Shown: piece after piece, positions 1-64,000 of the stretch
Layout: every line of letters begins with the position of its first letter
Numbering within the stretch: the stretch's first letter is position 1
Assembly: GCF_031624495.1 (NCBI RefSeq)
Contig: NZ_JAMQOP010000001.1
Location: forward strand, 1,240,001-1,304,000
Origin: Halogeometricum sp. S1BR25-6
GTDB lineage: Archaea; Halobacteriota; Halobacteria; Halobacteriales; Haloferacaceae
Length of the DNA stretch: 64,000 nucleotides
Direction of reading: 5' to 3'
The notes under the pieces: model-generated
What the model was told of the DNA's origin: nothing
Databases searched by the model: none
The model's input: the letters and a program-made list of their open reading frames with translations, nothing else
Position numbers and translations under genes: made by a program

Positions 1-66
1 GTCCGCGAACGCCGCCAGGACGAGGACCGAGAACGCGGAAACGAGCGCTAAACGCGTCTTTCGCAT
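1..66 (-). CDS. N-terminal fragment of a secreted/membrane protein, probably cytochrome c oxidase subunit II
   Basis: Only the first 22 codons are present. They start with ATG at 66 and read off the left edge. The fragment is a typical export signal: a short basic start (MRKTR) followed by a hydrophobic stretch (LALVSAFSVLVLAAFA). It is divergent from the heme O synthase gene at 190; in haloarchaea that neighbour is often coxB, whose product starts with a signal/anchor of this kind. The subunit II identity is therefore inferred from context; the sequence itself shows only a signal-like N terminus. Confidence 0.45.
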   Translation of the reverse strand, partial: MRKTRLALVSAFSVLVLAAFAD

Positions 67-92
67 CTTATTGCTGGCTTAGGAACAAACGC

Positions 93-100
93 CTAAATAG
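93..100 (-). promoter_or_regulatory. TATA-like box for the gene starting at 66
   Basis: On the minus strand this reads CTATTTAG and lies 27-34 bp upstream of the ATG at 66. That is the spacing expected for a leaderless or near-leaderless haloarchaeal transcript. A second AT-rich patch (CTAAATA, about 151-157) faces the divergent gene at 190. Confidence 0.5.
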
Positions 101-189
101 TTGCTGTCTTTTCGTCGCGCGGTCCCCTGGAACCGGAAAAGCGCGGGTCCTAAATACGCCGCACCCGAACGGACTGTAGGTGACTACTC

Positions 190-1596
190 GTGGAACCGAA
201 CCGCACGCACGACCGTTTTCACGGCCTCCTGGCGGCGACCGCCATGGGGGTCTATCTCCTGCTGCTCGTCGGCGCGACGACGGCGCTCACCGACGCCGCG
301 GCGGCTTGCACCGCCTGGCCCGTCTGCGGTGACGGTTTCACCGCGCCGACCACCGCCGACGGGTGGCTCGCGGTCGGCCACCGCCTCGCGGCCGTCCTCG
401 TCGGCATCTTGGGGGTCGTCACGCTCGCCGCCGGCGTCCGCGCCGACGTGAGCCGTCGCATCCTCGGCGCGATGGTCGTCGCCGGTCTCCTCTATCCCGT
501 CCAGGCCGCCCTCGGCGCGTTCGTCGCCGTCGACGGCCCGTCGGCGACGCTGTCGACCGCCCACCTCGCGGTAGGGATGGCCATCTTCGGCGGCCTCGTC
601 GTCGCCCTCGCGTGGACGCTGGAGACGGACACCGGCGACCCGACGGACCGCCCCGAGAGCGCGCCCGAACCGGACCTCGAACCCGAGGGCGCACACGACC
701 CGACCGTCCCGACCGACCCCGTCGACCGCGCGAAGGCGACCGCCTACGCGTACTTCCGCCTTATGAAGCCGCGGCTAATGTGGCTGCTCTGCCTCGTCGC
801 CTCGGCGGGCATGGCGCTGGCGGCGACGACCGGCGCGAGCCTCACGCCCGAAATCGTCCTCGCCACCCTCGGCGGCGGCGTCCTCTCCATCGGCGCCTCG
901 GGCACGTTCAACCACGTCCTCGAACGCGACATCGACCGCCGCATGGAGCGCACCAGCGACAGACCGCTCGCCGTCGACCTCGTGCCGGTGCGCCACGCCG
1001 TCGCGTTCGGCCTCCTCCTGGCCGCCGCCTCGGTGGCGCTGTTCGCGTGGGTGAACGTCCTCGCCGCCGTCCTCGGCGTCGGTGCTATCCTCTTCTACAG
1101 CGTCGTCTACACGCTGATTCTCAAACCGAACACGGTACAGAACACCGTCATCGGCGGCGCGGCGGGCGCGCTGCCCGCCCTCATCGGCTGGGTGGCCGTC
1201 ACCGGCTCAGTCGGCTTCGGCGGTCTGCTGCTCGCGGCGGTCATCTTCCTGTGGACGCCCGCGCACTTCTACAACCTCGCCTTGGCGTACAAGGACGACT
1301 ACGCCCGCGGCGGCTTCCCGATGATGCCCGTCGTCCGCGGCGAGACCGAGACCAGAAAGCACACGCTGTGGTACCTCGGCGCGACGCTCATCGCCGCCGG
1401 CGCGCTGGCGGCGATGGAGGGACTCGGTCTCCTCTACGCGCTGACGAGCATCGTCTTCGGCGGCGTCTTCCTCTACTACGTCGTCCGCCTGCACTACGAA
1501 CAGACCCAGTCGGCGGCGCTCAGGTCGTTCCACGCCTCGAACGCCTACCTCGGCACCCTGCTCTTGGCCGTGGTCGTCGACACGCTGGCGCTCTGA
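190..1596 (+). CDS. ctaB: Heme O synthase (protoheme IX farnesyltransferase) with N-terminal CtaA-like half
   Basis: A 468-residue polytopic membrane protein. Residues about 185-468 are a UbiA-type prenyltransferase that adds a farnesyl group to heme b to make heme O for the terminal oxidase. The prenyl-diphosphate-binding motif NHVLERDID is at 241-249, followed by RTSDRPLA, and a second Asp-rich site YKDDYARGGF lies downstream. Residues about 10-145 form four membrane segments resembling half of heme A synthase: a C40-x2-WP-x-C46 motif and candidate heme-ligand histidines H64 and H125. An acidic Pro-rich linker (about 145-180) joins the halves. Normal CtaB is about 300 residues, so this is a fusion, a form known in haloarchaea. 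The start is GTG; no better ATG precedes the first membrane segment. Confidence 0.92.
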   Translation: MEPNRTHDRFHGLLAATAMGVYLLLLVGATTALTDAAAACTAWPVCGDGFTAPTTADGWLAVGHRLAAVLVGILGVVTLAAGVRADVSRRILGAMVVAGLLYPVQAALGAFVAVDGPSATLSTAHLAVGMAIFGGLVVALAWTLETDTGDPTDRPESAPEPDLEPEGAHDPTVPTDPVDRAKATAYAYFRLMKPRLMWLLCLVASAGMALAATTGASLTPEIVLATLGGGVLSIGASGTFNHVLERDIDRRMERTSDRPLAVDLVPVRHAVAFGLLLAAASVALFAWVNVLAAVLGVGAILFYSVVYTLILKPNTVQNTVIGGAAGALPALIGWVAVTGSVGFGGLLLAAVIFLWTPAHFYNLALAYKDDYARGGFPMMPVVRGETETRKHTLWYLGATLIAAGALAAMEGLGLLYALTSIVFGGVFLYYVVRLHYEQTQSAALRSFHASNAYLGTLLLAVVVDTLAL

Positions 1597-1598
1597 CC

Positions 1599-2279
1599 GT
1601 GTCCGTCTCCGAATCGCTCGGTCGGGTCGTCGCCGACCGCGACGTGCTGTACGCCGGCCTCCTGGCGAACACGCTCGGCATCCTCTCGCTCGCGTACGTT
1701 CTCGTCACGGGCATCGACGTCTCGCAACCGCGCTACTCCTTCTACGGGTTGCTCTGGGTTGTCGTCGGCGTCCTCGCCGTCTGGAAGACGGCGCCCGCAC
1801 CGACCGACGCCCGGACCCGCCGCCGGGCCGCCGTCATCGCCGTCGGCTACGCCGTCGTGCTCGCGTTCGCGGGCGGCGTCGTCGTCACCTCGACGATGTC
1901 TGTCGGTCCCGACTGGGCGTTCCGCGTCGCCACGCTCGCGCCCGGGTGGGGACCCGCGCCGACGATATCCACGCCGTTCGCCACCATCGTCCTCATGCCC
2001 GCCCGCGTCGTCGGCTACCTCGCGCTGTCGTACCTCGTGTACGCGACGGTCATCGACGCCGCCGGCTCGGCCGTCTCCGGAGTGTTGGGCCTGCTCTCCT
2101 GCGTCTCCTGCTCGTGGCCGATTCTCGCGTCGATACTCACCGGCGTGTTCGGGGGTGGGTCGGCGCTCGTCGCCGCGACGTTCGACCTCTCCTACGACAT
2201 CTCGACGCTCGTCTTCGTCGTCACCGTCGTCCTGCTCTACTGGCGGCCGTTCGGCCCCGGCCGCGGTCGCGGCGACTGA
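1599..2279 (+). CDS. Haloarchaeal membrane protein (DUF7546-like) with Cys-x2-Cys motif
   Basis: A 226-residue protein with about six hydrophobic segments, starting at GTG two bases after the ctaB stop, so almost certainly co-transcribed with it. The most striking stretch is LLSCVSCSWPILASILTGVF: C168 and C171 lie in a Gly-rich hydrophobic context, followed by GGGSALVAA. The sequence resembles a haloarchaeal family I remember as DUF7546, usually found beside ctaB. No function is known to me. The cysteine pair and the position suggest a part in heme/copper oxidase assembly, which is inference. Confidence 0.7.
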   Translation: MSVSESLGRVVADRDVLYAGLLANTLGILSLAYVLVTGIDVSQPRYSFYGLLWVVVGVLAVWKTAPAPTDARTRRRAAVIAVGYAVVLAFAGGVVVTSTMSVGPDWAFRVATLAPGWGPAPTISTPFATIVLMPARVVGYLALSYLVYATVIDAAGSAVSGVLGLLSCVSCSWPILASILTGVFGGGSALVAATFDLSYDISTLVFVVTVVLLYWRPFGPGRGRGD

Positions 2280-2332
2280 GCGGCGGGCGGCGGGACGACG
2301 AGCGGACTACCGACGGCCGCACCCACGTTCAG

Positions 2333-2340
2333 GTTTAACT
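2333..2340 (+). promoter_or_regulatory. TATA-like box for the Rdx-family gene
   Basis: GTTTAACT lies 24-31 bp upstream of the ATG at 2364, consistent with a leaderless transcript. There is no Shine-Dalgarno sequence in the interval. Confidence 0.5.
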
Positions 2341-2363
2341 CCCCGGCGGGTGCACACTCCCAC

Positions 2364-2594
2364 ATGAGCGAGGTCGAAATCGAGTACTGCGTGCCGTGCG
2401 GGTTCTTGGAGCGAGCCGAAGAGATGCAGCACGCCGTCCTCGAACAGTTCGGCGAGCGAATCGACCGCGTCTCCCTGGTGACCGGCGACCACGGCGTGCT
2501 CACCGTCGCCGTCGACGGCGAACTCGTGTGGGACAAAAGCGAGGACGAGTACGACGTGGACGAGGTCACCCGCCGCGTCCGGGCGGCGCTCTGA
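2364..2594 (+). CDS. Rdx (SelT/SelW/SelH-like) thioredoxin-fold protein
   Basis: A 76-residue protein with the family hallmark near the N terminus, VEIEYCVPCGFLERA, where the redox pair is C9-x2-C12 at the end of the first strand. The length and a following beta-hairpin-like region (GVLTVAVDGELVWDK) fit the small SelW/Rdx family. These are thioredoxin-fold proteins thought to act in thiol redox chemistry; the archaeal substrate is unknown. It ends three bases before the next gene, so the two are probably co-transcribed. Confidence 0.85.
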   Translation: MSEVEIEYCVPCGFLERAEEMQHAVLEQFGERIDRVSLVTGDHGVLTVAVDGELVWDKSEDEYDVDEVTRRVRAAL

Positions 2595-2597
2595 GCG

Positions 2598-3014
2598 GTG
2601 AAGTCAGTCGAACACGCCGTCGTCGGCGCCGTCGTCTCGGCGGCCGCGGCGACGCTCATCTTCCCGACTCCGAGCGGCGTCACGTTCGGGGGCCTCGTCG
2701 CCTTCGGCGTCCTCCTGAGCGTCTTCGTCGACCTGGACCACTTCCTCATCGCGCGCGCGATGGTCGGCGACTGGCGGAACCTCGAACGCGCGGTGACGAA
2801 CCCCCGCGTCGGACTCGTCGAACAGGAGAAAGTGTTCGCCGACTTGGACGAGGAGGGCCTCATCCAGCGCCGACTGCTCAGTCACCACCTCGTCGGCGGA
2901 ACGCTCTGTCTCGTCCTCGCCCTCCTCGGCCTCGGACGCCTCGCCGTCTTCGTCGCCGTCGTCCTCTACGCGCACGTCCTCTGCGACTACCTCAGGGACA
3001 TCGGCTACGCGTGA
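2598..3014 (+). CDS. Small membrane protein, DUF457/YdjM-like (putative metal-dependent hydrolase fold)
   Basis: 138 residues with a GTG start three bases after the preceding stop. Membrane segments flank conserved-looking polar motifs: VDLDHFL in the second segment, SHHLVGG in the middle and AHVLCDYL near the C terminus. A DxDH motif with later H and D residues in membrane segments is the pattern of DUF457/YdjM inner-membrane proteins, annotated as putative metal-dependent hydrolases. The match is by motif only and the protein is shorter than typical members. Substrate unknown. Confidence 0.55.
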   Translation: MKSVEHAVVGAVVSAAAATLIFPTPSGVTFGGLVAFGVLLSVFVDLDHFLIARAMVGDWRNLERAVTNPRVGLVEQEKVFADLDEEGLIQRRLLSHHLVGGTLCLVLALLGLGRLAVFVAVVLYAHVLCDYLRDIGYA

Positions 3015-3024
3015 GTCGCCGGCC

Positions 3025-3053
3025 GTCGGCGACGTCCGCGCGCCGTCGCCGAC
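3025..3053. terminator. Perfect 9-bp hairpin in a convergent gap
   Basis: GTCGGCGAC (3025-3033) and GTCGCCGAC (3045-3053) are exact reverse complements separated by 11 nt. The element sits between two convergent genes ending at 3014 and 3060. No T-tract follows, so it is not a canonical archaeal terminator; it may shield transcript 3' ends. Confidence 0.4.
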
Positions 3054-3059
3054 TCGCGC

Positions 3060-4079
3060 TCAGTGCCAGAGCTGACCGTCTTCGTCGTAGCGCGCGTCCA
3101 TGATTCGCTCCCACTGTTCATCGGAGAGGTCGACGTCCGCCGCGCCGATGTTCTCGTCCAGTTGCTCTTCGGTGCGCGCGCCGACGATGGGCACCACCGT
3201 CGCGTCGGGGTAGTCCATCAGCCAGCGGAGCGCCACCTGCGCGGGCGAGGCGTCCGCCTCGTCGGCCACCTCGCGCACGGCGTCAAGCACTTTCCACCCG
3301 CGCTCAGAGAGGTAGAACTGGTCGAACCGGTCGTCGAACGACGCGCGGGAGCCGTCGGGCGCGACGACCTGCTTCGGGTCCTCGGGGTCGGCCCGCTCGT
3401 ACTTCCCTGTCAGGAAACCGCCCGCCAGCGGCGAGTACGGACACACCGCGAGCTCTTGGTCCCCGCAGACGTCGAGATACTCCTTCACGTCCTCGTAGTA
3501 TCCCGCGTGGAACAGCGGCTGGGTCACCTCGAAGCGCTCGTAGTCCTCCACGTCGGACTTCCACAGCGCCTTCGTGAGCTGCCACGAGGCCATCGTCGAC
3601 GCGCCGAGGTAGTTCACCTTCCCCTTCTCGACGAGGGCGTTCAGCGCCGACAGCGTCTCCTCGATGTCGGTCTCCTCGTCCCAGCGGTGGATGTAGTAGA
3701 GGTCGAGGTAGTCCGTCCCGAGTCGGTCCAGCGTCCCCTCTATCTGGTTTCGGATGTGCGTGCGCGAGAGGCCCGAGCCGTTCGGGTTCTCCTCGTCGAA
3801 CGGGAAGTACACCTTCGAGGCGAGGACGTACTCGGACCGCTCGCGCTGGGAGAGCCAGTCGCCGATCCACGACTCCGAGCGGCCGTTCGGGTTCCCGTAC
3901 ACGTTCGCGGTGTCGATGAAGTTGCCCCCGCGGTCGGCGAATGCGTCCAGGAGGTCGTGGGCGTCGTTCTTCGACGTCTCCAACACGCCGTTCGTCTCGC
4001 GGCCGAAGCGCCACGTTCCGAAACAGAGTTCGGACACCTTCGTCCCCGTGCTGCCGAGTCGCCGGTAGTCGAGACTCAT
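3060..4079 (-). CDS. Aldo/keto reductase
   Basis: A 339-residue NAD(P)-dependent oxidoreductase of the AKR superfamily (TIM barrel). The catalytic tetrad is visible: D56 and Y61 (NFIDTANVYG), K89 (LASKVYF) and H131 (LYYIHRWD). The C-terminal VPIVGARTEEQLDEN is the usual cofactor-phosphate-binding stretch. The ATG at 4079 gives MSLDYRRLG, the normal AKR beginning; the longer in-frame extension upstream is Arg-rich and unlike the family. Likely acts on sugar or aldehyde carbonyls. Substrate cannot be read from sequence. Confidence 0.88.
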   Translation of the reverse strand: MSLDYRRLGSTGTKVSELCFGTWRFGRETNGVLETSKNDAHDLLDAFADRGGNFIDTANVYGNPNGRSESWIGDWLSQRERSEYVLASKVYFPFDEENPNGSGLSRTHIRNQIEGTLDRLGTDYLDLYYIHRWDEETDIEETLSALNALVEKGKVNYLGASTMASWQLTKALWKSDVEDYERFEVTQPLFHAGYYEDVKEYLDVCGDQELAVCPYSPLAGGFLTGKYERADPEDPKQVVAPDGSRASFDDRFDQFYLSERGWKVLDAVREVADEADASPAQVALRWLMDYPDATVVPIVGARTEEQLDENIGAADVDLSDEQWERIMDARYDEDGQLWH

Positions 4080-4229
4080 ACGCGGGGCGACGGCGGGAGG
4101 GTGCAAAAGTGTGGCACTACCGGAGAATCGCCGACCGAAGAGAGAGGATTCACCGACGCTCCGCTCGCGCCGCCGAATCCGTACTCGCCGGCGGAGTACT
4201 TTTGCTCTCGGACCCATACCTGTCGCTAC

Positions 4230-5234
4230 ATGTCGGAACTCGCGGTCGTCGCTATCGGTCTCGGCGACCTCGGCCGCTTAGAGTGTCGGAGCATCGATTC
4301 GATAGACGGCGTCTCGGTCGTCGCCGGCGCGGACCCCTCCCCGGACGCGCGCGACGCCTTCCAGTACGAACTCGGACGCCACACCTACGACTCCCACGAG
4401 GCGATGCTGGACGACGTGGACGCCGACGCGGCTATCATCTCGACGCCGCACACGCTCCACTACGACCACGCGAGGGCCTGTCTGGACCGCGGCGTCCACG
4501 TCCACGTGGAGAAGCCGATGGTGACGGACCTCGGCGACGCCCGCGCGCTCGTCGAACGCGCGCGCGAGTCCGACCGCGTCCTCGCCGTCGGCTACCAGCG
4601 CCACTTCGACGACCGCTTCCGGGAGATTCGCCGACTCATCGACGACGGGCGCATCGGCACCCCGCACATGGCGACGTGTCACCTCGAACAGGACTGGGTA
4701 CGGTGGAACCGCGACCGCTGGCGCGGGAACCCCGACCTCTCCGGCGGCGGCCAACTGTACGACTCGGGGAGTCACCTGCTGGACGCCCTCCTGTGGACGA
4801 CGCGGAGCACCCCCTTTGAGGTGGCGGCGACGGTGGACGACCGTGGCGCCGACGTCGACGTGAACGCCGCGCTGGCGGTCACGCTGGACCGCGATGGCGA
4901 CCGCCTCACCGCGAGCGTCGGCGTCTCCGGCGAGGGGCCGAGCGGACCCGCCCCGGGCGAGGCGCTCCGTATCTGGGGCACCGACGGCTCCCTCTCGTTC
5001 GACGGCGAGACCCTCCGCGTCGTCGAGGACGGGACCGAGTACGAGGCGACGCTCTCGGAACCGACGTTCGAGGAACTCACCGCGCGGAAGTTAGGGAACT
5101 TCGTCGGCGCGATACGAGGGGAGGCCGAGTTGAAGATTCCGCCGTCCGACGCCGTGAAGGTGACCGCGCTGACCGAGGCGGCCTACGAGTCCGCCGAGTC
5201 CGGCCGACGGGTCGCCATCGACGCCGAGGTCTGA
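4230..5234 (+). CDS. Gfo/Idh/MocA-family oxidoreductase
   Basis: 334 residues. The N-terminal Rossmann fold has a glycine motif G10-x-G12-x2-G15. The family lysine lies in HVEKPM (E94-K95-P96), and the catalytic-site segment GGGQLYDSGSHLLD carries D178 and H182, the usual aspartate and histidine of this family. It is divergent from the aldo/keto reductase, suggesting sugar or polyol metabolism. The family covers inositol, glucose-fructose and many sugar dehydrogenases, so the substrate stays open. ATG at 4230 gives a standard N terminus. Confidence 0.87.
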   Translation: MSELAVVAIGLGDLGRLECRSIDSIDGVSVVAGADPSPDARDAFQYELGRHTYDSHEAMLDDVDADAAIISTPHTLHYDHARACLDRGVHVHVEKPMVTDLGDARALVERARESDRVLAVGYQRHFDDRFREIRRLIDDGRIGTPHMATCHLEQDWVRWNRDRWRGNPDLSGGGQLYDSGSHLLDALLWTTRSTPFEVAATVDDRGADVDVNAALAVTLDRDGDRLTASVGVSGEGPSGPAPGEALRIWGTDGSLSFDGETLRVVEDGTEYEATLSEPTFEELTARKLGNFVGAIRGEAELKIPPSDAVKVTALTEAAYESAESGRRVAIDAEV

Positions 5235-5264
5235 GCGAGTTCGGAGAGGGGGAGAAGCAGGGAG

Positions 5265-6677
5265 TCAGGGCGCGACCAGTCGGTGCAGCGCGCCCGTCCG
5301 GTCATTCAGTCCGCGCGCGCCGGTCGACAGCACGAACAGGTCCTCGCCGTCCCGACCGAAGGCGGTGACGAACGACCCCGGCGCGCCGTCGCCGGTTATC
5401 GGCACCTCGGTCACCGGCCACGGCGTCGTCTCCGAAGCGGGGTCCGCCGCGAACAGGCGCCCGTTCGACCGCCAGTCGGCGAACAGATACGCGCCCGCGA
5501 GGCCGGTCCCCGAGAGCGCCCCGCCGCGGACGACGTAGCCGCCGATGACCGAGATGCCGGTCGCGCCGTCGCCCGAGTGCGGGTACTCTATCACCGGGTC
5601 GACGAGGGGGTCGCCGTCGGGCGTCGTCGTCGGGCACTCGCCCGCCCCGTAGCAGTGCGTCCCCTCCCGGACGTTCCAGCCGTAGTTGCCGCCCCGTTCG
5701 ACCACGCTCACCTCCTCGTACTCGCTCTGTCCGACGTCGGCGACGTAGAGGTCCCAGTTGTTCCCGTCTCGAGTATCGAAGGAGAACCGCCACGGGTTGC
5801 GGAAGCCCCACGCGTACTGCTCGTCCAATCCGTCGCGCCCGACGAGGGGGTTGTCCGCGGGAATCCCGTACGGCCGGTCCCCGTCCCGCGAGTCCACGTC
5901 GAGGCGGAGGATGCTCCCCAGAAGATTCTCGGTCACGTCCTGTCCGTTGCCGCCGTCGACGGCGTCGTACCAGTCGGCGACGTGCCCGGTTCCCCTGTCG
6001 CCGCCGCCCCCGCCGTCGCCGGTGCCGACGTAGAGGAGGCCGTCCGGGCCGAATCCGACCGACCCGGCGTTGTGGTTCGACTGCGGTTCGGGCAGTTCCA
6101 ACAGCGTCCGCTCGCGACCCCCGTCGACGGTCCGCGCGCCGGGGTCGACGGTGAACTCGCTGAGGACGAACGTGTGGCTGTAGTCCCGCGGCGTTCCCTC
6201 CCGGCGGGGCGCGCTGTACCGGACGTACAGGCGGCCGTTGTCCGCGAACTCGGGGTGCGGGGCGACGCCGAGCAGTCCCCGTTCGTCGTAGCCGCCGATG
6301 TCGACCACCTGCTCCCGAAGGTCGAGGTACGGCGCGTCGCGGCGGCCGTTCGCGGTCACCTCGTAGACGACGCCGGGTTGGTCGACGACGAACCGGCGGT
6401 CGGTGCCCGCCGGCGCGAAGAAGTCGACGGGCGAGACGAACCCCGCGGCGACGGATTCGGCGGCGACGCGAGCGTCCGCCAGGTTCGGCCCGTCGCCGCC
6501 GGTACCCGTTCCTGTGCCCGTCTCACCGCCGCCTCCGTCGCCGTCCGGCGGCGACTCGGTTCGCGTCGCGGGCGGGTCGTCGGTGCCGTTCGTCGGGGCC
6601 GAGCTACATCCGGCGACGCCCGCGAGGAGGGCCGACAGGCCGGACGCGAGCGCGCGGCGGCGGGAGAGGGGTGGCAT
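5265..6677 (-). CDS. PQQ-dependent sugar dehydrogenase-like Tat lipoprotein
   Basis: 470 residues. The N terminus has a Tat signal with lipobox (SRRRALASGL, then VAGC with Cys24), so the protein is exported folded and probably lipid-anchored. A Gly/Thr/Pro-rich linker (about 25-75) leads to a beta-propeller of the soluble glucose/sorbosone dehydrogenase family: GLLGVAPHPEFADNGRLYV, NHNAGSVGFGPDGLLYVGTGDGGG and YAWGFRNPWRFSFD are typical. Members oxidise aldoses outside the cell using PQQ. Whether this host makes PQQ cannot be seen here, so the enzyme may act on another substrate or be inactive as a PQQ enzyme. Confidence 0.85.
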   Translation of the reverse strand: MPPLSRRRALASGLSALLAGVAGCSSAPTNGTDDPPATRTESPPDGDGGGGETGTGTGTGGDGPNLADARVAAESVAAGFVSPVDFFAPAGTDRRFVVDQPGVVYEVTANGRRDAPYLDLREQVVDIGGYDERGLLGVAPHPEFADNGRLYVRYSAPRREGTPRDYSHTFVLSEFTVDPGARTVDGGRERTLLELPEPQSNHNAGSVGFGPDGLLYVGTGDGGGGGDRGTGHVADWYDAVDGGNGQDVTENLLGSILRLDVDSRDGDRPYGIPADNPLVGRDGLDEQYAWGFRNPWRFSFDTRDGNNWDLYVADVGQSEYEEVSVVERGGNYGWNVREGTHCYGAGECPTTTPDGDPLVDPVIEYPHSGDGATGISVIGGYVVRGGALSGTGLAGAYLFADWRSNGRLFAADPASETTPWPVTEVPITGDGAPGSFVTAFGRDGEDLFVLSTGARGLNDRTGALHRLVAP

Positions 6678-6700
6678 CGTCGGACCTCGGGGAGCGCCGA

Positions 6701-6708
6701 GAATAAGC
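6701..6708 (-). promoter_or_regulatory. TATA-like box for the sugar dehydrogenase gene
   Basis: The minus strand reads GCTTATTC 24-31 bp upstream of the ATG at 6677, consistent with leaderless transcription. Confidence 0.5.
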
Positions 6709-6805
6709 GTTACCGTCGTGTCGGCGCGGGGACAGGCGCGGAAGCCGCCTCGAACGCCGGCCCCGAATCCGAATCCTTACCCGCGGACCGCGCCGAACCC
6801 GACGC

Positions 6806-7783
6806 ATGGACGAGGTACTCGTCGCCGAGAACCTTCGGAAATCCTACGGCGACAAGGAGGCCCTCTCGGACGTCTCGCTGTCGGTCGCGGCGGGCGAGGT
6901 GTTCGGACTCATCGGCCCCAACGGCGCGGGCAAGACGACGCTCGTTCGCGCCCTCACCGGAACCACCCCCGTCGACGGCGCGGTGTCCGTCCTCGGCGAG
7001 TCACCGACGGACGTCGACCGCTCCCGCGTCGGACTGCTGCCGCAGTCGTTCTCGCCGGCGTCGCGGCTCACCGCGCGCGAACTCGTCTCCTACTACGCCG
7101 GCCTGTACGACGAGGCGCGCGACCCCGAGTCCGTGCTCGCGGACGTTGGCCTGACGGGCGACGACGCGACGACGTGGTACGAGGACCTCTCGGGCGGCCA
7201 GCAGCGGCGCGCCTGCGTCGCGGCGGCGCTTGTGAACGACCCTGACGTGCTCTTCCTCGACGAACCGACCACCGGCATCGACCCGGCGGGTCGGCGGGAC
7301 CTGTGGGACCTCCTCGACGGCCTCGCCGCGGGGGGGACGACGGTGTTTCTGACCAGCCACTCGATGCCCGAGGTCGAACGCCTCGCCGACCGCGTCGGCC
7401 TGTTGAACGCGGGCGAACTCGTCGCCGTCGGCTCGCCCCGCGAACTCGTCGCCGCGCACGGCGGCGACAGCCGACTCGAAGTGGAGACGGAGGCGCCGCC
7501 GGAGACGGTGGTCGAGACGTTCGGCGGGCGGTTCGACGTCGCCGCCCGCGACGGCCGCCTCGTCTTCGAAGGCCTGACCCCGCGGGACATCGGCGACGCC
7601 GTCCGCGCCCTCGACGACGCGGGCGTCGCCTACGGCACGCTGACGTGGACCCAACCCGACCTCGAAGACGTCTACCTTTCCCTGACGGGCGAGTCCTTCG
7701 AGGGACGGTCGAGCGTCGCGGACGCGGTGGCGGCGGACGGCGGGACCGCGAACGGCGACGGGAGCGGAGGTGAGCGACGGTGA
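6806..7783 (+). CDS. ABC transporter ATP-binding protein (DrrA/NodI-type)
   Basis: 325 residues. Walker A GPNGAGKT at 37-44, signature LSGGQQ at 128-133, Walker B LFLDEP at 149-154, and an H-loop in TSHSMPE. The C-terminal extension of about 100 residues ending in DLEDVYLSLTG is typical of ATPases that pair with ABC-2 permeases. The stop overlaps the start of the permease gene by 4 nt, so the two form an export system. Substrate unknown. A similar ABC pair often lies in haloarchaeal ctaB/cox neighbourhoods, but here it is 4 kb away with unrelated genes between. Confidence 0.93.
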   Translation: MDEVLVAENLRKSYGDKEALSDVSLSVAAGEVFGLIGPNGAGKTTLVRALTGTTPVDGAVSVLGESPTDVDRSRVGLLPQSFSPASRLTARELVSYYAGLYDEARDPESVLADVGLTGDDATTWYEDLSGGQQRRACVAAALVNDPDVLFLDEPTTGIDPAGRRDLWDLLDGLAAGGTTVFLTSHSMPEVERLADRVGLLNAGELVAVGSPRELVAAHGGDSRLEVETEAPPETVVETFGGRFDVAARDGRLVFEGLTPRDIGDAVRALDDAGVAYGTLTWTQPDLEDVYLSLTGESFEGRSSVADAVAADGGTANGDGSGGERR

Positions 7784-8535
7784 GTTCGCTCGGTCGCATC
7801 CGCGCGGAGTTCACCGCCTCGTGGCACTCGTTCCTCCGGCGGCGCACGGCGGTGTTCTTCACGTTCTTCTTCCCGGTCATCATCGTGCTCATCTTCGGGG
7901 CGTTGGTGCAGACGCAACCCACCGGCGGCGGTCTGTTCGCCGAGGACCCCGCCTACTACGTGCCGGGCTACCTCGCCGTCGTCGTCCTGTTCACGCCGCT
8001 GTCGCGCGTCGGGTCGACCATCGCCCGGCACCGGGAGGGGAACCGCTTCGAGAAACTGGCGACGACGCCACTCTCTCGGTCCGAGTGGCTGCTCGGTCAG
8101 ACGCTCGTGAACGTCGTCGTCATCGGACTCGCGGCGCTGGCGCTGCTCGTTCTCACCGTCGTCGTGACGGGCGTGTCGCTCCCGCTTCGACCGGCGACGC
8201 TCTCCATCGTGCTGTTCGTCGCCTTCGGCGTCACGCTGTTCTGCGGGCTGGGGGCGATTATCGGCCGCGTCGCCGACTCGCAGGACGGCGTCATCGCCGC
8301 GTCGAACGCCATCGCCCTCCCCCTCCTCTTCCTCTCGGAGACGTTCGTCACGCCCGACCTGCTTCCGACGTGGTTCCGTCCCGCGTTGAACCTCTCGCCG
8401 CTGACCTACTTCGCCCGCGGCGTCCGCGCGGTGACGACGGAAACGGGCGACCCGTGGACGAACCTCGCCGTCCTCGCCGTCCTCTCGGCGCTGTTCTTCG
8501 CGGCCGGCGCGTACGCCATCCCGCGGACGGACTGA
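7780..8535 (+). CDS. ABC-2 type transporter permease
   Basis: 251 residues with about six membrane segments. The N-terminal amphipathic region RIRAEFTASWHSFLRRRTAVFF is followed by the first helix, as in ABC-2 permeases. A conserved-looking loop, NLSPLTYFARGVRAV, precedes the last helix. The GTG start overlaps the stop of the ATPase gene (GTGA), so translation is coupled. Partner of the ATPase at 6806; probable exporter of a drug, lipid or polymer. Confidence 0.9.
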   Translation: MSSLGRIRAEFTASWHSFLRRRTAVFFTFFFPVIIVLIFGALVQTQPTGGGLFAEDPAYYVPGYLAVVVLFTPLSRVGSTIARHREGNRFEKLATTPLSRSEWLLGQTLVNVVVIGLAALALLVLTVVVTGVSLPLRPATLSIVLFVAFGVTLFCGLGAIIGRVADSQDGVIAASNAIALPLLFLSETFVTPDLLPTWFRPALNLSPLTYFARGVRAVTTETGDPWTNLAVLAVLSALFFAAGAYAIPRTD

Positions 8536-8561
8536 GAGCCGCCTCCTCGTCCGCTCGCGCC

Positions 8562-10529
8562 TCACTCGCCGGTGAACTCCGGGTCACGCTTCTCGCGGAA
8601 CGCGGCGGTGCCCTCGCGCAGGTCGTCGGTGCTGAAGAGGAGGCCGAAGCCCTGACTCTCCATCGCGAGGGCCGCGTCGAGGCTCGCGTCGGCGCCCTCG
8701 TTCATCACCTTCTTCGCGACTTCGAGCGCGAGGGGCGGGCCGGACAGCAGGTCGTCGACGAACTCGGCGACCACGTCGTCGAACTCCGCCGCCGGGACGG
8801 CGCGGTTGACGAGACCCCACTCCTCGGCGCGGTCGGCGTCGATGCGGTTCCCCCGGAAGACGAGTTCCTTCGCGCGCGTCTCGCCGAGCATCCGGAGCAG
8901 TTTCTGCGTGCCGCCGCCGCCGGGGATGAGCCCGAGGTTTATCTCGGGGGACCCGAACTCCGAACCCTCGGTGGCGACTCTGAGGTCGCAGGCGAGGGCG
9001 AGTTCGAGGCCGCCCCCGAGGCAGTAGCCCTCGATTTTCGCCAGCGTCGGCCGCGGGAACTCCTCGACCGTCTCGAACGCCGGCGTCACGTCCATCGCGT
9101 CGGTCGGCGACCGGTCGGCGAAGCCCTCGATGTCGGCGCCGGCGGAGAACGCCCGGTCGCCCGCGCCCTCGAACGTGACGCACCGGACCGCCTCGACGTC
9201 CACCGACGAGAGCAGGTCGTCTATCTCCCCTAAGAGGTCAGTCGACAGGGCGTTCATCCGCTCCGGGCGGTCCAACTCGATTTCGAGCAGTCCCTCCTCG
9301 GAGAGGTCGTAGTTCAGGAACCGGTAGTCGCCGGGACCGTCGCCGTCCGCGTCGTCGTAGTCGTAGAACCCCCCACCCGCCGTCTTTCCGGTCCGTCCCG
9401 ACCCGACGAGTTCGACGAGGTGGTCGTCGGGGGCGAACCGCTCTTCGCCCGTCTCCTCCGACAGGGTTTCGAGTTTGTCGAGAATCGCGTCCAGACCGAT
9501 GCCGTCCGCGCGGCGGCAGATACCCTCGGGGAAGCCGAGACCGAGGCGGACGCCGGTGTCAATCGCTTCGGGCGTCGCCACGCCGTCGCCGACGAGTCGC
9601 GCCGCCTCGTTGGCCATCCGCGCCTCGACGCGTAGGGTGTCGAAGTCGCCGGTGTCGTCCTCGGGTACGTAGTCCGCCCCGTCGCCCGACTCGTAGTCGT
9701 AGTAGCCCGCTCCCGTCTTCCGGCCGAGGTCGCCGGCTTCCACCTTCTCGGCCATCACCGGCGGAATCGGCCGCCCCGCCTCCTCGCGAACGTGGTGCCC
9801 AACGTCGATGCCGGTGAGGTCCGAGAGTTCGAACGGCCCCATCGGGTAGCCGCGCCGGTTGACCATCGCGGCGTCGGCCTCCCGAACCGTCGCCTCGCCG
9901 TCGGAGACCATCCACGCCGGTTCGCCGATGTACGGCCCGAGTACCGTGTTGACGACGAACCCCGAGACGTCCTTTCGGACGTAGATGGGCGTCTTCCCCA
10001 GCGACTCGACGAACTCGTTGGCCGCCTCGGCCGTCTCTTCTGCGGTCTCGGACCCGTAGATGACCTCCACCAGCGCCATCTTCACCGGCGGGTTGAAAAA
10101 GTGCATCCCGACCACGGACTCGGGGCGCGAGGTGGCCGAGGCTATCTCGGTGATGGAGAGACTGGACGTGTTCGATGCGAGAATCGCGTCCGCCGGTGCG
10201 TGTTCGTCGAGTTCGCCGAATATCTCCTTTTTCAGTTCCATTCGCTCGGGCGCCGCCTCGACGACGAGGTCGGCGTCCGAGACGGCGGATTCGAGTTCGA
10301 CGGCGGTGTCGACGCGCGAGAGCACCGTTTCCACCGACTCGTCGAGTCGGTCCTTCTCGGCCAGTTTCTCGAGGCTCCACTCGATGCTCTCGTAGCCCTC
10401 CGAGACCAGTTCCTCGTTCACGTCGCGCATCACCACGTCGTACCCGGCGATGGCGACGACTTCCGCGATGCCGTGGCCCATGTTACCCGCGCCGAGGACG
10501 GTCACCCGTCGCACGTCAACGTCCGTCAT
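8562..10529 (-). CDS. 3-hydroxyacyl-CoA dehydrogenase/enoyl-CoA hydratase fusion
   Basis: 655 residues. The N-terminal half is an NAD-binding 3-hydroxyacyl-CoA dehydrogenase: GAGNMGHG at 13-20, catalytic His143 in GMHFFNPP, and a double C-terminal HAD domain, each copy ending near a GRKTGAGYYDY/GKTAGGGFYDY motif. The last 250 residues are a crotonase-fold enoyl-CoA hydratase, with GGGLELALACDLR and PEINLGLIPGGGGTQ carrying the two expected glutamates. This is the reverse domain order to bacterial FadB, an arrangement also found in other archaea. It would carry out two consecutive beta-oxidation steps. Confidence 0.94.
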   Translation of the reverse strand: MTDVDVRRVTVLGAGNMGHGIAEVVAIAGYDVVMRDVNEELVSEGYESIEWSLEKLAEKDRLDESVETVLSRVDTAVELESAVSDADLVVEAAPERMELKKEIFGELDEHAPADAILASNTSSLSITEIASATSRPESVVGMHFFNPPVKMALVEVIYGSETAEETAEAANEFVESLGKTPIYVRKDVSGFVVNTVLGPYIGEPAWMVSDGEATVREADAAMVNRRGYPMGPFELSDLTGIDVGHHVREEAGRPIPPVMAEKVEAGDLGRKTGAGYYDYESGDGADYVPEDDTGDFDTLRVEARMANEAARLVGDGVATPEAIDTGVRLGLGFPEGICRRADGIGLDAILDKLETLSEETGEERFAPDDHLVELVGSGRTGKTAGGGFYDYDDADGDGPGDYRFLNYDLSEEGLLEIELDRPERMNALSTDLLGEIDDLLSSVDVEAVRCVTFEGAGDRAFSAGADIEGFADRSPTDAMDVTPAFETVEEFPRPTLAKIEGYCLGGGLELALACDLRVATEGSEFGSPEINLGLIPGGGGTQKLLRMLGETRAKELVFRGNRIDADRAEEWGLVNRAVPAAEFDDVVAEFVDDLLSGPPLALEVAKKVMNEGADASLDAALAMESQGFGLLFSTDDLREGTAAFREKRDPEFTGE

Positions 10530-10553
10530 ACGGTCGCCGGTTCTGTCCCCGCC

Positions 10554-10561
10554 GGTTTAAC
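10554..10561 (-). promoter_or_regulatory. TATA-like box for the HAD/ECH fusion gene
   Basis: The minus strand reads GTTAAACC 25-32 bp upstream of the ATG at 10529. The remaining intergenic sequence up to 10716 shows no other feature I can name. Confidence 0.5.
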
Positions 10562-10716
10562 TCCACCGAGGACCGTTAACAATGTAAGTCTGAACGCGGG
10601 AGCGCGGAACAACGTTCGGGGGTCGATTCGCTTCGCATCGGCTGGTAACAGTTCGACGAGAACGCGCCGCGAGGCGACGGTCGGCACCCGACGCGCGACG
10701 ACCGACCCCGGATTCG

Positions 10717-11802
10717 CTACCGAATCGGGACGTCGACGCCGCCGCGCCCGTCGTCCCCCTCCCCTCCGTCGCGGCGACGGCGTCCGCGGCGGCGAACGCG
10801 GTACCCGCCCGACTCCTCGACGGGCGGGCGTTCGTCGAGGACGACGGTGAGCGTCTCGGGGGACCCCTCGCGTACCACCTCGACGTCGACGGGTTCGCCC
10901 GGGTGCGTCTCCGTGATGAGATACCGCATCAGTTCCTCGTGCGAGCGGACCTCCTCGTCGCCGATACCGACGACGACGTCGCCGCCGACGGGGATGCGCT
11001 GTCCGCGTACGGTCCGCCTGTCGCGGCACCCGCGAAGGGCGTCGCCGTCGCGCGGCCCCTCCGCAACCTCCACGACGAGGACGCCGCGCGGGTCGTCCAA
11101 CCCGTTCGCTTCGGCGACGGCGGGCGTCACGTCGAGCATCCGCGCCCGGAGGTACGAGTGCGGGTAGCGACCGACGGCGATGAGCGTCGGAACGATGCGG
11201 TTCACGATGGTCGGCGAGACGGCGAAGCCGATGTTGTCGCCCTGCTTCGCTCGGTTGACGCCCGCCACCTCGTAGCGTTGCGTGGGCGCCGTTCCCTTCG
11301 CTCCCTCGTCGACGTACACGGCGACGAGGGGGCCGCCGGAGTTGCCGGGGTTGATGGGCGCGTCCGTCTGCACCACGTCGGGGATGGAGAACCCGCCGGA
11401 GGTCGGCATCGAGCGGTTCGCACCGGAGACGATGCCGGCGGTGATGGAACCGTCGAGTCCGAGGGGATTGCCGAGGGCGGCGACGGGCCGGCCCGGCAGG
11501 GGGTTCTCGGGGGCGACGAGGAGCGGCGTCGCCGACTCGGGGAGTTCGTCGACGGCGACGACGGCCAGGTCGGCGTAGGCGTCCGTACCGACCACCTCGC
11601 CGACGGCCCACGACCCGTCGGCGAAGCGAAGTTCCACCTCCTCGACGCTTCCGACGACGTGTTCGTTCGTCACGACGTGGCGGTCGTCGTAGACGAACCC
11701 CGACCCGGCGCCGACGCCGGGCGCGCGGCGCCCGACGTACAGGGAGACGACGGACGGAATCACGTCGCGGTACAACTGCTCGAAATCTGCGTCTGCGTGC
11801 AT
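10717..11802 (-). CDS. HtrA/DegP-like S1C serine protease with PDZ domain, no signal peptide
   Basis: 361 residues. A trypsin-like domain has the full triad: H48 in TNEHVV, D78 in YADLAVV and S155 in PGNSGGP. A PDZ-like region follows (about 215-325, GVLVVEVAEGP, GGDVVVGIGDEEV) and the protein ends in a basic and acidic tail rich in Arg. HtrA proteases degrade or refold damaged proteins. The N terminus MHADADFEQLYRDVIPSVV starts directly with the protease fold; I see no Sec or Tat signal, so this copy is probably cytoplasmic. An upstream exported start was looked for and not found. Confidence 0.9.
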   Translation of the reverse strand: MHADADFEQLYRDVIPSVVSLYVGRRAPGVGAGSGFVYDDRHVVTNEHVVGSVEEVELRFADGSWAVGEVVGTDAYADLAVVAVDELPESATPLLVAPENPLPGRPVAALGNPLGLDGSITAGIVSGANRSMPTSGGFSIPDVVQTDAPINPGNSGGPLVAVYVDEGAKGTAPTQRYEVAGVNRAKQGDNIGFAVSPTIVNRIVPTLIAVGRYPHSYLRARMLDVTPAVAEANGLDDPRGVLVVEVAEGPRDGDALRGCRDRRTVRGQRIPVGGDVVVGIGDEEVRSHEELMRYLITETHPGEPVDVEVVREGSPETLTVVLDERPPVEESGGYRVRRRGRRRRDGGEGDDGRGGVDVPIR

Positions 11803-11933
11803 GGTGCGCGGCCCGGGCGGGTCGCTAACCCGAGGTAAGCGTCGAGCCTATTTGACCGTGCCGCGTGGTGTCACCGGGCAGATACTCCGCCCGGCGCGGG
11901 CGCCGACGGCGCCGCCGCGCCCCGTCTCGGGTG

Positions 11934-11940
11934 TTTATTA
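11934..11940 (+). promoter_or_regulatory. TATA box for the KDPG aldolase gene
   Basis: TTTATTA lies 27-33 bp upstream of the ATG at 11967, an excellent match to haloarchaeal TATA boxes. It supports a leaderless start at 11967 over the ATG at 11994. Confidence 0.6.
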
Positions 11941-11966
11941 GGCGCCGCGGCGGACTCCGAGACGAC

Positions 11967-12632
11967 ATGGTCGCCTCCGACTCCACCGCGGACATGAACC
12001 GACTGACCGACAGCGGCGTCGTCGCCGTGATGCGCGGCGCCGACGCGGACACCATCATCGACGTGGCGCAGGCGCTCAACGACGGTGGCGTCACGGCCTA
12101 CGAGATAACGGCGGACAACCCCGACGCCATGGACCTCATCGGCGAGGTGTCGGCCTCGTTCACCGAGGAGGAGGCCATCGTCGGCGCGGGGACGGTGCTT
12201 GACGACGCGACGGCCCGCGCCGCCATCATGAACGGCGCGGAGTTCGTCGTGGGGCCGAACTTCGACCGAGAGGTCGTCGAGACCTGCAACCGGTACGGAA
12301 CCCTCGTCGCGCCGGGCATCCTCACGCCGACGGAGGCGGTGAACGCCTACGAGGCGGGCGCCGACATGGTGAAGGTGTTCCCGGCGTCGGTGATGGGGCC
12401 GGACCACCTCTCCAGTCTCAAGGGACCGCTGCCGCAGATTCCGCTGATGCCGACGGGCGGCATCGACATCGACAACGTGGCCGACTACATCGAGGCCGGC
12501 GCCGTCGTCGTCGGCGCGGGCAGCGCCATCATGGACGCCGACGCCATCGAGGCGGGCGACTTCGATTCGATTACGGAAACGGCTCGCGAGTTCACGCGGG
12601 TCATCGAGGACGCGCGCGAGTCCGGCGAGTAA
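11967..12632 (+). CDS. KDPG/KHG aldolase
   Basis: 221 residues, the length of class I 2-keto-3-deoxy-6-phosphogluconate aldolases. The Schiff-base lysine is K136 in VKVFPAS; the catalytic glutamate is E46 in AYEIT; R23 (AVMRG) and the phosphate loop PTGGID are also present. It would split KDPG to pyruvate and glyceraldehyde 3-phosphate in the semi-phosphorylative Entner-Doudoroff pathway that halophilic archaea use for glucose. Neighbouring genes are unrelated, so no operon is implied. Confidence 0.92.
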   Translation: MVASDSTADMNRLTDSGVVAVMRGADADTIIDVAQALNDGGVTAYEITADNPDAMDLIGEVSASFTEEEAIVGAGTVLDDATARAAIMNGAEFVVGPNFDREVVETCNRYGTLVAPGILTPTEAVNAYEAGADMVKVFPASVMGPDHLSSLKGPLPQIPLMPTGGIDIDNVADYIEAGAVVVGAGSAIMDADAIEAGDFDSITETAREFTRVIEDARESGE

Positions 12633-12637
12633 CCGAC

Positions 12638-13330
12638 TCAGCGAATCGAACCCACCTTCTCGCAGTGCGTCTCCGACACCGCTCCGCGGAGCGCATCGGT
12701 GTCCGTCTCGCCGTCCAGGGAGACGAGGTACGCCGCGCCGTCGTCGTCGCCGTACGCCTGCTGGAAGTCGTAGACGAGGCCGGCGACGGCCACGTCCTCC
12801 GGCACCGCGTCGTTCTGGACGAGGAACTCGGCCTGCGTCTGCACCGCACACTCGACGAGGCGGTTGACCGCCTCGCCGTCCGGCGTGTCGCCGTCGAAGA
12901 CGCCGTCCTCGCGCGCGGATTCGACGATGGGTTTCAGCCGACCGACGGCCGCCTCGACCGACGGCGGGAGCGACTTCCCACCTCCGTCGCCCGTCACGGC
13001 CTCGTAGGCGGCCGTCACGGCCCCGCACCCGGTGTGGCCGAGAACGGCGATGAGTTCCACGTCCAGCGCCGACACCGCGTAGCCGACGGCGTCGTTGACG
13101 ACGAGTTCGCCGTCAACCTCGGCCCACGCCTGGTTGCCGACGTTGACGCTCGTGAACAGGTCGCCGTCGACGTCCGCGTTCCAGACGGCGTCCGCGGGGA
13201 CGCGCGAGTCCGAACACGAGACAGAGACGACGGAGGGGTCCTGACTCTCCCGTATGCCCTCGAAGTGGTCCCGCGAGAGGTTCGCTACGTGTTCGTCGTT
13301 ACCGCCGAGTATCTTCTCCAGTGCGTCCAT
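12638..13330 (-). CDS. Beta-class carbonic anhydrase
   Basis: 230 residues. Zinc ligands C39, H99 and C102 lie in SCSDSRVP and LGHTGCGAV; the Asp41-Arg43 pair that gates the zinc is present. The enzyme interconverts CO2 and bicarbonate. The ATG at 13330 gives MDALEKILGGND; the open frame upstream has no recognisable sequence. It is convergent with KDPG aldolase (5 bp gap) and divergent from the VOC protein gene. No signal peptide, so cytoplasmic. Confidence 0.93.
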   Translation of the reverse strand: MDALEKILGGNDEHVANLSRDHFEGIRESQDPSVVSVSCSDSRVPADAVWNADVDGDLFTSVNVGNQAWAEVDGELVVNDAVGYAVSALDVELIAVLGHTGCGAVTAAYEAVTGDGGGKSLPPSVEAAVGRLKPIVESAREDGVFDGDTPDGEAVNRLVECAVQTQAEFLVQNDAVPEDVAVAGLVYDFQQAYGDDDGAAYLVSLDGETDTDALRGAVSETHCEKVGSIR

Positions 13331-13352
13331 GCCAGTCGACACGTCCCTCCGG

Positions 13353-13361
13353 GGTATCAAT
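13353..13361 (-). promoter_or_regulatory. TATA-like box for the carbonic anhydrase gene
   Basis: The minus strand reads ATTGATACC 23-31 bp upstream of the ATG at 13330, supporting that start. Confidence 0.45.
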
Positions 13362-13408
13362 CGGCCGGACCGCGACAGTTCTTTCTCCGGCGGCCGCGAG
13401 GGGAACGC

Positions 13409-13768
13409 ATGACCGCGGGAGGCATCGTCTTCTTCCGGACGGCGAACCGAGCGGCGACCACCGAGTTCTACGCGGACCGCGTCGGCGCGACGGCGTGGCT
13501 CGAACAGCCCGGATGCACGATACTTCGTCACGGAAACCTGCTGTTCGGGTTCTGCGACGCCGAGGAGACGGAAACCGAGGGCATCGTCACCTTCGTGTAC
13601 GACACGGAGAGTGAGGTAGACGCGATGCGCGAACGCGTCGGCGACGCGGCGCGGGAGGACCCGCACGAGAACGAGACGTACGACATCTACCAGTTCTTCG
13701 CCGAGGACCCGGACGGACGGACCGTCGAGTTCCAGACGTTCCGGCACGGGGTGTCCGACCCGCTCTGA
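13409..13768 (+). CDS. VOC (glyoxalase/bleomycin-resistance) family protein
   Basis: 119 residues, one vicinal-oxygen-chelate unit built of two beta-alpha-beta-beta-beta modules. The pattern GGIVFFRTANRAATTEFYADRVG at the start and FFAEDPDGRTVEFQTF at the end is typical, with the final Glu in the usual metal-ligand position. Function within the superfamily (glyoxalase-like, ring-cleaving or binding protein) cannot be assigned. Confidence 0.85.
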   Translation: MTAGGIVFFRTANRAATTEFYADRVGATAWLEQPGCTILRHGNLLFGFCDAEETETEGIVTFVYDTESEVDAMRERVGDAAREDPHENETYDIYQFFAEDPDGRTVEFQTFRHGVSDPL

Positions 13769-13776
13769 ACGCCCGT

Positions 13777-15468
13777 TCAGCGCCCGGCGTCGTTCGGCGA
13801 CTCGTCGTCCCCGCGCCGCGTGTCCGCCGCCGCGTCGTCCCGCGTCTCCCCCCAAACGAACGGGTCCGCGTCGTCGCCGTCCTCCGTCGCCTCGTCTCCC
13901 GAATCGCCCTCGCCGGTCGACGTCACCTCCGCATCGCCCTCGTCGGTCGACGCCACCACGTCCACCTCGTCTTCGACGCCCATCCCGACGCGACCCTGTC
14001 GGTGCGCGGCGACGGCGGTTCGGAGCCGCGACTCCAGTTCCGCGCGGAGTCCGTCGGCGTCGTCGGCGTCGATGTCGACGGCCGCGGCGTCCTGCCCTCC
14101 GATGGAGAGCGACCCCGCCGTGTCGACGGTGACGGAGGCCAGTCCGAGGCGACGCTGGAATATCGTCCGCGTGTCGATGACCGTCTGGATGCGGTAGTAC
14201 GGCACTACCTTCGTCTCGCGCTTCAACACGCCGTTCCGGGTGACGACGTGGTTCTCGCCGAGCCAGTACCCCCTGTGTTTCCACTTGTAGTGCGCCGCGA
14301 TGCCGGCGACGGGGAGGAGTGCGAGCGGCGCGTACCACGCGAGGAACGGTCCGAAGACGGCGTTCGCGCCGTACAGCGCGGCCGCCGCCGCGCCGATGAC
14401 GATGCAGTAGCGGCCGAAGTAGCGCCGGCGCGTCCGCTTCGGGGGGCGGCGGAAGTCGGGTGTCCCGACGGGTTCGATGTCCTCGACGAGTCGCTCGATG
14501 CGTTCTCTCCGGGCGACGGGGACGGCCGCCTCGGACCCGCGCGAGGAGTCCCCCTGTCCGGGGGCGTAGCCCGCCGTCTCGACCAGCAGGGTGGCGTAGC
14601 CCGCCCAGCGTTTCAGCGGGTTGTCGGCTATCGTCAGCGTCTGCACCTTGTCGAACGGGATGGAGCCGTCGTACCGCTGGAGCAGGCCGCGCTGATACTG
14701 GAGTTCGTCGCCCGAGCGCACGAGGCGGAAGTCGTAGTAGTTCACGACGGCGACGGCGGCGCCGGCCACCCACGACGCCAGCACCCCGAGGGCGAGGAGG
14801 ACGGACACGCCGACGACGACGAGGAGGGGTCCCAACCCCTCCGGCAGGTAGGAGGTGACGAACGTGAGCGCCCCCGAGAAGAACACGAACAGGATTCCGG
14901 GCACGCGGAAGTCGAACGAGAGCGCCCCGAGGATGGCGAGTTCGCGCCGGTCGAGTTCGAAGAGCACCCGCGCGTCCGGTTCGGTCGACTCGCCCTCGGC
15001 GTCGAGTGACGCCCCGCGCTTCAGTCGTCCCAGTTCGCGCTGGAGCCGCTTGGCCTCCTCGAAGGAGACGAACCGCAGGCTGGCCTCCGTCTCGCCGCCG
15101 CCGGCCGTCTCGAAGGAGACGGCGGCGATGCCCACCGCGCGCTGGACCACGTTGCGCGAGATATCGACGTTCTGGATGCGACGGAGGGGAATCTCTCGGT
15201 TCCGCCGGGCGAACACGCCCGACTCGATGTCGAAGGTGTCGGCGGTGAGTTCGTAGGCGAACCGCCGGAAGTAGGCGTACTCGTAGGCGACGAAGAGGAT
15301 GGCCACGAGGCTGGCCAGTCCGACGAGGACGAGGGGGCCGGCGATGCCGACGAACGGGAGGCTGAACCCGCCCGTGGCGAGCGTGAACGCGAGGGCGGCG
15401 ACGATGCTCCCGCCGCGCTGAAGCACCCGATAGGGGACGGACAGCGGGGAGAGGCGTTGGACGGCCAT
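13777..15468 (-). CDS. Large membrane protein with repeated bacterial PH (DUF304/YdbT-like) domains
   Basis: 563 residues. Hairpins of membrane segments alternate with PH-like (bPH2) domains. The repeated signature is visible several times: GVFARRNREIPLRRIQNVDI, GLLQRYDGSIPFDKVQTLTI and GVLKRETKVVPYYRIQTVID, each followed by VG.A.V..ETAG-like sequence. The C-terminal 60 residues are an acidic low-complexity tail. YdbS/YdbT proteins of this kind are membrane proteins of uncertain function. The start codon overlaps the stop of the upstream single-PH gene by 1 nt, matching the ydbS-ydbT arrangement of bacteria. Confidence 0.85.
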   Translation of the reverse strand: MAVQRLSPLSVPYRVLQRGGSIVAALAFTLATGGFSLPFVGIAGPLVLVGLASLVAILFVAYEYAYFRRFAYELTADTFDIESGVFARRNREIPLRRIQNVDISRNVVQRAVGIAAVSFETAGGGETEASLRFVSFEEAKRLQRELGRLKRGASLDAEGESTEPDARVLFELDRRELAILGALSFDFRVPGILFVFFSGALTFVTSYLPEGLGPLLVVVGVSVLLALGVLASWVAGAAVAVVNYYDFRLVRSGDELQYQRGLLQRYDGSIPFDKVQTLTIADNPLKRWAGYATLLVETAGYAPGQGDSSRGSEAAVPVARRERIERLVEDIEPVGTPDFRRPPKRTRRRYFGRYCIVIGAAAAALYGANAVFGPFLAWYAPLALLPVAGIAAHYKWKHRGYWLGENHVVTRNGVLKRETKVVPYYRIQTVIDTRTIFQRRLGLASVTVDTAGSLSIGGQDAAAVDIDADDADGLRAELESRLRTAVAAHRQGRVGMGVEDEVDVVASTDEGDAEVTSTGEGDSGDEATEDGDDADPFVWGETRDDAAADTRRGDDESPNDAGR

Positions 15469-15935
15469 CAGACCGCGTCGTCGCCCTCCGAGCGGATGGC
15501 GAGGCGCTTCAGTCGCTCGCGCAGTTCGTCGGCGCCGTCGGCGGTGAGGCCCGGCACCGCCACGTCGGCGCCGCGCGACCCCGCGGTGTAGACGACGGTG
15601 CTCGCCAGACCGACGACGCGCTCTATCGGCCCGCGCGAGGAGTCGACGTGCTGGATGCGGACGAACGGGACGACGGTCCGCACGCGGGTGAACACGCCGC
15701 GTTCGAGGTACAGCGAATCCTCGCGCACCTCGTACCCCCACGAGCGGTAGCGCGCGACGGCCGCGAGAGCGCCGAAGAGGAACACGACGGCCGCGGCCGC
15801 GTACGGCGTCCACGAGGGGAGGAACGGCGGCGAGAGGAACGTGACGACGGCGAACAGCACCGCGCCGACGACGAGCGCTGAGACGGCCGCGCTGGCGACC
15901 CAGAGCAGTTGCACGCGCGGGTCGAGCCGGTTCAT
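15468..15935 (-). CDS. Single bacterial-PH-domain membrane protein (YdbS-like)
   Basis: 155 residues. Two membrane segments at about 10-35 and 43-62 are followed by one bPH2 domain: ERGVFTRVRTVVPFVRIQHV, then RVVGLASTVVYTAGSRG. It precedes and overlaps the multi-PH gene, so the pair are likely partners in one membrane complex. ATG at 15935 is chosen over an in-frame TTG 21 bp upstream. Confidence 0.85.
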   Translation of the reverse strand: MNRLDPRVQLLWVASAAVSALVVGAVLFAVVTFLSPPFLPSWTPYAAAAVVFLFGALAAVARYRSWGYEVREDSLYLERGVFTRVRTVVPFVRIQHVDSSRGPIERVVGLASTVVYTAGSRGADVAVPGLTADGADELRERLKRLAIRSEGDDAV

Positions 15936-16097
15936 CGGCGGGGACGACGGGCGCAACGGGGTGCGATGGGCGGAGACGACGCCGCGGCGGAGGCTGTCGG
16001 ACTCATGCTAGGGGACGTTCCGTACTCGTGATACATATCTGTGGCGAGACGGCGGTGAGGCGACGGAAGGCGGCGAACCGCCGACGCCGCGGCCGCC

Positions 16098-16889
16098 TCA
16101 GAGGGCCGCCACCGACCGCCGGTCGACGCGCGCCAGCGCCGTCTCGACGAGCGACCGAGCGCTCGCGAGGGCGTCCAGCGCCGGGTGGTCGACCGGCAGG
16201 TCGGCGTAGAGGTAGCCGGCGACGCTCGGGGCGCGGTTCGAGAGCGTTCGCCGGTGCGACCGCATCGTCTCCTGCCGGCGCGCGGCCGCCTCGTCCAGTC
16301 CGTCCCGCACGTCGAGGACGGCCGTGCGGAGTCGGGCGAGGTCCGCGAACGACCGCTCCGAGAGCGGCCGGTTGTCCAGCGCCCGAAGGCGGTCCACCGA
16401 GTCGTCGACGGTGGTCCGCGCCGACGCCAGCGACGACGACTCGGCGGCGAGCAGCGAGACGAACTCCTCGCGTTCCCGCATCGCGGCCGTTGCCCCCTCC
16501 ACGACGGCGCCGCGGAGCGGCGGGGTCAGCGTCCCGCCGCCGGTCAGGCCGGCGGCGACCGCTTCTCCGAACTCGGCGGCGACGCTCTCGGCGTACTCGT
16601 CGCCGTACTCGGACTCGTAGTGCGGAACCGCCATCACGGTCCGCCGGTACTCCCGGCTGACGGCGGTCAGCGAGGCCGACCGTCCGGTCCGCGAGAGCGC
16701 ACCGGCCGCCGGCGGTCCGCCGGACCCCTCGGGCGGCGCCGTCGGCCGGACGTCCGCGACGGCCGAGCGAAACGCCCGGAATGCCGTCCGCTCGTCCGTG
16801 CAGCGTCGACGCTCGCGCCGGACCAGCGAGGTGGCGTCGCCGAGGTATGCACCGACGAGCGGCGTGCCGTCGCCGTCCGCACGGCTCAT
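16098..16889 (-). CDS. Haloarchaeal conserved hypothetical (DUF7260-like), alpha-helical
   Basis: 263 residues with no membrane segment or signal. The sequence is rich in Ala, Arg and Glu and looks mostly helical, with a likely coiled-coil stretch around AMREREEFVSLLAAESSSLASARTT (positions about 135-160). The segment RTVMAVPHYESEYGDEYAESV resembles a haloarchaeal family I recall as DUF7260. Function unknown. Its start overlaps the stop of the small gene at 16886 by 4 nt (ATGA), so they share a transcript. Confidence 0.7.
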   Translation of the reverse strand: MSRADGDGTPLVGAYLGDATSLVRRERRRCTDERTAFRAFRSAVADVRPTAPPEGSGGPPAAGALSRTGRSASLTAVSREYRRTVMAVPHYESEYGDEYAESVAAEFGEAVAAGLTGGGTLTPPLRGAVVEGATAAMREREEFVSLLAAESSSLASARTTVDDSVDRLRALDNRPLSERSFADLARLRTAVLDVRDGLDEAAARRQETMRSHRRTLSNRAPSVAGYLYADLPVDHPALDALASARSLVETALARVDRRSVAAL

Positions 16890-17038
16890 CGCTCGACGGT
16901 CCTCGAGAACGTACCCAGCGCCGTGGTGCGACGGAGGACGATTCGGCCGTCCGCGCCGATTTCGATGGTCAACGGGGCGTTCGCGTCCCGGGAGTCGTCT
17001 TCGCGCATCTCGTCCGCCGGTGCGACCGCTCGGCGCAT
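16886..17038 (-). CDS. Small hypothetical protein
   Basis: 50 residues if it starts at the ATG at 17038 (MRRAVAPADEM), or 61 codons from an ATG at 17071. The shorter form is preferred because the DNA just upstream (17047-17065) is a perfect palindrome containing a TATA-like core that would otherwise have to be coding. The C-terminal half, LTIEIGADGRIVLRRTT, looks like a small beta-sheet unit. Not recognised. It is translationally coupled to the helical protein at 16098. Confidence 0.5.
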   Translation of the reverse strand: MRRAVAPADEMREDDSRDANAPLTIEIGADGRIVLRRTTALGTFSRTVER

Positions 17039-17046
17039 GAAACTAT

Positions 17047-17065
17047 CGGATATAGTATATATCCG
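17047..17065. promoter_or_regulatory. Perfect 8-bp inverted repeat overlapping a TATA-like core
   Basis: CGGATATA (17047-17054) and TATATCCG (17058-17065) are exact reverse complements with a 3-nt spacer (GTA). The element lies 9-27 bp upstream of the ATG at 17038 on the minus strand, where TATA box and transcription start belong. It may be both TATA box and operator for the 16886/16098 gene pair. Confidence 0.5.
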
Positions 17066-17104
17066 AGACATATCTCTATAGATTCTCTGTAGTTCGGTAC
17101 GGTC

Positions 17105-17563
17105 TCAGTACGGCGCGAATCCCGCGGCCAGCAGACCCCCGTCGACGAGGAGGAGCACCCCGACGACGGCGGCCGCGCGGAACAAGGTGATAGTCTCGCG
17201 GACGGGCGTCCGGACGCGCTTCTCGCGGAGGCCGGCGACGAGTCGGCTCCGACCGACCTCCACGAGGGCGGCGAGCGCCACCCAGAGGACGAGCATGGCG
17301 AGGACGAGGTGACCGCGACCGGATTCCGCGAGCAACTCGAACGTGTAGCGCGTCCCGGCGAGGTGGCCGCCGGTGAGGAACATCACCACCGACGCGACGC
17401 GGGAGCCGTAGACCAGCCTGTCGGCCAGCGTCTCCAGCGGTCCGGCGTCCAGCGACCCGTCGAGGGCGGCGGGGAGCACCGCCCCGGCGACGAAGACGAC
17501 GCTTCCCACCCAGAGCGCGCCCGTGAGGACGTGCAGCGTGACCATCGCGGTGTCGAGTACCAT
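17105..17563 (-). CDS. CopD-like membrane protein
   Basis: 152 residues, four membrane segments. The first, VTLHVLTGALWVGSVVFVAG, has the histidine and Trp-x-Gly pattern of CopD/YcnJ family membrane proteins linked to copper handling. The ATG at 17563 gives MVLDTAMVTLH; upstream in-frame sequence is polar and not conserved-looking. No partner CopC gene is adjacent, so a copper role is an inference from the family. TATA-like sequence GCTTGAAC lies about 27 bp upstream. Confidence 0.7.
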   Translation of the reverse strand: MVLDTAMVTLHVLTGALWVGSVVFVAGAVLPAALDGSLDAGPLETLADRLVYGSRVASVVMFLTGGHLAGTRYTFELLAESGRGHLVLAMLVLWVALAALVEVGRSRLVAGLREKRVRTPVRETITLFRAAAVVGVLLLVDGGLLAAGFAPY

Positions 17564-17712
17564 GTCGTCGCGTTCGCCGCTCGCCGCTTGAACGTCGGTG
17601 GTTCGGTTCCGGGCGTGCGAACGGGTTGCATGGATGACCGAAGTGACGCTCACCGGGGTCCCGTTTCCTGTCGGCCATCAGTCACTACGGACGAGACGCA
17701 CAACCGCGAGGC

Positions 17713-18258
17713 GTGCCTGACAATCCCGAGAAGCAACCGAGCGACGAGGTCGACCTGAACCAGATTCAGCAGTCTCGCACGGAGGGCGAAGCGTACCAGA
17801 CGTCGGTCTCCTACATGGCGAACACCGTCGCCAACGACGGCGGCACGACCGAGGCGGGCGACTACGTCGTCGGCTACGCACAGGAGGAGGCCGAACCGAT
17901 GTACGAACTCGCGGGCGAGGGCGAGTTCGAACTCGTCGAACCCGACGACGAGAACTGCCACCTCGAAGTCGTCGTCGCCGACCGTGGCGACAAGCGATTC
18001 GTCCCCTACTGCGACGTCTCCGCGACGCTCGAACGCAGTGGAGAGGAGTACGGCCCCTTCGAGTTGAACTTCCTCTGGCATCCCGGCGTCTACCACTACG
18101 GGTCCAACGTCGAGGTGCCCGAGGGCGGGACGTACGACATGCACGTCACCGTCGAACCGCCGGAGTTCCACCGCCACGACGAGCAGAACGGCGACCGGTA
18201 CGGCGAGACGGTCGAGGTCACGTTCGAGGAGATAGACGTGGAGACGGGACAGGACTGA
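17713..18258 (+). CDS. P19/Tp34-like iron transport family protein without signal peptide
   Basis: 181 residues with a GTG start. The centre and C terminus resemble the P19/Tp34 periplasmic iron-binding family: RFVPYCDVSATL, FLWHPGVYHYGSNVEVP and GGTYDMHVTVEPPEFHRHD are its typical beta-sandwich strands, with several His and Met residues that could bind metal. P19 proteins normally have a signal peptide; here the N terminus is acidic and polar (MPDNPEKQPSDEVDLN), so this copy appears cytoplasmic. No FTR1 permease gene is adjacent. The binding role is inferred. Confidence 0.6.
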   Translation: MPDNPEKQPSDEVDLNQIQQSRTEGEAYQTSVSYMANTVANDGGTTEAGDYVVGYAQEEAEPMYELAGEGEFELVEPDDENCHLEVVVADRGDKRFVPYCDVSATLERSGEEYGPFELNFLWHPGVYHYGSNVEVPEGGTYDMHVTVEPPEFHRHDEQNGDRYGETVEVTFEEIDVETGQD

Positions 18259-18369
18259 GTCCGCGCGGAACGGTTCGGGCACAGCGAAGCGAGCGCGGAG
18301 ACGGGAACGCGAACCGCGAACCGACGGCGGTCCCTCCTCTTCCGACCGTCGCGCGCGGAGCGCCGGCCG

Positions 18370-19101
18370 TCAGTCGCGGGCGAGGTGGATTCTTCCAGCG
18401 GTGACGTCCGCGCCCGGCGAGTAGTGTAAGAGGGGTTCCGAACCCGGTTTCTCGAAGCCGTTGGCGGCGAATAGCGTGTTCGCCCGGAACTCGGCCTCGG
18501 CCTCGCGGAGCGGCCACGGGTCGTGCGCGATGTCGCCGTAGACGAGCGTTCGACCGGACGCGTAGAAGCGGTAGTTCTCGGTCAGGAAGTGTTCGAGCGT
18601 ACCCGGTTCGGCCGTGAACGCCTCGCCGGTCGGCCGGTACGTCGCGTCGAAGTGCGCCGCCGACGCGCCGCGGTGCGTGCGGTGGCTGGCGAACTCGACG
18701 TCGTTCCCTCGGCGCCGGACGCGCATGTCGGCGCGGTAGTACGGGAGCGCGTAGAGGCGCCGGGCGACGGGGACGCCGAACCGGTCGTCGGCGTCGAGGT
18801 TGAAGAAGTACACCGCGTGGTCGTCTTCGTCCGGCCGCCGGACGTACGTCCGGAGGTTCAGTTCGGGAAAGGAGAGGCCGAACGGCGCCCCTTTGGGTCT
18901 GATGTCCTCCATGAGGAAGGCGACGACGCCCAGCCACGCCCGTCCGTCGAAGGTGGCGACGTCCAGTCCGTCCGGGAGGCGGGCCGCGACCGCCTCGGGG
19001 GCGACCGACCAGTGAGCGAACAGGGCGTCGCGCCAGCGCATCCGCAGCAGTCCGTCCAGATTCGGAAGCGAGAGCGAGCACGCGGAGTCTCCTGCGACCA
19101 T
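18370..19101 (-). CDS. YqjF/DUF2071 family protein
   Basis: 243 residues. The sequence MRWRDALFAHW, LPDGLDVATFDGRAWLGVVAF and LNLRTYVRR are hallmarks of DUF2071 (YqjF), a fold related to acetoacetate decarboxylase. No function is established. The ATG at 19101 is used, but an ATG at 19041 (MRWRDALF) is a plausible real start because the family usually begins there. Confidence 0.85.
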   Translation of the reverse strand: MVAGDSACSLSLPNLDGLLRMRWRDALFAHWSVAPEAVAARLPDGLDVATFDGRAWLGVVAFLMEDIRPKGAPFGLSFPELNLRTYVRRPDEDDHAVYFFNLDADDRFGVPVARRLYALPYYRADMRVRRRGNDVEFASHRTHRGASAAHFDATYRPTGEAFTAEPGTLEHFLTENYRFYASGRTLVYGDIAHDPWPLREAEAEFRANTLFAANGFEKPGSEPLLHYSPGADVTAGRIHLARD

Positions 19102-19234
19102 CTACCCGAGGCTGAGGACCGCGCGTACTTGCGCGTTCCGCCCCTCTCATCGACCGCTTTCGGTCGCTCGCCTCCGAGCACCGACCCGTCCCGTCGGCCA
19201 CAGCGGACTTGAGTGTCGCTCGTGAACCGTCGGT

Positions 19235-19765
19235 ATGGAGTTCCGCGTCGTCCGCGGCGACATCGCACAACGGTCCGCCGACGCCCTCGTGAACGCCGCC
19301 GGCACGAGCCTCCAGATGGGTTCGGGGGTCGCCGGCGCACTCAAGCGGCGGGCCGGCCGGGGTCTCAACGACGCGGCGACGTCCCAGGGACCGATCGACC
19401 TCGGCGCGGTGGCCGTCACGGAGGCGTTCGAACTCGACGCCAGGTGGGTCATCCACGCCGCCGCGATGCCGCACTACGGCGACGGGAAGGCGACGGCCGA
19501 CAGCATCCGCGACGCGACGCGGAACGCCTTGGCGCGCGCGGACGAACTCGGCTGCGAGTCGCTCGTCATCCCGGCGCTCGGGTGCGGCGTCGCCGGATTC
19601 GACCTCGAAGACGGCACGCGCATCATCTGCGAAGTCATCGACGCCCACAACCCGTCGTCGCTCAACGACGTGCGATTCGTCGCGTACGACGAGGCGGAGT
19701 ACGAAACGGTCGAACGCGTCGCTCGCGAGGTTCGGGGCGCGGACGGCGCCGCGGCGGGCGACTGA
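19235..19765 (+). CDS. Macro domain protein (ADP-ribose-binding/hydrolase)
   Basis: 176 residues, a single macro domain. VRGDIAQRSADALVNAAG carries the ADP-ribose-contacting Asp9 and Asn20; GSGVAGALKRRAG is the catalytic/phosphate loop; PALGCGVAGFD is the second loop. Such proteins remove ADP-ribose from proteins or nucleic acids or hydrolyse O-acetyl-ADP-ribose. It stands alone, with no ADP-ribosyltransferase gene nearby in the window. TATA-like ACTTGAG lies about 28 bp upstream. Confidence 0.92.
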   Translation: MEFRVVRGDIAQRSADALVNAAGTSLQMGSGVAGALKRRAGRGLNDAATSQGPIDLGAVAVTEAFELDARWVIHAAAMPHYGDGKATADSIRDATRNALARADELGCESLVIPALGCGVAGFDLEDGTRIICEVIDAHNPSSLNDVRFVAYDEAEYETVERVAREVRGADGAAAGD

Positions 19766-19799
19766 ACGGTTTTTGCGCCTCGGGTCCCTCTTTCCGCCG

Positions 19800-20045
19800 A
19801 TGCGCGTTCCGGACGACGCGCCGCCGACGTGTCCCGTCTGCGGCGTCGCCTACGACTCCGTCTCAGAGCACGACGCCGGACTGATGGTGAACCTCCTCGA
19901 CAACGACGCCTACCGACGGGTGTGTTTCGACCCCGTCGCCGTCGACAACCGACCCCACGTCCGGTTCTACCACCACACGCACGGACAGGTCGAGAGAGTC
20001 GGAGAGGAGGGGGAACGAGAGAGCGAGAACGCGAGCGGTAACTGA
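19800..20045 (+). CDS. Small Cys-motif protein, haloarchaeal hypothetical
   Basis: 81 residues starting MRVPDDAPPTCPVCG. A CPVC knuckle near the N terminus and a later Cys (RRVCFDPVAVD) suggest partial zinc binding. His-rich segment FYHHTHGQ follows. The C terminus is acidic (GEEGERESENASG). ATG at 19800 lies 34 bp after the macro-domain stop; the preceding CGGTTTTTGCG could be its own promoter. Family not recognised with certainty. Confidence 0.65.
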   Translation: MRVPDDAPPTCPVCGVAYDSVSEHDAGLMVNLLDNDAYRRVCFDPVAVDNRPHVRFYHHTHGQVERVGEEGERESENASGN

Positions 20046-20096
20046 CGACGAGTCCGGATGTCACGCTTTTGTGAGGCGGCTGCCAACTCGAAGGGG

Positions 20097-21449
20097 ATGG
20101 ACGTCGGTTCGCTCTCCGACAGACGCGCGTACCTCCGCGCCGTCGGCGGTCTCGGCCTCGCGTCGCTCGCGGGGTGCGTCGCGAGCGACGCCGCCCCCTC
20201 GGTCGCCGTCCCGTCGTCGGCGCTGACCGACGAACCGGTTCCCGTCGTCGTGAAGGACCTGGATCCCGGCGCGTCGGTGACGCTCCGAGCGACCGCACGC
20301 TCCCGGAGCGGGAGGCGGTGGGAGTCGCGCGCTGACTTCGTGGCCGACGACGGGGGCGTCGTCGACGTGTCCGAGCGGGCGCCGCTCGGCGGCACCTACG
20401 ACTGCGCGGACGCCACGGGTCCCTTTTGGTCGATGCGCCCGGCCGACGCACCGGACGGTCCGCTTCCGCCAGGCGCGCGGTTCACGCCGCCCGAGGGCGC
20501 CTACGACGTGGCGCTCGCCGCCGAACGCGGCGGCGAGACGCTCGCGTCAGCGACGATGACGCGCCTGTTGTTCGACCCCGACGTCGAGTCCCGACCCGTC
20601 GGCGACGGTCTCGCCGGCCGGTTCTTCGCGCCGCCCGGCGACGACCCCGTCCCGGCCGTCGTCCACCTCCACGGCGCCGCCGGCCGGCCGCACCTCGCCA
20701 CGGGCCGACTGCTGGCCTCGCGCGGTATCGCGGCGCTGACGCTGCAGTACTTCGGCGACCCGGAGCCGACTCCGGACACGCTGACGGAGGTTCCGGTAGA
20801 GTACGTCGAACGAGCGGTGTCGTGGCTTCTCGGCCGCGACCGGGTCGTCGGATCGATCGTCGGCCTGTTCGGGTTCTCCCGCGGCGGGTCGCTCGCGCTC
20901 CTCGCGGCGAGTCGGAGCGATGCGGTCGGTGCGGTCGTCGGGTGGGTGCCGAGCGGACTCGTCTGGGAAGGGCTCGGTCGCGGCCGCGCGCCGGCGGGCA
21001 CCTCGGCGTGGTCCGTCGACGGCGAGCCGATTCCGTTCCTCGAACTCGCCGACGCCGACCCCGGACCGCCGCCGACGCCCGCCCTCCCCTACTACGAACC
21101 GGCGCTGGTAGGGGCGACCGAGGCTCAACTGGACGCGGCCGCTATCGCCGTCGAGGACGCGGACGCGCCGGTGTACCTCGTCTCGGCGACCGACGACGCG
21201 CGGTGGCCGTCGACGGCGTTCTGTGACCGCGTAGTCGACCGACTCGACGCCGCGAACTACGCACGCGAGTACCGACACGACCGGCACTCGGGTGCGGGAC
21301 ACTACCTTCGCCTGCCGTACCTCCCGACGCCGGGCGTCTCGCGCGACCGACTCCACGTCTACGGCGGGACGCCCGCGGCGAACGCGCGCGCCTCCGCGGC
21401 GGCGTGGTCGGAAACGGTCGCGTTCTTCCGTCGGTCACTGTCGGCGTGA
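20097..21449 (+). CDS. BAAT/acyl-CoA thioester hydrolase-like Tat lipoprotein
   Basis: 450 residues. The Tat-type start (SDRRAYLRAVGG) ends in lipobox LAGC (Cys27), so the enzyme is exported and probably anchored. An N-terminal beta-sandwich like that of bile-acid-CoA:amino-acid N-acyltransferase/thioesterase (about 35-165) precedes an alpha/beta-hydrolase domain with nucleophile S261 (GFSRGG), Asp366 or 367 (SATDDARWP) and His402 (GAGHYL). In BAAT-type enzymes the nucleophile is often Cys; here it is Ser, as in thioester hydrolases. An extracellular CoA thioesterase would be strange, so the substrate is probably another ester. ATG at 20097 is chosen because it starts the Tat signal. Confidence 0.82.
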   Translation: MDVGSLSDRRAYLRAVGGLGLASLAGCVASDAAPSVAVPSSALTDEPVPVVVKDLDPGASVTLRATARSRSGRRWESRADFVADDGGVVDVSERAPLGGTYDCADATGPFWSMRPADAPDGPLPPGARFTPPEGAYDVALAAERGGETLASATMTRLLFDPDVESRPVGDGLAGRFFAPPGDDPVPAVVHLHGAAGRPHLATGRLLASRGIAALTLQYFGDPEPTPDTLTEVPVEYVERAVSWLLGRDRVVGSIVGLFGFSRGGSLALLAASRSDAVGAVVGWVPSGLVWEGLGRGRAPAGTSAWSVDGEPIPFLELADADPGPPPTPALPYYEPALVGATEAQLDAAAIAVEDADAPVYLVSATDDARWPSTAFCDRVVDRLDAANYAREYRHDRHSGAGHYLRLPYLPTPGVSRDRLHVYGGTPAANARASAAAWSETVAFFRRSLSA

Positions 21450-21512
21450 GTCGGTTCGACGGCGCGAACCTCGGGACTACGGTCGTTCTCTCCGAACGGC
21501 CGTGCTCGGGTC

Positions 21513-21530
21513 GAGCCGATGAAACGGCTC
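21513..21530. terminator. 6-bp hairpin in a convergent gap
   Basis: GAGCCG (21513-21518) and CGGCTC (21525-21530) pair perfectly around a 6-nt loop, two bases beyond the stop of the gene ending at 21532 on the minus strand and 63 bp beyond the plus-strand gene ending at 21449. No long T-tract. Candidate 3'-end structure for either transcript. Confidence 0.35.
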
Positions 21531-21531
21531 T

Positions 21532-22563
21532 TCAGGACCACGGTCGTTCGGAAAACTCCCCGGCTTTTATCTCCCGCTCTATCTCCGTGCGCGTCTTCTC
21601 GTCGACGCTCACGAGGTGACACAGCGGGTGTCCCGGCGCGGCCACCGGGTTCTGCAGGACGCCGATGACGAGGCCGGTGAAGGGGGCGACGACGCTGTGC
21701 TCGCGCTTTTTGAAGTGGTCCGAGACGGTGCAGATGGTGTCGCCCTCGTAGACGAGAGGCACGTCGCCGTACCGCATCTCCACGAGTCCGCCCGCGTCGG
21801 CCCGGAGCCACGCCTTGTCCGAGGCGTTCTCGACGACTCGGGTCCACCCCGGCCACGTGACCGGTCGCCCGGGGAGCAGTCCGTACTCCGCGAGGACGCT
21901 CTCGACGCCCTCCAACGCGCGTTCGACGAGCGGAAGCTGAAATCGGTGTGCCCGGCCCATTTCGACGGTGATGGTCGGGACGCCGTCGCGCGTCGCCACG
22001 GTCCGCAGCGACCCCGGGTCCGCCTCCCCCGAGAGGATGAGGTTCGACCCGAACGACCGCGCGAGGCGGTTCACCTCGGGTTTCGCCACGTCGGCGCGGA
22101 CGTGGTACATCGTCGTCCGGTTGCGCGTCGACGTGTGGAAGTCGATGCCGACGTCGCAGGGCTTGATGAACCGCTCGTATATCTGGTTCGCCATCCGCTC
22201 GGCCGTGTTCGCGGAGTTCCGCCCCGGGAACGAGCGGTTGAGGTCGAGGTCGTAGATGGGGATGTAGCGCTGCTGGGCGAGGTAGCCCGGCACGTTGGCG
22301 ACGTGGATGCAGACAACGGTGCCGTGGAGCGTCGCCGGGTCGTAGCGCGCCGCCACCTCCTGCAGCACCTTCACGCCGTTCAGTTCGTCGCCGTGGAGGG
22401 CGGCGGTCATGTAGACCGTCGGTCCCCCGTGCTCGCCGTTGATGACCGTCACCGGCACTTCGACGGGGTCACCGAGGTACGTCTCGCTTATCTCGTAGCG
22501 GAGGTGTCGCTTCTCGCCCGGCGGCACCTCGGTGTCGTACCGGAACGGCTTCGGGTCGTTCAT
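21532..22563 (-). CDS. Succinylglutamate desuccinylase/aspartoacylase family zinc hydrolase
   Basis: 343 residues of the M14-like AstE/AspA family. Zinc ligands are visible as H57 and E60 in ALHGDE and H143 in GIDFHT; Arg and Asn in DLNRSFPG match the substrate-binding segment; TVEMGRAHR supplies the catalytic Glu. The C-terminal beta domain (VVAPFTGLVIGVLQNP) is present. It should remove an acyl group from an amino acid or related amide; the exact substrate is unknown. A TATA-like GATTCATACC lies 23-32 bp upstream. Confidence 0.9.
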   Translation of the reverse strand: MNDPKPFRYDTEVPPGEKRHLRYEISETYLGDPVEVPVTVINGEHGGPTVYMTAALHGDELNGVKVLQEVAARYDPATLHGTVVCIHVANVPGYLAQQRYIPIYDLDLNRSFPGRNSANTAERMANQIYERFIKPCDVGIDFHTSTRNRTTMYHVRADVAKPEVNRLARSFGSNLILSGEADPGSLRTVATRDGVPTITVEMGRAHRFQLPLVERALEGVESVLAEYGLLPGRPVTWPGWTRVVENASDKAWLRADAGGLVEMRYGDVPLVYEGDTICTVSDHFKKREHSVVAPFTGLVIGVLQNPVAAPGHPLCHLVSVDEKTRTEIEREIKAGEFSERPWS

Positions 22564-22689
22564 TGGGGTGTCGTCGTCGCGCCGGGGTATGAATCTTCAC
22601 ACAATCCGACTGGTTCGGCGCGGCGACGCGCCTCCGCGTTCGACCGCTCGCGTCGCCGTCTCTTTGGTCGTCGCCGCCGAGACACCGTC

Positions 22690-23988
22690 ATGGCTCGGCT
22701 CGACTCCCCGTTTCGAATCGGCGACGTGACGGTTCCGAACCGTCTCTACCGCGCACCGCTGTTGGAGTGCGCGGGGAACGGTCCAGACGCCGTGAGTCGA
22801 CTCGTCGCCGAGTTGGAACCCGCGGCCGCGGCGGGCGCGGGACTGGTCTGTCAGGGTGCGACCGTCGTCCGCGGGGAGGGCGGGTGCGCCGCGCCGGGGA
22901 TGACCCGCGTCCACGACGACGGGTTCGTCTCGCGGCTCTCGGCGCTCACCGACGCTGTTCACGACCACGGCGCGAGGATAGCGGTCCAACTCGAACACGG
23001 CGGCCTGCGGAGCATGGAGACGTGGCACGCCGGATTTCGGGAGGACAACCCCGAACTCGAACAACTCGCCGTCTCCGAACCCCCGCGGCTCCTCCGCGCG
23101 ATGGCCGCGACGGGGTTTCTGGAGTACGACGCGCACGTTCTCTCGACGGGGGAAGTGTACGAACTGGCCGCGGACTTCGGGCGCGCGGCGCGGCGGTGCG
23201 TCGACGCCGGCTACGACGTGATTCACCTCGCGGGGGCGAACATGGGCATCCTCCAGCAGTTTCTCTCGCCGTTCTACAATCGGAGAACGGACGAGTTCGC
23301 CGACGGCGTCCGCTTTCTCGAACTCGTCCACGACGAGGTTCGCTCGCGGGCGGGCGAGGTGCCCCTGATGACGAAGGTGCCGGCCGAGACGGCCGCTCCG
23401 CCCGTGGTGCGCCGCCGTCTCTCGGCCGACGACGCGGTGGGCGTCTGCGCCCGCCTCGCCGACTACGGCTACGACGCCGTCGTCCCGGTGACCGCTTCGG
23501 TGTTCTGGGACGCCAGCATCGTCAGGGGGGAGTACCCGGCGCGCGCGTGGTCCGACGGCCGGTACCGCGCGGGCTACGAGGCGGCGTTCGGCGGACTACT
23601 CCGCGCCCGCCTCGTCGCATTCGGTAACTGGGTGGAGTCGAAGGCGTACGACTTCGAACCGGCGTGGAACGCCGACCTGTGCCGCCGCGTCCGCCGCGTC
23701 GTCGACGTGCCGGTGCTCTGCGAGGGCGGGGTGCGCGGTCGGACGGAGACGGACCGACTGCTCGGCGACGCCTGCGACGCCGTCGGAATGGGCCGGCCGT
23801 TCTACGCCGAACCGCGACTGCCCGCGCGGTTGCTCGGCGAGGACGACGCGGAAGCAGTCTGCGAGAACTGCAACAACTGCGCCGTCCCGCAGGCGACGGG
23901 CGCCCCCGGCGTCTGCCGGACGCCCGAGGTGCTCCGCGAGGTAGGAACGCTGCGACGAGCGGGCGCGTACGAACTCTCCGAAAGATGA
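22690..23988 (+). CDS. Old-yellow-enzyme type flavin oxidoreductase with 4Fe-4S motif, no C-terminal FAD domain
   Basis: 432 residues. An FMN-binding TIM barrel of the NADH:flavin oxidoreductase/dienoyl-CoA reductase group: IAVQLEHGG, IHLAGANMGILQQFLSPFYNRRTDEF and GMGRPFYAEPRL are family motifs. A cysteine cluster C391-x2-C394-x2-C397-x11-C409 matches the 4Fe-4S site of 2,4-dienoyl-CoA reductase. Full FadH-type enzymes are about 670 residues and continue with an FAD/NAD(P)H domain; this one stops 23 residues after the cluster, so electrons must come from another protein. ATG at 22690 gives the usual start (MARLDSPFRIGDVTVPNR). Confidence 0.9.
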   Translation: MARLDSPFRIGDVTVPNRLYRAPLLECAGNGPDAVSRLVAELEPAAAAGAGLVCQGATVVRGEGGCAAPGMTRVHDDGFVSRLSALTDAVHDHGARIAVQLEHGGLRSMETWHAGFREDNPELEQLAVSEPPRLLRAMAATGFLEYDAHVLSTGEVYELAADFGRAARRCVDAGYDVIHLAGANMGILQQFLSPFYNRRTDEFADGVRFLELVHDEVRSRAGEVPLMTKVPAETAAPPVVRRRLSADDAVGVCARLADYGYDAVVPVTASVFWDASIVRGEYPARAWSDGRYRAGYEAAFGGLLRARLVAFGNWVESKAYDFEPAWNADLCRRVRRVVDVPVLCEGGVRGRTETDRLLGDACDAVGMGRPFYAEPRLPARLLGEDDAEAVCENCNNCAVPQATGAPGVCRTPEVLREVGTLRRAGAYELSER

Positions 23989-24127
23989 CACCTCCTTCCG
24001 GTTCGCGTGTCGGGTCTCTGACGCCGGTTTCGTTCCGCCCGACGGACGTATCGAACGAGACGAGAGAACGGACGGCTGACAACTACCTCGTGGCAAACAC
24101 TTTCATGTTGGGAAACGTGTCGCCGGT

Positions 24128-24682
24128 ATGGACCGTCAAACCGTCCCTGAGGGGGGACGCAGAGCCGTCACCGATGGGGGAACCGAACGTCGCCAACTGT
24201 CGGACGTCGCGGGGCTGGCCGTCGTCTCGCCGGCGTTCGAGCGCGGCGAGGCGCTCCCGCGCCGATACACCTGCGACGGGGCCGGCGAGTCGCCGCCGCT
24301 CGCCGTCGCGGGCGTCCCCGAGGAGGCGACGTCGCTCGCACTCGTCGTGGACGACCCCGACGCGCCCGGACAGAAGCCGTTCGTCCACTGGCTTCTGTGG
24401 AACGTCCCCGCCGACACCGACGAGATACCGGCCGGGGTGCCCAAGGAGGAAATCGCCCTCGGCGGGGCTCGGCAGGGTCGCAACGACGGCGGCACGCTCG
24501 GATACTTCGCCGCGTGCCCCTCGCGCGGCGACGACCCCCACGAGTACCGCGTCACCGTCTACGCGCTGGACCGCACGCTCGACTTGCACCCCGGCGCCCG
24601 ACACGACGAGGTCGCGCGGGCGATAGACGACGCGCTCGTCGAACAGACGACGCTGACGGCCACGTACCGTCGCGCGGAGTGA
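24128..24682 (+). CDS. YbhB/YbcL (PEBP) family protein
   Basis: 184 residues. The phosphatidylethanolamine-binding protein fold is indicated by PRRYTCDGAGESPPLAV, LALVVDDPDAPGQKPFVHWLLWN and YRVTVYALD. Bacterial and archaeal members are small cytoplasmic proteins with a ligand pocket lined by the Asp and His of DDPDAP and FVHW; the function is unclear. The N-terminal 30 residues before the domain are charged and may be partly untranslated if a later start is used. Confidence 0.9.
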   Translation: MDRQTVPEGGRRAVTDGGTERRQLSDVAGLAVVSPAFERGEALPRRYTCDGAGESPPLAVAGVPEEATSLALVVDDPDAPGQKPFVHWLLWNVPADTDEIPAGVPKEEIALGGARQGRNDGGTLGYFAACPSRGDDPHEYRVTVYALDRTLDLHPGARHDEVARAIDDALVEQTTLTATYRRAE

Positions 24683-24797
24683 GGCGGGCCAGCGGATCGA
24701 CGGGTCAGTCGACGACGACCGGCGCCGCGTCCCGGTCGGTCGAGTCGGCGCGCCGGGTCCGGGTTCGGCGCACGAACGGGCGGGCGGTATCCGCGAA

Positions 24798-24805
24798 GAT
24801 TATTG
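24798..24805 (+). promoter_or_regulatory. TATA box of the winged-helix/membrane-protein operon
   Basis: GATTATTG lies 24-31 bp upstream of the ATG at 24829 in an otherwise G+C-rich stretch. It supports that start and leaderless transcription. Confidence 0.55.
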
Positions 24806-24828
24806 TCTCGGGCGGACGAGTGCGGCCA

Positions 24829-25206
24829 ATGGCACGCGACCGGTCCGCCGAGGAGTCGGGGGAACTCCTCTCCGTCCTCGACGCCTTAGACGACGCGGAC
24901 GCCCGAGCCATCATCAGAGCACTAGCAGAACCTATGACGGCAAGCGAACTATCCGACGAGTGCGAAATCCCGCTCTCGACGACGTACCGCAAGTTGGACC
25001 TCCTCACCGAGGCCGACTTGCTGACCGAAGGAACGGAGATACGCGCCGACGGCCACCACACGACGACGTACGAGGTGACGTTCGACGAGGTGCGTATCGA
25101 ACTCACCGAAGACCGGAAGCTCGACGTCGAGGTGGTCCAGCCCGACCAGTCCCCCGATCAGCAACTCGCCGACATCTGGTCGGCCGTCCGGAGGGAGACG
25201 AAGTGA
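24829..25206 (+). CDS. Winged-helix transcriptional regulator (ArsR-like)
   Basis: 125 residues. The N-terminal two-thirds form a winged helix: ELLSVLDALDDADARAIIRAL, recognition region MTASELSDECEIPLSTTYRKLDLL and a wing TEIRADGHHTTTYEVTFD. The C-terminal acidic tail (KLDVEVVQPDQSPDQQL) may dimerise or bind a partner. Its stop overlaps the GTG start of a small membrane protein, an arrangement seen repeatedly in haloarchaea. Target genes unknown; autoregulation is likely but not shown. Confidence 0.88.
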   Translation: MARDRSAEESGELLSVLDALDDADARAIIRALAEPMTASELSDECEIPLSTTYRKLDLLTEADLLTEGTEIRADGHHTTTYEVTFDEVRIELTEDRKLDVEVVQPDQSPDQQLADIWSAVRRETK

Positions 25207-25496
25207 GCCGTTTCACCGACGCGCCCCTGCTGGCGATGGCGGTCATCGTCGTCCAGACGGGCATCCTCATCCTCGGAGGACTCATCACCTACTTCAGCTT
25301 CAAGGCGTACCGCCGGACCGGAGAGCCGTCGCTGCGGGCGCTCGCTCTCGGTTTCGGCATCGTCACGTTCGGCGCCATCGTTGCCGGGATACTCGACGTA
25401 GTTCTCCAGACGGACCTCGTCATCGGTCTGCTCGTCGACTCTCTCATCACGCTCGTCGGCTTCGCCATCATCACCTACTCGCTGTACGTCGAGTGA
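25203..25496 (+). CDS. Small membrane protein, DUF7521-like
   Basis: 97 residues with three membrane segments: VIVVQTGILILGGLITYFSF, LALGFGIVTFGAIVAGILDVV and LVDSLITLVGFAIITYSL. The short cytoplasmic loop KAYRRTGEPSLRA is conserved-looking. It starts at GTG inside the stop of the regulator (4-nt overlap). I recall this haloarchaeal family as DUF7521. Function unknown; the coupling suggests that it senses or tethers the regulator. Confidence 0.75.
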   Translation: MSRFTDAPLLAMAVIVVQTGILILGGLITYFSFKAYRRTGEPSLRALALGFGIVTFGAIVAGILDVVLQTDLVIGLLVDSLITLVGFAIITYSLYVE

Positions 25497-25532
25497 CGGT
25501 GACGCGCTCGGACCCCGCAGCGCCGTTCGACC

Positions 25533-25543
25533 AAAAAAGAAAG
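25533..25543 (-). terminator. T-tract terminator for the DoxX gene
   Basis: On the minus strand the transcript would run into TTTCTTTTTTGG about 18-28 nt after the stop at 25561. T-runs without a required hairpin are the usual archaeal terminator. Confidence 0.5.
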
Positions 25544-25560
25544 AGCGCCCGTTCCGCGAG

Positions 25561-26139
25561 TTACCCGAGGACGTAGTCGAGGACGGGGTACTTCTCGGTG
25601 AGCGCCTGTCCGTCCACCTCGTAGCGCTCGACGTAGGCGTCGAGGCCGAGGATGCGGCCCGCGCCGAAGGCGGCGACGGCGAGGAACACCAGCATGTAGG
25701 CGAAGTCGCCGTTGATCAGACCGTGCCCGACGTCCCAGTTCCCGAGGTAGAACATGAACATCATGACCGCCCCCCAGAACGCCGCAAAGCGGGTCAGGAG
25801 GCCGACGATGAGCGCCAACCCGATGGCGAGTTCGCCCCACGGGACGGCGACGTTCACGAACGCCATGAACGCCTCGTTGCCGGCCATGGCGACGAACACG
25901 CCCGCCGCGGGCGACCCGTTGGCCACCGTCGCGTTCGCGAGGTAGCCCGTGGCGTCGAACCCGGCCAGAATCTTCGCGACGCCCGAGTAGGCGAAGGCGA
26001 TACCCATCATGAGGCGGAGCGCCAGAACGAACCACGCGCTGAGCGAGTGGGCTTGTCCCCTGACGGTCACGCCCGCTACCGTGCTCTCGAACGTGTTGGT
26101 CGTCCCCGTCCCCGTCCCCGTCTGCGTCGTCGTTGCCAT
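25561..26139 (-). CDS. DoxX family membrane protein
   Basis: 192 residues with four membrane segments. The DoxX pattern is clear: LRLMMGIAFAYSGVAKILAGFD at the first helix and PWGELAIGLALIVGLLTRFAAFWGAVMMF in the middle. DoxX proteins are small quinone-linked or redox-associated membrane subunits; the archaeal role is uncertain. The N terminus has a Thr/Gly repeat (TQTGTGTGTT) encoded by an in-frame GTCCCC hexanucleotide repeat at about 26103-26120. A TATA-like ATATCTATT lies about 40-50 bp upstream. Confidence 0.88.
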   Translation of the reverse strand: MATTTQTGTGTGTTNTFESTVAGVTVRGQAHSLSAWFVLALRLMMGIAFAYSGVAKILAGFDATGYLANATVANGSPAAGVFVAMAGNEAFMAFVNVAVPWGELAIGLALIVGLLTRFAAFWGAVMMFMFYLGNWDVGHGLINGDFAYMLVFLAVAAFGAGRILGLDAYVERYEVDGQALTEKYPVLDYVLG

Positions 26140-26296
26140 CTTAGTTCACCTTACGTTCGGATGGACGCGACCCCGTCGAATAGATATACCCGCTGGTTCC
26201 CACGGCGAAAGAACGACGGACTGCGGCGGGATAGTCGACGGTCCGCGAGTTCCCTTCGAGTAACCGAGGGGGAACCGTTCGAGGGAACACAAGAGA

Positions 26297-26303
26297 TTTA
26301 TCC
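26297..26303 (+). promoter_or_regulatory. TATA box deciding the start of the YjdF-like gene
   Basis: TTTATCC is 25-31 bp upstream of the ATG at 26328 but only about 4-10 bp from the upstream in-frame GTG at 26307. It therefore favours 26328 as the real start. Confidence 0.5.
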
Positions 26304-26327
26304 GGTGTGAGATTTCGTTTCGATGAG

Positions 26328-26981
26328 ATGTTTCCGCTGCCCCACTCCTCCCCGCGACTCGTCGTCGGCGTCGGGTCGCTGCTCCTTGCGGCCCTCGCCG
26401 TCTGGGTCGCCGCGGCGACGCCCGGTTTCCCCGGCGACGTCCGGTCGTGGCCCCGAACGCTCCTCGTCCGACTCCGAGCGGACCTGCCGCGCGGCGACCG
26501 GGTGACCGCCGCGTGGGTCGGAATGGCGCTGTGGGCCGTCCTCGTCTCGGCGCTCCACTTCGGCGGCCTCCGCTACGGCGTCTACACGGCGGTGCCGTGG
26601 TGGGACCTCCTCACCCACGCGATGGGCGGGGTCGGCGTCGCCGTCCTCCTGGCGCTGACTCACCGCCGGACCGCGGCGGCGATACGGTCGCCGCTGTGGC
26701 TGATTCCGTCCGTCTTCGCCATCGGCGCCGGCTTCGAGGTGTACGAGTTCGTCTTCAAGGACTTCTGGTACGGCTGGTCTGCCGGCTTCTACGTCGAGGA
26801 CACGCTGATAGACCTCGCGGTGAACACCTCCGGGGCCGTCGTCGTCGCGGCCGCCGTCGCCGGCTATCGGACGCTCGTCGGGGCGGGAGACGCGAACCCG
26901 AACGCCAAGGCCAACACCGGCACCACCACCGCCAACGCGGACGCCGACGACGCCGCGTCGGGCGCCGAACCGTCGAAGTAG
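26328..26981 (+). CDS. Polytopic membrane protein, YjdF/DUF2238-like
   Basis: 217 residues from the ATG at 26328 (224 from the GTG at 26307). About six membrane segments carry polar motifs typical of DUF2238: WWDLLTHAMGG, GAGFEVYEFVFKDF and YVEDTLIDLAVNTSGA, with the conserved His, two Glu and two Asp inside or next to the membrane. The C-terminal 35 residues are an Asn/Ala/Thr/Asp low-complexity tail. Function of the family is unknown. Confidence 0.72.
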   Translation: MFPLPHSSPRLVVGVGSLLLAALAVWVAAATPGFPGDVRSWPRTLLVRLRADLPRGDRVTAAWVGMALWAVLVSALHFGGLRYGVYTAVPWWDLLTHAMGGVGVAVLLALTHRRTAAAIRSPLWLIPSVFAIGAGFEVYEFVFKDFWYGWSAGFYVEDTLIDLAVNTSGAVVVAAAVAGYRTLVGAGDANPNAKANTGTTTANADADDAASGAEPSK

Positions 26982-27037
26982 CGGTTCACGCCCTCGCGGC
27001 GCTCCCCGGGTCCGTTGCGACCCCCCGTCCGCCCGTC

Positions 27038-28981
27038 TCAGAGTTGCTCGCGCACCTCGCGGAACACCGGCAGGTCCGCGTCCACGACGGCGGCGACGGC
27101 GTCGGCCGCGCCGAGCAACCACTCGACGCGTTCGAGGCGGGCCTCCAAATCGCCCGGACCGATGCGGTAGTTCTCGACGATGGCCTCGACGGACTCGCCC
27201 TCGGTCCACTCGCGGACGATGCGCGCGAGTTTCACCGCGCAGAGCCACTCCTCGAAGTCGTCGGTGTCGTTCATCGCCGTCGTGAACTCCGCGGCGTGAC
27301 CGCTGGCGAAGCGGTACATCGCCGCGCGCTCGCGGTTACCGAGGTACGTCCCGTGCATGTCGGGCGTGTCGCAGACAATTTCGAGGGCCGTCAGCGCGGT
27401 GACGTTCCCGGGGTCCATCCCCGCCGCCGTCCGCACCCCCTCGACCAGTCGCGCGCCGGTCTCCGGCGTCACGTACTGCCGGGAGACGACGCCGCCGAGT
27501 TCCGTCGCCGCCAGCGCGCCCGCCGAATCGTCCGCCGCGTCCCCGCCCGCGGTCAGCATCTCCATTTCGACGAGGTCCTCGACGACGCTGCCGACGAGGC
27601 GCGTGAGGTCGACGTCGGGCGACTGGTGGGCGAAGAACGTCGCGTCCAGGAGGTCGAGGACGCTCTCTTGGGAGTCGGCGAATCCGGAGGCGACGACGCT
27701 CAGGACGTGCGTCCGCAGGGCGTCGCGCGCAGCGAGTTTCGACTCGACGGCCTCGGGGCCGGCGGTGACGTAGCGGTCCCACAGTTCGGCGACGGCCGCG
27801 TCGTCGTCGCCCTCGGCGAGGAGGACGGCCTCGCCGTAGGGGTCGAGGTGCGGGCGGCCCGCGCGGCCGCACATCTGGTGGACTTCGAGGACGGGGAGCC
27901 ACGCCATCTCCTCGCCGGTGTAACGCTTCAAGTCCCGGACGACGACGCGGCGCGCGGGGACGTTCACGCCCGCCGCGAGCGTCGGCGTCGCGCAGATGAC
28001 TTTCAGTTTCCGCTCGCGGAACGCGTTCTCGACCAGAGCGCGGTGGCTGCTCCGGACGCCCGCGTGGTGGAACGCGACGCCCGATTCGACGGCGTCGGCG
28101 AGGCGCGTCCCCGTCTCCGTCCGCCCGAGTTCCGAGACGGCGTCGGCCAACTCTGGGCAGTCGGCCAGCGGTTCCATCGCGAGGCGGCGCGCCAGCGACT
28201 CGGCCTCGCGGCGGGAGCGGACGAACGCGAGACACTGCCCGCCGCCGTCGACGGCGTCGGCGACGAGGGCGGCCGTCGCCTCCGTCGCGCCGTCCCCGTC
28301 CGGTCCCGGCGGTTCCGCGTCGACGGCGAGCGTCGACTCGTCGTCGAACGCCACGTCGCCGTCGGCGTAGACGCCCGTGCGGAGCGAGACGGGCCGCCAC
28401 GTCGTCTCCACGAGGTCGGCGTCTAGCCAGTCGGCGATGTCCTCCGGGTTGTCGACCGTCGCCGAGAGCGCGACGATTTGGACGCCGGGAGCGCGGCGCT
28501 GAAGCGTCGCCAGCGTGACTTCCAGCGTCGGTCCGCGGCCGTCCGAGCCGAGGAGATGGACCTCGTCGACGACGACGCAGGCGAGCGTCTCGACCCACGA
28601 GGCGCCGGTGCGGATGGCCGAGTCCACCTTCTCGGCGGTGGCGACGACGATGTCGTTCTCCGCTAAGTCCTCGTCCGTCGCGTCGAAGTCACCCGTCGAG
28701 ATGCCCACGCTCACGCCGGGCAACTTGGAGAACGTCTCGTACTTCTCGCGCGCGAGGGCGCGGAGCGGAACGATGTACAGGGCGGGTCCGCCGGCCGTGA
28801 GCATGGCGAGTTCCGCGATGAAGGTCTTCCCCGAGGCGGTGGGGATTGCGGCGACGAGGCGTTCGCCCTCGGTCACGCCGGCCTCGACGGCGGCGGCCTG
28901 CGGCGGGTACAACTCCTCGATACCCTCGGACTCGTAGTGCTCCTGTACCGGGGCGGGGAGCGGCAGGTCCCGGACGTGCAT
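27038..28981 (-). CDS. Hel308-type superfamily 2 helicase lacking the C-terminal HhH domain
   Basis: 647 residues. Helicase motifs: YPPQ (Q-motif, 25-28), Walker A PTASGKT (47-53), DEVH (139-142), LSATVDN and QMCGRAGRP (motif VI). A winged-helix and ratchet region follow, ending in RIGPGDLEARLERVEWLLGAA. Hel308 proteins usually go on with a helix-hairpin-helix domain that brakes DNA translocation; here the chain ends before it. Haloarchaea often carry two Hel308-like genes, and this resembles the shorter paralogue. Probable role in replication-fork repair. Confidence 0.87.
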   Translation of the reverse strand: MHVRDLPLPAPVQEHYESEGIEELYPPQAAAVEAGVTEGERLVAAIPTASGKTFIAELAMLTAGGPALYIVPLRALAREKYETFSKLPGVSVGISTGDFDATDEDLAENDIVVATAEKVDSAIRTGASWVETLACVVVDEVHLLGSDGRGPTLEVTLATLQRRAPGVQIVALSATVDNPEDIADWLDADLVETTWRPVSLRTGVYADGDVAFDDESTLAVDAEPPGPDGDGATEATAALVADAVDGGGQCLAFVRSRREAESLARRLAMEPLADCPELADAVSELGRTETGTRLADAVESGVAFHHAGVRSSHRALVENAFRERKLKVICATPTLAAGVNVPARRVVVRDLKRYTGEEMAWLPVLEVHQMCGRAGRPHLDPYGEAVLLAEGDDDAAVAELWDRYVTAGPEAVESKLAARDALRTHVLSVVASGFADSQESVLDLLDATFFAHQSPDVDLTRLVGSVVEDLVEMEMLTAGGDAADDSAGALAATELGGVVSRQYVTPETGARLVEGVRTAAGMDPGNVTALTALEIVCDTPDMHGTYLGNRERAAMYRFASGHAAEFTTAMNDTDDFEEWLCAVKLARIVREWTEGESVEAIVENYRIGPGDLEARLERVEWLLGAADAVAAVVDADLPVFREVREQL

Positions 28982-29006
28982 TCGTACGGTTCTGGGCCCG
29001 TGTTCG

Positions 29007-29014
29007 TATAAAAA
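29007..29014 (-). promoter_or_regulatory. TATA box for the Hel308-type helicase gene
   Basis: The minus strand reads TTTTTATA 26-33 bp upstream of the ATG at 28981, one of the strongest TATA boxes in the window. Confidence 0.6.
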
Positions 29015-29119
29015 CTCGCGCCCGCCGACGGCGCCGCGACGCTCCCGGGACCACCGGACGGCGGGGGGAGCGTCGCGGCAGTTTTTTACGCTGCCCGGCG
29101 CTCTTTTTACTCAGATTAC

Positions 29120-30562
29120 ATGAGCCGAGCAGCCGTCCTCGCCCTCCTCGTGGTGCTGTCGTCTGTCGCCGGCATCGGTCTCGTCGACGCCCAGACGACG
29201 ACGGCGTTCATCTCGAACGCCACGGTGTCGCCCGAACAACCGGCGCCCGGCGAGCAGTTCACCGTTCGGACGACGGTTCAGAACAGTCAACAGAGCGGCG
29301 GCGGGTTCGAGATAACCGACGTGTACGTGCGTCAACGCGGGTCGACCGACGACGTCGCCCGCGTGGAAGACATCGGGACGCTCCCGCCGGGGTCGGACGT
29401 CACCGTGCCCCTGACAGCGTCGTTCGACTCGACCGGCACGCGCGAACTCCGCGTCTACGTCGTCGGCCGGAACCCGAGCGACGAAGTCGTCCGCCTGCAG
29501 TACCCCGTCGTCGTCACCGTCCGCGAAGGCGGTCCGCAGGTCGGCGTCTCCGTCGAGGACGCCGTCGTCGGCACCGAGGGGACGGTGCAGGTGACGGCCG
29601 CCAACGGGGAAGACACCGCCGTCCGCAACCTCCGCGTCTCGCTCTCCGGCGACGCCGGTATCAGGGATGACACGCGCGTGCTGGCGACGCTCCCGGGCAA
29701 CGAGTCCCGGACGTTCAACTTCTCCGTGACGCCGCGGTCGCAGACGACCGACCTGGCGGCGCGGGTGCAGTACACCACGACTTCCGGAAGCACGCGAACC
29801 GTCGCCGAGTCGGTCACGCTCGACGCCGACCCCCTCCGCGAGAGCGTCCAACTCGACGCGAGCGTCGTCGGCGACGGGGCCGACCCCGACGTGGCCGTCG
29901 ACGTCGCCAACCTCGGGAACGCCCCCCTCGAAGACGCCGTCGTCGAACTCGCTCGCGACGGGAACGTGCTGTTCCGCCGGCCCGTGGCGGACGTCGCCCC
30001 CGACGAAACCCGGACCACCCGCGTCAACGTCTCGAACGTCGAGACCGGACCGATGGACGTCCGCGTCCGCTACGAGACGGGCGGGCGGACCGGCGAGGCG
30101 ACGACGCGGCTGAACTACTCGGCCAACCCCGGCCGCATCGAACTCACCGGTCTCGACTACGAGACGGAGGAGGGGAAACTCCACGTCTCCGGGACGGCCA
30201 GCAACGTCGGCCTCGGCGACGTGGACAGCGTCGTCGTCCGCGTCGTCCGCACGGAGAACGTGACGCCCGCCCGCCCCAACCCCGAGTACTTCGTCGGGAG
30301 CATCCCGGCGAGCGACTTCTCCTCGTTCGACCTCTACGCCGAAGTCGACCCGGGGACGGAGACGGTGCCCATCGAGGTGACGTACCTTGCGAACGGCGCC
30401 GAGCGGACGACGCGGACCGAACTCGACGTGAGCGACCTGAACGCCCAACCCGCCGAGGAGGGAGACAGCGGCGGCCTCCCGACGCTTCCGCTCGTCGTCC
30501 TCGCGGCGCTGGCGCTGCTCGTCATCGTCGGCGTCGCCGGGTACGCGTACTTCCGACGGTGA
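29120..30562 (+). CDS. Secreted, C-terminally anchored CARDB-like adhesion-domain protein
   Basis: 480 residues. A Sec signal peptide (1-25, cleavage near VDAQ) and a C-terminal membrane segment (about 455-478) ending in YFRR place the body outside the cell. The body is beta-rich, with about four repeats of CARDB/COG1361 type: each has a stretch like VSPEQPAPGEQFTVRTTV or VDVANLGNAPLEDAVVEL followed by DV..L.PG...T. It overlaps the ATPase gene downstream by 4 nt, so it is the first gene of a three-gene ABC cluster. It may be the extracellular adaptor or substrate receptor of that transporter. Two TTTTTTAC/CTTTTTAC boxes precede the start. Confidence 0.8.
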   Translation: MSRAAVLALLVVLSSVAGIGLVDAQTTTAFISNATVSPEQPAPGEQFTVRTTVQNSQQSGGGFEITDVYVRQRGSTDDVARVEDIGTLPPGSDVTVPLTASFDSTGTRELRVYVVGRNPSDEVVRLQYPVVVTVREGGPQVGVSVEDAVVGTEGTVQVTAANGEDTAVRNLRVSLSGDAGIRDDTRVLATLPGNESRTFNFSVTPRSQTTDLAARVQYTTTSGSTRTVAESVTLDADPLRESVQLDASVVGDGADPDVAVDVANLGNAPLEDAVVELARDGNVLFRRPVADVAPDETRTTRVNVSNVETGPMDVRVRYETGGRTGEATTRLNYSANPGRIELTGLDYETEEGKLHVSGTASNVGLGDVDSVVVRVVRTENVTPARPNPEYFVGSIPASDFSSFDLYAEVDPGTETVPIEVTYLANGAERTTRTELDVSDLNAQPAEEGDSGGLPTLPLVVLAALALLVIVGVAGYAYFRR

Positions 30563-31278
30563 CGACGATGTCGGATTCAATCATCGAACTCGACGGCGTC
30601 TGGAAGCGCTACGAAAGCGGGTCCGAGACCGTCGAGGCGCTGAAAGACGTTAACTTCGCAGCCAAACCGGGCGAGTTCGTCGCCATCATGGGGCCGTCCG
30701 GCAGCGGGAAGTCGACGATGCTGAACGTGCTCGGCCTCCTCGACGTCCCCACGGAGGGCGTCGTCCGCCTCGACGGCCGCGACGTGACCGACCTCTCCGA
30801 CGAGGAGATGACGACCCAGCGGAAGGAGTCCATCGGTTTCATCTTCCAGGACTTCTTTCTCATCCCGACGCTGTCGGCCATCGAGAACGTGGAGGTCCCG
30901 ACGCTGTTCGGCCGCGACCCGACGGCCCGCGACAGGGGTGAGCGACTGCTCGGACGGGTCGGCCTCGGGGAGCGAGTCGCGCACCGACCCGACCAGCTCT
31001 CGGGCGGGCAGAAACAGCGCGTCGCCATCGCCCGCGCCCTCATCAACGAACCGCGCATCCTGCTCGCGGACGAACCGACGGGCAACCTCGACCGGAAGAC
31101 GGGTCGGGACGTCCTCGAACTTTTCACCGAGTTGAAAACCGAGGAGGACGTGGCGGTCATCGCCGTCACGCACGACGACCAACTCCGAAAGTACGCCGAC
31201 CGGGTCGTCAACCTCGTCGACGGCGTGCTGACCGAAGAGGGGAAGGCGGACGAACTGCGGGAGGAGTTCGGCACGTGA
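30559..31278 (+). CDS. ABC transporter ATP-binding protein (LolD/MacB-type)
   Basis: 239 residues. Walker A GPSGSGKS (45-52), signature LSGGQKQR, Walker B ILLADEPTGNLD and H-loop VTHDD. The LADEPTGNLD sequence is the mark of the LolD/MacB/FtsE group, which powers extraction or mechanical work and not substrate import. GTG at 30559 overlaps the upstream stop; an ATG at 30568 is an alternative start. Partner of the FtsX-like permease that follows. Confidence 0.93.
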   Translation: MTTMSDSIIELDGVWKRYESGSETVEALKDVNFAAKPGEFVAIMGPSGSGKSTMLNVLGLLDVPTEGVVRLDGRDVTDLSDEEMTTQRKESIGFIFQDFFLIPTLSAIENVEVPTLFGRDPTARDRGERLLGRVGLGERVAHRPDQLSGGQKQRVAIARALINEPRILLADEPTGNLDRKTGRDVLELFTELKTEEDVAVIAVTHDDQLRKYADRVVNLVDGVLTEEGKADELREEFGT

Positions 31279-32420
31279 GCGCCCTCGAACGGCTCTACCG
31301 GCAGGTGCCCGCCCTCCTCATGGCGCGGCGGAACCTCTCGCGGAACCGCCTCCGCTCGGGGCTGGCGGCGCTCGGCATCATCATCGGCGTTCTCGCCATC
31401 GCCTCGCTCGGCATGTTCGGGACGACGCTGCGGACGGGCGCGAGCGAGCAACTCGGCGACATCGGCAACGAGATACAGATATCGCCGAACGCCCAGGAGG
31501 GCTTCGAGCGACTCACCGACCGCGACGTGGCCGACATCAGACGCGTCACCGACGAGGGGACGGTGGTCCCCATCAGACAGAAGACGGCGACGCTGACGAG
31601 GGGGGACGATCGGACGATAACGACGGTGTACGGCATCGAGAATCCCGGCGCGCTGTACGAGGCGTCGGAGGGGCAGTCGCCGGAGCGCCTCCGACAGGGG
31701 GCGCTCGTCGGGTCCTCGCTCGCCGAGCGGTTGGAGCTACAGGTGGGTAACCGAATCACGCTCGACAACGACTCCTACCGCGTCGTCGGCATCCTCGAAG
31801 AGCAGGACGGCATCTCGCTTCTGAACCCCAACAGCGCCGTCATCGTCCCCCTCGAATCGTTCGACGAGTCGGGCTACTCGCAGGTCATTGTCCGCTCGCC
31901 GTCGGGGACGGCGGCCAACGAGACGGCCGCCGCCGTGCGCGAGGAACTGAACGACCGCGAGGAGCGGGTGACCATCTTCGAGTTGGGCAGCATCACCGAA
32001 GGCATCAACCAGTTCTTCGGCATCCTCAACGCCTTCCTCATCGGCATCGGCTCCATCTCCCTCGTCGTCGCCGGCGTGGCCATCTTGAACGTGATGCTGA
32101 TGAGCACCATCGAGCGCAGACAGGAGATCGGCGTGCTCCGCGCCGTCGGCGTCCAGAAGCTCGACGTAGTGAAGATGATACTCGCCGAGGCGGGACTGCT
32201 CGGCTTCGTCGGCGGCTTCCTCGGCGCCGTCCTCTCGGTTTTCGCCGGCCTCGTCCTCAATCAGGTGGTGTTGTCGGACCCCCTCCTGACGTTCGCGCCG
32301 GTGAACCTGATGTACATCGGGCTGGCCGTCGTGTTCGGCATCGTCACGAGCGTCCTGAGCGGGCTGTATCCGGCGTGGAAGGCGGCCTCCGAGCGGCCCG
32401 TGGAGTCGCTGCGGAAGTAA
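31275..32420 (+). CDS. ABC transporter permease (MacB/FtsX-type)
   Basis: 381 residues. One N-terminal membrane segment (ALGIIIGVLAIASLGMFG), a large extracellular MacB-like domain (about 60-250) and three C-terminal segments, ending in GLYPAWKAASERPVESLR, the standard end of MacB/LolC-type permeases. The GTG start overlaps the ATPase stop. With the ATPase and the secreted CARDB-like protein it forms a probable mechanotransducing export or surface-organising complex. No bacterial-type MacA is present. Confidence 0.92.
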   Translation: MSALERLYRQVPALLMARRNLSRNRLRSGLAALGIIIGVLAIASLGMFGTTLRTGASEQLGDIGNEIQISPNAQEGFERLTDRDVADIRRVTDEGTVVPIRQKTATLTRGDDRTITTVYGIENPGALYEASEGQSPERLRQGALVGSSLAERLELQVGNRITLDNDSYRVVGILEEQDGISLLNPNSAVIVPLESFDESGYSQVIVRSPSGTAANETAAAVREELNDREERVTIFELGSITEGINQFFGILNAFLIGIGSISLVVAGVAILNVMLMSTIERRQEIGVLRAVGVQKLDVVKMILAEAGLLGFVGGFLGAVLSVFAGLVLNQVVLSDPLLTFAPVNLMYIGLAVVFGIVTSVLSGLYPAWKAASERPVESLRK

Positions 32421-32443
32421 CCTCGTCACGTCGTCGTCGCCGG

Positions 32444-32452
32444 GAAAAATAG
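32444..32452 (-). terminator. T-tract terminator for the aminotransferase/ribH operon
   Basis: The minus strand reads CTATTTTTC about 23-31 nt after the aminotransferase stop at 32475. Confidence 0.45.
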
Positions 32453-32474
32453 AGTCCGCCCGCCGCGACCGGCC

Positions 32475-33623
32475 TCAGATGAGGTCGTGTTCGGCGAGTC
32501 GCTCGACGGCCTCGCGCAGTCGCTCCTCGCTCGCAGCGTAGGAGATGCGGGCGTAGCCGGGCGACCCGAACGCCGACCCGGGGACGGTGGCGACGTGGGC
32601 CTCCTCGATGGCGCGTTCGCACCACGAGGTGTCGTCCTCGTCGACGGGCAGCATCATGTAGAACGCGCCGTCACCGACGGGCACCTCGACGTCGTGCTCT
32701 GCGAACAGGTCCGCGAGCATGTCGCGTCGCTCGCGGAACGCGTCGCGCATCTCGGAGACGGCCTCGTCGGTGTTCGTGATGGCCTCGACGCCCGCGTGCT
32801 GGACGAAGTTCACGGCGCACGACACCGAGTGCGAGTGGAGCTTCGCCGCCTGCGAGACGAGGTCCTCGGGCGCGTGGAGGTAGCCGAGGCGCCACCCCGT
32901 CATCGAGTACGCCTTCGAGAAGCCGTTTATCGTTACCGTCCGCTCGGCCATCCCGTCCATGGAGGCGAGGCTCGTGAGGTCGGCGTCGTACGTTATCTCC
33001 TTGTATATCTCGTCGGAGATGACCGTGATGTCGTGTTCGACCGCCAGGTCGCGGACGCCTTCGAGGGCCGCGTCGGAGTAGACGGCGCCGGTCGGGTTCG
33101 ACGGCGAGTTGACGACGAGCAGTTCGGTGTCGTCGGAGACCGCATCCGAGAGGTCGTCGAGTGCGGGTTCGAGTTGGAAGTCGTACGGCGCGAGGTCGAC
33201 GCGGTTCAGCGACCCGTTCGAGAGCTTCGCCATCGCCTCGTAGGAGACCCACGCGGGGTCGAGGAGAACGACTTCGTCGCCGTCGTCGACGAGCGTCTGG
33301 AACGTCTCGAACAGCGCCTGCTTCCCGCCGGGCGTGACGATGACTTCGTCAGCGTCGGCGTCGATGCCGTCGCCCTGTAGTTTCTCCGCGATGGCCTCGC
33401 GGAGTTCGCGGATGCCGTTCGAGGAGGTGTAGCCGGTGTGTCCGGCGTCCATCGCCTCCTGTCCGGCGTCGACGACGTTCTGCGGCGTCGGGAAATCCGG
33501 CTCCCCGACCGAGAGGTCGACGACGTCGACCCCCTGTTCTTCGAGTTCGCCCGCCTTGTTGCTGATGGCGAGCGTCGCGCTGGGTTCGACCCGCTGGACG
33601 CGGGCTGCGAAGTCGAAACTCAT
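32475..33623 (-). CDS. Class I/II (aspartate-type) aminotransferase
   Basis: 382 residues, fold-type I PLP enzyme. K237 in NGFSKAYSMTGWRLGY forms the internal aldimine; N176 (NSPSNPTG), D204 and Y207 (SDEIYKEI) hold the cofactor; the C-terminal RISYAAS supplies the substrate-carboxylate arginine. Family I-gamma enzymes of this kind act on aspartate, aromatic or branched amino acids. The ATG overlaps the ribH stop (ATGA), so its translation is coupled to riboflavin synthesis gene expression, though a metabolic link is not obvious. Confidence 0.92.
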   Translation of the reverse strand: MSFDFAARVQRVEPSATLAISNKAGELEEQGVDVVDLSVGEPDFPTPQNVVDAGQEAMDAGHTGYTSSNGIRELREAIAEKLQGDGIDADADEVIVTPGGKQALFETFQTLVDDGDEVVLLDPAWVSYEAMAKLSNGSLNRVDLAPYDFQLEPALDDLSDAVSDDTELLVVNSPSNPTGAVYSDAALEGVRDLAVEHDITVISDEIYKEITYDADLTSLASMDGMAERTVTINGFSKAYSMTGWRLGYLHAPEDLVSQAAKLHSHSVSCAVNFVQHAGVEAITNTDEAVSEMRDAFRERRDMLADLFAEHDVEVPVGDGAFYMMLPVDEDDTSWCERAIEEAHVATVPGSAFGSPGYARISYAASEERLREAVERLAEHDLI

Positions 33624-34024
33624 GCTAGCACCTCCACCATATCGACCGCCGCGTTTACCGCTTCCGCACCTTTCCCGACGCGCTCTCTCGCCTCGGCGCC
33701 GCTCTGTCCCGGCCCGCTGACGCCCAGCGTCACCGGTTTGTCCCGTTCGAGGCTCACGTCCGTCAGCGCCTGCGCCGTCGCGTCGCCGATGACCCGGTCG
33801 TGCGCGGTGTCGCCGGTGACGATGGCGCCGACGACGACGACGGCGTCGACGTCGTCCCGGCGGGCGAGTCGGTCCGCGGCCAACGGCGAGTCGTAGACGC
33901 CCGGTACGCGGAGGACGTCCGCCACGTCGGCGCCGCGTTCGGCCGCGGCGTCGCGGGCGGCGTCCTCCATTCCGTCGGTGACCGAGGCGTTGAATTCGGC
34001 CACCACGAATCCCAGTGTAACCAT
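33620..34024 (-). CDS. ribH: 6,7-dimethyl-8-ribityllumazine synthase
   Basis: 134 residues, the short archaeal form. The substrate-binding VAEFNASVT at 8-16, VPGVYDSPL, GAIVTGDTAHDRV with catalytic H75, and PVTLGV are family motifs. The enzyme condenses 5-amino-6-ribitylaminouracil with dihydroxybutanone phosphate, the step before riboflavin. It forms a self-assembling cytoplasmic particle in other organisms. First gene of a two-gene unit with the aminotransferase. Confidence 0.93.
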   Translation of the reverse strand: MVTLGFVVAEFNASVTDGMEDAARDAAAERGADVADVLRVPGVYDSPLAADRLARRDDVDAVVVVGAIVTGDTAHDRVIGDATAQALTDVSLERDKPVTLGVSGPGQSGAEARERVGKGAEAVNAAVDMVEVLA

Positions 34025-34044
34025 ACGGCTTGGGTTCCACCCTC

Positions 34045-34052
34045 CGATAAAA
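34045..34052 (-). promoter_or_regulatory. TATA box for ribH
   Basis: The minus strand reads TTTTATCG 21-28 bp upstream of the ribH ATG at 34024. No riboflavin-type riboswitch structure is visible in the short leader. Confidence 0.55.
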
Positions 34053-34199
34053 GAACTACCGACACGCGCAATCCGCCTCCGTCCCCGTTCCGTCCCTCCG
34101 TTCCGGCCGCCGGTCCGTCGCCGGCGACCGGACGAGTAAGTGAAACGACCGTATGAGAGACCGTAACCATTCTAACCACGGGGGCGGTTGGGAGTCGTA

Positions 34200-36074
34200 A
34201 TGAGTTCGAACGACGCCGCGCCGGGGTCGTCCGCGCCCGCGTCCTCCTCGGAGTCCGCGACGGACGGCTCCGTCGCCGCCCGCTCGGAACGGGACGCGAC
34301 CCGGACCGGCGCGGACACCGGAACCGCCCACTCCCGCGCGCTCCTCGCCGTCCTCGCCGTCTCGGTTCTCGCGCTCGGGATGCGTCTGGTGGCGCTCGGC
34401 GGTCGCATCTTCCACTGGGACGAGGGTCGCGTCGGCTACTGGATACTGCGCTACCACGACTCCGGCTACCACGTCTATCGGCCCATCGTCCACGGCCCGT
34501 TCCTGCCAATCGTGAACGACTGGCTGCTCACCGTCGCGCCGGCGTCGGACTTCCTGCTCCGCCTCCCGGTGGCCGTCGTCGGCGGCCTCCTCCCCCTCGC
34601 GGCGTGGCTGTTCCGCGAGCGACTGACCCGAACGGAAGTCGTCGCCTTCGCCGGCCTTCTCGCGCTGAACCCGCTTCTCGTCTACTACTCGCGGTTCATG
34701 CGCAACGACGTGCTCGTCGCCGCGTTCTCGCTGTTCGCGCTCGGATGTATCGTCCGCGGCTTCGACACCGGACGGCTCCGCTACGCCTTCCCGGCGGCGG
34801 CGCTGTTGGCCCTCGGCTTCACCGCGAAGGAGAACGCCCTCGTCTACGTGCTCTGCTTCCTCGGCGCCGGAGCGCTCCTGCTCGACCACCGCCTCCTGCA
34901 AGCGACCGCCCGCGGCGACGCCGCCCGGGACGTCGTGTTCGGCCGGTGGCCGACCGCGGTCCGGTCCCGCGTTCGCGGTCACGGCACGGCGTCGCGGCCG
35001 GGGTGGCTCCGCGTCGGCGCGACGCTCGTCGGCGCGTTCGCCGTCTTCTGGGCCGTCTTCGTCTTCTTCTACGCGCCGCGGCCGGACCTCTGGCAGGCGC
35101 TGGGGGACCCGACGCGACTCCCCGGCGTCGTCGAGGCCGGGTCCGTCGGCGCCTTAGAGGAGTTCGCGAACACGTGGGTCGGCAGCAGTCACCAGGACCA
35201 CGCCTACCTTCCGTACCTTCACGACATCGTCGAGACGCTGGTGTACGGCGCGCCGGTCGTCCTCGGCTTCACGCTCATCGGTATCGTCGTCGACCGCTAC
35301 GGCTTCCAGACCGGCGGCACGTACCGCGAACTCGTCGCGTTCGCCACCTACTGGGGGCTGGCGTCGCTGGCGGGCTACCCCATCGCCACGGACATCGAGG
35401 CGCCGTGGGCGGCCGTCCACATCGTCGTCCCTCTCGCCGTCCCCGCCGCCGTCGGCGTCGCGTTCGTCGTCGACTCGGCCCGCGAAGCGCTGGCCGCCGA
35501 GGACGCCGTCGGCGTCGGTCTGGCGGCCGTCGTCGTCCTCGCCGCCGTCGGCGGCGTCGCCGTCGCCAACGTCGAGTACTTCAACTCCACGTCGAACGAG
35601 GACCGGCAGGTGCTGCAGTGGGCGCAACCGGGTAACGACCTGAAAGAGTCCCTGCAGAAGGTGGAGGCGGTGGCCGCCGAGAACGAGGGGACCGACGTGC
35701 TGTTCTTCAGCAGGCCGGTACCGGGCGACGAGAGCAGGGAGGTGTTCTGGGTCGCCAACGAGTCCGAACTGCTGACGCCGCCGCCGCCGGGCGGGACCCA
35801 CTGGCACGACCGACTACCGCTGCCGTGGTACTTGGAGAAGTACGACGCGAACGTGTCGAGCACCGACCCCGACGCCTCGGCCGAAGAGGCGCTGTCGGAC
35901 CCGCCGCCGGTCGTCATCGCCCGCGAGTTCAGCCGCGACGAGGCCGAGGAGCAACTCGACGGCTACGTCGCCTACGAACACGACTGGCGCCTCCGGAGCG
36001 AACACGTCGTCGTGTTCATCGACCGCGACGCCCTCGACGCGGCGGGTATCCCGGCGAACGAGACGGCGTCCTGA
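34200..36074 (+). CDS. Agl23-like membrane glycosyltransferase (TIGR03663-type, GT39-like)
   Basis: 624 residues. After a 45-residue Ser/Ala-rich cytoplasmic start come about a dozen membrane segments. The conserved front motif HWDEGRVGYWILRYHDSG and RPIVHGPFLPIVNDW, with an Asp-Glu pair in the first loop, is the signature of the archaeal family annotated as flippase activity-associated protein Agl23, related to dolichol-phosphate-sugar glycosyltransferases. Loop YYSRFMRNDVLVA and TAKENAL also fit. The C-terminal 170 residues form a soluble extracellular domain. Probable role in N-glycosylation of surface proteins. ATG at 34200 chosen over an upstream in-frame start at 34188. Confidence 0.85.
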   Translation: MSSNDAAPGSSAPASSSESATDGSVAARSERDATRTGADTGTAHSRALLAVLAVSVLALGMRLVALGGRIFHWDEGRVGYWILRYHDSGYHVYRPIVHGPFLPIVNDWLLTVAPASDFLLRLPVAVVGGLLPLAAWLFRERLTRTEVVAFAGLLALNPLLVYYSRFMRNDVLVAAFSLFALGCIVRGFDTGRLRYAFPAAALLALGFTAKENALVYVLCFLGAGALLLDHRLLQATARGDAARDVVFGRWPTAVRSRVRGHGTASRPGWLRVGATLVGAFAVFWAVFVFFYAPRPDLWQALGDPTRLPGVVEAGSVGALEEFANTWVGSSHQDHAYLPYLHDIVETLVYGAPVVLGFTLIGIVVDRYGFQTGGTYRELVAFATYWGLASLAGYPIATDIEAPWAAVHIVVPLAVPAAVGVAFVVDSAREALAAEDAVGVGLAAVVVLAAVGGVAVANVEYFNSTSNEDRQVLQWAQPGNDLKESLQKVEAVAAENEGTDVLFFSRPVPGDESREVFWVANESELLTPPPPGGTHWHDRLPLPWYLEKYDANVSSTDPDASAEEALSDPPPVVIAREFSRDEAEEQLDGYVAYEHDWRLRSEHVVVFIDRDALDAAGIPANETAS

Positions 36075-36124
36075 CGGGCTGGGAAAATACACGTTCGTGG
36101 ATATTCTCCGGCGGATTCGGTAAC

Positions 36125-36132
36125 GCTTATGC
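36125..36132 (+). promoter_or_regulatory. TATA-like box for the purKE operon
   Basis: GCTTATGC lies 25-32 bp upstream of the purK GTG at 36157, consistent with a leaderless transcript beginning at that GTG. Confidence 0.5.
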
Positions 36133-36156
36133 AGCGACGTCCACAACCGGCCGGCC

Positions 36157-37323
36157 GTGACTGTCACCGTTCCCGGCCCCACCCTCGGCGTCGTCGGCGG
36201 CGGCCAACTCGGACGCATGCTCGCCGAGGCGGCCGCGCCCCTCGGCGTCGAGGTGGTCGTCCTCGACCCGACGCCCGACTGCCCCGCCGCGCCCGTCGCG
36301 CGCGACCAAATCGTCGGCGGCTTCGACGACCCCGAGGCGTTCCGCGAACTCGCCTCGCGGGCGGACGCGCTGACGTTCGAGATAGAACTCGCCGATTCCG
36401 AACTGCTGGACGACGTCGCCGAGGAGCACGGTCTCTCGGTGCACCCCTCGCCCGAGACGCTGTCGCTCATCGAGGACAAACTCGTCCAGAAACGGGCGCT
36501 CGAAGACGCCGGCGTGCCCGTCCCGCCGTTCCGGAAGGTGGACGACGCCGACGACCTGCGCGCCGCCCTCGATGAGTTCGGGTCGGTGATGCTGAAGGCC
36601 CGAACCGGCGGCTACGACGGCCGCGGGAACGTCCCCGTCCGCGAGGAGAGCGAGATAGACGAAGCGCTCGACGCCGTCGGCGGCCCCGCGATGGCCGAGA
36701 CGTTCGTCGACTTCGCGCGCGAACTCTCCGTCATCGCCGCGCAGGGCGACGGCGAGGTGCGGACGTTCCCCGTCGGGGAGAACGTGCACGAAGAGGAGAT
36801 ACTGCGCGAGACGGTCGTCCCGGCGCGGACGGACGACGAGGTGCTCGCGCGCGCGGACGAGGTGGCCCGCGACGTGCTCTCGGTGCTGGAGGGCCGCGGC
36901 GTCTACGGCATCGAACTGTTCGAGACCGAGGGCGGAGAGATATCGGTCAACGAGATAGCGCCGCGCCCGCACAACTCGGGCCACTGGACCATCGAGGGGG
37001 CGCGCACCTCGCAGTTCGAACAGCACGTCCGCGCCGTCCTCGGGTGGCCCCTCGGGTCGCCTCGGCGCCGGTCGCCCACCGCGATGGCGAACGTCCTCGG
37101 CACCGTCGAGGAGTCGCGGCGGGCCGAACTCGGCAACGTGGAATCTGTCCTCGGGGCCGACGGCGCGTCGCTGCACTGGTACGGGAAGGAGGAGGTGCGG
37201 CCCCTGCGGAAGATGGGACATCTCACCCTGACGGGCGAGGACGGGGCGAGCGACGACGACGCGGACGTGGACGGATTGCTCGCGGACGCGCGCGAATTGC
37301 GGGACGGACTGACGTTCGAGTGA
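36157..37323 (+). CDS. purK: N5-carboxyaminoimidazole ribonucleotide synthase
   Basis: 388 residues, ATP-grasp enzyme. Opening nucleotide motif GVVGGGQLGRMLAEAA, glycine-rich loop LKARTGGYDGRGN, and metal/ATP sites GIELFETEGGEISVNEIAPRPHNSGHWTIEG are typical PurK. It converts AIR, bicarbonate and ATP to N5-CAIR in purine synthesis. Start is GTG with TATA spacing that favours it. It is followed 21 bp later by purE, which acts on its product. Confidence 0.95.
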   Translation: MTVTVPGPTLGVVGGGQLGRMLAEAAAPLGVEVVVLDPTPDCPAAPVARDQIVGGFDDPEAFRELASRADALTFEIELADSELLDDVAEEHGLSVHPSPETLSLIEDKLVQKRALEDAGVPVPPFRKVDDADDLRAALDEFGSVMLKARTGGYDGRGNVPVREESEIDEALDAVGGPAMAETFVDFARELSVIAAQGDGEVRTFPVGENVHEEEILRETVVPARTDDEVLARADEVARDVLSVLEGRGVYGIELFETEGGEISVNEIAPRPHNSGHWTIEGARTSQFEQHVRAVLGWPLGSPRRRSPTAMANVLGTVEESRRAELGNVESVLGADGASLHWYGKEEVRPLRKMGHLTLTGEDGASDDDADVDGLLADARELRDGLTFE

Positions 37324-37344
37324 GAGCGTGAGAGTGAAGACACC

Positions 37345-37986
37345 ATGACAGACGACACCGACGCGGACGACGTGACCGTCGAATCGCTCATCGACCGCCT
37401 GCACGAAGAGGCCGCCGCGGACGCGGACCCCGAGACGACCCCCGACGTGGGAATCATCATGGGGTCGGACTCGGATTTGGAGGTGATGCGCGGCGCGCAC
37501 GAGGCCCTCGACGAACTCGGCTTCGCCGAGCAGACCGACTTCCGCGACGCGCCCGACGCGCGCTTTTCCTACGAGACGTACGTCGTCTCCGCGCACCGGA
37601 CGCCCGAGTTGATGTACGCCTACGGCGAGACGGCGGCGGAGAGAGGATTAGACGTGATTATCGCCGGCGCGGGCGGGAAGTCCGCCGACCTGCCGAACAT
37701 GACCGCCTCCATCGCCTACCCCCTGCCGGTCGTCGGCGTGCCGGTCCAAGAGAAGTCCGTCGACTCGGTCATCGGGATGCCGACGGGCGCGCCCATCGTC
37801 GCCGTCGACGCGGGCAAGTCGTTCAACGCGGCGCTGTCGGCCGTCCAGATGCTCGCGCGCGAGCACGCGGAACTGGAAGACCGTCTCGTCGAGTACCACG
37901 AGTCGCTGACGGGCGGAGTCGCGCGGGACTCGCGGGACCTCCACGACATGGGCGTGGCCGGCTACGTCGAGTCGCGCGAGAAGTAG
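37345..37986 (+). CDS. purE: N5-carboxyaminoimidazole ribonucleotide mutase
   Basis: 213 residues. IIMGSDSDLEVM (37-48), FSYETYVVSAHRTPE with catalytic H84, and AGAGGKSADLPNMTAS are class I PurE motifs. It converts N5-CAIR to CAIR. An acidic N-terminal extension of about 33 residues precedes the domain, longer than in bacterial PurE (about 165 residues). Co-transcribed with purK. Confidence 0.95.
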   Translation: MTDDTDADDVTVESLIDRLHEEAAADADPETTPDVGIIMGSDSDLEVMRGAHEALDELGFAEQTDFRDAPDARFSYETYVVSAHRTPELMYAYGETAAERGLDVIIAGAGGKSADLPNMTASIAYPLPVVGVPVQEKSVDSVIGMPTGAPIVAVDAGKSFNAALSAVQMLAREHAELEDRLVEYHESLTGGVARDSRDLHDMGVAGYVESREK

Positions 37987-38012
37987 AGTTGAAGAGTTGA
38001 GGGGCGCCCGCG

Positions 38013-39047
38013 CTACCGCAGCGAGGACGTGAGTCGCCCGAGGAACGACCGGTCGTCGCCGAGGTTCTCCGTCACCTCGTACTCCCGTTCGATCTCCCCT
38101 TCCTCCGTCACGGTCACGATACGAACGCCGGCCGCGTCGGCGCGGTTCACCACGCTCTCGTCGACGACGCCGAGCGTCGGGACGAGAAGCGCCTGCGCGG
38201 AGAGTTCGCGGGCCGTGGCTTCGAGGGCGTCGACGTCGCCGACGGTCGGTTGCTCGTGGACGGCGACGACGGCCCCCTTCCCCAGCAGTTCGTCCGTCGC
38301 GTAGACGTGGAGGCGGTGTTGGGTCCCCTCGTCGGTGGTGACGGTCGCGTCCTCCTCGACGGCGTATCCGCGGTCGTTGAGCGCGTCGGCGATGGTTCGC
38401 CTCGCCCGCACCTGCGTTTCGAGCCACGGTTCGCCGCTCTCCCCGAGGCGGTAGCGGAACAGCGCGTGTTCGACGGCGTCGTGCGGGTCGCAGGCGAAGC
38501 CGCCGCCGCGGTGTCCCGTCTCGTTCTCACACCGGAGCGCGTGGGCGGGCGTCACGTGCTGTTCGCCGCAGTCGTGACACCGGTACCGGCTCGTTCGCTC
38601 CAGTTGGTCCATCGACTCCATCGTCGAACCGCAGCCGTGACAGACGATTTCGCCGTCGTCGTCCTCGAACGCCTCGGGCGGCGCGGCCCGCCCGCACCCG
38701 CCGCACTGGAGGAGTTCGGTGTCGACGATGTACAACGACTGACACCGGGGACAGGCGGTCGCGTACGTCATCTCGCCCTCGCGACACTCCGGGCAGGTGT
38801 ACACCTTCCCCTCGAAGGTTCGTTCGAGTATCCCTCGTTCGGTCAGCGATTCGAGCGCGTCCTTCGGACGCGTCTCCTCCGAGACGAGCGTCTCGTCGAC
38901 GGCGGGATAGGTGACGTCTCTGCCCTCGTCGACCGTCGGTCGGTACGAGTCTTTCGACCCCTCGGCGAGTTCGGACACGAGGCGCAGTTTTCCGGGAGAG
39001 ACCACGTCAGACCGCCTCCGTATCTCCGTCTCTTTCCTGCATTCCAA
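38013..39047 (-). CDS. Multi-zinc-ribbon protein (TackOD1-like) with degenerate nuclease-like C-terminal domain
   Basis: 344 residues. Cys pairs at 85/88, 99/102, 115/118, 136/139 and 157/160, plus C173, form consecutive zinc ribbons (TCPECREG, CPRCQS, CGGCGR, CHGCGS, CHDCG). Their spacing resembles the TackOD1 output domain of archaeal signalling proteins. The C-terminal part, about 190-315, has a strand/helix order like restriction-endonuclease-fold domains (RTIADALNDRGYAVEEDATV, HRLHVYATDE, GAVVAVHEQP), but the positions where Asp and Glu-x-Lys would be expected carry other residues, so it is probably inactive. An N-terminal 80-residue region contains ELAEGSKDSYRPTV. No signal or membrane segment. 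Start uncertain (ATG 39047 or GTG 39005). Function unknown. Confidence 0.65.
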   Translation of the reverse strand: MECRKETEIRRRSDVVSPGKLRLVSELAEGSKDSYRPTVDEGRDVTYPAVDETLVSEETRPKDALESLTERGILERTFEGKVYTCPECREGEMTYATACPRCQSLYIVDTELLQCGGCGRAAPPEAFEDDDGEIVCHGCGSTMESMDQLERTSRYRCHDCGEQHVTPAHALRCENETGHRGGGFACDPHDAVEHALFRYRLGESGEPWLETQVRARRTIADALNDRGYAVEEDATVTTDEGTQHRLHVYATDELLGKGAVVAVHEQPTVGDVDALEATARELSAQALLVPTLGVVDESVVNRADAAGVRIVTVTEEGEIEREYEVTENLGDDRSFLGRLTSSLR

Positions 39048-39463
39048 CAGGTTGAATTTGCGCTGTCTGCATCATGAAGAAATATCTGAACGAACAAAGC
39101 GACCGACGTAGTATAATCATTTTTGCTATCTACCACACAGTCGCTCGTCCGTCTGTGTCTCGTCTCTCTGTCACTCCTCGCGGGGGAAGAGTCACCGTTC
39201 GCAACCGTTCGTCGCCCGCGCTCCGTCGAACCCGTGTGACGGGGGGAGTCGAGGGGGATGCTGGGGAGAAGCGCCGTCAACCGCCACCGTCGACGTGACC
39301 CTCTCGCCCGCGAACGGGGCGAACGCGCCGGGTTCTGCCTCGAAACCACGACTTTCTTTTCCGGAGTGATTTCCGGATAGTTACCCGGCGTAACCGCCGG
39401 ACGCACACAAATCAACGCTTATAGGGGGCCGCTTCTAACCGTGGCACGTCAGGAGATTACGGA
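39048..39463. promoter_or_regulatory. Intergenic region between divergent zinc-ribbon gene and nuo operon
   Basis: 416 bp without a convincing gene. About 39050-39150 is clearly A+T-richer than the surroundings (AAATATCTG, GTATAATCATTTTTGCTATC) and probably holds the promoter of the minus-strand gene. Towards nuoA there is a 12-bp-spaced direct repeat of TTTCCGGA (39358-39365 and 39370-39377), then inverted repeat CCGGCG-TAAC-CGCCGG (39385-39400), then the nuo TATA box. The repeats sit where activator sites would be expected. Confidence 0.5.
39417..39424 (+). promoter_or_regulatory. TATA box of the nuo operon
   Basis: GCTTATAG lies 40-47 bp upstream of the nuoA ATG, implying a short leader of roughly 15-20 nt. 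That leader contains GGAG at 39452-39455, 8 nt before the ATG, a rare Shine-Dalgarno-like site in this window. Confidence 0.55.
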
Positions 39464-39880
39464 ATGAGTGCATGGATCGCAATCGGCGCGTTGGCCCTCG
39501 TGGCTGTCGGCCTCCCCATCGGGATGATGCAGACGTCAGCCATGATACGGCCATCGGTGCCGGAACAAGGAAAGAGCGCCACGTACGAGAGCGGTGAGAT
39601 ACCGACGGGGTCGGCGCGCGTCCAGTTCAATATCCAATACTACATGGTCGCGCTGCTGTTCCTCGTGTTCGACGTCGAGACCGTTCTCATCTTCCCATGG
39701 ACGGTTATCTACCGTTCCGCGCTGAGCCAAGGGGCGAGTCTGGCGGCCGTGCTGCTGCCGATGTTAGTGTTCATCGGCGTGCTGGTCATCGGTCTCGTGT
39801 GGGCGTGGCGCAACGGCGCAGTCAAGTGGGTCAAAAGCCCGCTGGCGAACCGCCGGAAGACAGAGAGACAAGACACATGA
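39464..39880 (+). CDS. nuoA: Complex I subunit A
   Basis: 138 residues with three membrane segments. The acidic second helix FLVFDVETVLIFPW and the loop PSVPEQGKSATYESGEIPTGSARVQFNIQYY are the NuoA signature. It joins the peripheral arm to the membrane arm near the quinone site. First gene of an eleven-gene nuo cluster, overlapping nuoB by 4 nt. Confidence 0.95.
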   Translation: MSAWIAIGALALVAVGLPIGMMQTSAMIRPSVPEQGKSATYESGEIPTGSARVQFNIQYYMVALLFLVFDVETVLIFPWTVIYRSALSQGASLAAVLLPMLVFIGVLVIGLVWAWRNGAVKWVKSPLANRRKTERQDT

Positions 39881-40587
39881 GCAGCGACCAGAACCAACCG
39901 TTCGTTACAGACGACACGCAAGTAGAGACGAAGACCCGCGACGCGCGGATGACGGGGACGGGTGCGGACAACCGGTTCAACTCGAAACTCCGTGAGGCGT
40001 TCGGCTCCTCGCCGTTCATCCTCACGAAGTTCGACAACTTCATGAACTGGGTTCGCGGCTCTTCGATGTTCATGCTGCAGTTCGGCATCGCCTGCTGCAG
40101 CATCGAGATGATGCACACCTACTCGGTGAAACACGACCTCGACCGCTTCCACGCCGGGGTCCCCCGGGCGTCGCCGCGGCAGGCCGACGTCATCATCGTT
40201 CCCGGGACCATCGTCTCGAAGTTCGCGCCGCGGATGAAGCGCGTGTACGACCAGATGCCCGAGCCGAAGTTCGTCATCGGGATGGGGTCGTGCACCATCT
40301 CGGGCGGCCCGTTCCAGGAGGGCTACAACGTCATCAAGGGCGCAGAGGAGGTCATCCCGGTCGACATCCACGTTCCGGGCTGCCCCCCGCGCCCGGAAGC
40401 CCTCGTCTACGGCGTCGCCAAACTGCAGCAGCGCATCGCCGAGGGCGAGTCGAGTCCGGTGACGGTCAAGCCGTACGAACTCGAGCAGTTCGGCGACCTC
40501 GAACGGGACGAACTGATCGATAAACTCGCGGAGGAGGTCGACACGGACGACCTCGTGATGCGGTACAACTGGGCTGATTCGCCATGA
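39877..40587 (+). CDS. nuoB: Complex I subunit B (N2 iron-sulfur subunit)
   Basis: 236 residues. The N2-type 4Fe-4S cluster residues appear in GIACCSIEMM (tandem Cys), GSCTISGGPF and VPGCPPRPEA. The basic loop before the tandem Cys faces the quinone. An N-terminal extension of about 50 residues is polar. ATG at 39877 overlaps the nuoA stop (ATGA); the frame upstream is out of the family. Confidence 0.95.
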   Translation: MSSDQNQPFVTDDTQVETKTRDARMTGTGADNRFNSKLREAFGSSPFILTKFDNFMNWVRGSSMFMLQFGIACCSIEMMHTYSVKHDLDRFHAGVPRASPRQADVIIVPGTIVSKFAPRMKRVYDQMPEPKFVIGMGSCTISGGPFQEGYNVIKGAEEVIPVDIHVPGCPPRPEALVYGVAKLQQRIAEGESSPVTVKPYELEQFGDLERDELIDKLAEEVDTDDLVMRYNWADSP

Positions 40588-42257
40588 GTTTGGAGAAACC
40601 ACGAGACGAGCAGTCGAACGCCGTCGCCGCGAAGCCGACGACCGGCGAGGAACTTGCCGACCTGCTCGGCGACCTCGTCATCGGCCGCGACGACCACGTG
40701 AACGCCCCGGGGTTCGTCATCCGGCCGACCGACGTGCAGGAGACGCTGTTCCGCCTGCGCGACGACGCCGGATTCGACCACCTCTCGAACGTGACGGCCG
40801 AGGAGCGTGAGGACCGCTACGAGACGATTTACCACCTCACGAGCTACGACGACCGCACGCGCGAGGTGAGCGTCGTCGTCCCCACCACGAAGGACGACCC
40901 GCGCAGTCAGTCGGCGAACCCGGTCTTCCGGACGGCCGACTGGCACGAACGCGAGGCGTACGACCTCATCGGCATCGAGTACGACGACCACCCGGACCTG
41001 CGGCGCATCCTCCTGCCCGACACGTGGCAGGGGCACCCGCTGTCGCTCGACTACGACCAGCGCCGCCCGCAGGTCGTCACGCTGAAGGAGTGGGCGAACC
41101 CGCTCGCGGAGAACCACCGGGACTCCGAGGGGGAGACGATGTACATCAACATCGGTCCCCACCACCCGGCGACGCACGGCGTCCTGCACGTCAGAACGGT
41201 CCTCGACGGTGAACAGGTCGCCGACGTCGACCCGGACATCGGCTACCTCCACCGCTGCGAGGAGCAGATGTGTCAGAACAAGACGTACCGCCACCAGATC
41301 ATGCCGTACCCCGACCGCTGGGACTACGGCTCGGCGGGGCTGCTCAACGAGTGGGCGTACGCCCGCGCCGCGGAGGACCTCAACGACATCGACGTGCCGG
41401 AGTACGCGCAGATCATCCGGACGATGGGCGCGGAACTCTGCCGCATCGCCTCGCACATGCTGGCCGTCGGGACGTTCGCCTTAGACGTCTACGGCGACTT
41501 CACGGCCATCTTCATGTACGCGATGCGCGACCGCGAGATCATCCAGAACATCCTCGAGGACCTCACGGGTCAGCGGATGATGTTCAACTACTTCCGCCTC
41601 GGCGGCGTCGTCTGGGACCTCCCCGAACCTCGCGAGGAGTTCTTCGAGAAGATTCGGGACTTCCTCGACGACCTGCCGGAGACGCTGGAGGAGTACCACG
41701 ACCTCATCTCGGGCAACGAGATTCTCCAACTGCGCACCATCGACACGGGCGTCCTGCCGACCGAAGTCGCCAAATCGTACGGCGCGACCGGTCCGGTCGC
41801 CCGCGCCTCGGACGTCGACTACGACCTGCGCCGCGACGACCCGTACGGCTACTACGACCAACTCGACTGGGACGTCGTCACCGACGACGGCTGTGACAAC
41901 TACAGCCGCCTGCTCTGTCGGATGCGCGAGGTCGAGGAGTCCGCGAAGATCATCTCCCAGTGCGTCGACCTGCTCGAGGACTGGCCCGAGGAGGAGCGCA
42001 CCATCCAGTCGAACGTCCCGCGGACCCTGCGTCCGGAGGACGACACCGAAATCTACCGCGCCGTCGAGGGCGCGAAGGGCGAACTCGGCATCTACATCCG
42101 CGCGGACGGCACCGACAAGCCGGGCCGCTTCAAGATTCGCAGCCCGTGCTTCTCGAACCTGCAGACGCTGCCGGAGATCTCCAACGGCGAGTACCTCCCG
42201 GACATGATCGCGTCGCTCGGGAGCCTGGACATCATCCTCGGTGAGGTCGACCGATGA
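40584..42257 (+). CDS. nuoCD: Complex I fused subunit C/D
   Basis: 557 residues, a fusion. About 1-175 is NuoC (30-kDa) with HLTSYDDRTREVSVVV and DWHEREAYDLIGIEYDDHPDLRRILLP. About 180-557 is NuoD (49-kDa) starting INIGPHHPATHGVLHVRTVLDGE, with GYLHRCEEQM carrying the quinone-site His and the C-terminal FKIRSPCFSNLQTLP. The fusion is seen in enterobacteria and haloarchaea. Overlaps nuoB and nuoH by 4 nt each. Confidence 0.95.
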   Translation: MSLEKPRDEQSNAVAAKPTTGEELADLLGDLVIGRDDHVNAPGFVIRPTDVQETLFRLRDDAGFDHLSNVTAEEREDRYETIYHLTSYDDRTREVSVVVPTTKDDPRSQSANPVFRTADWHEREAYDLIGIEYDDHPDLRRILLPDTWQGHPLSLDYDQRRPQVVTLKEWANPLAENHRDSEGETMYINIGPHHPATHGVLHVRTVLDGEQVADVDPDIGYLHRCEEQMCQNKTYRHQIMPYPDRWDYGSAGLLNEWAYARAAEDLNDIDVPEYAQIIRTMGAELCRIASHMLAVGTFALDVYGDFTAIFMYAMRDREIIQNILEDLTGQRMMFNYFRLGGVVWDLPEPREEFFEKIRDFLDDLPETLEEYHDLISGNEILQLRTIDTGVLPTEVAKSYGATGPVARASDVDYDLRRDDPYGYYDQLDWDVVTDDGCDNYSRLLCRMREVEESAKIISQCVDLLEDWPEEERTIQSNVPRTLRPEDDTEIYRAVEGAKGELGIYIRADGTDKPGRFKIRSPCFSNLQTLPEISNGEYLPDMIASLGSLDIILGEVDR

Positions 42258-43312
42258 CGCCGCTGCAGTCCCAGACGCCGCTGCCGGACACCATCGCCAA
42301 CCTGCTGGGGCTGTCCGGTCTGCTCGGAACGGTCGTCGGAGCGCTCATCGGCGCGTTCCTCATCGCCAACATCGTGCTGCTGCAGACGGCCGTCGCCGGC
42401 CCGTGGGCCAAGCGGAAGATCACGGCGGCGTTCACCGACCGCATCTCGGTCAACCGCGTCGGACCGTTCGGTCTCCTCACCATCGTGGTCGACGCCGTGC
42501 GACTGCTCTCGAAGGAGTTGGTCATTCCGGACGGCGTCGACAGACCCGCCTACGACCTCGGTCCCCTCTTCATTCCGTTCTCCGCCATCCTCGGGTTTGC
42601 CGTCATCCCGATGGGTAACGGCATCCACCTCGCCGACCCGGAGACGGGACTCGTGTTCGCGTTCGCGGCCGCCTCCATGGCCTCGCTCGGGATCATGATG
42701 ATGGGGTACGGCTCGGACAACAAGTACTCGCTGCTCGGCGGTCTGCGCGCCATCGCGGCCAACATCGCCTACGAGATTCCGCTCGTCGTCACGGGGGCGT
42801 CGGTGGTGCTGTTCACCGGCACGCTTCGGATGAGCGAAATCGTTGCCGCGCAGACCGAACCGCTTCTGACCGTTGCGGGCGTGACGATTCCGCAGTGGTT
42901 CGCGTTCGTCAACCCGTTCGCGTTCGTGCTGTTCGTCATCGCGAACCTCGCAGAGGTCGGGCGGAACCCGTTCGACATCCCCGAAGCGCCGACCGAAATC
43001 GTCGCCGGGTACCAGACTGAGTACTCCTCGGTGTACTTCGTGCTTATCTACCTCGGCGAGTTCGTCCACATCTTCCTCGGCGGCGCCATCGCGGCGACGC
43101 TGTTCCTCGGCGGTCCGGCGGGGCCGGTCCTGCCCGGATTCGTCTGGTTCCTGATCAAGATTTGGGCGTTCTACTTCTTCACGCAGTGGGCGCGCTCGGC
43201 AATTCCGCGCCTCCGCGTCGACCAGTTCCTCGACATCGGTTGGAAGGGCATGCTCGTCCTTTCGTTCGCGAACCTGGTGCTCACGGCCATCATCGTGGGA
43301 GTGATAGCATGA
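42254..43312 (+). CDS. nuoH: Complex I subunit H
   Basis: 352 residues with eight or so membrane segments. RISVNRVGPFGLLTIVVDAVRLLSKE and NPFDIPEAPTEIVAGYQTEYSSVYF are NuoH landmarks that build the quinone channel with NuoB and NuoD; the acidic residues of the E-channel are present in the latter segment. ATG overlaps the nuoCD stop. Confidence 0.95.
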   Translation: MTPLQSQTPLPDTIANLLGLSGLLGTVVGALIGAFLIANIVLLQTAVAGPWAKRKITAAFTDRISVNRVGPFGLLTIVVDAVRLLSKELVIPDGVDRPAYDLGPLFIPFSAILGFAVIPMGNGIHLADPETGLVFAFAAASMASLGIMMMGYGSDNKYSLLGGLRAIAANIAYEIPLVVTGASVVLFTGTLRMSEIVAAQTEPLLTVAGVTIPQWFAFVNPFAFVLFVIANLAEVGRNPFDIPEAPTEIVAGYQTEYSSVYFVLIYLGEFVHIFLGGAIAATLFLGGPAGPVLPGFVWFLIKIWAFYFFTQWARSAIPRLRVDQFLDIGWKGMLVLSFANLVLTAIIVGVIA

Positions 43313-43770
43313 TCGGACTGCTCAAATCCATGGCGACGACGATGAAGCACGCGCTGGACGGCGAGACGTTCACGGTGGAGTATCCGGACGTCGCGCCCGA
43401 AGTCAGCCCCCGGTTCCGCGGGGTGCACAAGTTCAGCCAAGAGCGCTGCATCTGGTGCCGCCAGTGCGAGAACGTCTGCCCGAACGACACCATCCAGATC
43501 GTTCAGGACGACCAGCGCAACGGCGAACAGTACAACCTCCACATCGGCCAGTGCATCTACTGCCGACTGTGCGAGGAGGTCTGCCCGGTGGACGCCATCC
43601 TGCTCACGCAGAACTTCGAGTTCACCGCGGACACGAAAGACGAGTTCGTCTACAACAAAGAACAGTTGAAGAACGTCCCCTGGTACAAGGATATCGACCC
43701 GCTGAACTCCCGAGAACCCGACCGCGACGCGTGGATCGGGGAGGGTGACGGCGAAGTCGACTACCAGTGA
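43309..43770 (+). CDS. nuoI: Complex I subunit I (2x 4Fe-4S ferredoxin)
   Basis: 153 residues. Two 4Fe-4S motifs: C47-x2-C50-x2-C53-x3-C57 and C82-x2-C85-x2-C88-x3-C92. It carries electrons from the donor to NuoB. In this cluster no nuoE, F or G follows, so NuoI may be the entry point for an external donor such as reduced ferredoxin or another carrier. The C-terminal 40 residues are acidic. Confidence 0.95.
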   Translation: MIGLLKSMATTMKHALDGETFTVEYPDVAPEVSPRFRGVHKFSQERCIWCRQCENVCPNDTIQIVQDDQRNGEQYNLHIGQCIYCRLCEEVCPVDAILLTQNFEFTADTKDEFVYNKEQLKNVPWYKDIDPLNSREPDRDAWIGEGDGEVDYQ

Positions 43771-43882
43771 GGTGACTCGCTGGTTCGACGGTACCGTCGC
43801 CCGACGGCCGACCCGCGGTTGCGATTGCGATTTCGCGGGGTCGGCTCCGGGCGCTCTCGAAATGTTCAAAGGGATTCCTCAA

Positions 43883-43886
43883 GGAG
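43883..43886 (+). promoter_or_regulatory. Shine-Dalgarno-like site before nuoJ1
   Basis: GGAG within CAAGGAGACAC lies 9 nt before the ATG at 43896. It follows the only sizeable gap inside the nuo cluster (125 bp, 43771-43895), where nuoJ1 lacks translational coupling to nuoI. The rest of the gap shows no gene and no clear promoter. Confidence 0.5.
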
Positions 43887-43895
43887 ACACACACA

Positions 43896-44156
43896 ATGGT
43901 TTATGAAACCATCGCGTTCGCGCTGTTCGCCCTCATCACCGTGGGCTGCAGCCTGGGCGTCGTCCTCGTGCGGGACATCTGGCATTCCGCACTCCTACTC
44001 GGGGGCGCGCTCTTGAGCGTCGCGGTGCACTACGTGATGCTGCAAGCGGAGTTTCTCGCCGCGATGCAGATTCTCGTCTACGTGGGCGGGATACTGATTC
44101 TGGTCACGTTCGCCGTGATGCTGACGCGTACACGTTCGGAGGTGAATAGCGCATGA
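43896..44156 (+). CDS. nuoJ1: Complex I subunit J, N-terminal part
   Basis: 86 residues with three membrane segments: IAFALFALITVGCSLGVVLV, LLLGGALLSVAVHYVMLQAEFL and ILVYVGGILILVTFAVML. This is the first half of NuoJ, including the QAEFLAAMQILVYVGGIL pi-bulge helix. In most organisms NuoJ is one chain of about 170 residues; here it ends in RTRSEVNSA and the rest is a separate gene overlapping by 4 nt. Confidence 0.92.
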   Translation: MVYETIAFALFALITVGCSLGVVLVRDIWHSALLLGGALLSVAVHYVMLQAEFLAAMQILVYVGGILILVTFAVMLTRTRSEVNSA

Positions 44157-44551
44157 CGACCAAACCGGAACTGAAGCTCGGTTCGCATCTCGTGCCGGGT
44201 CTGGCCGCCGTCGCACTGTTCGTCGTGATGGCCGCGGTGTTCCTCACGGCGTCGTTCCCGGAGCCGCAGGGCTTCGCGAACGACGCGAGCGTCGTCGCCA
44301 GTATCGGCTACGCGATGTTCAACCTCGACTTCGGCGGCATCTCGTCGGAGAGCTTCCTCGTCGCGTTCGAGATAATCGATATCGTGCTCGTGGCCGCGCT
44401 GGTGGGTGCCGTGATGCTCGCGCGCCGCGAACCCGGCACGACGTCGGTAAAGCTCGTCTCGGACGGCGGGCGGCGGCTGCGGGAGACGCTCTCGAAGACC
44501 GACGAAGCGACCGACGAGCGGACGGACGAGAGCACGGAGGGTGAGCACTGA
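44153..44551 (+). CDS. nuoJ2: Complex I subunit J, C-terminal part
   Basis: 132 residues with two membrane segments (VPGLAAVALFVVMAAVFLTA and FEIIDIVLVAALVGAVMLAR) and the sequence FLVAFEIIDIVLVAALVGAV that matches the last helix of NuoJ. A charged C-terminal tail of about 45 residues follows. Overlaps nuoJ1 by 4 nt and nuoK by 1 nt. Confidence 0.9.
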   Translation: MTTKPELKLGSHLVPGLAAVALFVVMAAVFLTASFPEPQGFANDASVVASIGYAMFNLDFGGISSESFLVAFEIIDIVLVAALVGAVMLARREPGTTSVKLVSDGGRRLRETLSKTDEATDERTDESTEGEH

Positions 44552-44853
44552 TGGTTCCGCCACAGTACTACCTTCTGCTCTCGGCGGCCGTCTTCTGTAT
44601 CGGGCTGTTCGGCATCCTGACGCGGCGCAACGCGCTGCTGTTCCTGATGTCGGTCGAACTGATGTTGAACGCCGCGAACATCAACCTCGTCGCGTTCTCC
44701 TACGTCTGGGGGAACGTCACGGGGCAGACGTTCGGGCTGTTCACGATGGCGATCGCCGCCGCCGAAGTCGCCGTCGGTCTCGGCATCATCCTGGTGCTGT
44801 ACCGCGACTTCGGCGACGTCGACGTCACCGAAGCGGCGACGATGAGGTGGTAA
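44551..44853 (+). CDS. nuoK: Complex I subunit K
   Basis: 100 residues, three membrane segments. The two conserved membrane glutamates are in FLMSVELMLNAANINLV and AAAEVAVGLGIILVLY. Proton-channel subunit of the membrane arm. ATG overlaps the nuoJ2 stop by 1 nt. Confidence 0.95.
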   Translation: MVPPQYYLLLSAAVFCIGLFGILTRRNALLFLMSVELMLNAANINLVAFSYVWGNVTGQTFGLFTMAIAAAEVAVGLGIILVLYRDFGDVDVTEAATMRW

Positions 44854-44854
44854 G

Positions 44855-46876
44855 ATGGCAGGAATATTCGACTTCGCTCCGGCGATCGTACTGTTGCCGT
44901 TCGTCTCGTTCCTCGTCGCCCTCGCCGTGGGTGACCGACTACCTAAGGGCGGCGCGTTCGCCGGTATCGTCGCGACGGCGGGTTCGTTCCTCCTGTCGGT
45001 CGCGACGTTCTTCGCGGTCAGTGGGGGACAGACGTACAACCAAACGATATACACGTGGGCCAACGGGCTCGACGGGGCCGTCACGCTAACCTTCGGCCTG
45101 CTCATCGACCCGCTGTCGGCGATGATGCTCGTCATCGTGACGCTCGTCGCCACGCTGGTCCACGTGTTCAGTCTCGGCTACATGAACGACGAAGGCGAGA
45201 CGGGCCTGCCGCGCTACTACGCCGGCCTCGGTCTGTTCACCGCCTCCATGCTCGGGTTCGTCGTCGCCGACAACCTGCTCATGGCGTTCATGTTCTTCGA
45301 GCTGGTGGGCCTCTGTTCGTACCTGCTCATCGGCTTCTGGTTCCGCGAACCCGGCCCGCCGTCGGCCGCGAAGAAGGCGTTCCTCGTCACGCGCTTCGGG
45401 GACTACTTCTTCCTCGTCGGCGTCGTCGCCGTCTTCGCGACGTTCGGCACCGCCGCGTTCGCCGGGCCCGAATCGTTCCCGCACCTCGCCGAACAGGCCA
45501 TCGCGGGCGAGCACTCGGTGAACACGTTCGGGTTCGACCCGCAGACGTGGTTCACCGTCGTCGGCCTCCTCGTGCTCGGCGGGGTTGTCGGGAAGTCGGC
45601 GCAGTTCCCCCTCCACACGTGGCTCCCGGACGCCATGGAGGGTCCGACGCCCGTCTCCGCGCTCATCCACGCCGCGACGATGGTCGCCGCCGGGGTGTAC
45701 CTCGTCGCGCGGATGTACGGCTTCTACGCGCTCTCGCCGACGGCGCTCGCCATCATCGCCCTCATCGGGGGCTTCACCGCCCTCTTCGCGGCGACGATGG
45801 GCGTCGTCAAGCGCGAGATAAAGCAGGTGCTCGCGTACTCGACTATCTCCCAGTACGGCTACATGATGCTGGGGCTGGGCGGCGGCGGCTACGTCGCCGC
45901 GACGTTCCACCTGATGACGCACGCGTTCTTCAAGGCGCTCCTGTTCCTCGGCGCCGGGTCGGTCATCATCGCGATGCACCACAACGAGAACATGTGGGAA
46001 ATGGGCGGGCTGAAAGACAAGATGCCCGTCACCTACTACACGTTCCTCTCGGGGTCGCTCGCGCTGGCGGGCATCGTCCCGTTCGCCGGCTTCTGGTCGA
46101 AGGACGAGGTGCTGTACGAAACGCTCATCCACGGTCTCGGCGGGAGTCCGGTGCTCCTCGTCGCGTACGCGATGGGTCTCCTCGCGGTGTTCTTCACCGG
46201 CTTCTACACCTTCCGGATGGTGCTTCTCACGTTCCACGGCGAACCGCGCTCGCAGACGGCCCGTGACCCGCACGGCGTCCACTGGAACGTGAAGGGACCG
46301 CTCGTCGTCCTCGGCATCCTCGCCGCGACGACGGGTCTCGTCAACATGGTGCCCGTCCAGAAGCTCCTCGGAATCGAGGGAATCGACTTCCTCCACCAGT
46401 GGCTGGACGGCGGCTTCGAGGGACTGACCGCGCACCACTACGGCGACCTGATTCCGTACAGTTCCGCCTACATCGGCGGCGGTGAGGCGGCGACGGTGGC
46501 CATCGGGGCCGCCGTCTCGCTCGGACTCGCCCTGGCCGGGGCGGGGCTCGCGTACTTCCTGTACAACGACCCCGAACCGACCGAGCACACCGACAAACTC
46601 GGCGGCGCCAAGACGGTGCTGTACAACAACTACTACCAAGACGAGTACCAAGTGTGGCTGGCGAACAGCGTCATGCGCCCGTTCTCGCGCGGCGCGGACA
46701 AGTTCGACCAGGGCGTCGTCGACGGCGTCGTCAACGGCGTCTCCAGCGTCAGCCTGTTCTCGGGTAACCGCGTCCGCCGCATCCAGTCGGGCGTCGTGAG
46801 CAACTACGCCGCGCTCCTCACCCTGGGGCTGACGGCGCTGATTCTCGGCTTCGGCCTCCTCGGAGGGTGGTTCTGA
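44855..46876 (+). CDS. nuoL: Complex I subunit L (antiporter-like)
   Basis: 673 residues. FELVGLCSYLLIGFWF carries the TM5 Glu; KSAQFPLHTWLPDAMEGPTPVSALIHAATMVAAGVYL is the Mrp/NuoL landmark with the TM7 Lys and the proton-path His; TISQYGYMMLGLG and HAFFKALLFLGAG follow. The C terminus has the extra segments of NuoL, including the lateral-helix region. Begins one base after the nuoK stop. Confidence 0.95.
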   Translation: MAGIFDFAPAIVLLPFVSFLVALAVGDRLPKGGAFAGIVATAGSFLLSVATFFAVSGGQTYNQTIYTWANGLDGAVTLTFGLLIDPLSAMMLVIVTLVATLVHVFSLGYMNDEGETGLPRYYAGLGLFTASMLGFVVADNLLMAFMFFELVGLCSYLLIGFWFREPGPPSAAKKAFLVTRFGDYFFLVGVVAVFATFGTAAFAGPESFPHLAEQAIAGEHSVNTFGFDPQTWFTVVGLLVLGGVVGKSAQFPLHTWLPDAMEGPTPVSALIHAATMVAAGVYLVARMYGFYALSPTALAIIALIGGFTALFAATMGVVKREIKQVLAYSTISQYGYMMLGLGGGGYVAATFHLMTHAFFKALLFLGAGSVIIAMHHNENMWEMGGLKDKMPVTYYTFLSGSLALAGIVPFAGFWSKDEVLYETLIHGLGGSPVLLVAYAMGLLAVFFTGFYTFRMVLLTFHGEPRSQTARDPHGVHWNVKGPLVVLGILAATTGLVNMVPVQKLLGIEGIDFLHQWLDGGFEGLTAHHYGDLIPYSSAYIGGGEAATVAIGAAVSLGLALAGAGLAYFLYNDPEPTEHTDKLGGAKTVLYNNYYQDEYQVWLANSVMRPFSRGADKFDQGVVDGVVNGVSSVSLFSGNRVRRIQSGVVSNYAALLTLGLTALILGFGLLGGWF

Positions 46877-48405
46877 TGTTGATAGAAGGGCTCATCGCCG
46901 TCGCGTTCGTCGCCGCCCTGGTCGTGTTCGTCTCGCCGGACGAGTACGCCGGTCGGCTGGCGGCCGCGCTCAGTCTCGTCCCCATCGCGGGGTCGCTCTA
47001 CATGTGGTCACAGTTCGACGCGACCGGAAACGCCCTCCTGGGCGGCTCCATCGCGTTCGAGACGGACTTCGTCTGGCTCGCGCTGGGCGGGTTGGACGTC
47101 CACTGGTTTGTCGGGATGGACGGCATCAGCATGCCGCTCGTCGTCCTGACGACCATCCTCACGACGCTGGCCATCGTCAGCGCGTGGACGCCCATCGACA
47201 CGCGTCAGTCCCAGTTCTACGGGCTGATGCTGTTCATGGAGGCGAACCTCCTCGGCGTCTTCACGGCGCTCGACTTCTTCGTCTGGTTCGTCTTCTGGGA
47301 GGCCGTGCTGGTCCCGATGTACTTCCTCATCGGCATCTGGGGCGGCCCGCGCCGCAAGTACGCGGCGATCAAGTTCTTCGTCTACACGAACATCGCCTCC
47401 CTGGCGATGTTCATCGGCTTCATCGCCCTCGTGTTCGGCCTCGGCGACTCCGTGTCGTCGATGCGCCTGCCCGAAATCGCGATGGCGCTCAGGGGCGGGG
47501 AGTTGGGAGGCTTCGCCGGCTTGGACGCCGGCGCGCTGAAGCTGGCGGCGTTCCTCGCGATGTTCGTCGGCTTCGCCGTGAAGGTTCCCGTCGTGCCCCT
47601 GCACACGTGGCTGCCCGACGCCCACGTCGAGGCGCCCACGCCGGCCTCGGTGATGCTGGCGGGCGTCCTCCTGAAGATGGGGACCTACGCGCTGCTGCGG
47701 TTCAACTTCACGATGATGCCCGACGTGGCGCAGGCGCTCGTCGTCCCCATCGCGCTCATCGCCGTCATCAGCGTCATCTACGGCGCGGTGCTGGCGCTGG
47801 CTCAGCAGGACCTCAAGCGCATCGTCGCCTACTCGTCGGTGTCGTCGATGGGCTACGTCATCCTCGGACTCGTCGCGTACACGACGTACGGCGTCGGCGG
47901 CGCGACGTTCCAGATGGTCGCCCACGGCCTCATCTCCGGACTGATGTTCATGGCCGTCGGCGTCATTTACAACACGACGCACACGCGGATGGTCGGCGAC
48001 ATGTCCGGCATCGCCGACCGGATGCCCGTCACCTCGGGTATCTTCGTCGCGGGCGCGTTCGGCTACATGGGGCTGCCCCTGATGGCCGGCTTCGCCGGGG
48101 AGTTCTTCATCTTCCAGGGCGCGTTCACCTCGACGGTCCACTCCGCAATGCCGCTGTTCACGGCGGCCGCGATGTTCGGTATCGTCATCGTCGCCGGCTA
48201 CCTGCTGCTCGCGATGCAGCGAACGCTGTTCGGGCCGTTCCGCTTCGACGGCGAGTACGAGGTGACCGAGGCGGCGTTCCACGACGTGGCGCCGCTGGCG
48301 GTGCTTCTCCTCCTCGTCATCGTGCTCGGGGTGGCGCCGGACCTGTTCTTCCAGATGATTCAACAAGCGGTTAACCCGATTCTCCAGACCGGAGGTGGCC
48401 TCTGA
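46876..48405 (+). CDS. nuoM: Complex I subunit M (antiporter-like)
   Basis: 509 residues from the ATG at 46876, which overlaps the nuoL stop by 1 nt (TGATG); an in-frame GTG at 46867 is less likely. FVWFVFWEAVLVPMYFLIGIWGG holds the TM5 Glu, VKVPVVPLHTWLPDAHVEAPTPASVMLAGVLLKMGTY the TM7 Lys and the loop. Typical NuoM length. Confidence 0.95.
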   Translation: MLIEGLIAVAFVAALVVFVSPDEYAGRLAAALSLVPIAGSLYMWSQFDATGNALLGGSIAFETDFVWLALGGLDVHWFVGMDGISMPLVVLTTILTTLAIVSAWTPIDTRQSQFYGLMLFMEANLLGVFTALDFFVWFVFWEAVLVPMYFLIGIWGGPRRKYAAIKFFVYTNIASLAMFIGFIALVFGLGDSVSSMRLPEIAMALRGGELGGFAGLDAGALKLAAFLAMFVGFAVKVPVVPLHTWLPDAHVEAPTPASVMLAGVLLKMGTYALLRFNFTMMPDVAQALVVPIALIAVISVIYGAVLALAQQDLKRIVAYSSVSSMGYVILGLVAYTTYGVGGATFQMVAHGLISGLMFMAVGVIYNTTHTRMVGDMSGIADRMPVTSGIFVAGAFGYMGLPLMAGFAGEFFIFQGAFTSTVHSAMPLFTAAAMFGIVIVAGYLLLAMQRTLFGPFRFDGEYEVTEAAFHDVAPLAVLLLLVIVLGVAPDLFFQMIQQAVNPILQTGGGL

Positions 48406-49928
48406 TGTCGACGTCCGCGCTGCTCGCGCTTCAGAGTTCGCCGCTCCCGGACTGGATGGCCGTCTCGCCGGCGCTCATCCTCGCGCTGACGGGGCTGCTA
48501 CTCCTGGCTATCGACAGCATCGACCCCACCTCCTCGAACAGTCCCCTCCTGGCCGGCCTCTCGACGGCCGGGTCGCTGTTCGCGTTCGCCGTCGCCGGCT
48601 GGTTCCTCATCGAGGGGACCGGACAGTCGGCGACCGGAGGTGCGATATCGCTGTACGGCGACGCCTTGGTCGTCGACGGCATGAGCCTGTTCTTCACGCT
48701 CATCTTCACCGTCGTCGCCGCGATGGTCTCCATCGCCTCGATGGACTACATCTCGAAGGAGCGCTACCAGGGCGAGTTCTACGCCCTCGTGCTGTTCGCC
48801 GCCACCGGCATGGTGCTCATGTCGATGTCGAACTCGCTGGCGACGGCGTTCGTCAGCCTCGAACTCGCTTCCCTCCCCTCGTACGCCCTCGTGGCGTTCC
48901 TGAAGGACAACAGGGGAAGCGTCGAGGCGGCGATGAAGTACTTCCTCATCGGCGCGCTCTCCTCGGCGGTGTTCGCGTTCGGTATCAGCCTCGTCTACGC
49001 CGTCACGGGGTCGCTGCTGCTCCCCGACATCGCGAGCGCGCTCTCGGGGGCCGACGGCATGACCGGCGTCCTCGGGATGGGCATGCTGATGATCCTCGGC
49101 GGCTTCGCGTTCAAGACGGCCTCCGTCCCGTTCCACTTCTGGGCGCCGGAGGCCTACGAGGGCGCGCCCGCGCCCATCTCGGCGTTCCTCTCGTCGGCCT
49201 CGAAGGCCGCCGGGTTCGCCATCGCGTTCCGCGTGTTCGTCGAGGCGTTCCCCCTCGGCGGACTCCCCGCGGGCGTCGACTGGGTGCTGGCGTTCCAGAT
49301 TCTCGCCGTCGTCACGATGACGCTCGGCAACTTCGCCGCGGCGACACAGGAGAACGTCAAGCGGATGCTCGCGTACTCCTCCGTCGGCCACGCGGGGTAC
49401 GCCTTGATCGGACTCGCGGCGCTGTCGGCGAACGGGCCGAACGCGAACGTGCTCGGCGCCTCGATGGCGCACCTGCTGGTGTACGGCTTCATGAACACCG
49501 GCGCGTTCCTGTTCATCGCCCTGGCCGAACACTGGGGCGTCGGACGGACATTCGAGGACTACAACGGCCTCGGCGCGAAGGCGCCGATGGCCTCCGTCGC
49601 CATGAGCGTCTTCATGTTCAGCCTCGCGGGCCTCCCGCCGTTCGGCGGCTTCTTCTCGAAGTACGCCCTGTTCTACTCGGCCATCGAGGCCGGGTTCTGG
49701 TGGCTCGCCGCCGTCGGCGCGATAAACAGCGCGCTGTCGCTGTTCTACTACAGTCGCGTCGTCAAGGCGCTGTGGATAGAGGACGACACGTCGTCGCTCG
49801 AACTGGGCTCGAAGCCCGTCGGCCTCTACACGGCCGTCATCTTCGCGGCCGTCGGGACGCTGTTGTTGCTCCCGGCGTTCCGCCCGGTCATCGAGACGGC
49901 TCAAACCGTCGCCGCCGCGCTGTTCTGA
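48405..49928 (+). CDS. nuoN: Complex I subunit N (antiporter-like)
   Basis: 507 residues. LFAATGMVLMSMSNSLATAFVSLELASLPSYALVAF, FKTASVPFHFWAPEAYEGAPAPISAFLSSASKAAGFA and LPPFGGFFSKYALF are NuoN landmarks. Last gene of the cluster; ATG overlaps the nuoM stop by 1 nt. A pyrimidine-rich run follows the stop. Confidence 0.95.
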   Translation: MSTSALLALQSSPLPDWMAVSPALILALTGLLLLAIDSIDPTSSNSPLLAGLSTAGSLFAFAVAGWFLIEGTGQSATGGAISLYGDALVVDGMSLFFTLIFTVVAAMVSIASMDYISKERYQGEFYALVLFAATGMVLMSMSNSLATAFVSLELASLPSYALVAFLKDNRGSVEAAMKYFLIGALSSAVFAFGISLVYAVTGSLLLPDIASALSGADGMTGVLGMGMLMILGGFAFKTASVPFHFWAPEAYEGAPAPISAFLSSASKAAGFAIAFRVFVEAFPLGGLPAGVDWVLAFQILAVVTMTLGNFAAATQENVKRMLAYSSVGHAGYALIGLAALSANGPNANVLGASMAHLLVYGFMNTGAFLFIALAEHWGVGRTFEDYNGLGAKAPMASVAMSVFMFSLAGLPPFGGFFSKYALFYSAIEAGFWWLAAVGAINSALSLFYYSRVVKALWIEDDTSSLELGSKPVGLYTAVIFAAVGTLLLLPAFRPVIETAQTVAAALF

Positions 49929-49978
49929 GCGCGGGGCGGCGGAGAAACGACGTTCGACGGTTCGGTTCCGGTCTTCCG

Positions 49979-50008
49979 TTCTCTGCTCTCTCTTCTCTCT
50001 CCGCTTTC
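49979..50008 (+). terminator. Pyrimidine-rich tract after nuoN
   Basis: Thirty bases that are almost entirely C and T (repeated CTCT and TTCTCT units) begin 51 nt after the nuoN stop, in the gap to the convergent gene ending at 50022. Possible terminator of the nuo transcript; T-runs are short, so confidence is low. Confidence 0.35.
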
Positions 50009-50021
50009 GACTCGGCCGAGC

Positions 50022-50417
50022 CTACACCGCCTCCACCTGCTCGACGAGAATCTCCCGGAGCGCGCTCGCAACCTCTTCGGAGGTGCGCTCGGTGATGCCG
50101 TCCGTCGTGACGAACACCCCGTGCTCGCCGCGGGTGACGACCGTCATGTACCCGTTCTCGAACGCGCGGATGGTGTACTTGTAGTCGCCGAGTTCGGACC
50201 CGCGGTAGGCGCGCGTGGCTCGGAAGTCGTCCGTCTCGTGTTCGACGAACCCCGCCAGGTCGGCGTCCGAATCGAGGTCGGAGCGGAGGTAGACCTGCTG
50301 GAACGCCGAGCGCGTGAAGTAGGTGATGCTCCTGAGGTTGTCTCCCACGGCGGTTCGACACGCTGCGCGAATCGACTCCGTGAGGTCGGACCCGACGAGG
50401 TCAGGGTCGGCTTCCAT
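50022..50417 (-). CDS. Haloarchaeal hypothetical, DUF7522-like
   Basis: 131 residues from the ATG at 50417 (MEADPDLVGSDL), chosen because a TATA-like AATTATGC sits 28-35 bp upstream; an ATG at 50447 overlaps that box. No membrane segment. An alpha-beta sequence with LRSITYFTRSAFQQVYLRSDL, DYKYTIRAFENGYMTVVTRG and GVFVTTDG resembles a haloarchaeal family I recall as DUF7522; it looks like a roadblock- or GAF-like small sensor fold, which is only an impression. Confidence 0.7.
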   Translation of the reverse strand: MEADPDLVGSDLTESIRAACRTAVGDNLRSITYFTRSAFQQVYLRSDLDSDADLAGFVEHETDDFRATRAYRGSELGDYKYTIRAFENGYMTVVTRGEHGVFVTTDGITERTSEEVASALREILVEQVEAV

Positions 50418-50444
50418 GACGCTCGTTACCACACGACCGTCGGG

Positions 50445-50452
50445 CATAATTC
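50445..50452 (-). promoter_or_regulatory. TATA-like box for the gene starting at 50417
   Basis: The minus strand reads AATTATGC. A separate TTTTGCC box at about 50489-50495 serves the divergent DHH gene starting at 50518. Confidence 0.5.
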
Positions 50453-50517
50453 CATCGCCCTCGCACGCCGGGGTCGAGGACGGTAGGGTTTTGCCGGGTG
50501 AGGACGACTCGGGAGAC

Positions 50518-51987
50518 ATGCAACGGCGGTTGGTTCTCGGATGCGGGCCGGTCGCGGAGCGGGCCGTCGAGCGGTTGGCCGAGTGGCCGGGGTCGCTGAC
50601 GGTGCTCTCCCAGCGCAGCGGCGTCGTCGACTCGTTCCGCGAGGAGGGCGTCGCCGCCGAGCGCCGCGCACCGGACGACGAGGAGGCGTACCCCGACGAG
50701 GTGGACGTGGTGTTCGTCGCCGCCGCCGACGCGACGACGAACCTCGAAGCCGCCCGCACCGCCCGCGAGCGGTACCCTCACGCCGCCCTCCTCGCGTACG
50801 TCGGCACGGACGCCGACTCCGGCACCCGCGAGGCGCTGACGGAGTTGACAGACCGCATCGTCGACGCGCGGAGCGCGCTCACCGACCGGCTCACCGAACT
50901 CACGGCGGACGACGCCGCCGAACGCCTCCACCGACTGTACCGCGTCCTCAAGAGCATCGACGGCACCCTGGCCGTCGTCACCCACGACAACCCGGACCCC
51001 GACGCCATCGGCAGCGCCCTCGCCCTGGTTCGCATCGCCGAGAGCGTCGGCCTCGACGCCGAGGCCTGCTACTTCGGCGCCATCTCCCACCAAGAGAACC
51101 GCGCGCTCGTGAACCTCTTGGAGATAGAACTGGTGAACCTCGAACGCGGCGACGACATCTCCGAGTACGGCGGCGTCGCCCTCGTCGACCACTCCCGGCC
51201 GGGCGTGAACGACGGCCTCCCCGAGGAGACGGAGGTGGACGTCGTCGTCGACCACCACCCGCCGCGGGCGCCCGTCGAGGCGCGCTTTCTCGACCTGCGG
51301 CGCGACCTCGGGGCGACGAGCACGCTCGCAACCGACTACCTCCGTCGCCTCGGCATCGAACCGGGGGCGACGGTGGCGACGGCGCTGCTGTTCGGCATCC
51401 GCGTCGACACGCGCGACTTCACGCGCGAGGTGTCGGTGCCGGACTTCGAGGCGGCCGCGTGGCTGGTGCCGCACGCCGACCTCTCCATCCTCCAACGAGT
51501 GGAGTCCCCGAGCATGAGCGCGGAGGTGATGGACACGCTCGCGCGGGCCATCCGCAACCGCGACGTGCGCGGGGAGGCTCTCGCCACCAACGTCGGCGAG
51601 ATACGCGACCGGGACGCCCTCGCGCAGGCCGCCGACCGCCTGCTCGACATGGAACACGTCCGCCTCACCGTCGTCTACGGCTTCAAAGACGGCACCGTCT
51701 ACGTCTCCGGACGCGCGCGCGGAACGGACGTCGACCTCGGCGAGACGCTGCGGGAGGCGCTCGGCCCCATCGGCAGCGCCGGCGGCCACGCCGACATGGC
51801 GGGCGCGCAGATTCCGCTCGGCATCCTCGCCGACGTGGGCGAGGACTCCCGCGAGTCGCTCTCGCGCGTCGTGAACGACGTCATCTCCGGGCGGGTGTTC
51901 GAGACGCTGGAGGACGCCACGCGGACCCTCGGCGTGAGCGAGGACGGCACCGACCTCACCTTCGAGTTCCCGATGGACGAGTGGTGA
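50518..51987 (+). CDS. DHH/DHHA1 phosphoesterase with N-terminal TrkA-like domain
   Basis: 489 residues. The first 105 residues look like a TrkA/RCK-type Rossmann domain (RRLVLGCGPVAERAVERLAEW, DVVFVAAADATTNLEAA) although the glycine motif is imperfect. The DHH domain follows: HDNPDPD at 156-162, D224 in LVDHSRP, DHH at 245-247, and GGHADMAG in the C-terminal DHHA1 part. Such proteins hydrolyse phosphodiesters such as nanoRNA, pAp or cyclic dinucleotides. The RCK-like front could bind a nucleotide ligand. Cytoplasmic. Confidence 0.88.
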   Translation: MQRRLVLGCGPVAERAVERLAEWPGSLTVLSQRSGVVDSFREEGVAAERRAPDDEEAYPDEVDVVFVAAADATTNLEAARTARERYPHAALLAYVGTDADSGTREALTELTDRIVDARSALTDRLTELTADDAAERLHRLYRVLKSIDGTLAVVTHDNPDPDAIGSALALVRIAESVGLDAEACYFGAISHQENRALVNLLEIELVNLERGDDISEYGGVALVDHSRPGVNDGLPEETEVDVVVDHHPPRAPVEARFLDLRRDLGATSTLATDYLRRLGIEPGATVATALLFGIRVDTRDFTREVSVPDFEAAAWLVPHADLSILQRVESPSMSAEVMDTLARAIRNRDVRGEALATNVGEIRDRDALAQAADRLLDMEHVRLTVVYGFKDGTVYVSGRARGTDVDLGETLREALGPIGSAGGHADMAGAQIPLGILADVGEDSRESLSRVVNDVISGRVFETLEDATRTLGVSEDGTDLTFEFPMDEW

Positions 51988-52078
51988 GCGCTCCGACGGC
52001 GGGACCGCCGGCGGGAGCGACGCCGGGTCCGTGCGACTCGGGGGCACGCTTTTGCCCCCGCCACGCCTACCGACGACG

Positions 52079-52867
52079 ATGAGCGGGAAGGCGGCCGTCG
52101 ACGAGTACATGACACGAGAAGTACAGACGGTGTCACCCACCGACTCCGTCGCAGACGTGGCACGACGCATCGCCGAGAGCGACGGACACAACGGGTTTCC
52201 GGTGTGCGAAGGCCGAAAAGTCGAGGGATTCGTCACCGCCAGGGACCTCCTCCTCGCCGACGACGAGGCGCCCATCTTCACCGTGATGTCCGAGGATATC
52301 ATCGTCGCCCACCCCGACATGGACGTCAACGACGCCGCGCGCGTCATCCTCCGCTCGGGCATCCAGAAACTCCCCGTCGTCGACGACGCGGGCAACCTCG
52401 TCGGCATCATCTCGAACACCGACGTCATCCGCTCGCAGATAGAGCGCGCGACGCCCGAGAAGGTCGGAAAGCTGATGCGGACGCTCGAACAGATTCACGG
52501 CATCACCGTCCACGGGGAGCGCCACGCGATCGAACTCGCCGACCTCATCCCCACACAGGGGCGCGTCTACGCCGACGAACTCGACGGCCGGAAGTACGAA
52601 CTCGAACGCGGCCTCGCGGAACCGCTCGTCGTCATCGACAACGACGGCACCCTCCTCCTCGCCGACGGCCACCACCGCGTGATGGCCGCGAGCCGACTCG
52701 ACATCGAGGAGATGGACGCCTACGTCATCGTCGTCGACGACCCCATCGAACTCGGGATGCAACAGACCGCCGAGAAAGAGGGACTCTCCTCCATCGACGA
52801 CATCGACGTGGTCGACTACGGCCGGCATCCGCTGGTCGAGTCGACCCAGCGGCTCCAGCGGGAGTGA
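52079..52867 (+). CDS. CBS-pair protein with ParB/sulfiredoxin-like domain
   Basis: 262 residues. Two CBS domains (about 8-60 and 68-120; YMTREVQTVSPTDSV, VMSEDIIVAHPDMDV) normally bind adenine nucleotides. Residues about 140-230 are a ParB/Srx-like domain: IELADLIPTQ, ELERGLAEPLVVIDNDGTLLLADGHHRVMAASRL, with motif DGHHR at 196-200. This domain occurs in plasmid-partition ParB, sulfiredoxin and the free-serine kinases of archaea (SerK) and staphylococci (SbnI). It is not next to parA, so partition is unlikely; a nucleotide-regulated kinase is a reasonable guess. TATA-like CTTTTGCC precedes the ATG by about 27 bp. Confidence 0.85.
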   Translation: MSGKAAVDEYMTREVQTVSPTDSVADVARRIAESDGHNGFPVCEGRKVEGFVTARDLLLADDEAPIFTVMSEDIIVAHPDMDVNDAARVILRSGIQKLPVVDDAGNLVGIISNTDVIRSQIERATPEKVGKLMRTLEQIHGITVHGERHAIELADLIPTQGRVYADELDGRKYELERGLAEPLVVIDNDGTLLLADGHHRVMAASRLDIEEMDAYVIVVDDPIELGMQQTAEKEGLSSIDDIDVVDYGRHPLVESTQRLQRE

Positions 52868-52918
52868 CGCCGACGCTTCTCTCCGCCGCCGTTCCGTTCT
52901 CCCGGCGGTAGGCGGCGC

Positions 52919-53149
52919 CTACTCCGCCACGTCGTGTTCCTCGCGCCACGCGGCGGCGAGTTCGCGCGCGCCGTCCTCGTCGTCGACTCGCTCCCGGCGG
53001 TAGCCGCGGCCGTCTTCGGCCTGATAGAGGCGGTCCAACCGGACCGCCCACGTGTCGTCGGGGCGCCGCCGGAGTCGGATGGTCGCGTTGCCGTCGCTGC
53101 GCTCCCACTCCGTGATGCGGTCGTCCGCGCGAACTTCCTGCCAACTCAT
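52919..53149 (-). CDS. Small haloarchaeal hypothetical, DUF7543-like
   Basis: 76 residues, highly charged. TWAVRLDRLYQAEDGRGYRRERVDDEDGARELAAAWREEH shows a short beta region followed by a helix. No metal motif. I recall similar haloarchaeal proteins as DUF7543; function unknown. ATG at 53149 gives MSWQEVRADDRI. Confidence 0.7.
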   Translation of the reverse strand: MSWQEVRADDRITEWERSDGNATIRLRRRPDDTWAVRLDRLYQAEDGRGYRRERVDDEDGARELAAAWREEHDVAE

Positions 53150-53233
53150 GTACCTTCCTCGACGGCGGCCGCACCTGTCTCTTGCCCTCCGCGGCGACGG
53201 CGTTCGGACGGACGCGGCGCCGACCGCGCGGAC

Positions 53234-53407
53234 TCAATCGAGCGCTTCGGTGCCCGTCTCCGTCGCGCCGGCGCCGACCAGCGGACCGGTCCGGGCGCCG
53301 CACCCCGGACACTCGGGGTAGCCCAGCGAGTCGTAGCCGACCGCGTCGGCCCGTTCGACGGTACCGCACGCCGCACAGTCGAAGTACGAGATCCACTCGA
53401 ATGCCAT
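53234..53407 (-). CDS. 57-residue zinc-ribbon mini-protein
   Basis: An uninterrupted 58-codon frame from ATG at 53407 to TGA at 53234: it begins MAFEWISYFDCAACGTVERA and has a second pair in PECPGCGART. C11/C14 and C33/C36 would bind one zinc, making a compact ribbon; the last 15 residues are a flexible tail. Small proteins with two CPxCG-like motifs are common in haloarchaea and some are regulators, but this one is not recognised further. Codon third positions are G/C-rich as in real genes here. Confidence 0.7.
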   Translation of the reverse strand: MAFEWISYFDCAACGTVERADAVGYDSLGYPECPGCGARTGPLVGAGATETGTEALD

Positions 53408-53511
53408 ATCCCGTCGTTCGCGGAGGACGTATTCGTTATCGACCGCTTACCCGCCCGAACCACGGGCTTAACGACCCGTTCGACGGGGCGGACCGCGTTC
53501 GCCCCGACGCG

Positions 53512-54579
53512 TCACCGCGCCGGCGGTCCGCCGGTTCCGACCCCGCCGTCTCCCCTGTCGGCGTCGCCGTCCGTCGCCCGCGTCGCGTCCACGAGGTCCA
53601 GCCCCTCGTCGACGCGTCCGAGCAGGAACAGCGAGTAGTACCGGAAGAACGCGACGGCGGGGACGAGGAGGAGCGCCGACGCCGCGGCGACGGCGAGGAG
53701 GTAGCACGCGCCGACGACGGCGAGCAGCGTCCACGCGAGGAGGGAGAGTCCCCCCAACGCGGAGAACGCGACCAGGACGGCGCCGCCGAGCACCGCGAAC
53801 GGGAGCGCCACGAGGACGGCGAGAAAGAGCGTTCCCGCCGCGACCAACGCGCCGACGAGGGCGCTCAGCGTGAGGCGGACGAGGAGGTAGAGCGCGATTT
53901 CCTCCCACTCGGCCCGCACCGTCGAGAGCACCCGGCGCCAGCCGTCGAGGACCCCGCAGTCTTCCGCGAGCATCGCCGGGACGACGAAGTCCGTCGCGAG
54001 GCGGACGAGGAGGGCGACGAGGAACGCGACGGCGACGCCGACGAGAAGTATCGGCAGGAGGGCGAGGAGGAGACCCGGTCCGACGGCGACGCCGCCGAGG
54101 ACGACGAGGGCGGCGGGAACGCCGACGACCAGAAGCGCGAGCAGGCCGACGCACGCCTCGAAGGCCCACAGTCGAAGCCCGTTTCCGAACTGCGCGCGGA
54201 ACGGGGCTCGAATCCGAACCGGGGGGTCGACCAGTCCCGTCACGAGCACGAACTCCATCACCGCGGAGACGACCCAGAACGCGAGGGCGAGCAGTACGGC
54301 GACGGCGGCGGCGACGCCGAACGCGAGGGTCCTGACGTCGGGGAGCGTCTCCGGGGTCGGGAGGGAGAGGTCGCGGAAGGGAAACTCGAACGGCGCACCC
54401 GGCAGTCCCGGTGTCACCGCGCCGCCGGCGTTGACGTTGACCGAGACGCTGCTCGCGCCGGCGCCGACGAAGACGGCGAGGAGGGCGAGGCGGAGCCACG
54501 TTCCGAGGTCGAACGGGAGGAGGAGTCCCGTCGTCGCCGACCGGGCGTCGTCAAGGGCGTCTATCGCGTGCCACGACAT
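53512..54579 (-). CDS. Polytopic membrane protein, DUF7544-like
   Basis: 355 residues with six or more long hydrophobic segments separated by short loops. MSWHAIDALDDARSATTGLLLPFDLGTWLRLALLAVFVG begins with an amphipathic helix; DFVVPAMLAEDCGVLDGWRRV in the middle resembles glycerophosphodiester-phosphodiesterase membrane-domain proteins (YIP1/GDPD-C-like). The haloarchaeal family is one I recall as DUF7544. Function unknown. Confidence 0.72.
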   Translation of the reverse strand: MSWHAIDALDDARSATTGLLLPFDLGTWLRLALLAVFVGAGASSVSVNVNAGGAVTPGLPGAPFEFPFRDLSLPTPETLPDVRTLAFGVAAAVAVLLALAFWVVSAVMEFVLVTGLVDPPVRIRAPFRAQFGNGLRLWAFEACVGLLALLVVGVPAALVVLGGVAVGPGLLLALLPILLVGVAVAFLVALLVRLATDFVVPAMLAEDCGVLDGWRRVLSTVRAEWEEIALYLLVRLTLSALVGALVAAGTLFLAVLVALPFAVLGGAVLVAFSALGGLSLLAWTLLAVVGACYLLAVAAASALLLVPAVAFFRYYSLFLLGRVDEGLDLVDATRATDGDADRGDGGVGTGGPPAR

Positions 54580-54603
54580 ACGCGCCGCTGGGTCGCGCGA
54601 GCG

Positions 54604-54611
54604 GATAAAAC
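54604..54611 (-). promoter_or_regulatory. TATA box for the DUF7544-like gene
   Basis: The minus strand reads GTTTTATC 25-32 bp upstream of the ATG at 54579. The divergent M24 peptidase gene has its own CTTCTTATC at 54669-54677, 23-31 bp before its ATG. Confidence 0.55.
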
Positions 54612-54699
54612 GGCCGGGCGGCGCCGCGGTTCGGGGCGACCGCCCGGTCCCGCGGCCGCTATCCGGAGCTTCTTATCGCGAGGCGCGGAACCGTCGGGT

Positions 54700-55815
54700 A
54701 TGACCACCACGCCGTTCGAGCGTCGCACGCGCGACGCGCAGGCCGCACTCCGGGAGGCGGGCGCGGACGCCCTCGTCTGCTTTCCCAGCTCGAACCTGTT
54801 CTACCTCTCGGGCTTCTCGGAGGACCCCGGCGAGCGCCACCTGTTCTTTCTGGTTCCCGCCGACGGCGACCCGACGTTCCTCATTCCCGACCTCTACGAG
54901 ACGCAGGTGCGCGCGGCGACGTGGACCGACGACGTGCGCACGTGGGCCGACAGCGAGAACCCCGTCGCCGCCACCGAGGCGGCCGTCTCGGCGCTCGGAC
55001 TCCCCGAGGGGCCGCAGGTCCTCGTCGACGACACCATGTGGGCGCGGTTCACGCAGGACCTCCGCGCGGTGCTGCCGGAGGCGACGTTCGGCCTGGCGAG
55101 CGAGGCGCTCGCTCCCCTTCGAGTTCGAAAGGACGAAGCAGAACTTGACGCCCTGCGGCGGGCGGGCGCGGCGGCCGACGCCGCGATGGACCGCGTGCGC
55201 GAACTCGGCTCCGACGCCGTCGGAATGACCGAGGCCGAACTGGCCGCCGACATCGAGACGTACCTCGCCGACGCCGGCGGCGACGGTACCGCGTTCGAGA
55301 CGGTGGTCGGCGCGGGCGACCACGGCGCGATGCCGCACTACCGCCGCGGCGACCGGGAGATTCGAGCGGGCGACCCCGTCGTCCTCGACTTCGGGACGCG
55401 CGTCGACGGCTACCCGAGCGACCAGACGCGCACCGTCGTCTTCGACGGCGACCCCTCGGCGGAGTTCCGCGAGGTCCACGAGGTGGTCCGCGAGGCGCAG
55501 GCGGCCGCCGTCGCCGCCGTCGAACCCGGCATCGCGGCGGAGGCGGTCGACCGCGCGGCGCGCGAGGTCATCGAAGCGGCGGGGTACGGCGAGCGGTTCG
55601 TCCACCGGACGGGGCACGGCGTCGGCCTCGACGTCCACGAGGAACCGTACGTCGTCGCCGGGAACGACCGGGAACTCGAACCGGGGATGGTGTTCAGCGT
55701 CGAACCCGGCGTCTATCTGCCCGACCGATTCGGCGTCCGTATCGAGGACCTGGTCGTCGTCACCGACGAGGGGTGCGAGCGACTGAACGACAGCGACCGC
55801 GGCTGGGAGTGTTGA
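54700..55815 (+). CDS. M24-family Xaa-Pro aminopeptidase
   Basis: 371 residues. An N-terminal creatinase-like domain (1-130) with FPSSNLFYLSGFSEDPGERHLFF is followed by a pita-bread catalytic domain. Metal ligands: Asp in VVLDFGTRVDG, Asp in SDQTRTVVF, His in HRTGHGVGLDVHEEP, Glu in FSVEPGVYLP and Glu in VRIEDLVVVT. It releases residues before or at proline in peptides. No signal peptide. Divergent from the DUF7544-like gene. Confidence 0.93.
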   Translation: MTTTPFERRTRDAQAALREAGADALVCFPSSNLFYLSGFSEDPGERHLFFLVPADGDPTFLIPDLYETQVRAATWTDDVRTWADSENPVAATEAAVSALGLPEGPQVLVDDTMWARFTQDLRAVLPEATFGLASEALAPLRVRKDEAELDALRRAGAAADAAMDRVRELGSDAVGMTEAELAADIETYLADAGGDGTAFETVVGAGDHGAMPHYRRGDREIRAGDPVVLDFGTRVDGYPSDQTRTVVFDGDPSAEFREVHEVVREAQAAAVAAVEPGIAAEAVDRAAREVIEAAGYGERFVHRTGHGVGLDVHEEPYVVAGNDRELEPGMVFSVEPGVYLPDRFGVRIEDLVVVTDEGCERLNDSDRGWEC

Positions 55816-55875
55816 GCGCGACCGGTCGGTGGACGGAGAGAAGAAGGTTTGTCCGCGCGGCGCCGATAGGACTCG

Positions 55876-56073
55876 ATGGTCACGCGCGAACAGCGGGTGG
55901 TGTTGGTCGGCGTCGTCCTCGCGGTGCCCGCGGCGTATCTCGTCTACGCGCTCACCGGGTCGGTGCCGCTGGCGGGGGCGACGCTGCTCGGTCTCGGGTT
56001 CGTCATCCCCTCGGGGATAAACGGCTCTCGGCGCGAGGAGGGCGGCGACGGCGACGCGGACGAAGAGCGATAG
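55876..56073 (+). CDS. Small two-segment membrane protein
   Basis: 65 residues. Two hydrophobic segments (VVLVGVVLAVPAAYLVYALT and VPLAGATLLGLGFVIPSGI) are followed by a charged tail (SRREEGGDGDADEER). Not recognised. It follows the peptidase by 60 bp and has a weak AAGGTTTGT box about 26 bp upstream. Confidence 0.6.
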   Translation: MVTREQRVVLVGVVLAVPAAYLVYALTGSVPLAGATLLGLGFVIPSGINGSRREEGGDGDADEER

Positions 56074-56122
56074 CGACGACCGCGGAGCGGCAACGGCAAC
56101 GAGAGCAAGTGCGAGCGGTTCG

Positions 56123-57220
56123 CTACTCGTCCGCGTCCGCCTCAGCACCGGCGTCGTCGCCCGCCGGACCGACGAGCGAGTCCACGTCGGTGTGCTCGAA
56201 CAGCAGGTCGCGCATCATCGAAACCGTCTCCTCGTCGCGGGTGCGCCCGGAGTGGACGACGTCCTCCGCGCGGTCGACGACCGACAGCGTGTCGCCGGTG
56301 ACGAGCATTACGGGGACGCCCTTCTCCTCGGCCTTGCCGAGGACGGCCGAGGGCGGTCGGTGGCCGCCGGTGAGGATGATGGTCTTCACGCCCGGCGCTT
56401 CGAGGGCGGCCGTGATTATCTCGGAGCGGTCGCCGCCGGTGATGACCGCGGCGTCCTTCGTCCGGCGGAAGTACCGGAGCGCGGAGTCGCCGCCCATCGC
56501 GCCGACGAGGAACCGCTCGACGTACGCCTCCTCGTCGCCGCGCGTCACCACGTCCGCGCCGAGTTCGTCCGCGAGGTCCGCGACGGTGACGCCGGCGAGT
56601 CGCTGCTCGCGCGGGACGACGCCGAGGACGGGCACGCCGCGGCCTTCGAGGAACGGGACGACCTCCTGTTCGAGTTCGTCGAAGACGGCGTCGGTGACGC
56701 CGTTGAACATGACGCCCGCGAGTCGGTCGCCGAACTGCTCGGCGGCGACGAGCAGGTCGTCGAGGTCCGAGGGCTTCCGGTAGTCCGCGACGAGGAGGAC
56801 GCCCGCGTCGAGTCGCTCGGCCACGTCCGCGTCGGTCATGTCGACGATGCCGCCGGTCGACCAGACGCCACCGCCCTCGACGAGCATCAGGTCCGTGCCC
56901 TCGGCGAGTTGTCCGAAGTTCTCCTCGACGATTTCGCCGAGTTCGTCGCCGTCCTCGCGTCCGCGGATGGCGCCGTCGACGAACGTCGGCGAGTAGACGA
57001 TAGGCTCCATCTGGTGCATCTCGGCGTCGAGGCCGAGCACCTCGCGGGCCAGCATCGGGTCCTCGTCGAGCGTCTTCCCGACGTTTGACTGCAGGCGCGT
57101 GCCCTTCGGTTTCATGTACCCGACGGAACTCCCGCGCTCCTGTGCGAGTTTACCGAGCGCGAGGGTGATGGCCGTCTTGCCGGTGCTTTCGTGGGTCGAA
57201 GTGACGAGTAGCGTGTTCAT
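56123..57220 (-). CDS. Phosphotransacetylase-like protein (BioD-like P-loop plus DRTGG domain)
   Basis: 365 residues. The N-terminal 200 residues are a P-loop domain of dethiobiotin-synthetase type (STHESTGKTAIT, with LVEGGGVWSTGGIVDM), followed by a DRTGG-like domain (RTKDAAVITGGDRSEIITAALE, IILTGGHRPP). This is the N-terminal part of long bacterial phosphate acetyltransferases without the catalytic PTA domain; archaeal versions are annotated as phosphotransacetylase family. It begins 4 bp after the acd stop, so it is co-transcribed with the acetyl-CoA synthetase. A sensor or regulator of acetyl-CoA metabolism seems more likely than catalysis. Confidence 0.85.
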   Translation of the reverse strand: MNTLLVTSTHESTGKTAITLALGKLAQERGSSVGYMKPKGTRLQSNVGKTLDEDPMLAREVLGLDAEMHQMEPIVYSPTFVDGAIRGREDGDELGEIVEENFGQLAEGTDLMLVEGGGVWSTGGIVDMTDADVAERLDAGVLLVADYRKPSDLDDLLVAAEQFGDRLAGVMFNGVTDAVFDELEQEVVPFLEGRGVPVLGVVPREQRLAGVTVADLADELGADVVTRGDEEAYVERFLVGAMGGDSALRYFRRTKDAAVITGGDRSEIITAALEAPGVKTIILTGGHRPPSAVLGKAEEKGVPVMLVTGDTLSVVDRAEDVVHSGRTRDEETVSMMRDLLFEHTDVDSLVGPAGDDAGAEADADE

Positions 57221-57224
57221 GGGT

Positions 57225-59318
57225 TCAGAGTTGGTCGGGGTCGACCGTCAATCGCACGTCGACGGCTTTCACGCCGTCGGGCGTGGCGACGAGGGGGTTG
57301 ATGTCCAGTTCGAGGATGGCCGGGAAGTCCGTGACGAGTTGCGAGAGCCGCTGAATCGTCTCCGTGACGCCGTCGACGTCGACGGGGTCGCGGCCGCGCG
57401 CGCCGCGGAGGAGCGGCGCGGAGTCTATCTCTTCGGTCATCTCTCGCGCCTCCGACTCGGCGACGGGCGCGACGCGGAACGTCGTGTCTTCGAGCACTTC
57501 GACGAAGATACCGCCGAGGCCGAACATGAGGAGGGGACCGAACTGCGGGTCCTTGTTCATGCCGACGATGGTCTCGACGCCGCTGTCGAGGTCCACCATC
57601 TCCTGCACCTGCACGCCGATGATGTTGGCGTCGGGTTGGTAGTTGCGCGCGCGGGTGACGAGGTCCTCGTAGGCGTCGAACACCTCCTCGTTCGGGACGC
57701 CGACCTTGACGCCGCCGATGTCGGATTTGTGGAGGATGTCGGGGCTGACGATCTTCATCACCACGTTGCCCTCGATACCCTCCGCGACGGTGAGGGCGTC
57801 CTCCGGCGCGTCGACGATGTCGCCCTGCGGCGTCTCGATGCCGTAGGCGTCGAGGAGGTCCATCGCCTCGACGCCGAGGCGGGTGTCCTCGCGACCCTCG
57901 ACGTCCGAGAGTATCTCGCGGGCGCGTTCTTCGTCCACGTCGAACGTCGTCGGTCTGTCGTACTCGCGTTCGGAGATGTCGCGGAAGCGCGAGAGGGCGT
58001 CGAGGCCGCCGACGGCGCGGGCGGGGTCGAAGTAGTTCGGGATGCCCGCCTCGGTCAGCACCTCGGCCGCCGGCTTCACGCGCTCGCCGCCCATGAAACA
58101 GGCCGCGACCGGTTTATCGTGTCTCTCCTGCAGTTCGACGGTGTCGGCGGCCAGTTCGTCGTAGTCGAGGACGGCCGTCGGACACGTGAGGACGATGGCG
58201 GAGCCGACGTTCTCGTCGGCCAGGGCCACGTCGAGGGCGTTCCGGAAGCGCTCGTTGTCCGCGTCGCCGACGATGTCGACGGGGTTGTAGATGTTCCCCT
58301 CCTCGGGGAGCGTCTCGGAGAACTCATCGAGCGTTTCGTCGGTGAACGACGCCATCGACAGGCGGGAGTCGCCGACGGCGTCCGTCGTCATCACGCCGGG
58401 TCCGCCCGCGTTCGTGATGACGGCCACGTCGTCGCTGTCGGGCAGGGGTTGGCTCTCCAGGACGCGCGCGGCGTCGAACAGTTCCTGCACCGACTCCGCG
58501 CGGATGACGCCCGCCTGTTCGAGACCCGCTTCGTAGGCCTGGTCGGACCCGGCGATGGTGCCGGTGTGGCTGGACGCCGCCTGCGCGCCGGCGTCGGTCC
58601 GCCCGGACTTCACGAGCACGATGGGCGTGTCCTGCGTCACCTCGCGCGCGGTGTCGATGAACTCCCGCCCCTCGGAGATGCCTTCGAGGTAGCCGATGAT
58701 GACGCTCGTGTCCTCGTCGTCGCCCCAGGCGTCGATGAAGTCCGCCTCGTCGAGGACGGCCTTGTTCCCGAGCGAGACGACGTCCTTGAAGCCGATTCCC
58801 TGGTCGTTCGCCCAGTCGAGCACCGCCGTGATGAACGCGCCCGACTGGCTCATGAACGACATCTCGCCGGCCATCGCGTTCTCGGGGCCGAACGTGGCGT
58901 TCATCCCCGTCGGCGTGGACATGACCCCGAGGCTGTTCGGGCCGACGAGGTTGAGGTCGTACGCCTCAGCCACCTCGGTCAGTTCCTGCTCCCGCGAGGC
59001 GCCCTCGCTGCCCGTCTCGCCGAACCCGGCCGTGATGACGACCACGTTCCGGATGCCGGCCTCGCCGGCCTCGCGCACGGCCTGCACCGCGATGTGCGGC
59101 GGGACCACGACGATAGCGAGGTCCGCGTCGGACTCGCCGACGCCGGCCACCGCCGGGACGCCGAACACCTCGTCGTACTTCGGGTTCACGGGGACGACGT
59201 CCCCGTCGAAGTCGTCGATGAGGTTCTCCATGATGGCGCGACCGACGGAGCCTTCGCGCTCTGTCGCGCCGACGACGGCGACGCGCCGCGGCACGAACAA
59301 CTCGGATAACTCTCCCAT
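57225..59318 (-). CDS. acd: Acetate-CoA ligase (ADP-forming), fused alpha-beta subunits
   Basis: 697 residues. The CoA-binding Rossmann domain (RRVAVVGATEREGSVGRAIMENL) and flavodoxin-like domains with the phospho-His in QAASSHTGTIAGSD make up the alpha part; the C-terminal ATP-grasp domain (VVMKIVSPDILHKSDIGGVKVGV, then PQFGPLLMFGLGGIFVE) is the beta part. It converts acetyl-CoA, ADP and Pi to acetate, CoA and ATP, the main archaeal route for energy-conserving acetate formation. TATA box GATTTAAAC is 25-33 bp upstream of the ATG. Confidence 0.95.
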   Translation of the reverse strand: MGELSELFVPRRVAVVGATEREGSVGRAIMENLIDDFDGDVVPVNPKYDEVFGVPAVAGVGESDADLAIVVVPPHIAVQAVREAGEAGIRNVVVITAGFGETGSEGASREQELTEVAEAYDLNLVGPNSLGVMSTPTGMNATFGPENAMAGEMSFMSQSGAFITAVLDWANDQGIGFKDVVSLGNKAVLDEADFIDAWGDDEDTSVIIGYLEGISEGREFIDTAREVTQDTPIVLVKSGRTDAGAQAASSHTGTIAGSDQAYEAGLEQAGVIRAESVQELFDAARVLESQPLPDSDDVAVITNAGGPGVMTTDAVGDSRLSMASFTDETLDEFSETLPEEGNIYNPVDIVGDADNERFRNALDVALADENVGSAIVLTCPTAVLDYDELAADTVELQERHDKPVAACFMGGERVKPAAEVLTEAGIPNYFDPARAVGGLDALSRFRDISEREYDRPTTFDVDEERAREILSDVEGREDTRLGVEAMDLLDAYGIETPQGDIVDAPEDALTVAEGIEGNVVMKIVSPDILHKSDIGGVKVGVPNEEVFDAYEDLVTRARNYQPDANIIGVQVQEMVDLDSGVETIVGMNKDPQFGPLLMFGLGGIFVEVLEDTTFRVAPVAESEAREMTEEIDSAPLLRGARGRDPVDVDGVTETIQRLSQLVTDFPAILELDINPLVATPDGVKAVDVRLTVDPDQL

Positions 59319-59342
59319 CGCTCGGAAGTAGACGCCCTTTCC

Positions 59343-59351
59343 GTTTAAATC
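59343..59351 (-). promoter_or_regulatory. TATA box for acd
   Basis: The minus strand reads GATTTAAAC, 25-33 bp upstream of the acd ATG at 59318; leaderless. Confidence 0.6.
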
Positions 59352-59352
59352 C

Positions 59353-59376
59353 GGGTATGTGGGGTTTTACATACCC
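59353..59376. promoter_or_regulatory. 8-bp inverted repeat abutting the acd TATA box
   Basis: GGGTATGT (59353-59360) and ACATACCC (59369-59376) are exact reverse complements around an 8-nt spacer (GGGGTTTT). The element lies directly upstream of the acd TATA box, over the position of the BRE, so a bound protein would either block or recruit TFB. Candidate operator. Confidence 0.5.
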
Positions 59377-59454
59377 CGTGAGCGCAGTTCTCGCTCACGA
59401 TTTTTCGTTCGCCGGCGAATCGCTACCCGAGTGTTAGATTGTGCGACGAACCGC

Positions 59455-59766
59455 TCACACGGTGTCGTCTGGGCCGTACTGCTCTCGAATCCGTTCGACC
59501 TCCGCGGCGTACCGCGCTCTCGTCTCCTCGTCGTCGACGGTGCCGAGGTGGTCGTCGTCGGTGTCGACGGCGGCCGTCGTGTCGCGGACGTCGGAGAAAC
59601 TGGTCAGCGAGCGCTCCTTTCTCAGATACTGCGACCCGTCGGGCGTCGCGTACACGAGAATGATGATGTTCTGCTCGTCGTCGGAGTAGGTTCGCTCGAC
59701 CAACCAGACGCGGGTGGTCGCTCCATCCTCCTCGCCCTCCGTCGCGTCGCCGGGTGTCGAACTCAT
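59455..59766 (-). CDS. Small acidic haloarchaeal hypothetical
   Basis: 103 residues from the ATG at 59766 (MSSTPGDATEGEED). A beta-hairpin-like core (TRVWLVERTYSDDEQNIIILVYATPDGSQYLRKERSLTSF) is followed by a helical acidic tail (EETRARYAAEVERIREQYG). No cysteine, no membrane segment. Family not recognised. It follows the metal exporter gene in the same direction with a 49-bp gap. Confidence 0.65.
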   Translation of the reverse strand: MSSTPGDATEGEEDGATTRVWLVERTYSDDEQNIIILVYATPDGSQYLRKERSLTSFSDVRDTTAAVDTDDDHLGTVDDEETRARYAAEVERIREQYGPDDTV

Positions 59767-59815
59767 GGTCGTCCTTCGCCGTCCCGACGGAAGACTGATT
59801 CGACGATTCCGCACA

Positions 59816-61069
59816 TCAGAGAACACCGAATCCGAACTGGGGCAGGCCGAACACGGCCGTCCACGTGTAGTGGAGAACCACGCCGACGACGAGGGCCGGA
59901 ACCGTCGTGTAGACGCTGGCGACGACGGCGGCCGTCTTGTCGATGGCGATGAGGGGGAACAGCGCGTCGCCGTCCTGACTGATGGCGTTGGCGACGAGCG
60001 CCGAGAACGGAATCGCCCCCTGCGCGTACGCCGTCGAGAGCACGATTTGCGGACCGCAGCCGGGAATGAGACCGACCACGGCGCCCGCGATGGGGGCGAG
60101 GACGCCGGCGGCGGCCGCGAGGCCGCCGATGTCGACGCCGGTGAACAGGATGCCGTACTCGTAGGCGAGGTAGGCGGCGATGACCCAGACGGTGACGAAC
60201 GACGTCTCCATCGCGGCGTGCGTCAGCGTCTCGAAGACGCTGCCGAACGTATCGCGCGCGTGTCCCACGTCGCCGTGGCCGACGTACTTCCGACCGACGA
60301 AGTAGAGGTAGGCGGAGAGAGTCGTTCCGACGAGGCCGGCGACGGTGAACAGACCCGCGAACGAGAGGTCGGCGACCATCGGAACGTCGGGCGCGCCCCG
60401 CAGGAGGTAGACGACGCCGGCGCCGAGGCCGACGGCGGCGGCCACCCACCACGCCGCGAGGGCGGCGAGACTGAGAGAGCGCATCACCGAGGACTCTCGG
60501 ACGGAGTCGCCGTCGTGGTCGTGGTGGCCGTCGGCGCCGCAGACGAGACCCTGCACCTCGCCCGCGGCCGCCTCGTCGTAGTGGTGGACCTTGTTCCCGG
60601 TCATCGGCGCGGAGACGCCGCCGTCGGTGACCGTCGTGCCGATGTTCCGGACCGCGCGGTCGACGCGCGAGACGCCCAATCCGAACCGGTCGACGGCGTA
60701 CCCGAACAGGACGGCCGTCGCGAACGCGATGCCGTAGGAGTACAGCGCCGCCTCCGGCGCCAAGGCGAGGATGACGAACGCCGCGTCGCCCGCGGTGGCG
60801 ATGAGCGTCGCCACGACGGTGCCGAACGAGACGGAACCGCGGACGTACAGCGGCATCATCACGATAGCCCCGCCGCATCCCGGCGTGAGGCCCATCAGCG
60901 CGCCGACCAACGGGCCGGCGCGACGGTTTTCTTCTAGCTTCTCGACGAGTCGGCCGCCGGTGCGGTACTGGACGTAACTGAACAGGAGGACGGTGACGGC
61001 GACGAACGCGCTGACCTGTACGAAGCCGTCGCGGACGGACGCGAGGAAGATATTGACGATTTCAGACAT
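59816..61069 (-). CDS. Putative manganese/heavy-metal exporter (ArsP_2-like)
   Basis: 417 residues, about ten membrane segments in two homologous halves. GLTPGCGGAIV (61-70) and GLIPGCGPQIV (333-343) match, as do ATAGDAAFVILA (91-102) and SQDGDALFPLIA (364-375). Between them is a cytoplasmic loop with H162, H163, H182, H183 and H185 near C177, able to bind metal. The family is annotated as putative manganese transporter or 10-TM heavy-metal exporter. Upstream lies a palindrome over the TATA box, supporting metal-dependent control. Confidence 0.85.
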   Translation of the reverse strand: MSEIVNIFLASVRDGFVQVSAFVAVTVLLFSYVQYRTGGRLVEKLEENRRAGPLVGALMGLTPGCGGAIVMMPLYVRGSVSFGTVVATLIATAGDAAFVILALAPEAALYSYGIAFATAVLFGYAVDRFGLGVSRVDRAVRNIGTTVTDGGVSAPMTGNKVHHYDEAAAGEVQGLVCGADGHHDHDGDSVRESSVMRSLSLAALAAWWVAAAVGLGAGVVYLLRGAPDVPMVADLSFAGLFTVAGLVGTTLSAYLYFVGRKYVGHGDVGHARDTFGSVFETLTHAAMETSFVTVWVIAAYLAYEYGILFTGVDIGGLAAAAGVLAPIAGAVVGLIPGCGPQIVLSTAYAQGAIPFSALVANAISQDGDALFPLIAIDKTAAVVASVYTTVPALVVGVVLHYTWTAVFGLPQFGFGVL

Positions 61070-61090
61070 CGTCGTCCCCCGGAACGCGGC

Positions 61091-61106
61091 TTCGCCTCGC
61101 GGCGAA
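61091..61106. promoter_or_regulatory. Stem-loop in the leader of the metal exporter gene
   Basis: TTCGCC (61091-61096) and GGCGAA (61101-61106) form a perfect 6-bp stem with a TCGC loop, 22-37 nt upstream of the ATG at 61069 and within the predicted leader of about 55 nt. Most genes in this window have no leader, so a structured one is unusual. Confidence 0.4.
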
Positions 61107-61136
61107 ACCGGCGATATGATTCATCTCAACAGAGGA

Positions 61137-61158
61137 TTAGACACGTCTAAAAATAAAG
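61137..61158 (-). promoter_or_regulatory. TATA box and overlapping palindromic operator candidate of the metal exporter gene
   Basis: TTAGAC-AC-GTCTAA (61137-61150) is an inverted repeat with 6-bp perfect arms. On the minus strand it directly follows and touches the TATA-like CTTTATTTT (61150-61158). Archaeal repressors of the DtxR/MntR/SirR group bind short palindromes rich in TTAG/CTAA at promoters of metal transport genes. The assignment to such a regulator is inferred. Confidence 0.5.
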
Positions 61159-61179
61159 CTATGCCTTCCGAACAGCGCG

Positions 61180-61656
61180 TCAGTCGGCCACCGTCGCCGC
61201 CTCGGCGTCGGCCAATCGGCGGAGTTCCGCGGGGTCGACGGGGAAGACGGCTTCGGGCGTCCCGGCGGCGGCCCAGACGGTGTCGTACTCCGAGAGCGTC
61301 TCGTCGAACAGGACGGGGAGGTCCGTCTCGTGGCAGAAGGGCGGGACGCCGCCGATGGACCACCCGACCACGTCTCGAATCTCCTCGGGGTCGGCCATCG
61401 ATACGTCCGCGGCGTCGACACTGCGGTGAGCGGCGAGTCGCTCCTCGCTCACGCGATTCGCGCCGCTGGTGACGACGACGAGGAGGTCCTCGCCCGCCCG
61501 GAAGACGAGGCTGCTGGCTATCTGTCCCACCTCGCATCCGACCGCTTCGGCGGCGTCCGCGGCCGTCTTTGTTCCCTCGGGAAACTCCTCGACGGTCACC
61601 TCGAAATCGTATCGCTCGCGCGCGGCGTCGGCGAACTGCCTCGCTCGTTGATGCAT
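61180..61656 (-). CDS. YbaK/EbsC-family protein (aminoacyl-tRNA deacylase-like)
   Basis: 158 residues from the ATG at 61656, preferred because TATA-like ACTTTAGC lies about 28-36 bp upstream; a GTG at 61671 is possible. The fold is shown by GCEVGQIASSLVFRAGEDLLVVVTSGANRVS and DVVGWSIGGVPPFCHETDLPVLFDE. Family members clear mischarged tRNAs (Cys-tRNAPro, Ala-tRNAPro). The usual catalytic lysine between the QI/QV and the SLVF/TLLV strand appears replaced by Ser here, so activity is uncertain. Confidence 0.88.
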   Translation of the reverse strand: MHQRARQFADAARERYDFEVTVEEFPEGTKTAADAAEAVGCEVGQIASSLVFRAGEDLLVVVTSGANRVSEERLAAHRSVDAADVSMADPEEIRDVVGWSIGGVPPFCHETDLPVLFDETLSEYDTVWAAAGTPEAVFPVDPAELRRLADAEAATVAD

Positions 61657-61754
61657 GCTGTCGAAGCGCACGCGGAGGGGGTGCTAAAGTCTCACTCTTC
61701 GCCGGCGCTCTCCGTCCCCCGTTTAGGCCCGCCGAAAATATCGGTGTTCTGAAA

Positions 61755-61762
61755 CGTTTATC
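61755..61762 (+). promoter_or_regulatory. TATA box of the ZIP transporter gene
   Basis: CGTTTATC lies 24-31 bp upstream of the ATG at 61786; leaderless. Confidence 0.55.
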
Positions 61763-61785
61763 TCCGTCGGACATCTACCGACGGT

Positions 61786-62628
61786 ATGGACTGGGGAAGC
61801 TTCGCGTTCGTCTTCGTCGCCGGTCTCGTCACCGCGTTGGCGACGGGCATCGGGGCGATTCCGTTCTTCTTCGTGCGCGAGGTGAGCGACCGGTGGAACG
61901 TCGCGCTGTGGGGTATCGCCTCCGGAATCATGCTGTCGGCGTCGGTGTTCGGTCTCGTCTTGGAGGCGCTGTCGTCGTACGTCCGCGTGTCGCTGGCGGG
62001 CGTCACCGTCTCGTCGATTCCGACCCAGACGCTCCTGTTGCTCGGGGTGGGGCTGCTCGCGGGCGTCCTCCTCGTCGTCGTCGCCCACCGCGTCATCGAG
62101 GGCGCCGAGGTGAACCCCCGGCAGTACGAGGAGGCGGACTTCCGGAAACTGCTTCTCATCCTCGGGGTGCTCACCGTCCACAGTTTCCCCGAGGGCGTCG
62201 CCGTCGGCGTCGCGTTCGCGGACCTCGGACTGGAGGGCGGTATCACGATGTTCGGCGTCGCCGTCCCGCTTCTGGCCGTGTTCATGACCGTCGCCATCTC
62301 CATCCACAACGTTCCCGAGGGCGTCGCCATCTCCATCCCCCTCCGGTCGATGGGTGTCTCGAACCCGCGACTCGTCTGGTGGTCGGTGTTCTCCAGTCTC
62401 CCCCAACCCGTCGGCGCCGTCGCCGCGTTCTACTTCGTCCGCGTCGCCCGCGACTTGCTTCCCGTCGGCTTCGGCTTCGCCGCCGGCGCGATGATGTATC
62501 TCGTCCTCGCGGAGTTCGTCCCCGAGGCGCTCGAACGCGGGGCGGGCCTACCGAACGGCGGGCGACGGGAACTCCTCGCCGGTATCGTCGCCGGCGTCGC
62601 CGTGATGGTGCCGCTGCTGTTCGTCTGA
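61786..62628 (+). CDS. ZIP-family divalent metal transporter
   Basis: 280 residues with eight membrane segments. The two metal-binding helices are clear: VHSFPEGVAVGVAFAD (TM4) and SIHNVPEGVAISIPL (TM5), the H-x-x-P-E-G pattern that binds zinc or iron. A long intracellular loop usually rich in His is short here (EGAEVNPRQYEEADFR). Imports zinc or another divalent ion. It is divergent from the YbaK-like gene and near the ArsP_2-like exporter. Confidence 0.92.
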   Translation: MDWGSFAFVFVAGLVTALATGIGAIPFFFVREVSDRWNVALWGIASGIMLSASVFGLVLEALSSYVRVSLAGVTVSSIPTQTLLLLGVGLLAGVLLVVVAHRVIEGAEVNPRQYEEADFRKLLLILGVLTVHSFPEGVAVGVAFADLGLEGGITMFGVAVPLLAVFMTVAISIHNVPEGVAISIPLRSMGVSNPRLVWWSVFSSLPQPVGAVAAFYFVRVARDLLPVGFGFAAGAMMYLVLAEFVPEALERGAGLPNGGRRELLAGIVAGVAVMVPLLFV

Positions 62629-62685
62629 ACGGTCGTCGCGGTCCGTCGAGGGACCGCTTCGTCGGCAAAGAAGTCGAGTCGGTCG

Positions 62686-62702
62686 GAAGAACGCGCTTCT
62701 TC
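62686..62702. terminator. 6-bp hairpin between convergent genes
   Basis: GAAGAA (62686-62691) and TTCTTC (62697-62702) pair perfectly around CGCGC, in the 79-bp gap between the ZIP gene (ends 62628) and the convergent gene ending at 62708. On either strand the 3' arm gives a short T-rich end. Confidence 0.4.
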
Positions 62703-62707
62703 GAGGC

Positions 62708-62992
62708 TCAGTGACTGTGGCCCATCGCATCGGCCAGGGAGACGCCGAACCGCTCTTCGAACAGGTCCTCCATCTTCTCGTTGAGTTCTTCGAGGTCCGC
62801 CGGCGTCTCGCCCTCGCCGTGGTGGACGGCGACGTGCGCCTGCTGTGCGAACGACTGGACGACGAGGTCGCCGACGACGTTCGTCGCCTCCTCGCCCTGT
62901 TCGGTGAACACGTCGACCAGCCCTTCCGGGAGTTCGACTTCCTCTACGTCGCCGTCCGGTCCTTCTATCGTGTAGGTCTCGGTGTCGACCAT
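62708..62992 (-). CDS. Small acidic haloarchaeal protein, DUF7545-like
   Basis: 94 residues. VDTETYTIEGPDGDVEEVELPEGLVDVFTEQGEEATNVVGDLVV is a beta-rich acidic front, then FAQQAHVAVHHGEGETPADLEELNEKMEDLFEERFGVSLADAMGHSH, a likely helix with several His. I recall this haloarchaeal family as DUF7545; function unknown. It lies 66 bp downstream of thioredoxin reductase on the same strand. Confidence 0.7.
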   Translation of the reverse strand: MVDTETYTIEGPDGDVEEVELPEGLVDVFTEQGEEATNVVGDLVVQSFAQQAHVAVHHGEGETPADLEELNEKMEDLFEERFGVSLADAMGHSH

Positions 62993-63058
62993 GGGCCCTC
63001 TCCGTCCCCGCCGGTTAAGGGTCTGTGGGAATCCGCCGACGCTCGGAGAACGGCGCGT

Positions 63059-64000
63059 TCAGTCGTCCGATTCCGCGGCCGCGGGTTCGGCGTCGGGTTC
63101 CGCCTCGGCCGCCTCCTCCCGCTCTAAGTCTTCGAGGTAGTCGTCGGCGTCGAGGGCGGCCTTCACGCCGTCGCCGCCGGCCGTCGCCGCCTGCTGGTAG
63201 TGGTAGTCGACCACGTCGCCCGCGGCGAAGATGCCGGGGACGTCGGTGGCCGTCTGGCCGCCGTCGCGGCCGCCCTTCGCCAGCACGTAGCCCTCCTCGT
63301 CCCGTTGGACGCCGGTCCCTTCGAGGTAGTCGGCGTTCGGCGTGTGGCCGATGGCGTAGAACACCGCGCCGACGTCGAAGTCGAACGTCTCCGTCTCGGG
63401 GTCGTCCAGTTTCTCGGTCGGGTGGCCCTCGGGGTGACGCACCATCCGCACGTGGTCGACGCCCTCCTCGGGGGTGCCGTGGAGTTCCGTCACCTCGGTG
63501 TTGCGCATGATCTCTATCTCGCCGGCGTCGACTTTCTCCATGACTCTGTCTATCCAGTAGTCCTCCGCGCGGAACTCCTCGCGGCGGTGCGCGAGGTACA
63601 CCGTCGAGGCGAATTTCGTGAGGAAACTGGCTTCCTCCATCGCGGCGTCGCCGCCGCCGACGACGAGAATCTTCTCGTCGCGGAAGAACGCGCCGTCGCA
63701 GGTGGCGCACGTCGAGAGACCGTAGCCCATCAGGTCGTCCTCGCCCGGAATCCCGAGCGTCCGCGCGGACGCCCCGGAGGCGGCGATGACCGCGTCGGCG
63801 GTGTAGACGTCGCCGTTCTTCATCGTCACGGTGAACGGCCGCTCACTTGCGTCCACGTCCGCGACAATGCCGTGGTCTATCTCCGCGCCGAAGCGCTCGG
63901 CCTGCTTTTTCATGTTCTGGATGAGTTCCGGCCCGGAGATGCCCTCGGGGAAACCGGGGTAGTTCTCCACCTCCGTGGTCAGCGTCAACTGTCCGCCGGG
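63059..64000 (-). CDS. trxB: Thioredoxin reductase, N terminus cut off by the window edge
   Basis: 314 codons are present up to the right edge; the start and the first FAD-binding motif lie outside. The visible sequence begins GGQLTLTTEVENYPGFPEG, the normal TrxB segment near residue 40. The redox pair is in CATCDGAFF; the NAD(P)H motif is VVGGGDAAMEEASFL; the second FAD motif is GIFAAGDVVDYHYQQAATAGGDG. The C terminus is an acidic tail (EAEPDAEPAAAESDD) longer than in bacteria. It reduces thioredoxin in the cytoplasm. Confidence 0.94.
   Translation of the reverse strand, partial: PGGQLTLTTEVENYPGFPEGISGPELIQNMKKQAERFGAEIDHGIVADVDASERPFTVTMKNGDVYTADAVIAASGASARTLGIPGEDDLMGYGLSTCATCDGAFFRDEKILVVGGGDAAMEEASFLTKFASTVYLAHRREEFRAEDYWIDRVMEKVDAGEIEIMRNTEVTELHGTPEEGVDHVRMVRHPEGHPTEKLDDPETETFDFDVGAVFYAIGHTPNADYLEGTGVQRDEEGYVLAKGGRDGGQTATDVPGIFAAGDVVDYHYQQAATAGGDGVKAALDADDYLEDLEREEAAEAEPDAEPAAAESDD

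Follow-up and report, generated by a model that had tools for sequence, protein, structure and literature searches.

A haloarchaeal operon that joins a MacB-fold ABC transporter to an Ig-repeat surface protein, a candidate extracellular adaptor

Introduction

Which protein works with a MacB-fold ABC transporter on the outer face of an archaeal cell, and what might the pair do? This question is raised by an operon of Halogeometricum sp. S1BR25-6, in which the genes for a CARDB/Ig-repeat protein, an ABC ATPase and a MacB-fold permease follow each other head-to-tail on the + strand (29120–32420 of the 64,000-nucleotide stretch of DNA analysed here, referred to as the window). According to the original prediction, the CARDB protein occupies the place of a MacA-type partner in a mechanotransducing system that releases or arranges surface lipoproteins. 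An answer would assign a function class and a partner to a module that, by hand count, is present in 67 of 70 sampled genomes of the window's own large haloarchaeal family and extends through the methanogens. It would also assign the much-studied MJ0796 ATPase family to a specific machine and name its partner. In a full-text library that lacks most subscription papers, no published description of a CARDB-MacB operon was found by title or by the start of the abstract, and the accessible portions of PMC10354927 and PMC11237479 do not mention one.

Results

The features of the operon are collected in Table 1. Both gene junctions read GTGA, and each pair of genes overlaps by 4 nt; coordinates and junctions are as originally described. 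The ATPase gene has an alternative ATG nine bases downstream (30568), the use of which would abolish the overlap with the CARDB gene. In the 114 distinct relatives that possess the complete set of three genes, overlaps of the ATGA/GTGA/TTGA type occur at the CARDB/ATPase junction in 73 and at the ATPase/permease junction in 95. Conservation to this degree indicates that the overlap goes beyond chance.

Table 1. Features of the CARDB-ATPase-permease operon (positions in the window; residue numbers in brackets)
Feature	Position	Strand	Details and evidence
CARDB/Ig-repeat surface protein, proposed extracellular adaptor	29120..30562	+	480 aa, ATG start; Pfam, AlphaFold2
Putative N-terminal hydrophobic signal peptide (about 1-25)	29120..29194	+	sequence; low-confidence AlphaFold2 helix 3-16; common to relatives
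Ig-like domain D1 (28-134)	29201..29521	+	AlphaFold2 (29-134 in the model), alignment
Ig-like domain D2 (139-237), optional	29534..29830	+	AlphaFold2; alignment occupancy 0.54
Ig-like domain D3 (243-333), best Pfam CARDB stretch	29846..30118	+	Pfam, AlphaFold2
Membrane-proximal Ig-like domain D4 (340-436)	30137..30427	+	most conserved; motif YFVG...DF..F; operon marker
C-terminal transmembrane helix (456-479)	30485..30556	+	sequence, AlphaFold2; conserved in relatives
ABC ATPase, LolD/MacB/MJ0796 type	30559..31278	+	239 aa, GTG start; Pfam, structure match
MacB-fold permease, 4 TM helices	31275..32420	+	381 aa, GTG start; Pfam, AlphaFold2, fold search
Permease outer domain (61-237), MacB_PCD type	31455..31985	+	Pfam, AlphaFold2, fold search

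Pfam recognises CARDB in three stretches of the first protein (1e-9), and its AlphaFold2 model (m1e3aa9005340, mean pLDDT 91.4) consists of four Ig-like domains followed by one C-terminal helix, as expected for the anchored repeat protein that had been proposed. The chain ends in RR. Relatives range from about 300 to 644 residues; the structure alignment comprised the window protein and 55 of 79 CARDB references. Pfam finds no HlyD match in this protein, and nothing in it suggests a hexameric tube like that of MacA. Fold searches returned generic Ig stacks, with matches to transglutaminase C-terminal domains, complement and Fusexin1; no adaptor was among the 50 matches listed in each search, which is not evidence of absence.

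The ATPase (Pfam ABC_tran, 8e-36) contains the sequences GPSGSGKS, LSGGQ, LLADE and THD, which we take to be the motifs of an ABC ATPase. Its closest solved structure is MJ0796 from Methanocaldococcus jannaschii (1f3o, E 1.2e-65), and ATPases 74–92% identical to MJ0796 sit in Methanococci operons of the CARDB kind. The earlier label "LolD-type" holds loosely, as a resemblance; as a family assignment it falls short of the NCBIfam LolD cutoff (231.8 vs 307.75). The FtsE cutoff is not reached either (193.8 vs 264.85).

The permease matches Pfam MacB_PCD (5e-27) and FtsX (2e-19). Its AlphaFold2 model (pLDDT 86.7) shows one transmembrane helix, a MacB-like outer domain and then three transmembrane helices, which together with the ABC ATPase is the composition of a MacB-fold (type VII) ABC transporter. 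The best fold match is 5xu1_M from Spr0693-0694-0695 (Z 26.5), and further matches include 9rld_E, with LolE/LolC among the closest folds (Z 25.2), MacB (5nik_J, Z 19.9) and FtsX (8tzj_C, Z 16.6). Judged by the full-length model, the permease is closest to MacB/Spr0695/LolE. Since this is the fold used for mechanotransmission, the model is consistent with the mechanotransducing activity originally suggested. Scores against curated families remain below the cutoffs for LolCE (56.8 vs 362.45) and FtsX_Gneg (24.8 vs 255). The genome contains a single strong copy of the permease, and the operon one.

A survey of gene neighbourhoods refuted the possibility that the CARDB gene is only rarely linked to the ABC genes. 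CARDB adjoins this permease subfamily in 40 of 40 fetched haloarchaeal loci (chosen by hand, and not blindly, for diversity among the permease matches; L080 and L081 are short loci) and in 80 of 80 named loci, and it neighbours all 120 distinct permeases that score at least 300 bits against the subfamily profile; the three sets overlap, and tandem permeases were counted singly. Such tandem permeases occur only in three of the 40 loci (L076–L078) and four of the 80 (L138, L146, L149 and L159). The reciprocal search, started from D4 alone, found an ATPase or permease gene downstream in 29 of 30 loci; at L309 neither lies within 1.5 kb. At L256, a strong Methanococci locus, CARDB is missing from the vicinity. 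A second class of haloarchaeal MacB-type permeases, which served as control, has CARDB in 0 of 14 cases.

Phylogeny points in the same direction. In a tree of 150 permeases and that of the window, the permeases with CARDB, which make up 122 of the 151 rows, cluster in a single group (SH-aLRT 99). Six permeases that lack an ATPase gene form one clade (SH-aLRT 99), and all have kept CARDB. A further alignment comprised the window and 64 of 80 named permeases, and another consisted of hand-picked diverse rows. From these observations we conclude that the CARDB-permease pairing is obligate.

The distances between relatives, compared domain by domain for 119 of the 120 distinct permeases (mirror-tree; one CARDB fragment of less than 250 aa was dropped), correlate at 0.63–0.73 between CARDB domains and the permease outer domain. 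Correlations with the ATPase are 0.71–0.75, so those with the outer domain are no higher, and D4 shows the lowest partial correlation (0.23). The correlations reflect co-inheritance and do not single out an interface.

Does a conventional adaptor fill the partner's role elsewhere in these genomes? None of 97 haloarchaeal genomes has a match above cutoff to the adaptor family TIGR01730, compared with 8 of 14 control genomes, and the window operon has no HlyD/RND_mfp-type adaptor gene beside its ATPase and permease genes. Together with the position of the CARDB gene, its persistence after loss of the ATPase and the marking of the operon by D4, this result bears out the idea that the CARDB protein takes the partner's place.

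The methanogen loci contain one more component. All 13 methanogen loci in the named set have a gene for a Yip1-domain protein ahead of CARDB (Pfam Yip1 was confirmed in four of five candidates tested), as do 10 of the 12 strong Methanococci loci. The Methanococci loci also contain inserted variable membrane ORFs. In haloarchaea, Yip1 is found directly upstream in only 4 of 66 named loci. It is absent from the window operon, and the only Yip1 match of this genome lies on another contig.

The methanogen gene order is that of a Bacillus velezensis locus, which encodes Yip1 (1.3e-22), an adaptor (HlyD_D23, 6.7e-14), an ATPase 48% identical to its archaeal counterpart, and a permease that aligns with its counterpart over the whole length (hhalign 1.2e-34). 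The presence of a Yip1 gene ahead of CARDB in methanogens, matching the Bacillus yknW-X-Y-Z order, is new. The bacterial form is represented here by this one locus. Two-sequence BLASTP found no significant similarity between the methanogen and Bacillus Yip1 proteins, which are linked solely by the Pfam Yip1 model and a weak profile match (1.9e-6).

Discussion

Previous work on Bacillus has described YknWXYZ as a Yip1-type protein (YknW), an adaptor (YknX), an ATPase (YknY) and a permease (YknZ), and the available part of one review states that YknW is required for protection by the yknXYZ pump against the SDP toxin (PMC8277102). The archaeal operon shares with this system the adaptor-ATPase-permease order, with CARDB in the adaptor's place, as well as the MacB-fold permease and, in the methanogen form, the leading Yip1 gene. 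It differs in that its adaptor would be a C-terminally anchored Ig-repeat protein without detectable similarity to the Bacillus adaptor (hhalign probability 0.5%), and in that the window operon has no Yip1. The pneumococcal Spr0693-0694-0695 system also has three genes in this order; there, according to the accessible text of PMC5768738, the adaptor Spr0693 is a hexameric tube of the HlyD type that docks on Spr0695 and raises ATPase activity. The permease core and transmembrane layout are also those of MacAB-TolC (5nik_J, rmsd 3.5 over 367 residues), except that here the ATPase is split off and MacA is missing. An outer-membrane channel, as in MacAB-TolC, is not expected in a single-membrane cell.

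Our best explanation, to which we give an even chance, is that the operon encodes a machine of the YknWXYZ/MacAB kind whose adaptor is built of Ig repeats and which corresponds in archaea to YknWXYZ and Spr0693-0695 of Gram-positive bacteria. By analogy with relatives, two permeases and two ATPases would form a type VII motor. The CARDB protein would be its dedicated extracellular adaptor, held by the C-terminal helix and standing on the permease outer domain by means of D4. ATP-driven movement of this outer domain would most likely clear a membrane-active amphiphile from the membrane's outer face, or extrude it; as the bacterial analogy suggests, this cargo might be a peptide toxin, for instance a halocin. 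The Ig stalk could space or gate the exit towards the surface layer.

The proposed role in lipoprotein release or arrangement did not fare well. LolCDE, which works with the periplasmic carrier LolA, has similar ATPase and permease folds, LolE/LolC are among the closest structures and the ATPase resembles LolD. However, LolCDE uses two permeases, LolC and LolE, whereas most loci here have one permease gene and an anchored Ig partner, and the scores lie under the LolD and LolCE cutoffs. In addition, only 2 of 49 genomes of the family that holds Natrinema carry the operon (hand count). Given its near-constant presence in the window's own family, this patchy distribution indicates that the operon does not serve a core envelope function. 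Linkage to Yip1 and agreement with the yknWXYZ order argue for an adaptor-type extruder instead, and we regard a LolCDE-like role as very unlikely. Signalling in the manner of FtsEX, in which the ATPase and permease would switch CARDB without transport and CARDB would control a surface enzyme or contact with the S-layer, seems quite improbable to us. It would fit the fold shared with FtsX, the retention of CARDB where the ATPase gene is lost, and the ability of type VII machines to work without moving cargo (PMC5985334, as far as its accessible text goes), but the full-length fold is closer to MacB/Spr0695/LolE, and the families that recur beside the operon (the 25 largest neighbour clusters, most without annotation) showed no surface enzyme. 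This clustering did reveal Yip1 and a shared chromosome context, with aspC-ribH and a helicase.

Membrane remodelling or vesicle formation, with Yip1, small membrane proteins, the Ig surface protein and the ABC motor jointly bending or pinching the membrane, we consider unlikely. The accounts by Makarova et al. (2014, 2015; PMC4158269, PMC5898192), in the parts available, describe a "membrane-associated system with variable gene cassettes" that comprises Yip1 (arCOG02054), a SalXY-type ABC transporter and S-layer proteins, as does the methanogen form. This form is thus partly published already and was read as defence or membrane remodelling, the latter being predicted for such loci in Archaeoglobi, Methanococci and Thermococci (PMC5898192). 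A further trait of the remodelling cassette is a SpoIIM-like arCOG01996 protein beside Yip1. The variable membrane ORFs of the Methanococci loci, with their MJ0796-like ATPases, agree with remodelling. On the other hand, most haloarchaeal operons, including that of the window, lack Yip1 beside CARDB, and the same gene order recurs in Bacillus, where reviews, in their accessible text, describe toxin clearance (PMC8277102). The available sections of the Makarova accounts contain neither the haloarchaeal three-gene form nor the obligate CARDB-permease pairing or the yknWXYZ parallel.

Many surface proteins contain CARDB domains, and the CARDB protein could be a separate adhesin that merely shares an operon with an ordinary exporter. 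The distance correlations, devoid of an interface signal, would allow this reading, which nevertheless appears highly improbable: CARDB is paired with a single permease clade in methanogens and haloarchaea alike, the 4-nt overlaps are conserved, CARDB is retained where the ATPase has been lost, and D4 marks the operon.

The adaptor role of MacB-type machines may have arisen twice: as an anchored Ig-repeat stalk, with the distinctive membrane-proximal D4, in Euryarchaea and as an HlyD-type tube in bacteria, on the same motor and, in methanogens, with the same Yip1 helper. MJ0796, a textbook ABC ATPase, would then drive a machine of this kind. We advance this idea tentatively and hold it to be slightly more doubtful than probable. 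Were it true, the adaptor of a tripartite-type extruder could be replaced by a different protein, which would help to clarify the task of adaptors where cells have no outer membrane. The accessible text of a proteomic study of extracellular vesicles lists one ABC ATPase, HVO_B0079, among the enriched proteins (PMC10927574). Haloferax species carry the operon (L083 and L084), which makes gene deletion in a laboratory strain practical.

The CARDB Operon and Its Linkage

The original prediction of an anchored CARDB-repeat protein encoded together with a MacB/LolD-type ABC pair at window positions 29120–32420 proved correct in its coordinates and its overlaps. The three genes lie head to tail, both junctions are GTGA overlaps, and the ATPase gene has an alternative ATG at 30568. 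The genome contains one strong copy each of the permease and the CARDB protein.

Genes of the operon in the window
Feature	Position	Strand	Basis
CARDB/Ig-repeat protein	29120-30562	+	sequence and family match
ABC ATPase	30559-31278	+	sequence and family match
MacB-fold permease	31275-32420	+	sequence and family match

The flanking genes, all on the opposite strand, look unrelated to the operon. Judging from sequence, we take the 5′ neighbor to be helicase-like and the 3′ neighbors to be aminotransferase-like and RibH-like. The gap between the divergent helicase-like and CARDB genes holds a strong GC-rich hairpin followed by a T-run (29028–29092; RNA fold −37.2 kcal/mol, z −2.77, with 1 of 200 shuffles as good), and no plus-strand gene in view terminates at that position. 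The AspC-like and RibH-like genes (32475–34024, minus strand) also adjoin the operon in Halogeometricum/Haloferax loci L080, L082, L083, and L084. In Methanoculleus-type loci (L148, L150, L151, L154), such genes lie about 3.5–5 kb upstream of it. This neighborhood is either an old shared context or a coincidence.

The linkage of CARDB to the ABC genes is not rare. CARDB is found upstream in all 40 diverse loci that we fetched; 37 show the order CARDB–ATPase–permease, and in three CARDB adjoins the permease with no such ATPase gene. Among the best 80 of 574 relatives in named genomes, CARDB is present in 80 of 80 loci, with the full order in 77 and the ATPase absent in three. All 120 distinct permeases scoring at least 300 bits against the subfamily profile have CARDB; the 30 below this value are accompanied by a weak CARDB-like gene and an ATPase (7), by an ATPase only (14), or by neither (9). 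Since the profile was made from linked permeases, this cut is not independent. An independent control is provided by a second haloarchaeal class of MacB-type permeases, where CARDB stands beside 0 of 14 permeases (13 loci). Two permeases of this class in one genome (G123; L225 and L235) have no upstream ATPase match of at least 200 bits.

Searching with the membrane-proximal Ig-like domain D4 alone gave matches in 55 of 80 genomes searched within the phylum. Of 30 loci found in this way, 29 have an ATPase (26, one of them, in L299, a weak match of 83 bits) or a permease (24) downstream, and 21 contain a Yip1 gene. In five Methanosarcinales-type loci (L155, L156, L158 on the minus strand close to its left end, L220, and L231), the order is ATPase–CARDB–permease, with weak CARDB scores of 21–37 bits.

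A survey of the class at E ≤ 1e-3 found a permease match in 191 of 194 genomes, many of these matches representing a distant class, and CARDB in 120. At E ≤ 1e-70, our cut-off for the window's permease subfamily, a hand count placed it in 67 of 70 genomes from the family to which the window belongs and in two of 49 from family f4, which includes Natrinema limicola.

Predicted Structures

The CARDB protein is confidently modeled as four Ig-like domains followed by a C-terminal helix (mean pLDDT 91.4). The permease model (pLDDT 86.7) consists of TM1, an outer domain (residues 61–237), and three further TM helices. Its best match is Streptococcus pneumoniae Spr0695 (5xu1_M: Z 26.5, rmsd 6.9, 355 residues), followed by LolE (9rld_E, Z 25.2), YtrF (9o9x_C, Z 24.2), and E. 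coli MacB (5nik_J: Z 19.9, rmsd 3.5, 367 residues, 27% identity). The nearest solved structure to the ATPase is Methanocaldococcus jannaschii MJ0796 (1f3o, E 1.2e-65).

Conservation multiplied by occupancy is highest for D4 (0.54), the domain nearest the membrane, followed by D1 (0.44), D3 (0.37), and the optional D2 (0.24). The D4 signature (N..G, YFVG, DF..F) is kept from haloarchaea to Methanococci. This pattern would suit a membrane-proximal docking domain topped by a variable spacer. Counting against such a dock, distance correlations between CARDB domains and their partners do not single out D4. The structural matches of D2 (29534–29830) include, among many Ig folds, a domain of the archaeal protein Fusexin1 (7p4l_C: Z 12.4, rmsd 1.9, 94 residues, 26% identity).

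A Yip1 Protein and the Likeness to YknWXYZ

Clustering of neighbors in the 80 named loci revealed a recurring membrane protein directly 5′ of CARDB, which is Yip1 by Pfam. Of five proteins tested, four match (2e-29 to 4e-18); the one from L137, situated downstream of its operon, gave no Pfam match. All 13 methanogen loci contain Yip1 (L141, L142, L147, L148, L150, L151, L153–L158, L160), with the gene split in L156. The single Archaeoglobus locus lacks it, and among 66 haloarchaeal loci it stands upstream in four (L085, L088, L094, L122).

In the Methanothermococcus phylum, 29 of 32 genomes gave a match, and 20 loci were fetched. Among the 12 with a strong permease, 11 contain CARDB and an ATPase (74–92% identical to MJ0796). 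Ten of these have Yip1 as well, arranged Yip1–CARDB–ATPase–permease, in some cases with extra membrane ORFs interspersed. One strong permease (L256) is without CARDB and without an adjoining ATPase; L257 runs to the contig edge. A weak CARDB-like gene accompanies six of the eight weaker permeases and in four of these cases lies on the opposite strand. The four-gene operon also occurs on Methanomethylovorans plasmid pMETHO01 (L277, 1183–8936), where an IS1 transposase separates Yip1 from CARDB and a viperin-family antiviral gene follows 2 kb downstream. This copy is mobile and possibly near defense genes.

A Bacillus velezensis locus encodes, in order, a Yip1 family protein (Pfam Yip1, 1.3e-22), an RND-type periplasmic adaptor (HlyD_D23, 6.7e-14), an ABC ATPase, and an ABC permease. 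From this order and reviews, it is evidently yknWXYZ. Its permease can be aligned over the full length with that of the window, and its ATPase is 48% identical. Two further bacterial records show adaptor–ATPase–permease without Yip1. CARDB occupies the position of the YknX-type adaptor, yet has no detectable similarity to the B. velezensis adaptor; motor and helper are therefore common to both systems, and the adaptor is different. The adaptor family TIGR01730 scored above cutoff in 0 of 97 haloarchaeal genomes (short sub-threshold matches in 23); in the control set, 13 of 14 genomes gave a match and eight passed the cutoff. The earlier suggestion that CARDB takes the place of a MacA-like partner agrees with these observations.

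Proposed Function

According to reviews, MacB-type machines do their work outside the membrane (PMC5985334, PMC8277102), and YknWXYZ guards against a membrane-active peptide and requires YknW (PMC8277102). By analogy, the most likely task of the archaeal machine would be to clear a membrane-active peptide or amphiphile from the outer side of the membrane, and the Ig stalk would connect the permease with the space beneath the surface layer. Here we infer contact between CARDB and the permease, and the cargo is a guess from the same analogy. The original prediction raised the possibility of release or arrangement of surface lipoproteins. The patchy distribution of the system is easier to reconcile with an accessory, protective function than with a core one in handling lipoproteins or the S-layer. 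The observation is confirmed and its interpretation partly supported: the placing of CARDB as partner of the MacB-type pair has support, and the lipoprotein role is unsupported.

For Methanococcales, Makarova et al. 2014 (PMC4158269) noted a SalXY-like ABC transporter close to variable loci encoding membrane proteins and suggested a role in defense. For loci that combine Yip1 (arCOG02054), a SalXY-type ABC transporter, and S-layer proteins in Archaeoglobi, Methanococci, and Thermococci, Makarova et al. 2015 (PMC5898192) predicted membrane remodeling. The terms "ykn", "MacA", and "adaptor" are absent from the main texts of the Makarova et al. papers (PMC4158269, PMC5898192). MJ0796 is connected to LolD and to the MacB family in a Chem Rev article (PMC8277102). 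In the literature searched, we found no description of the three haloarchaeal genes as an obligate unit or of CARDB as adaptor.

Permease Phylogeny and Probable ATPase Loss

In a tree of 151 permeases (quick method, midpoint root, program warning of long branches), the main body of CARDB-linked permeases forms one group (122 rows, SH-aLRT 99) spanning Archaeoglobus, Methanothermococcus, Methanomicrobia, Methanosarcinales, and haloarchaea. Six more rows with weak CARDB-like neighbors fall outside. The six permeases with no such ATPase gene nearby (L044, L050, L053, L090, L110, L117), all of which retain CARDB, form one clade (99), so a single ATPase loss fits. At least four genomes (G081, G158, G113, and that of L090) encode another permease of this subfamily at a different site, which might allow sharing of an ATPase. 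The six loci would either borrow an ATPase or encode a motor-less CARDB–permease pair. Tandem permease pairs occur in operons L076–L078, L138, L146, L149, and L159; their members come from two separate clades and may form a heterodimer like LolC/LolE.
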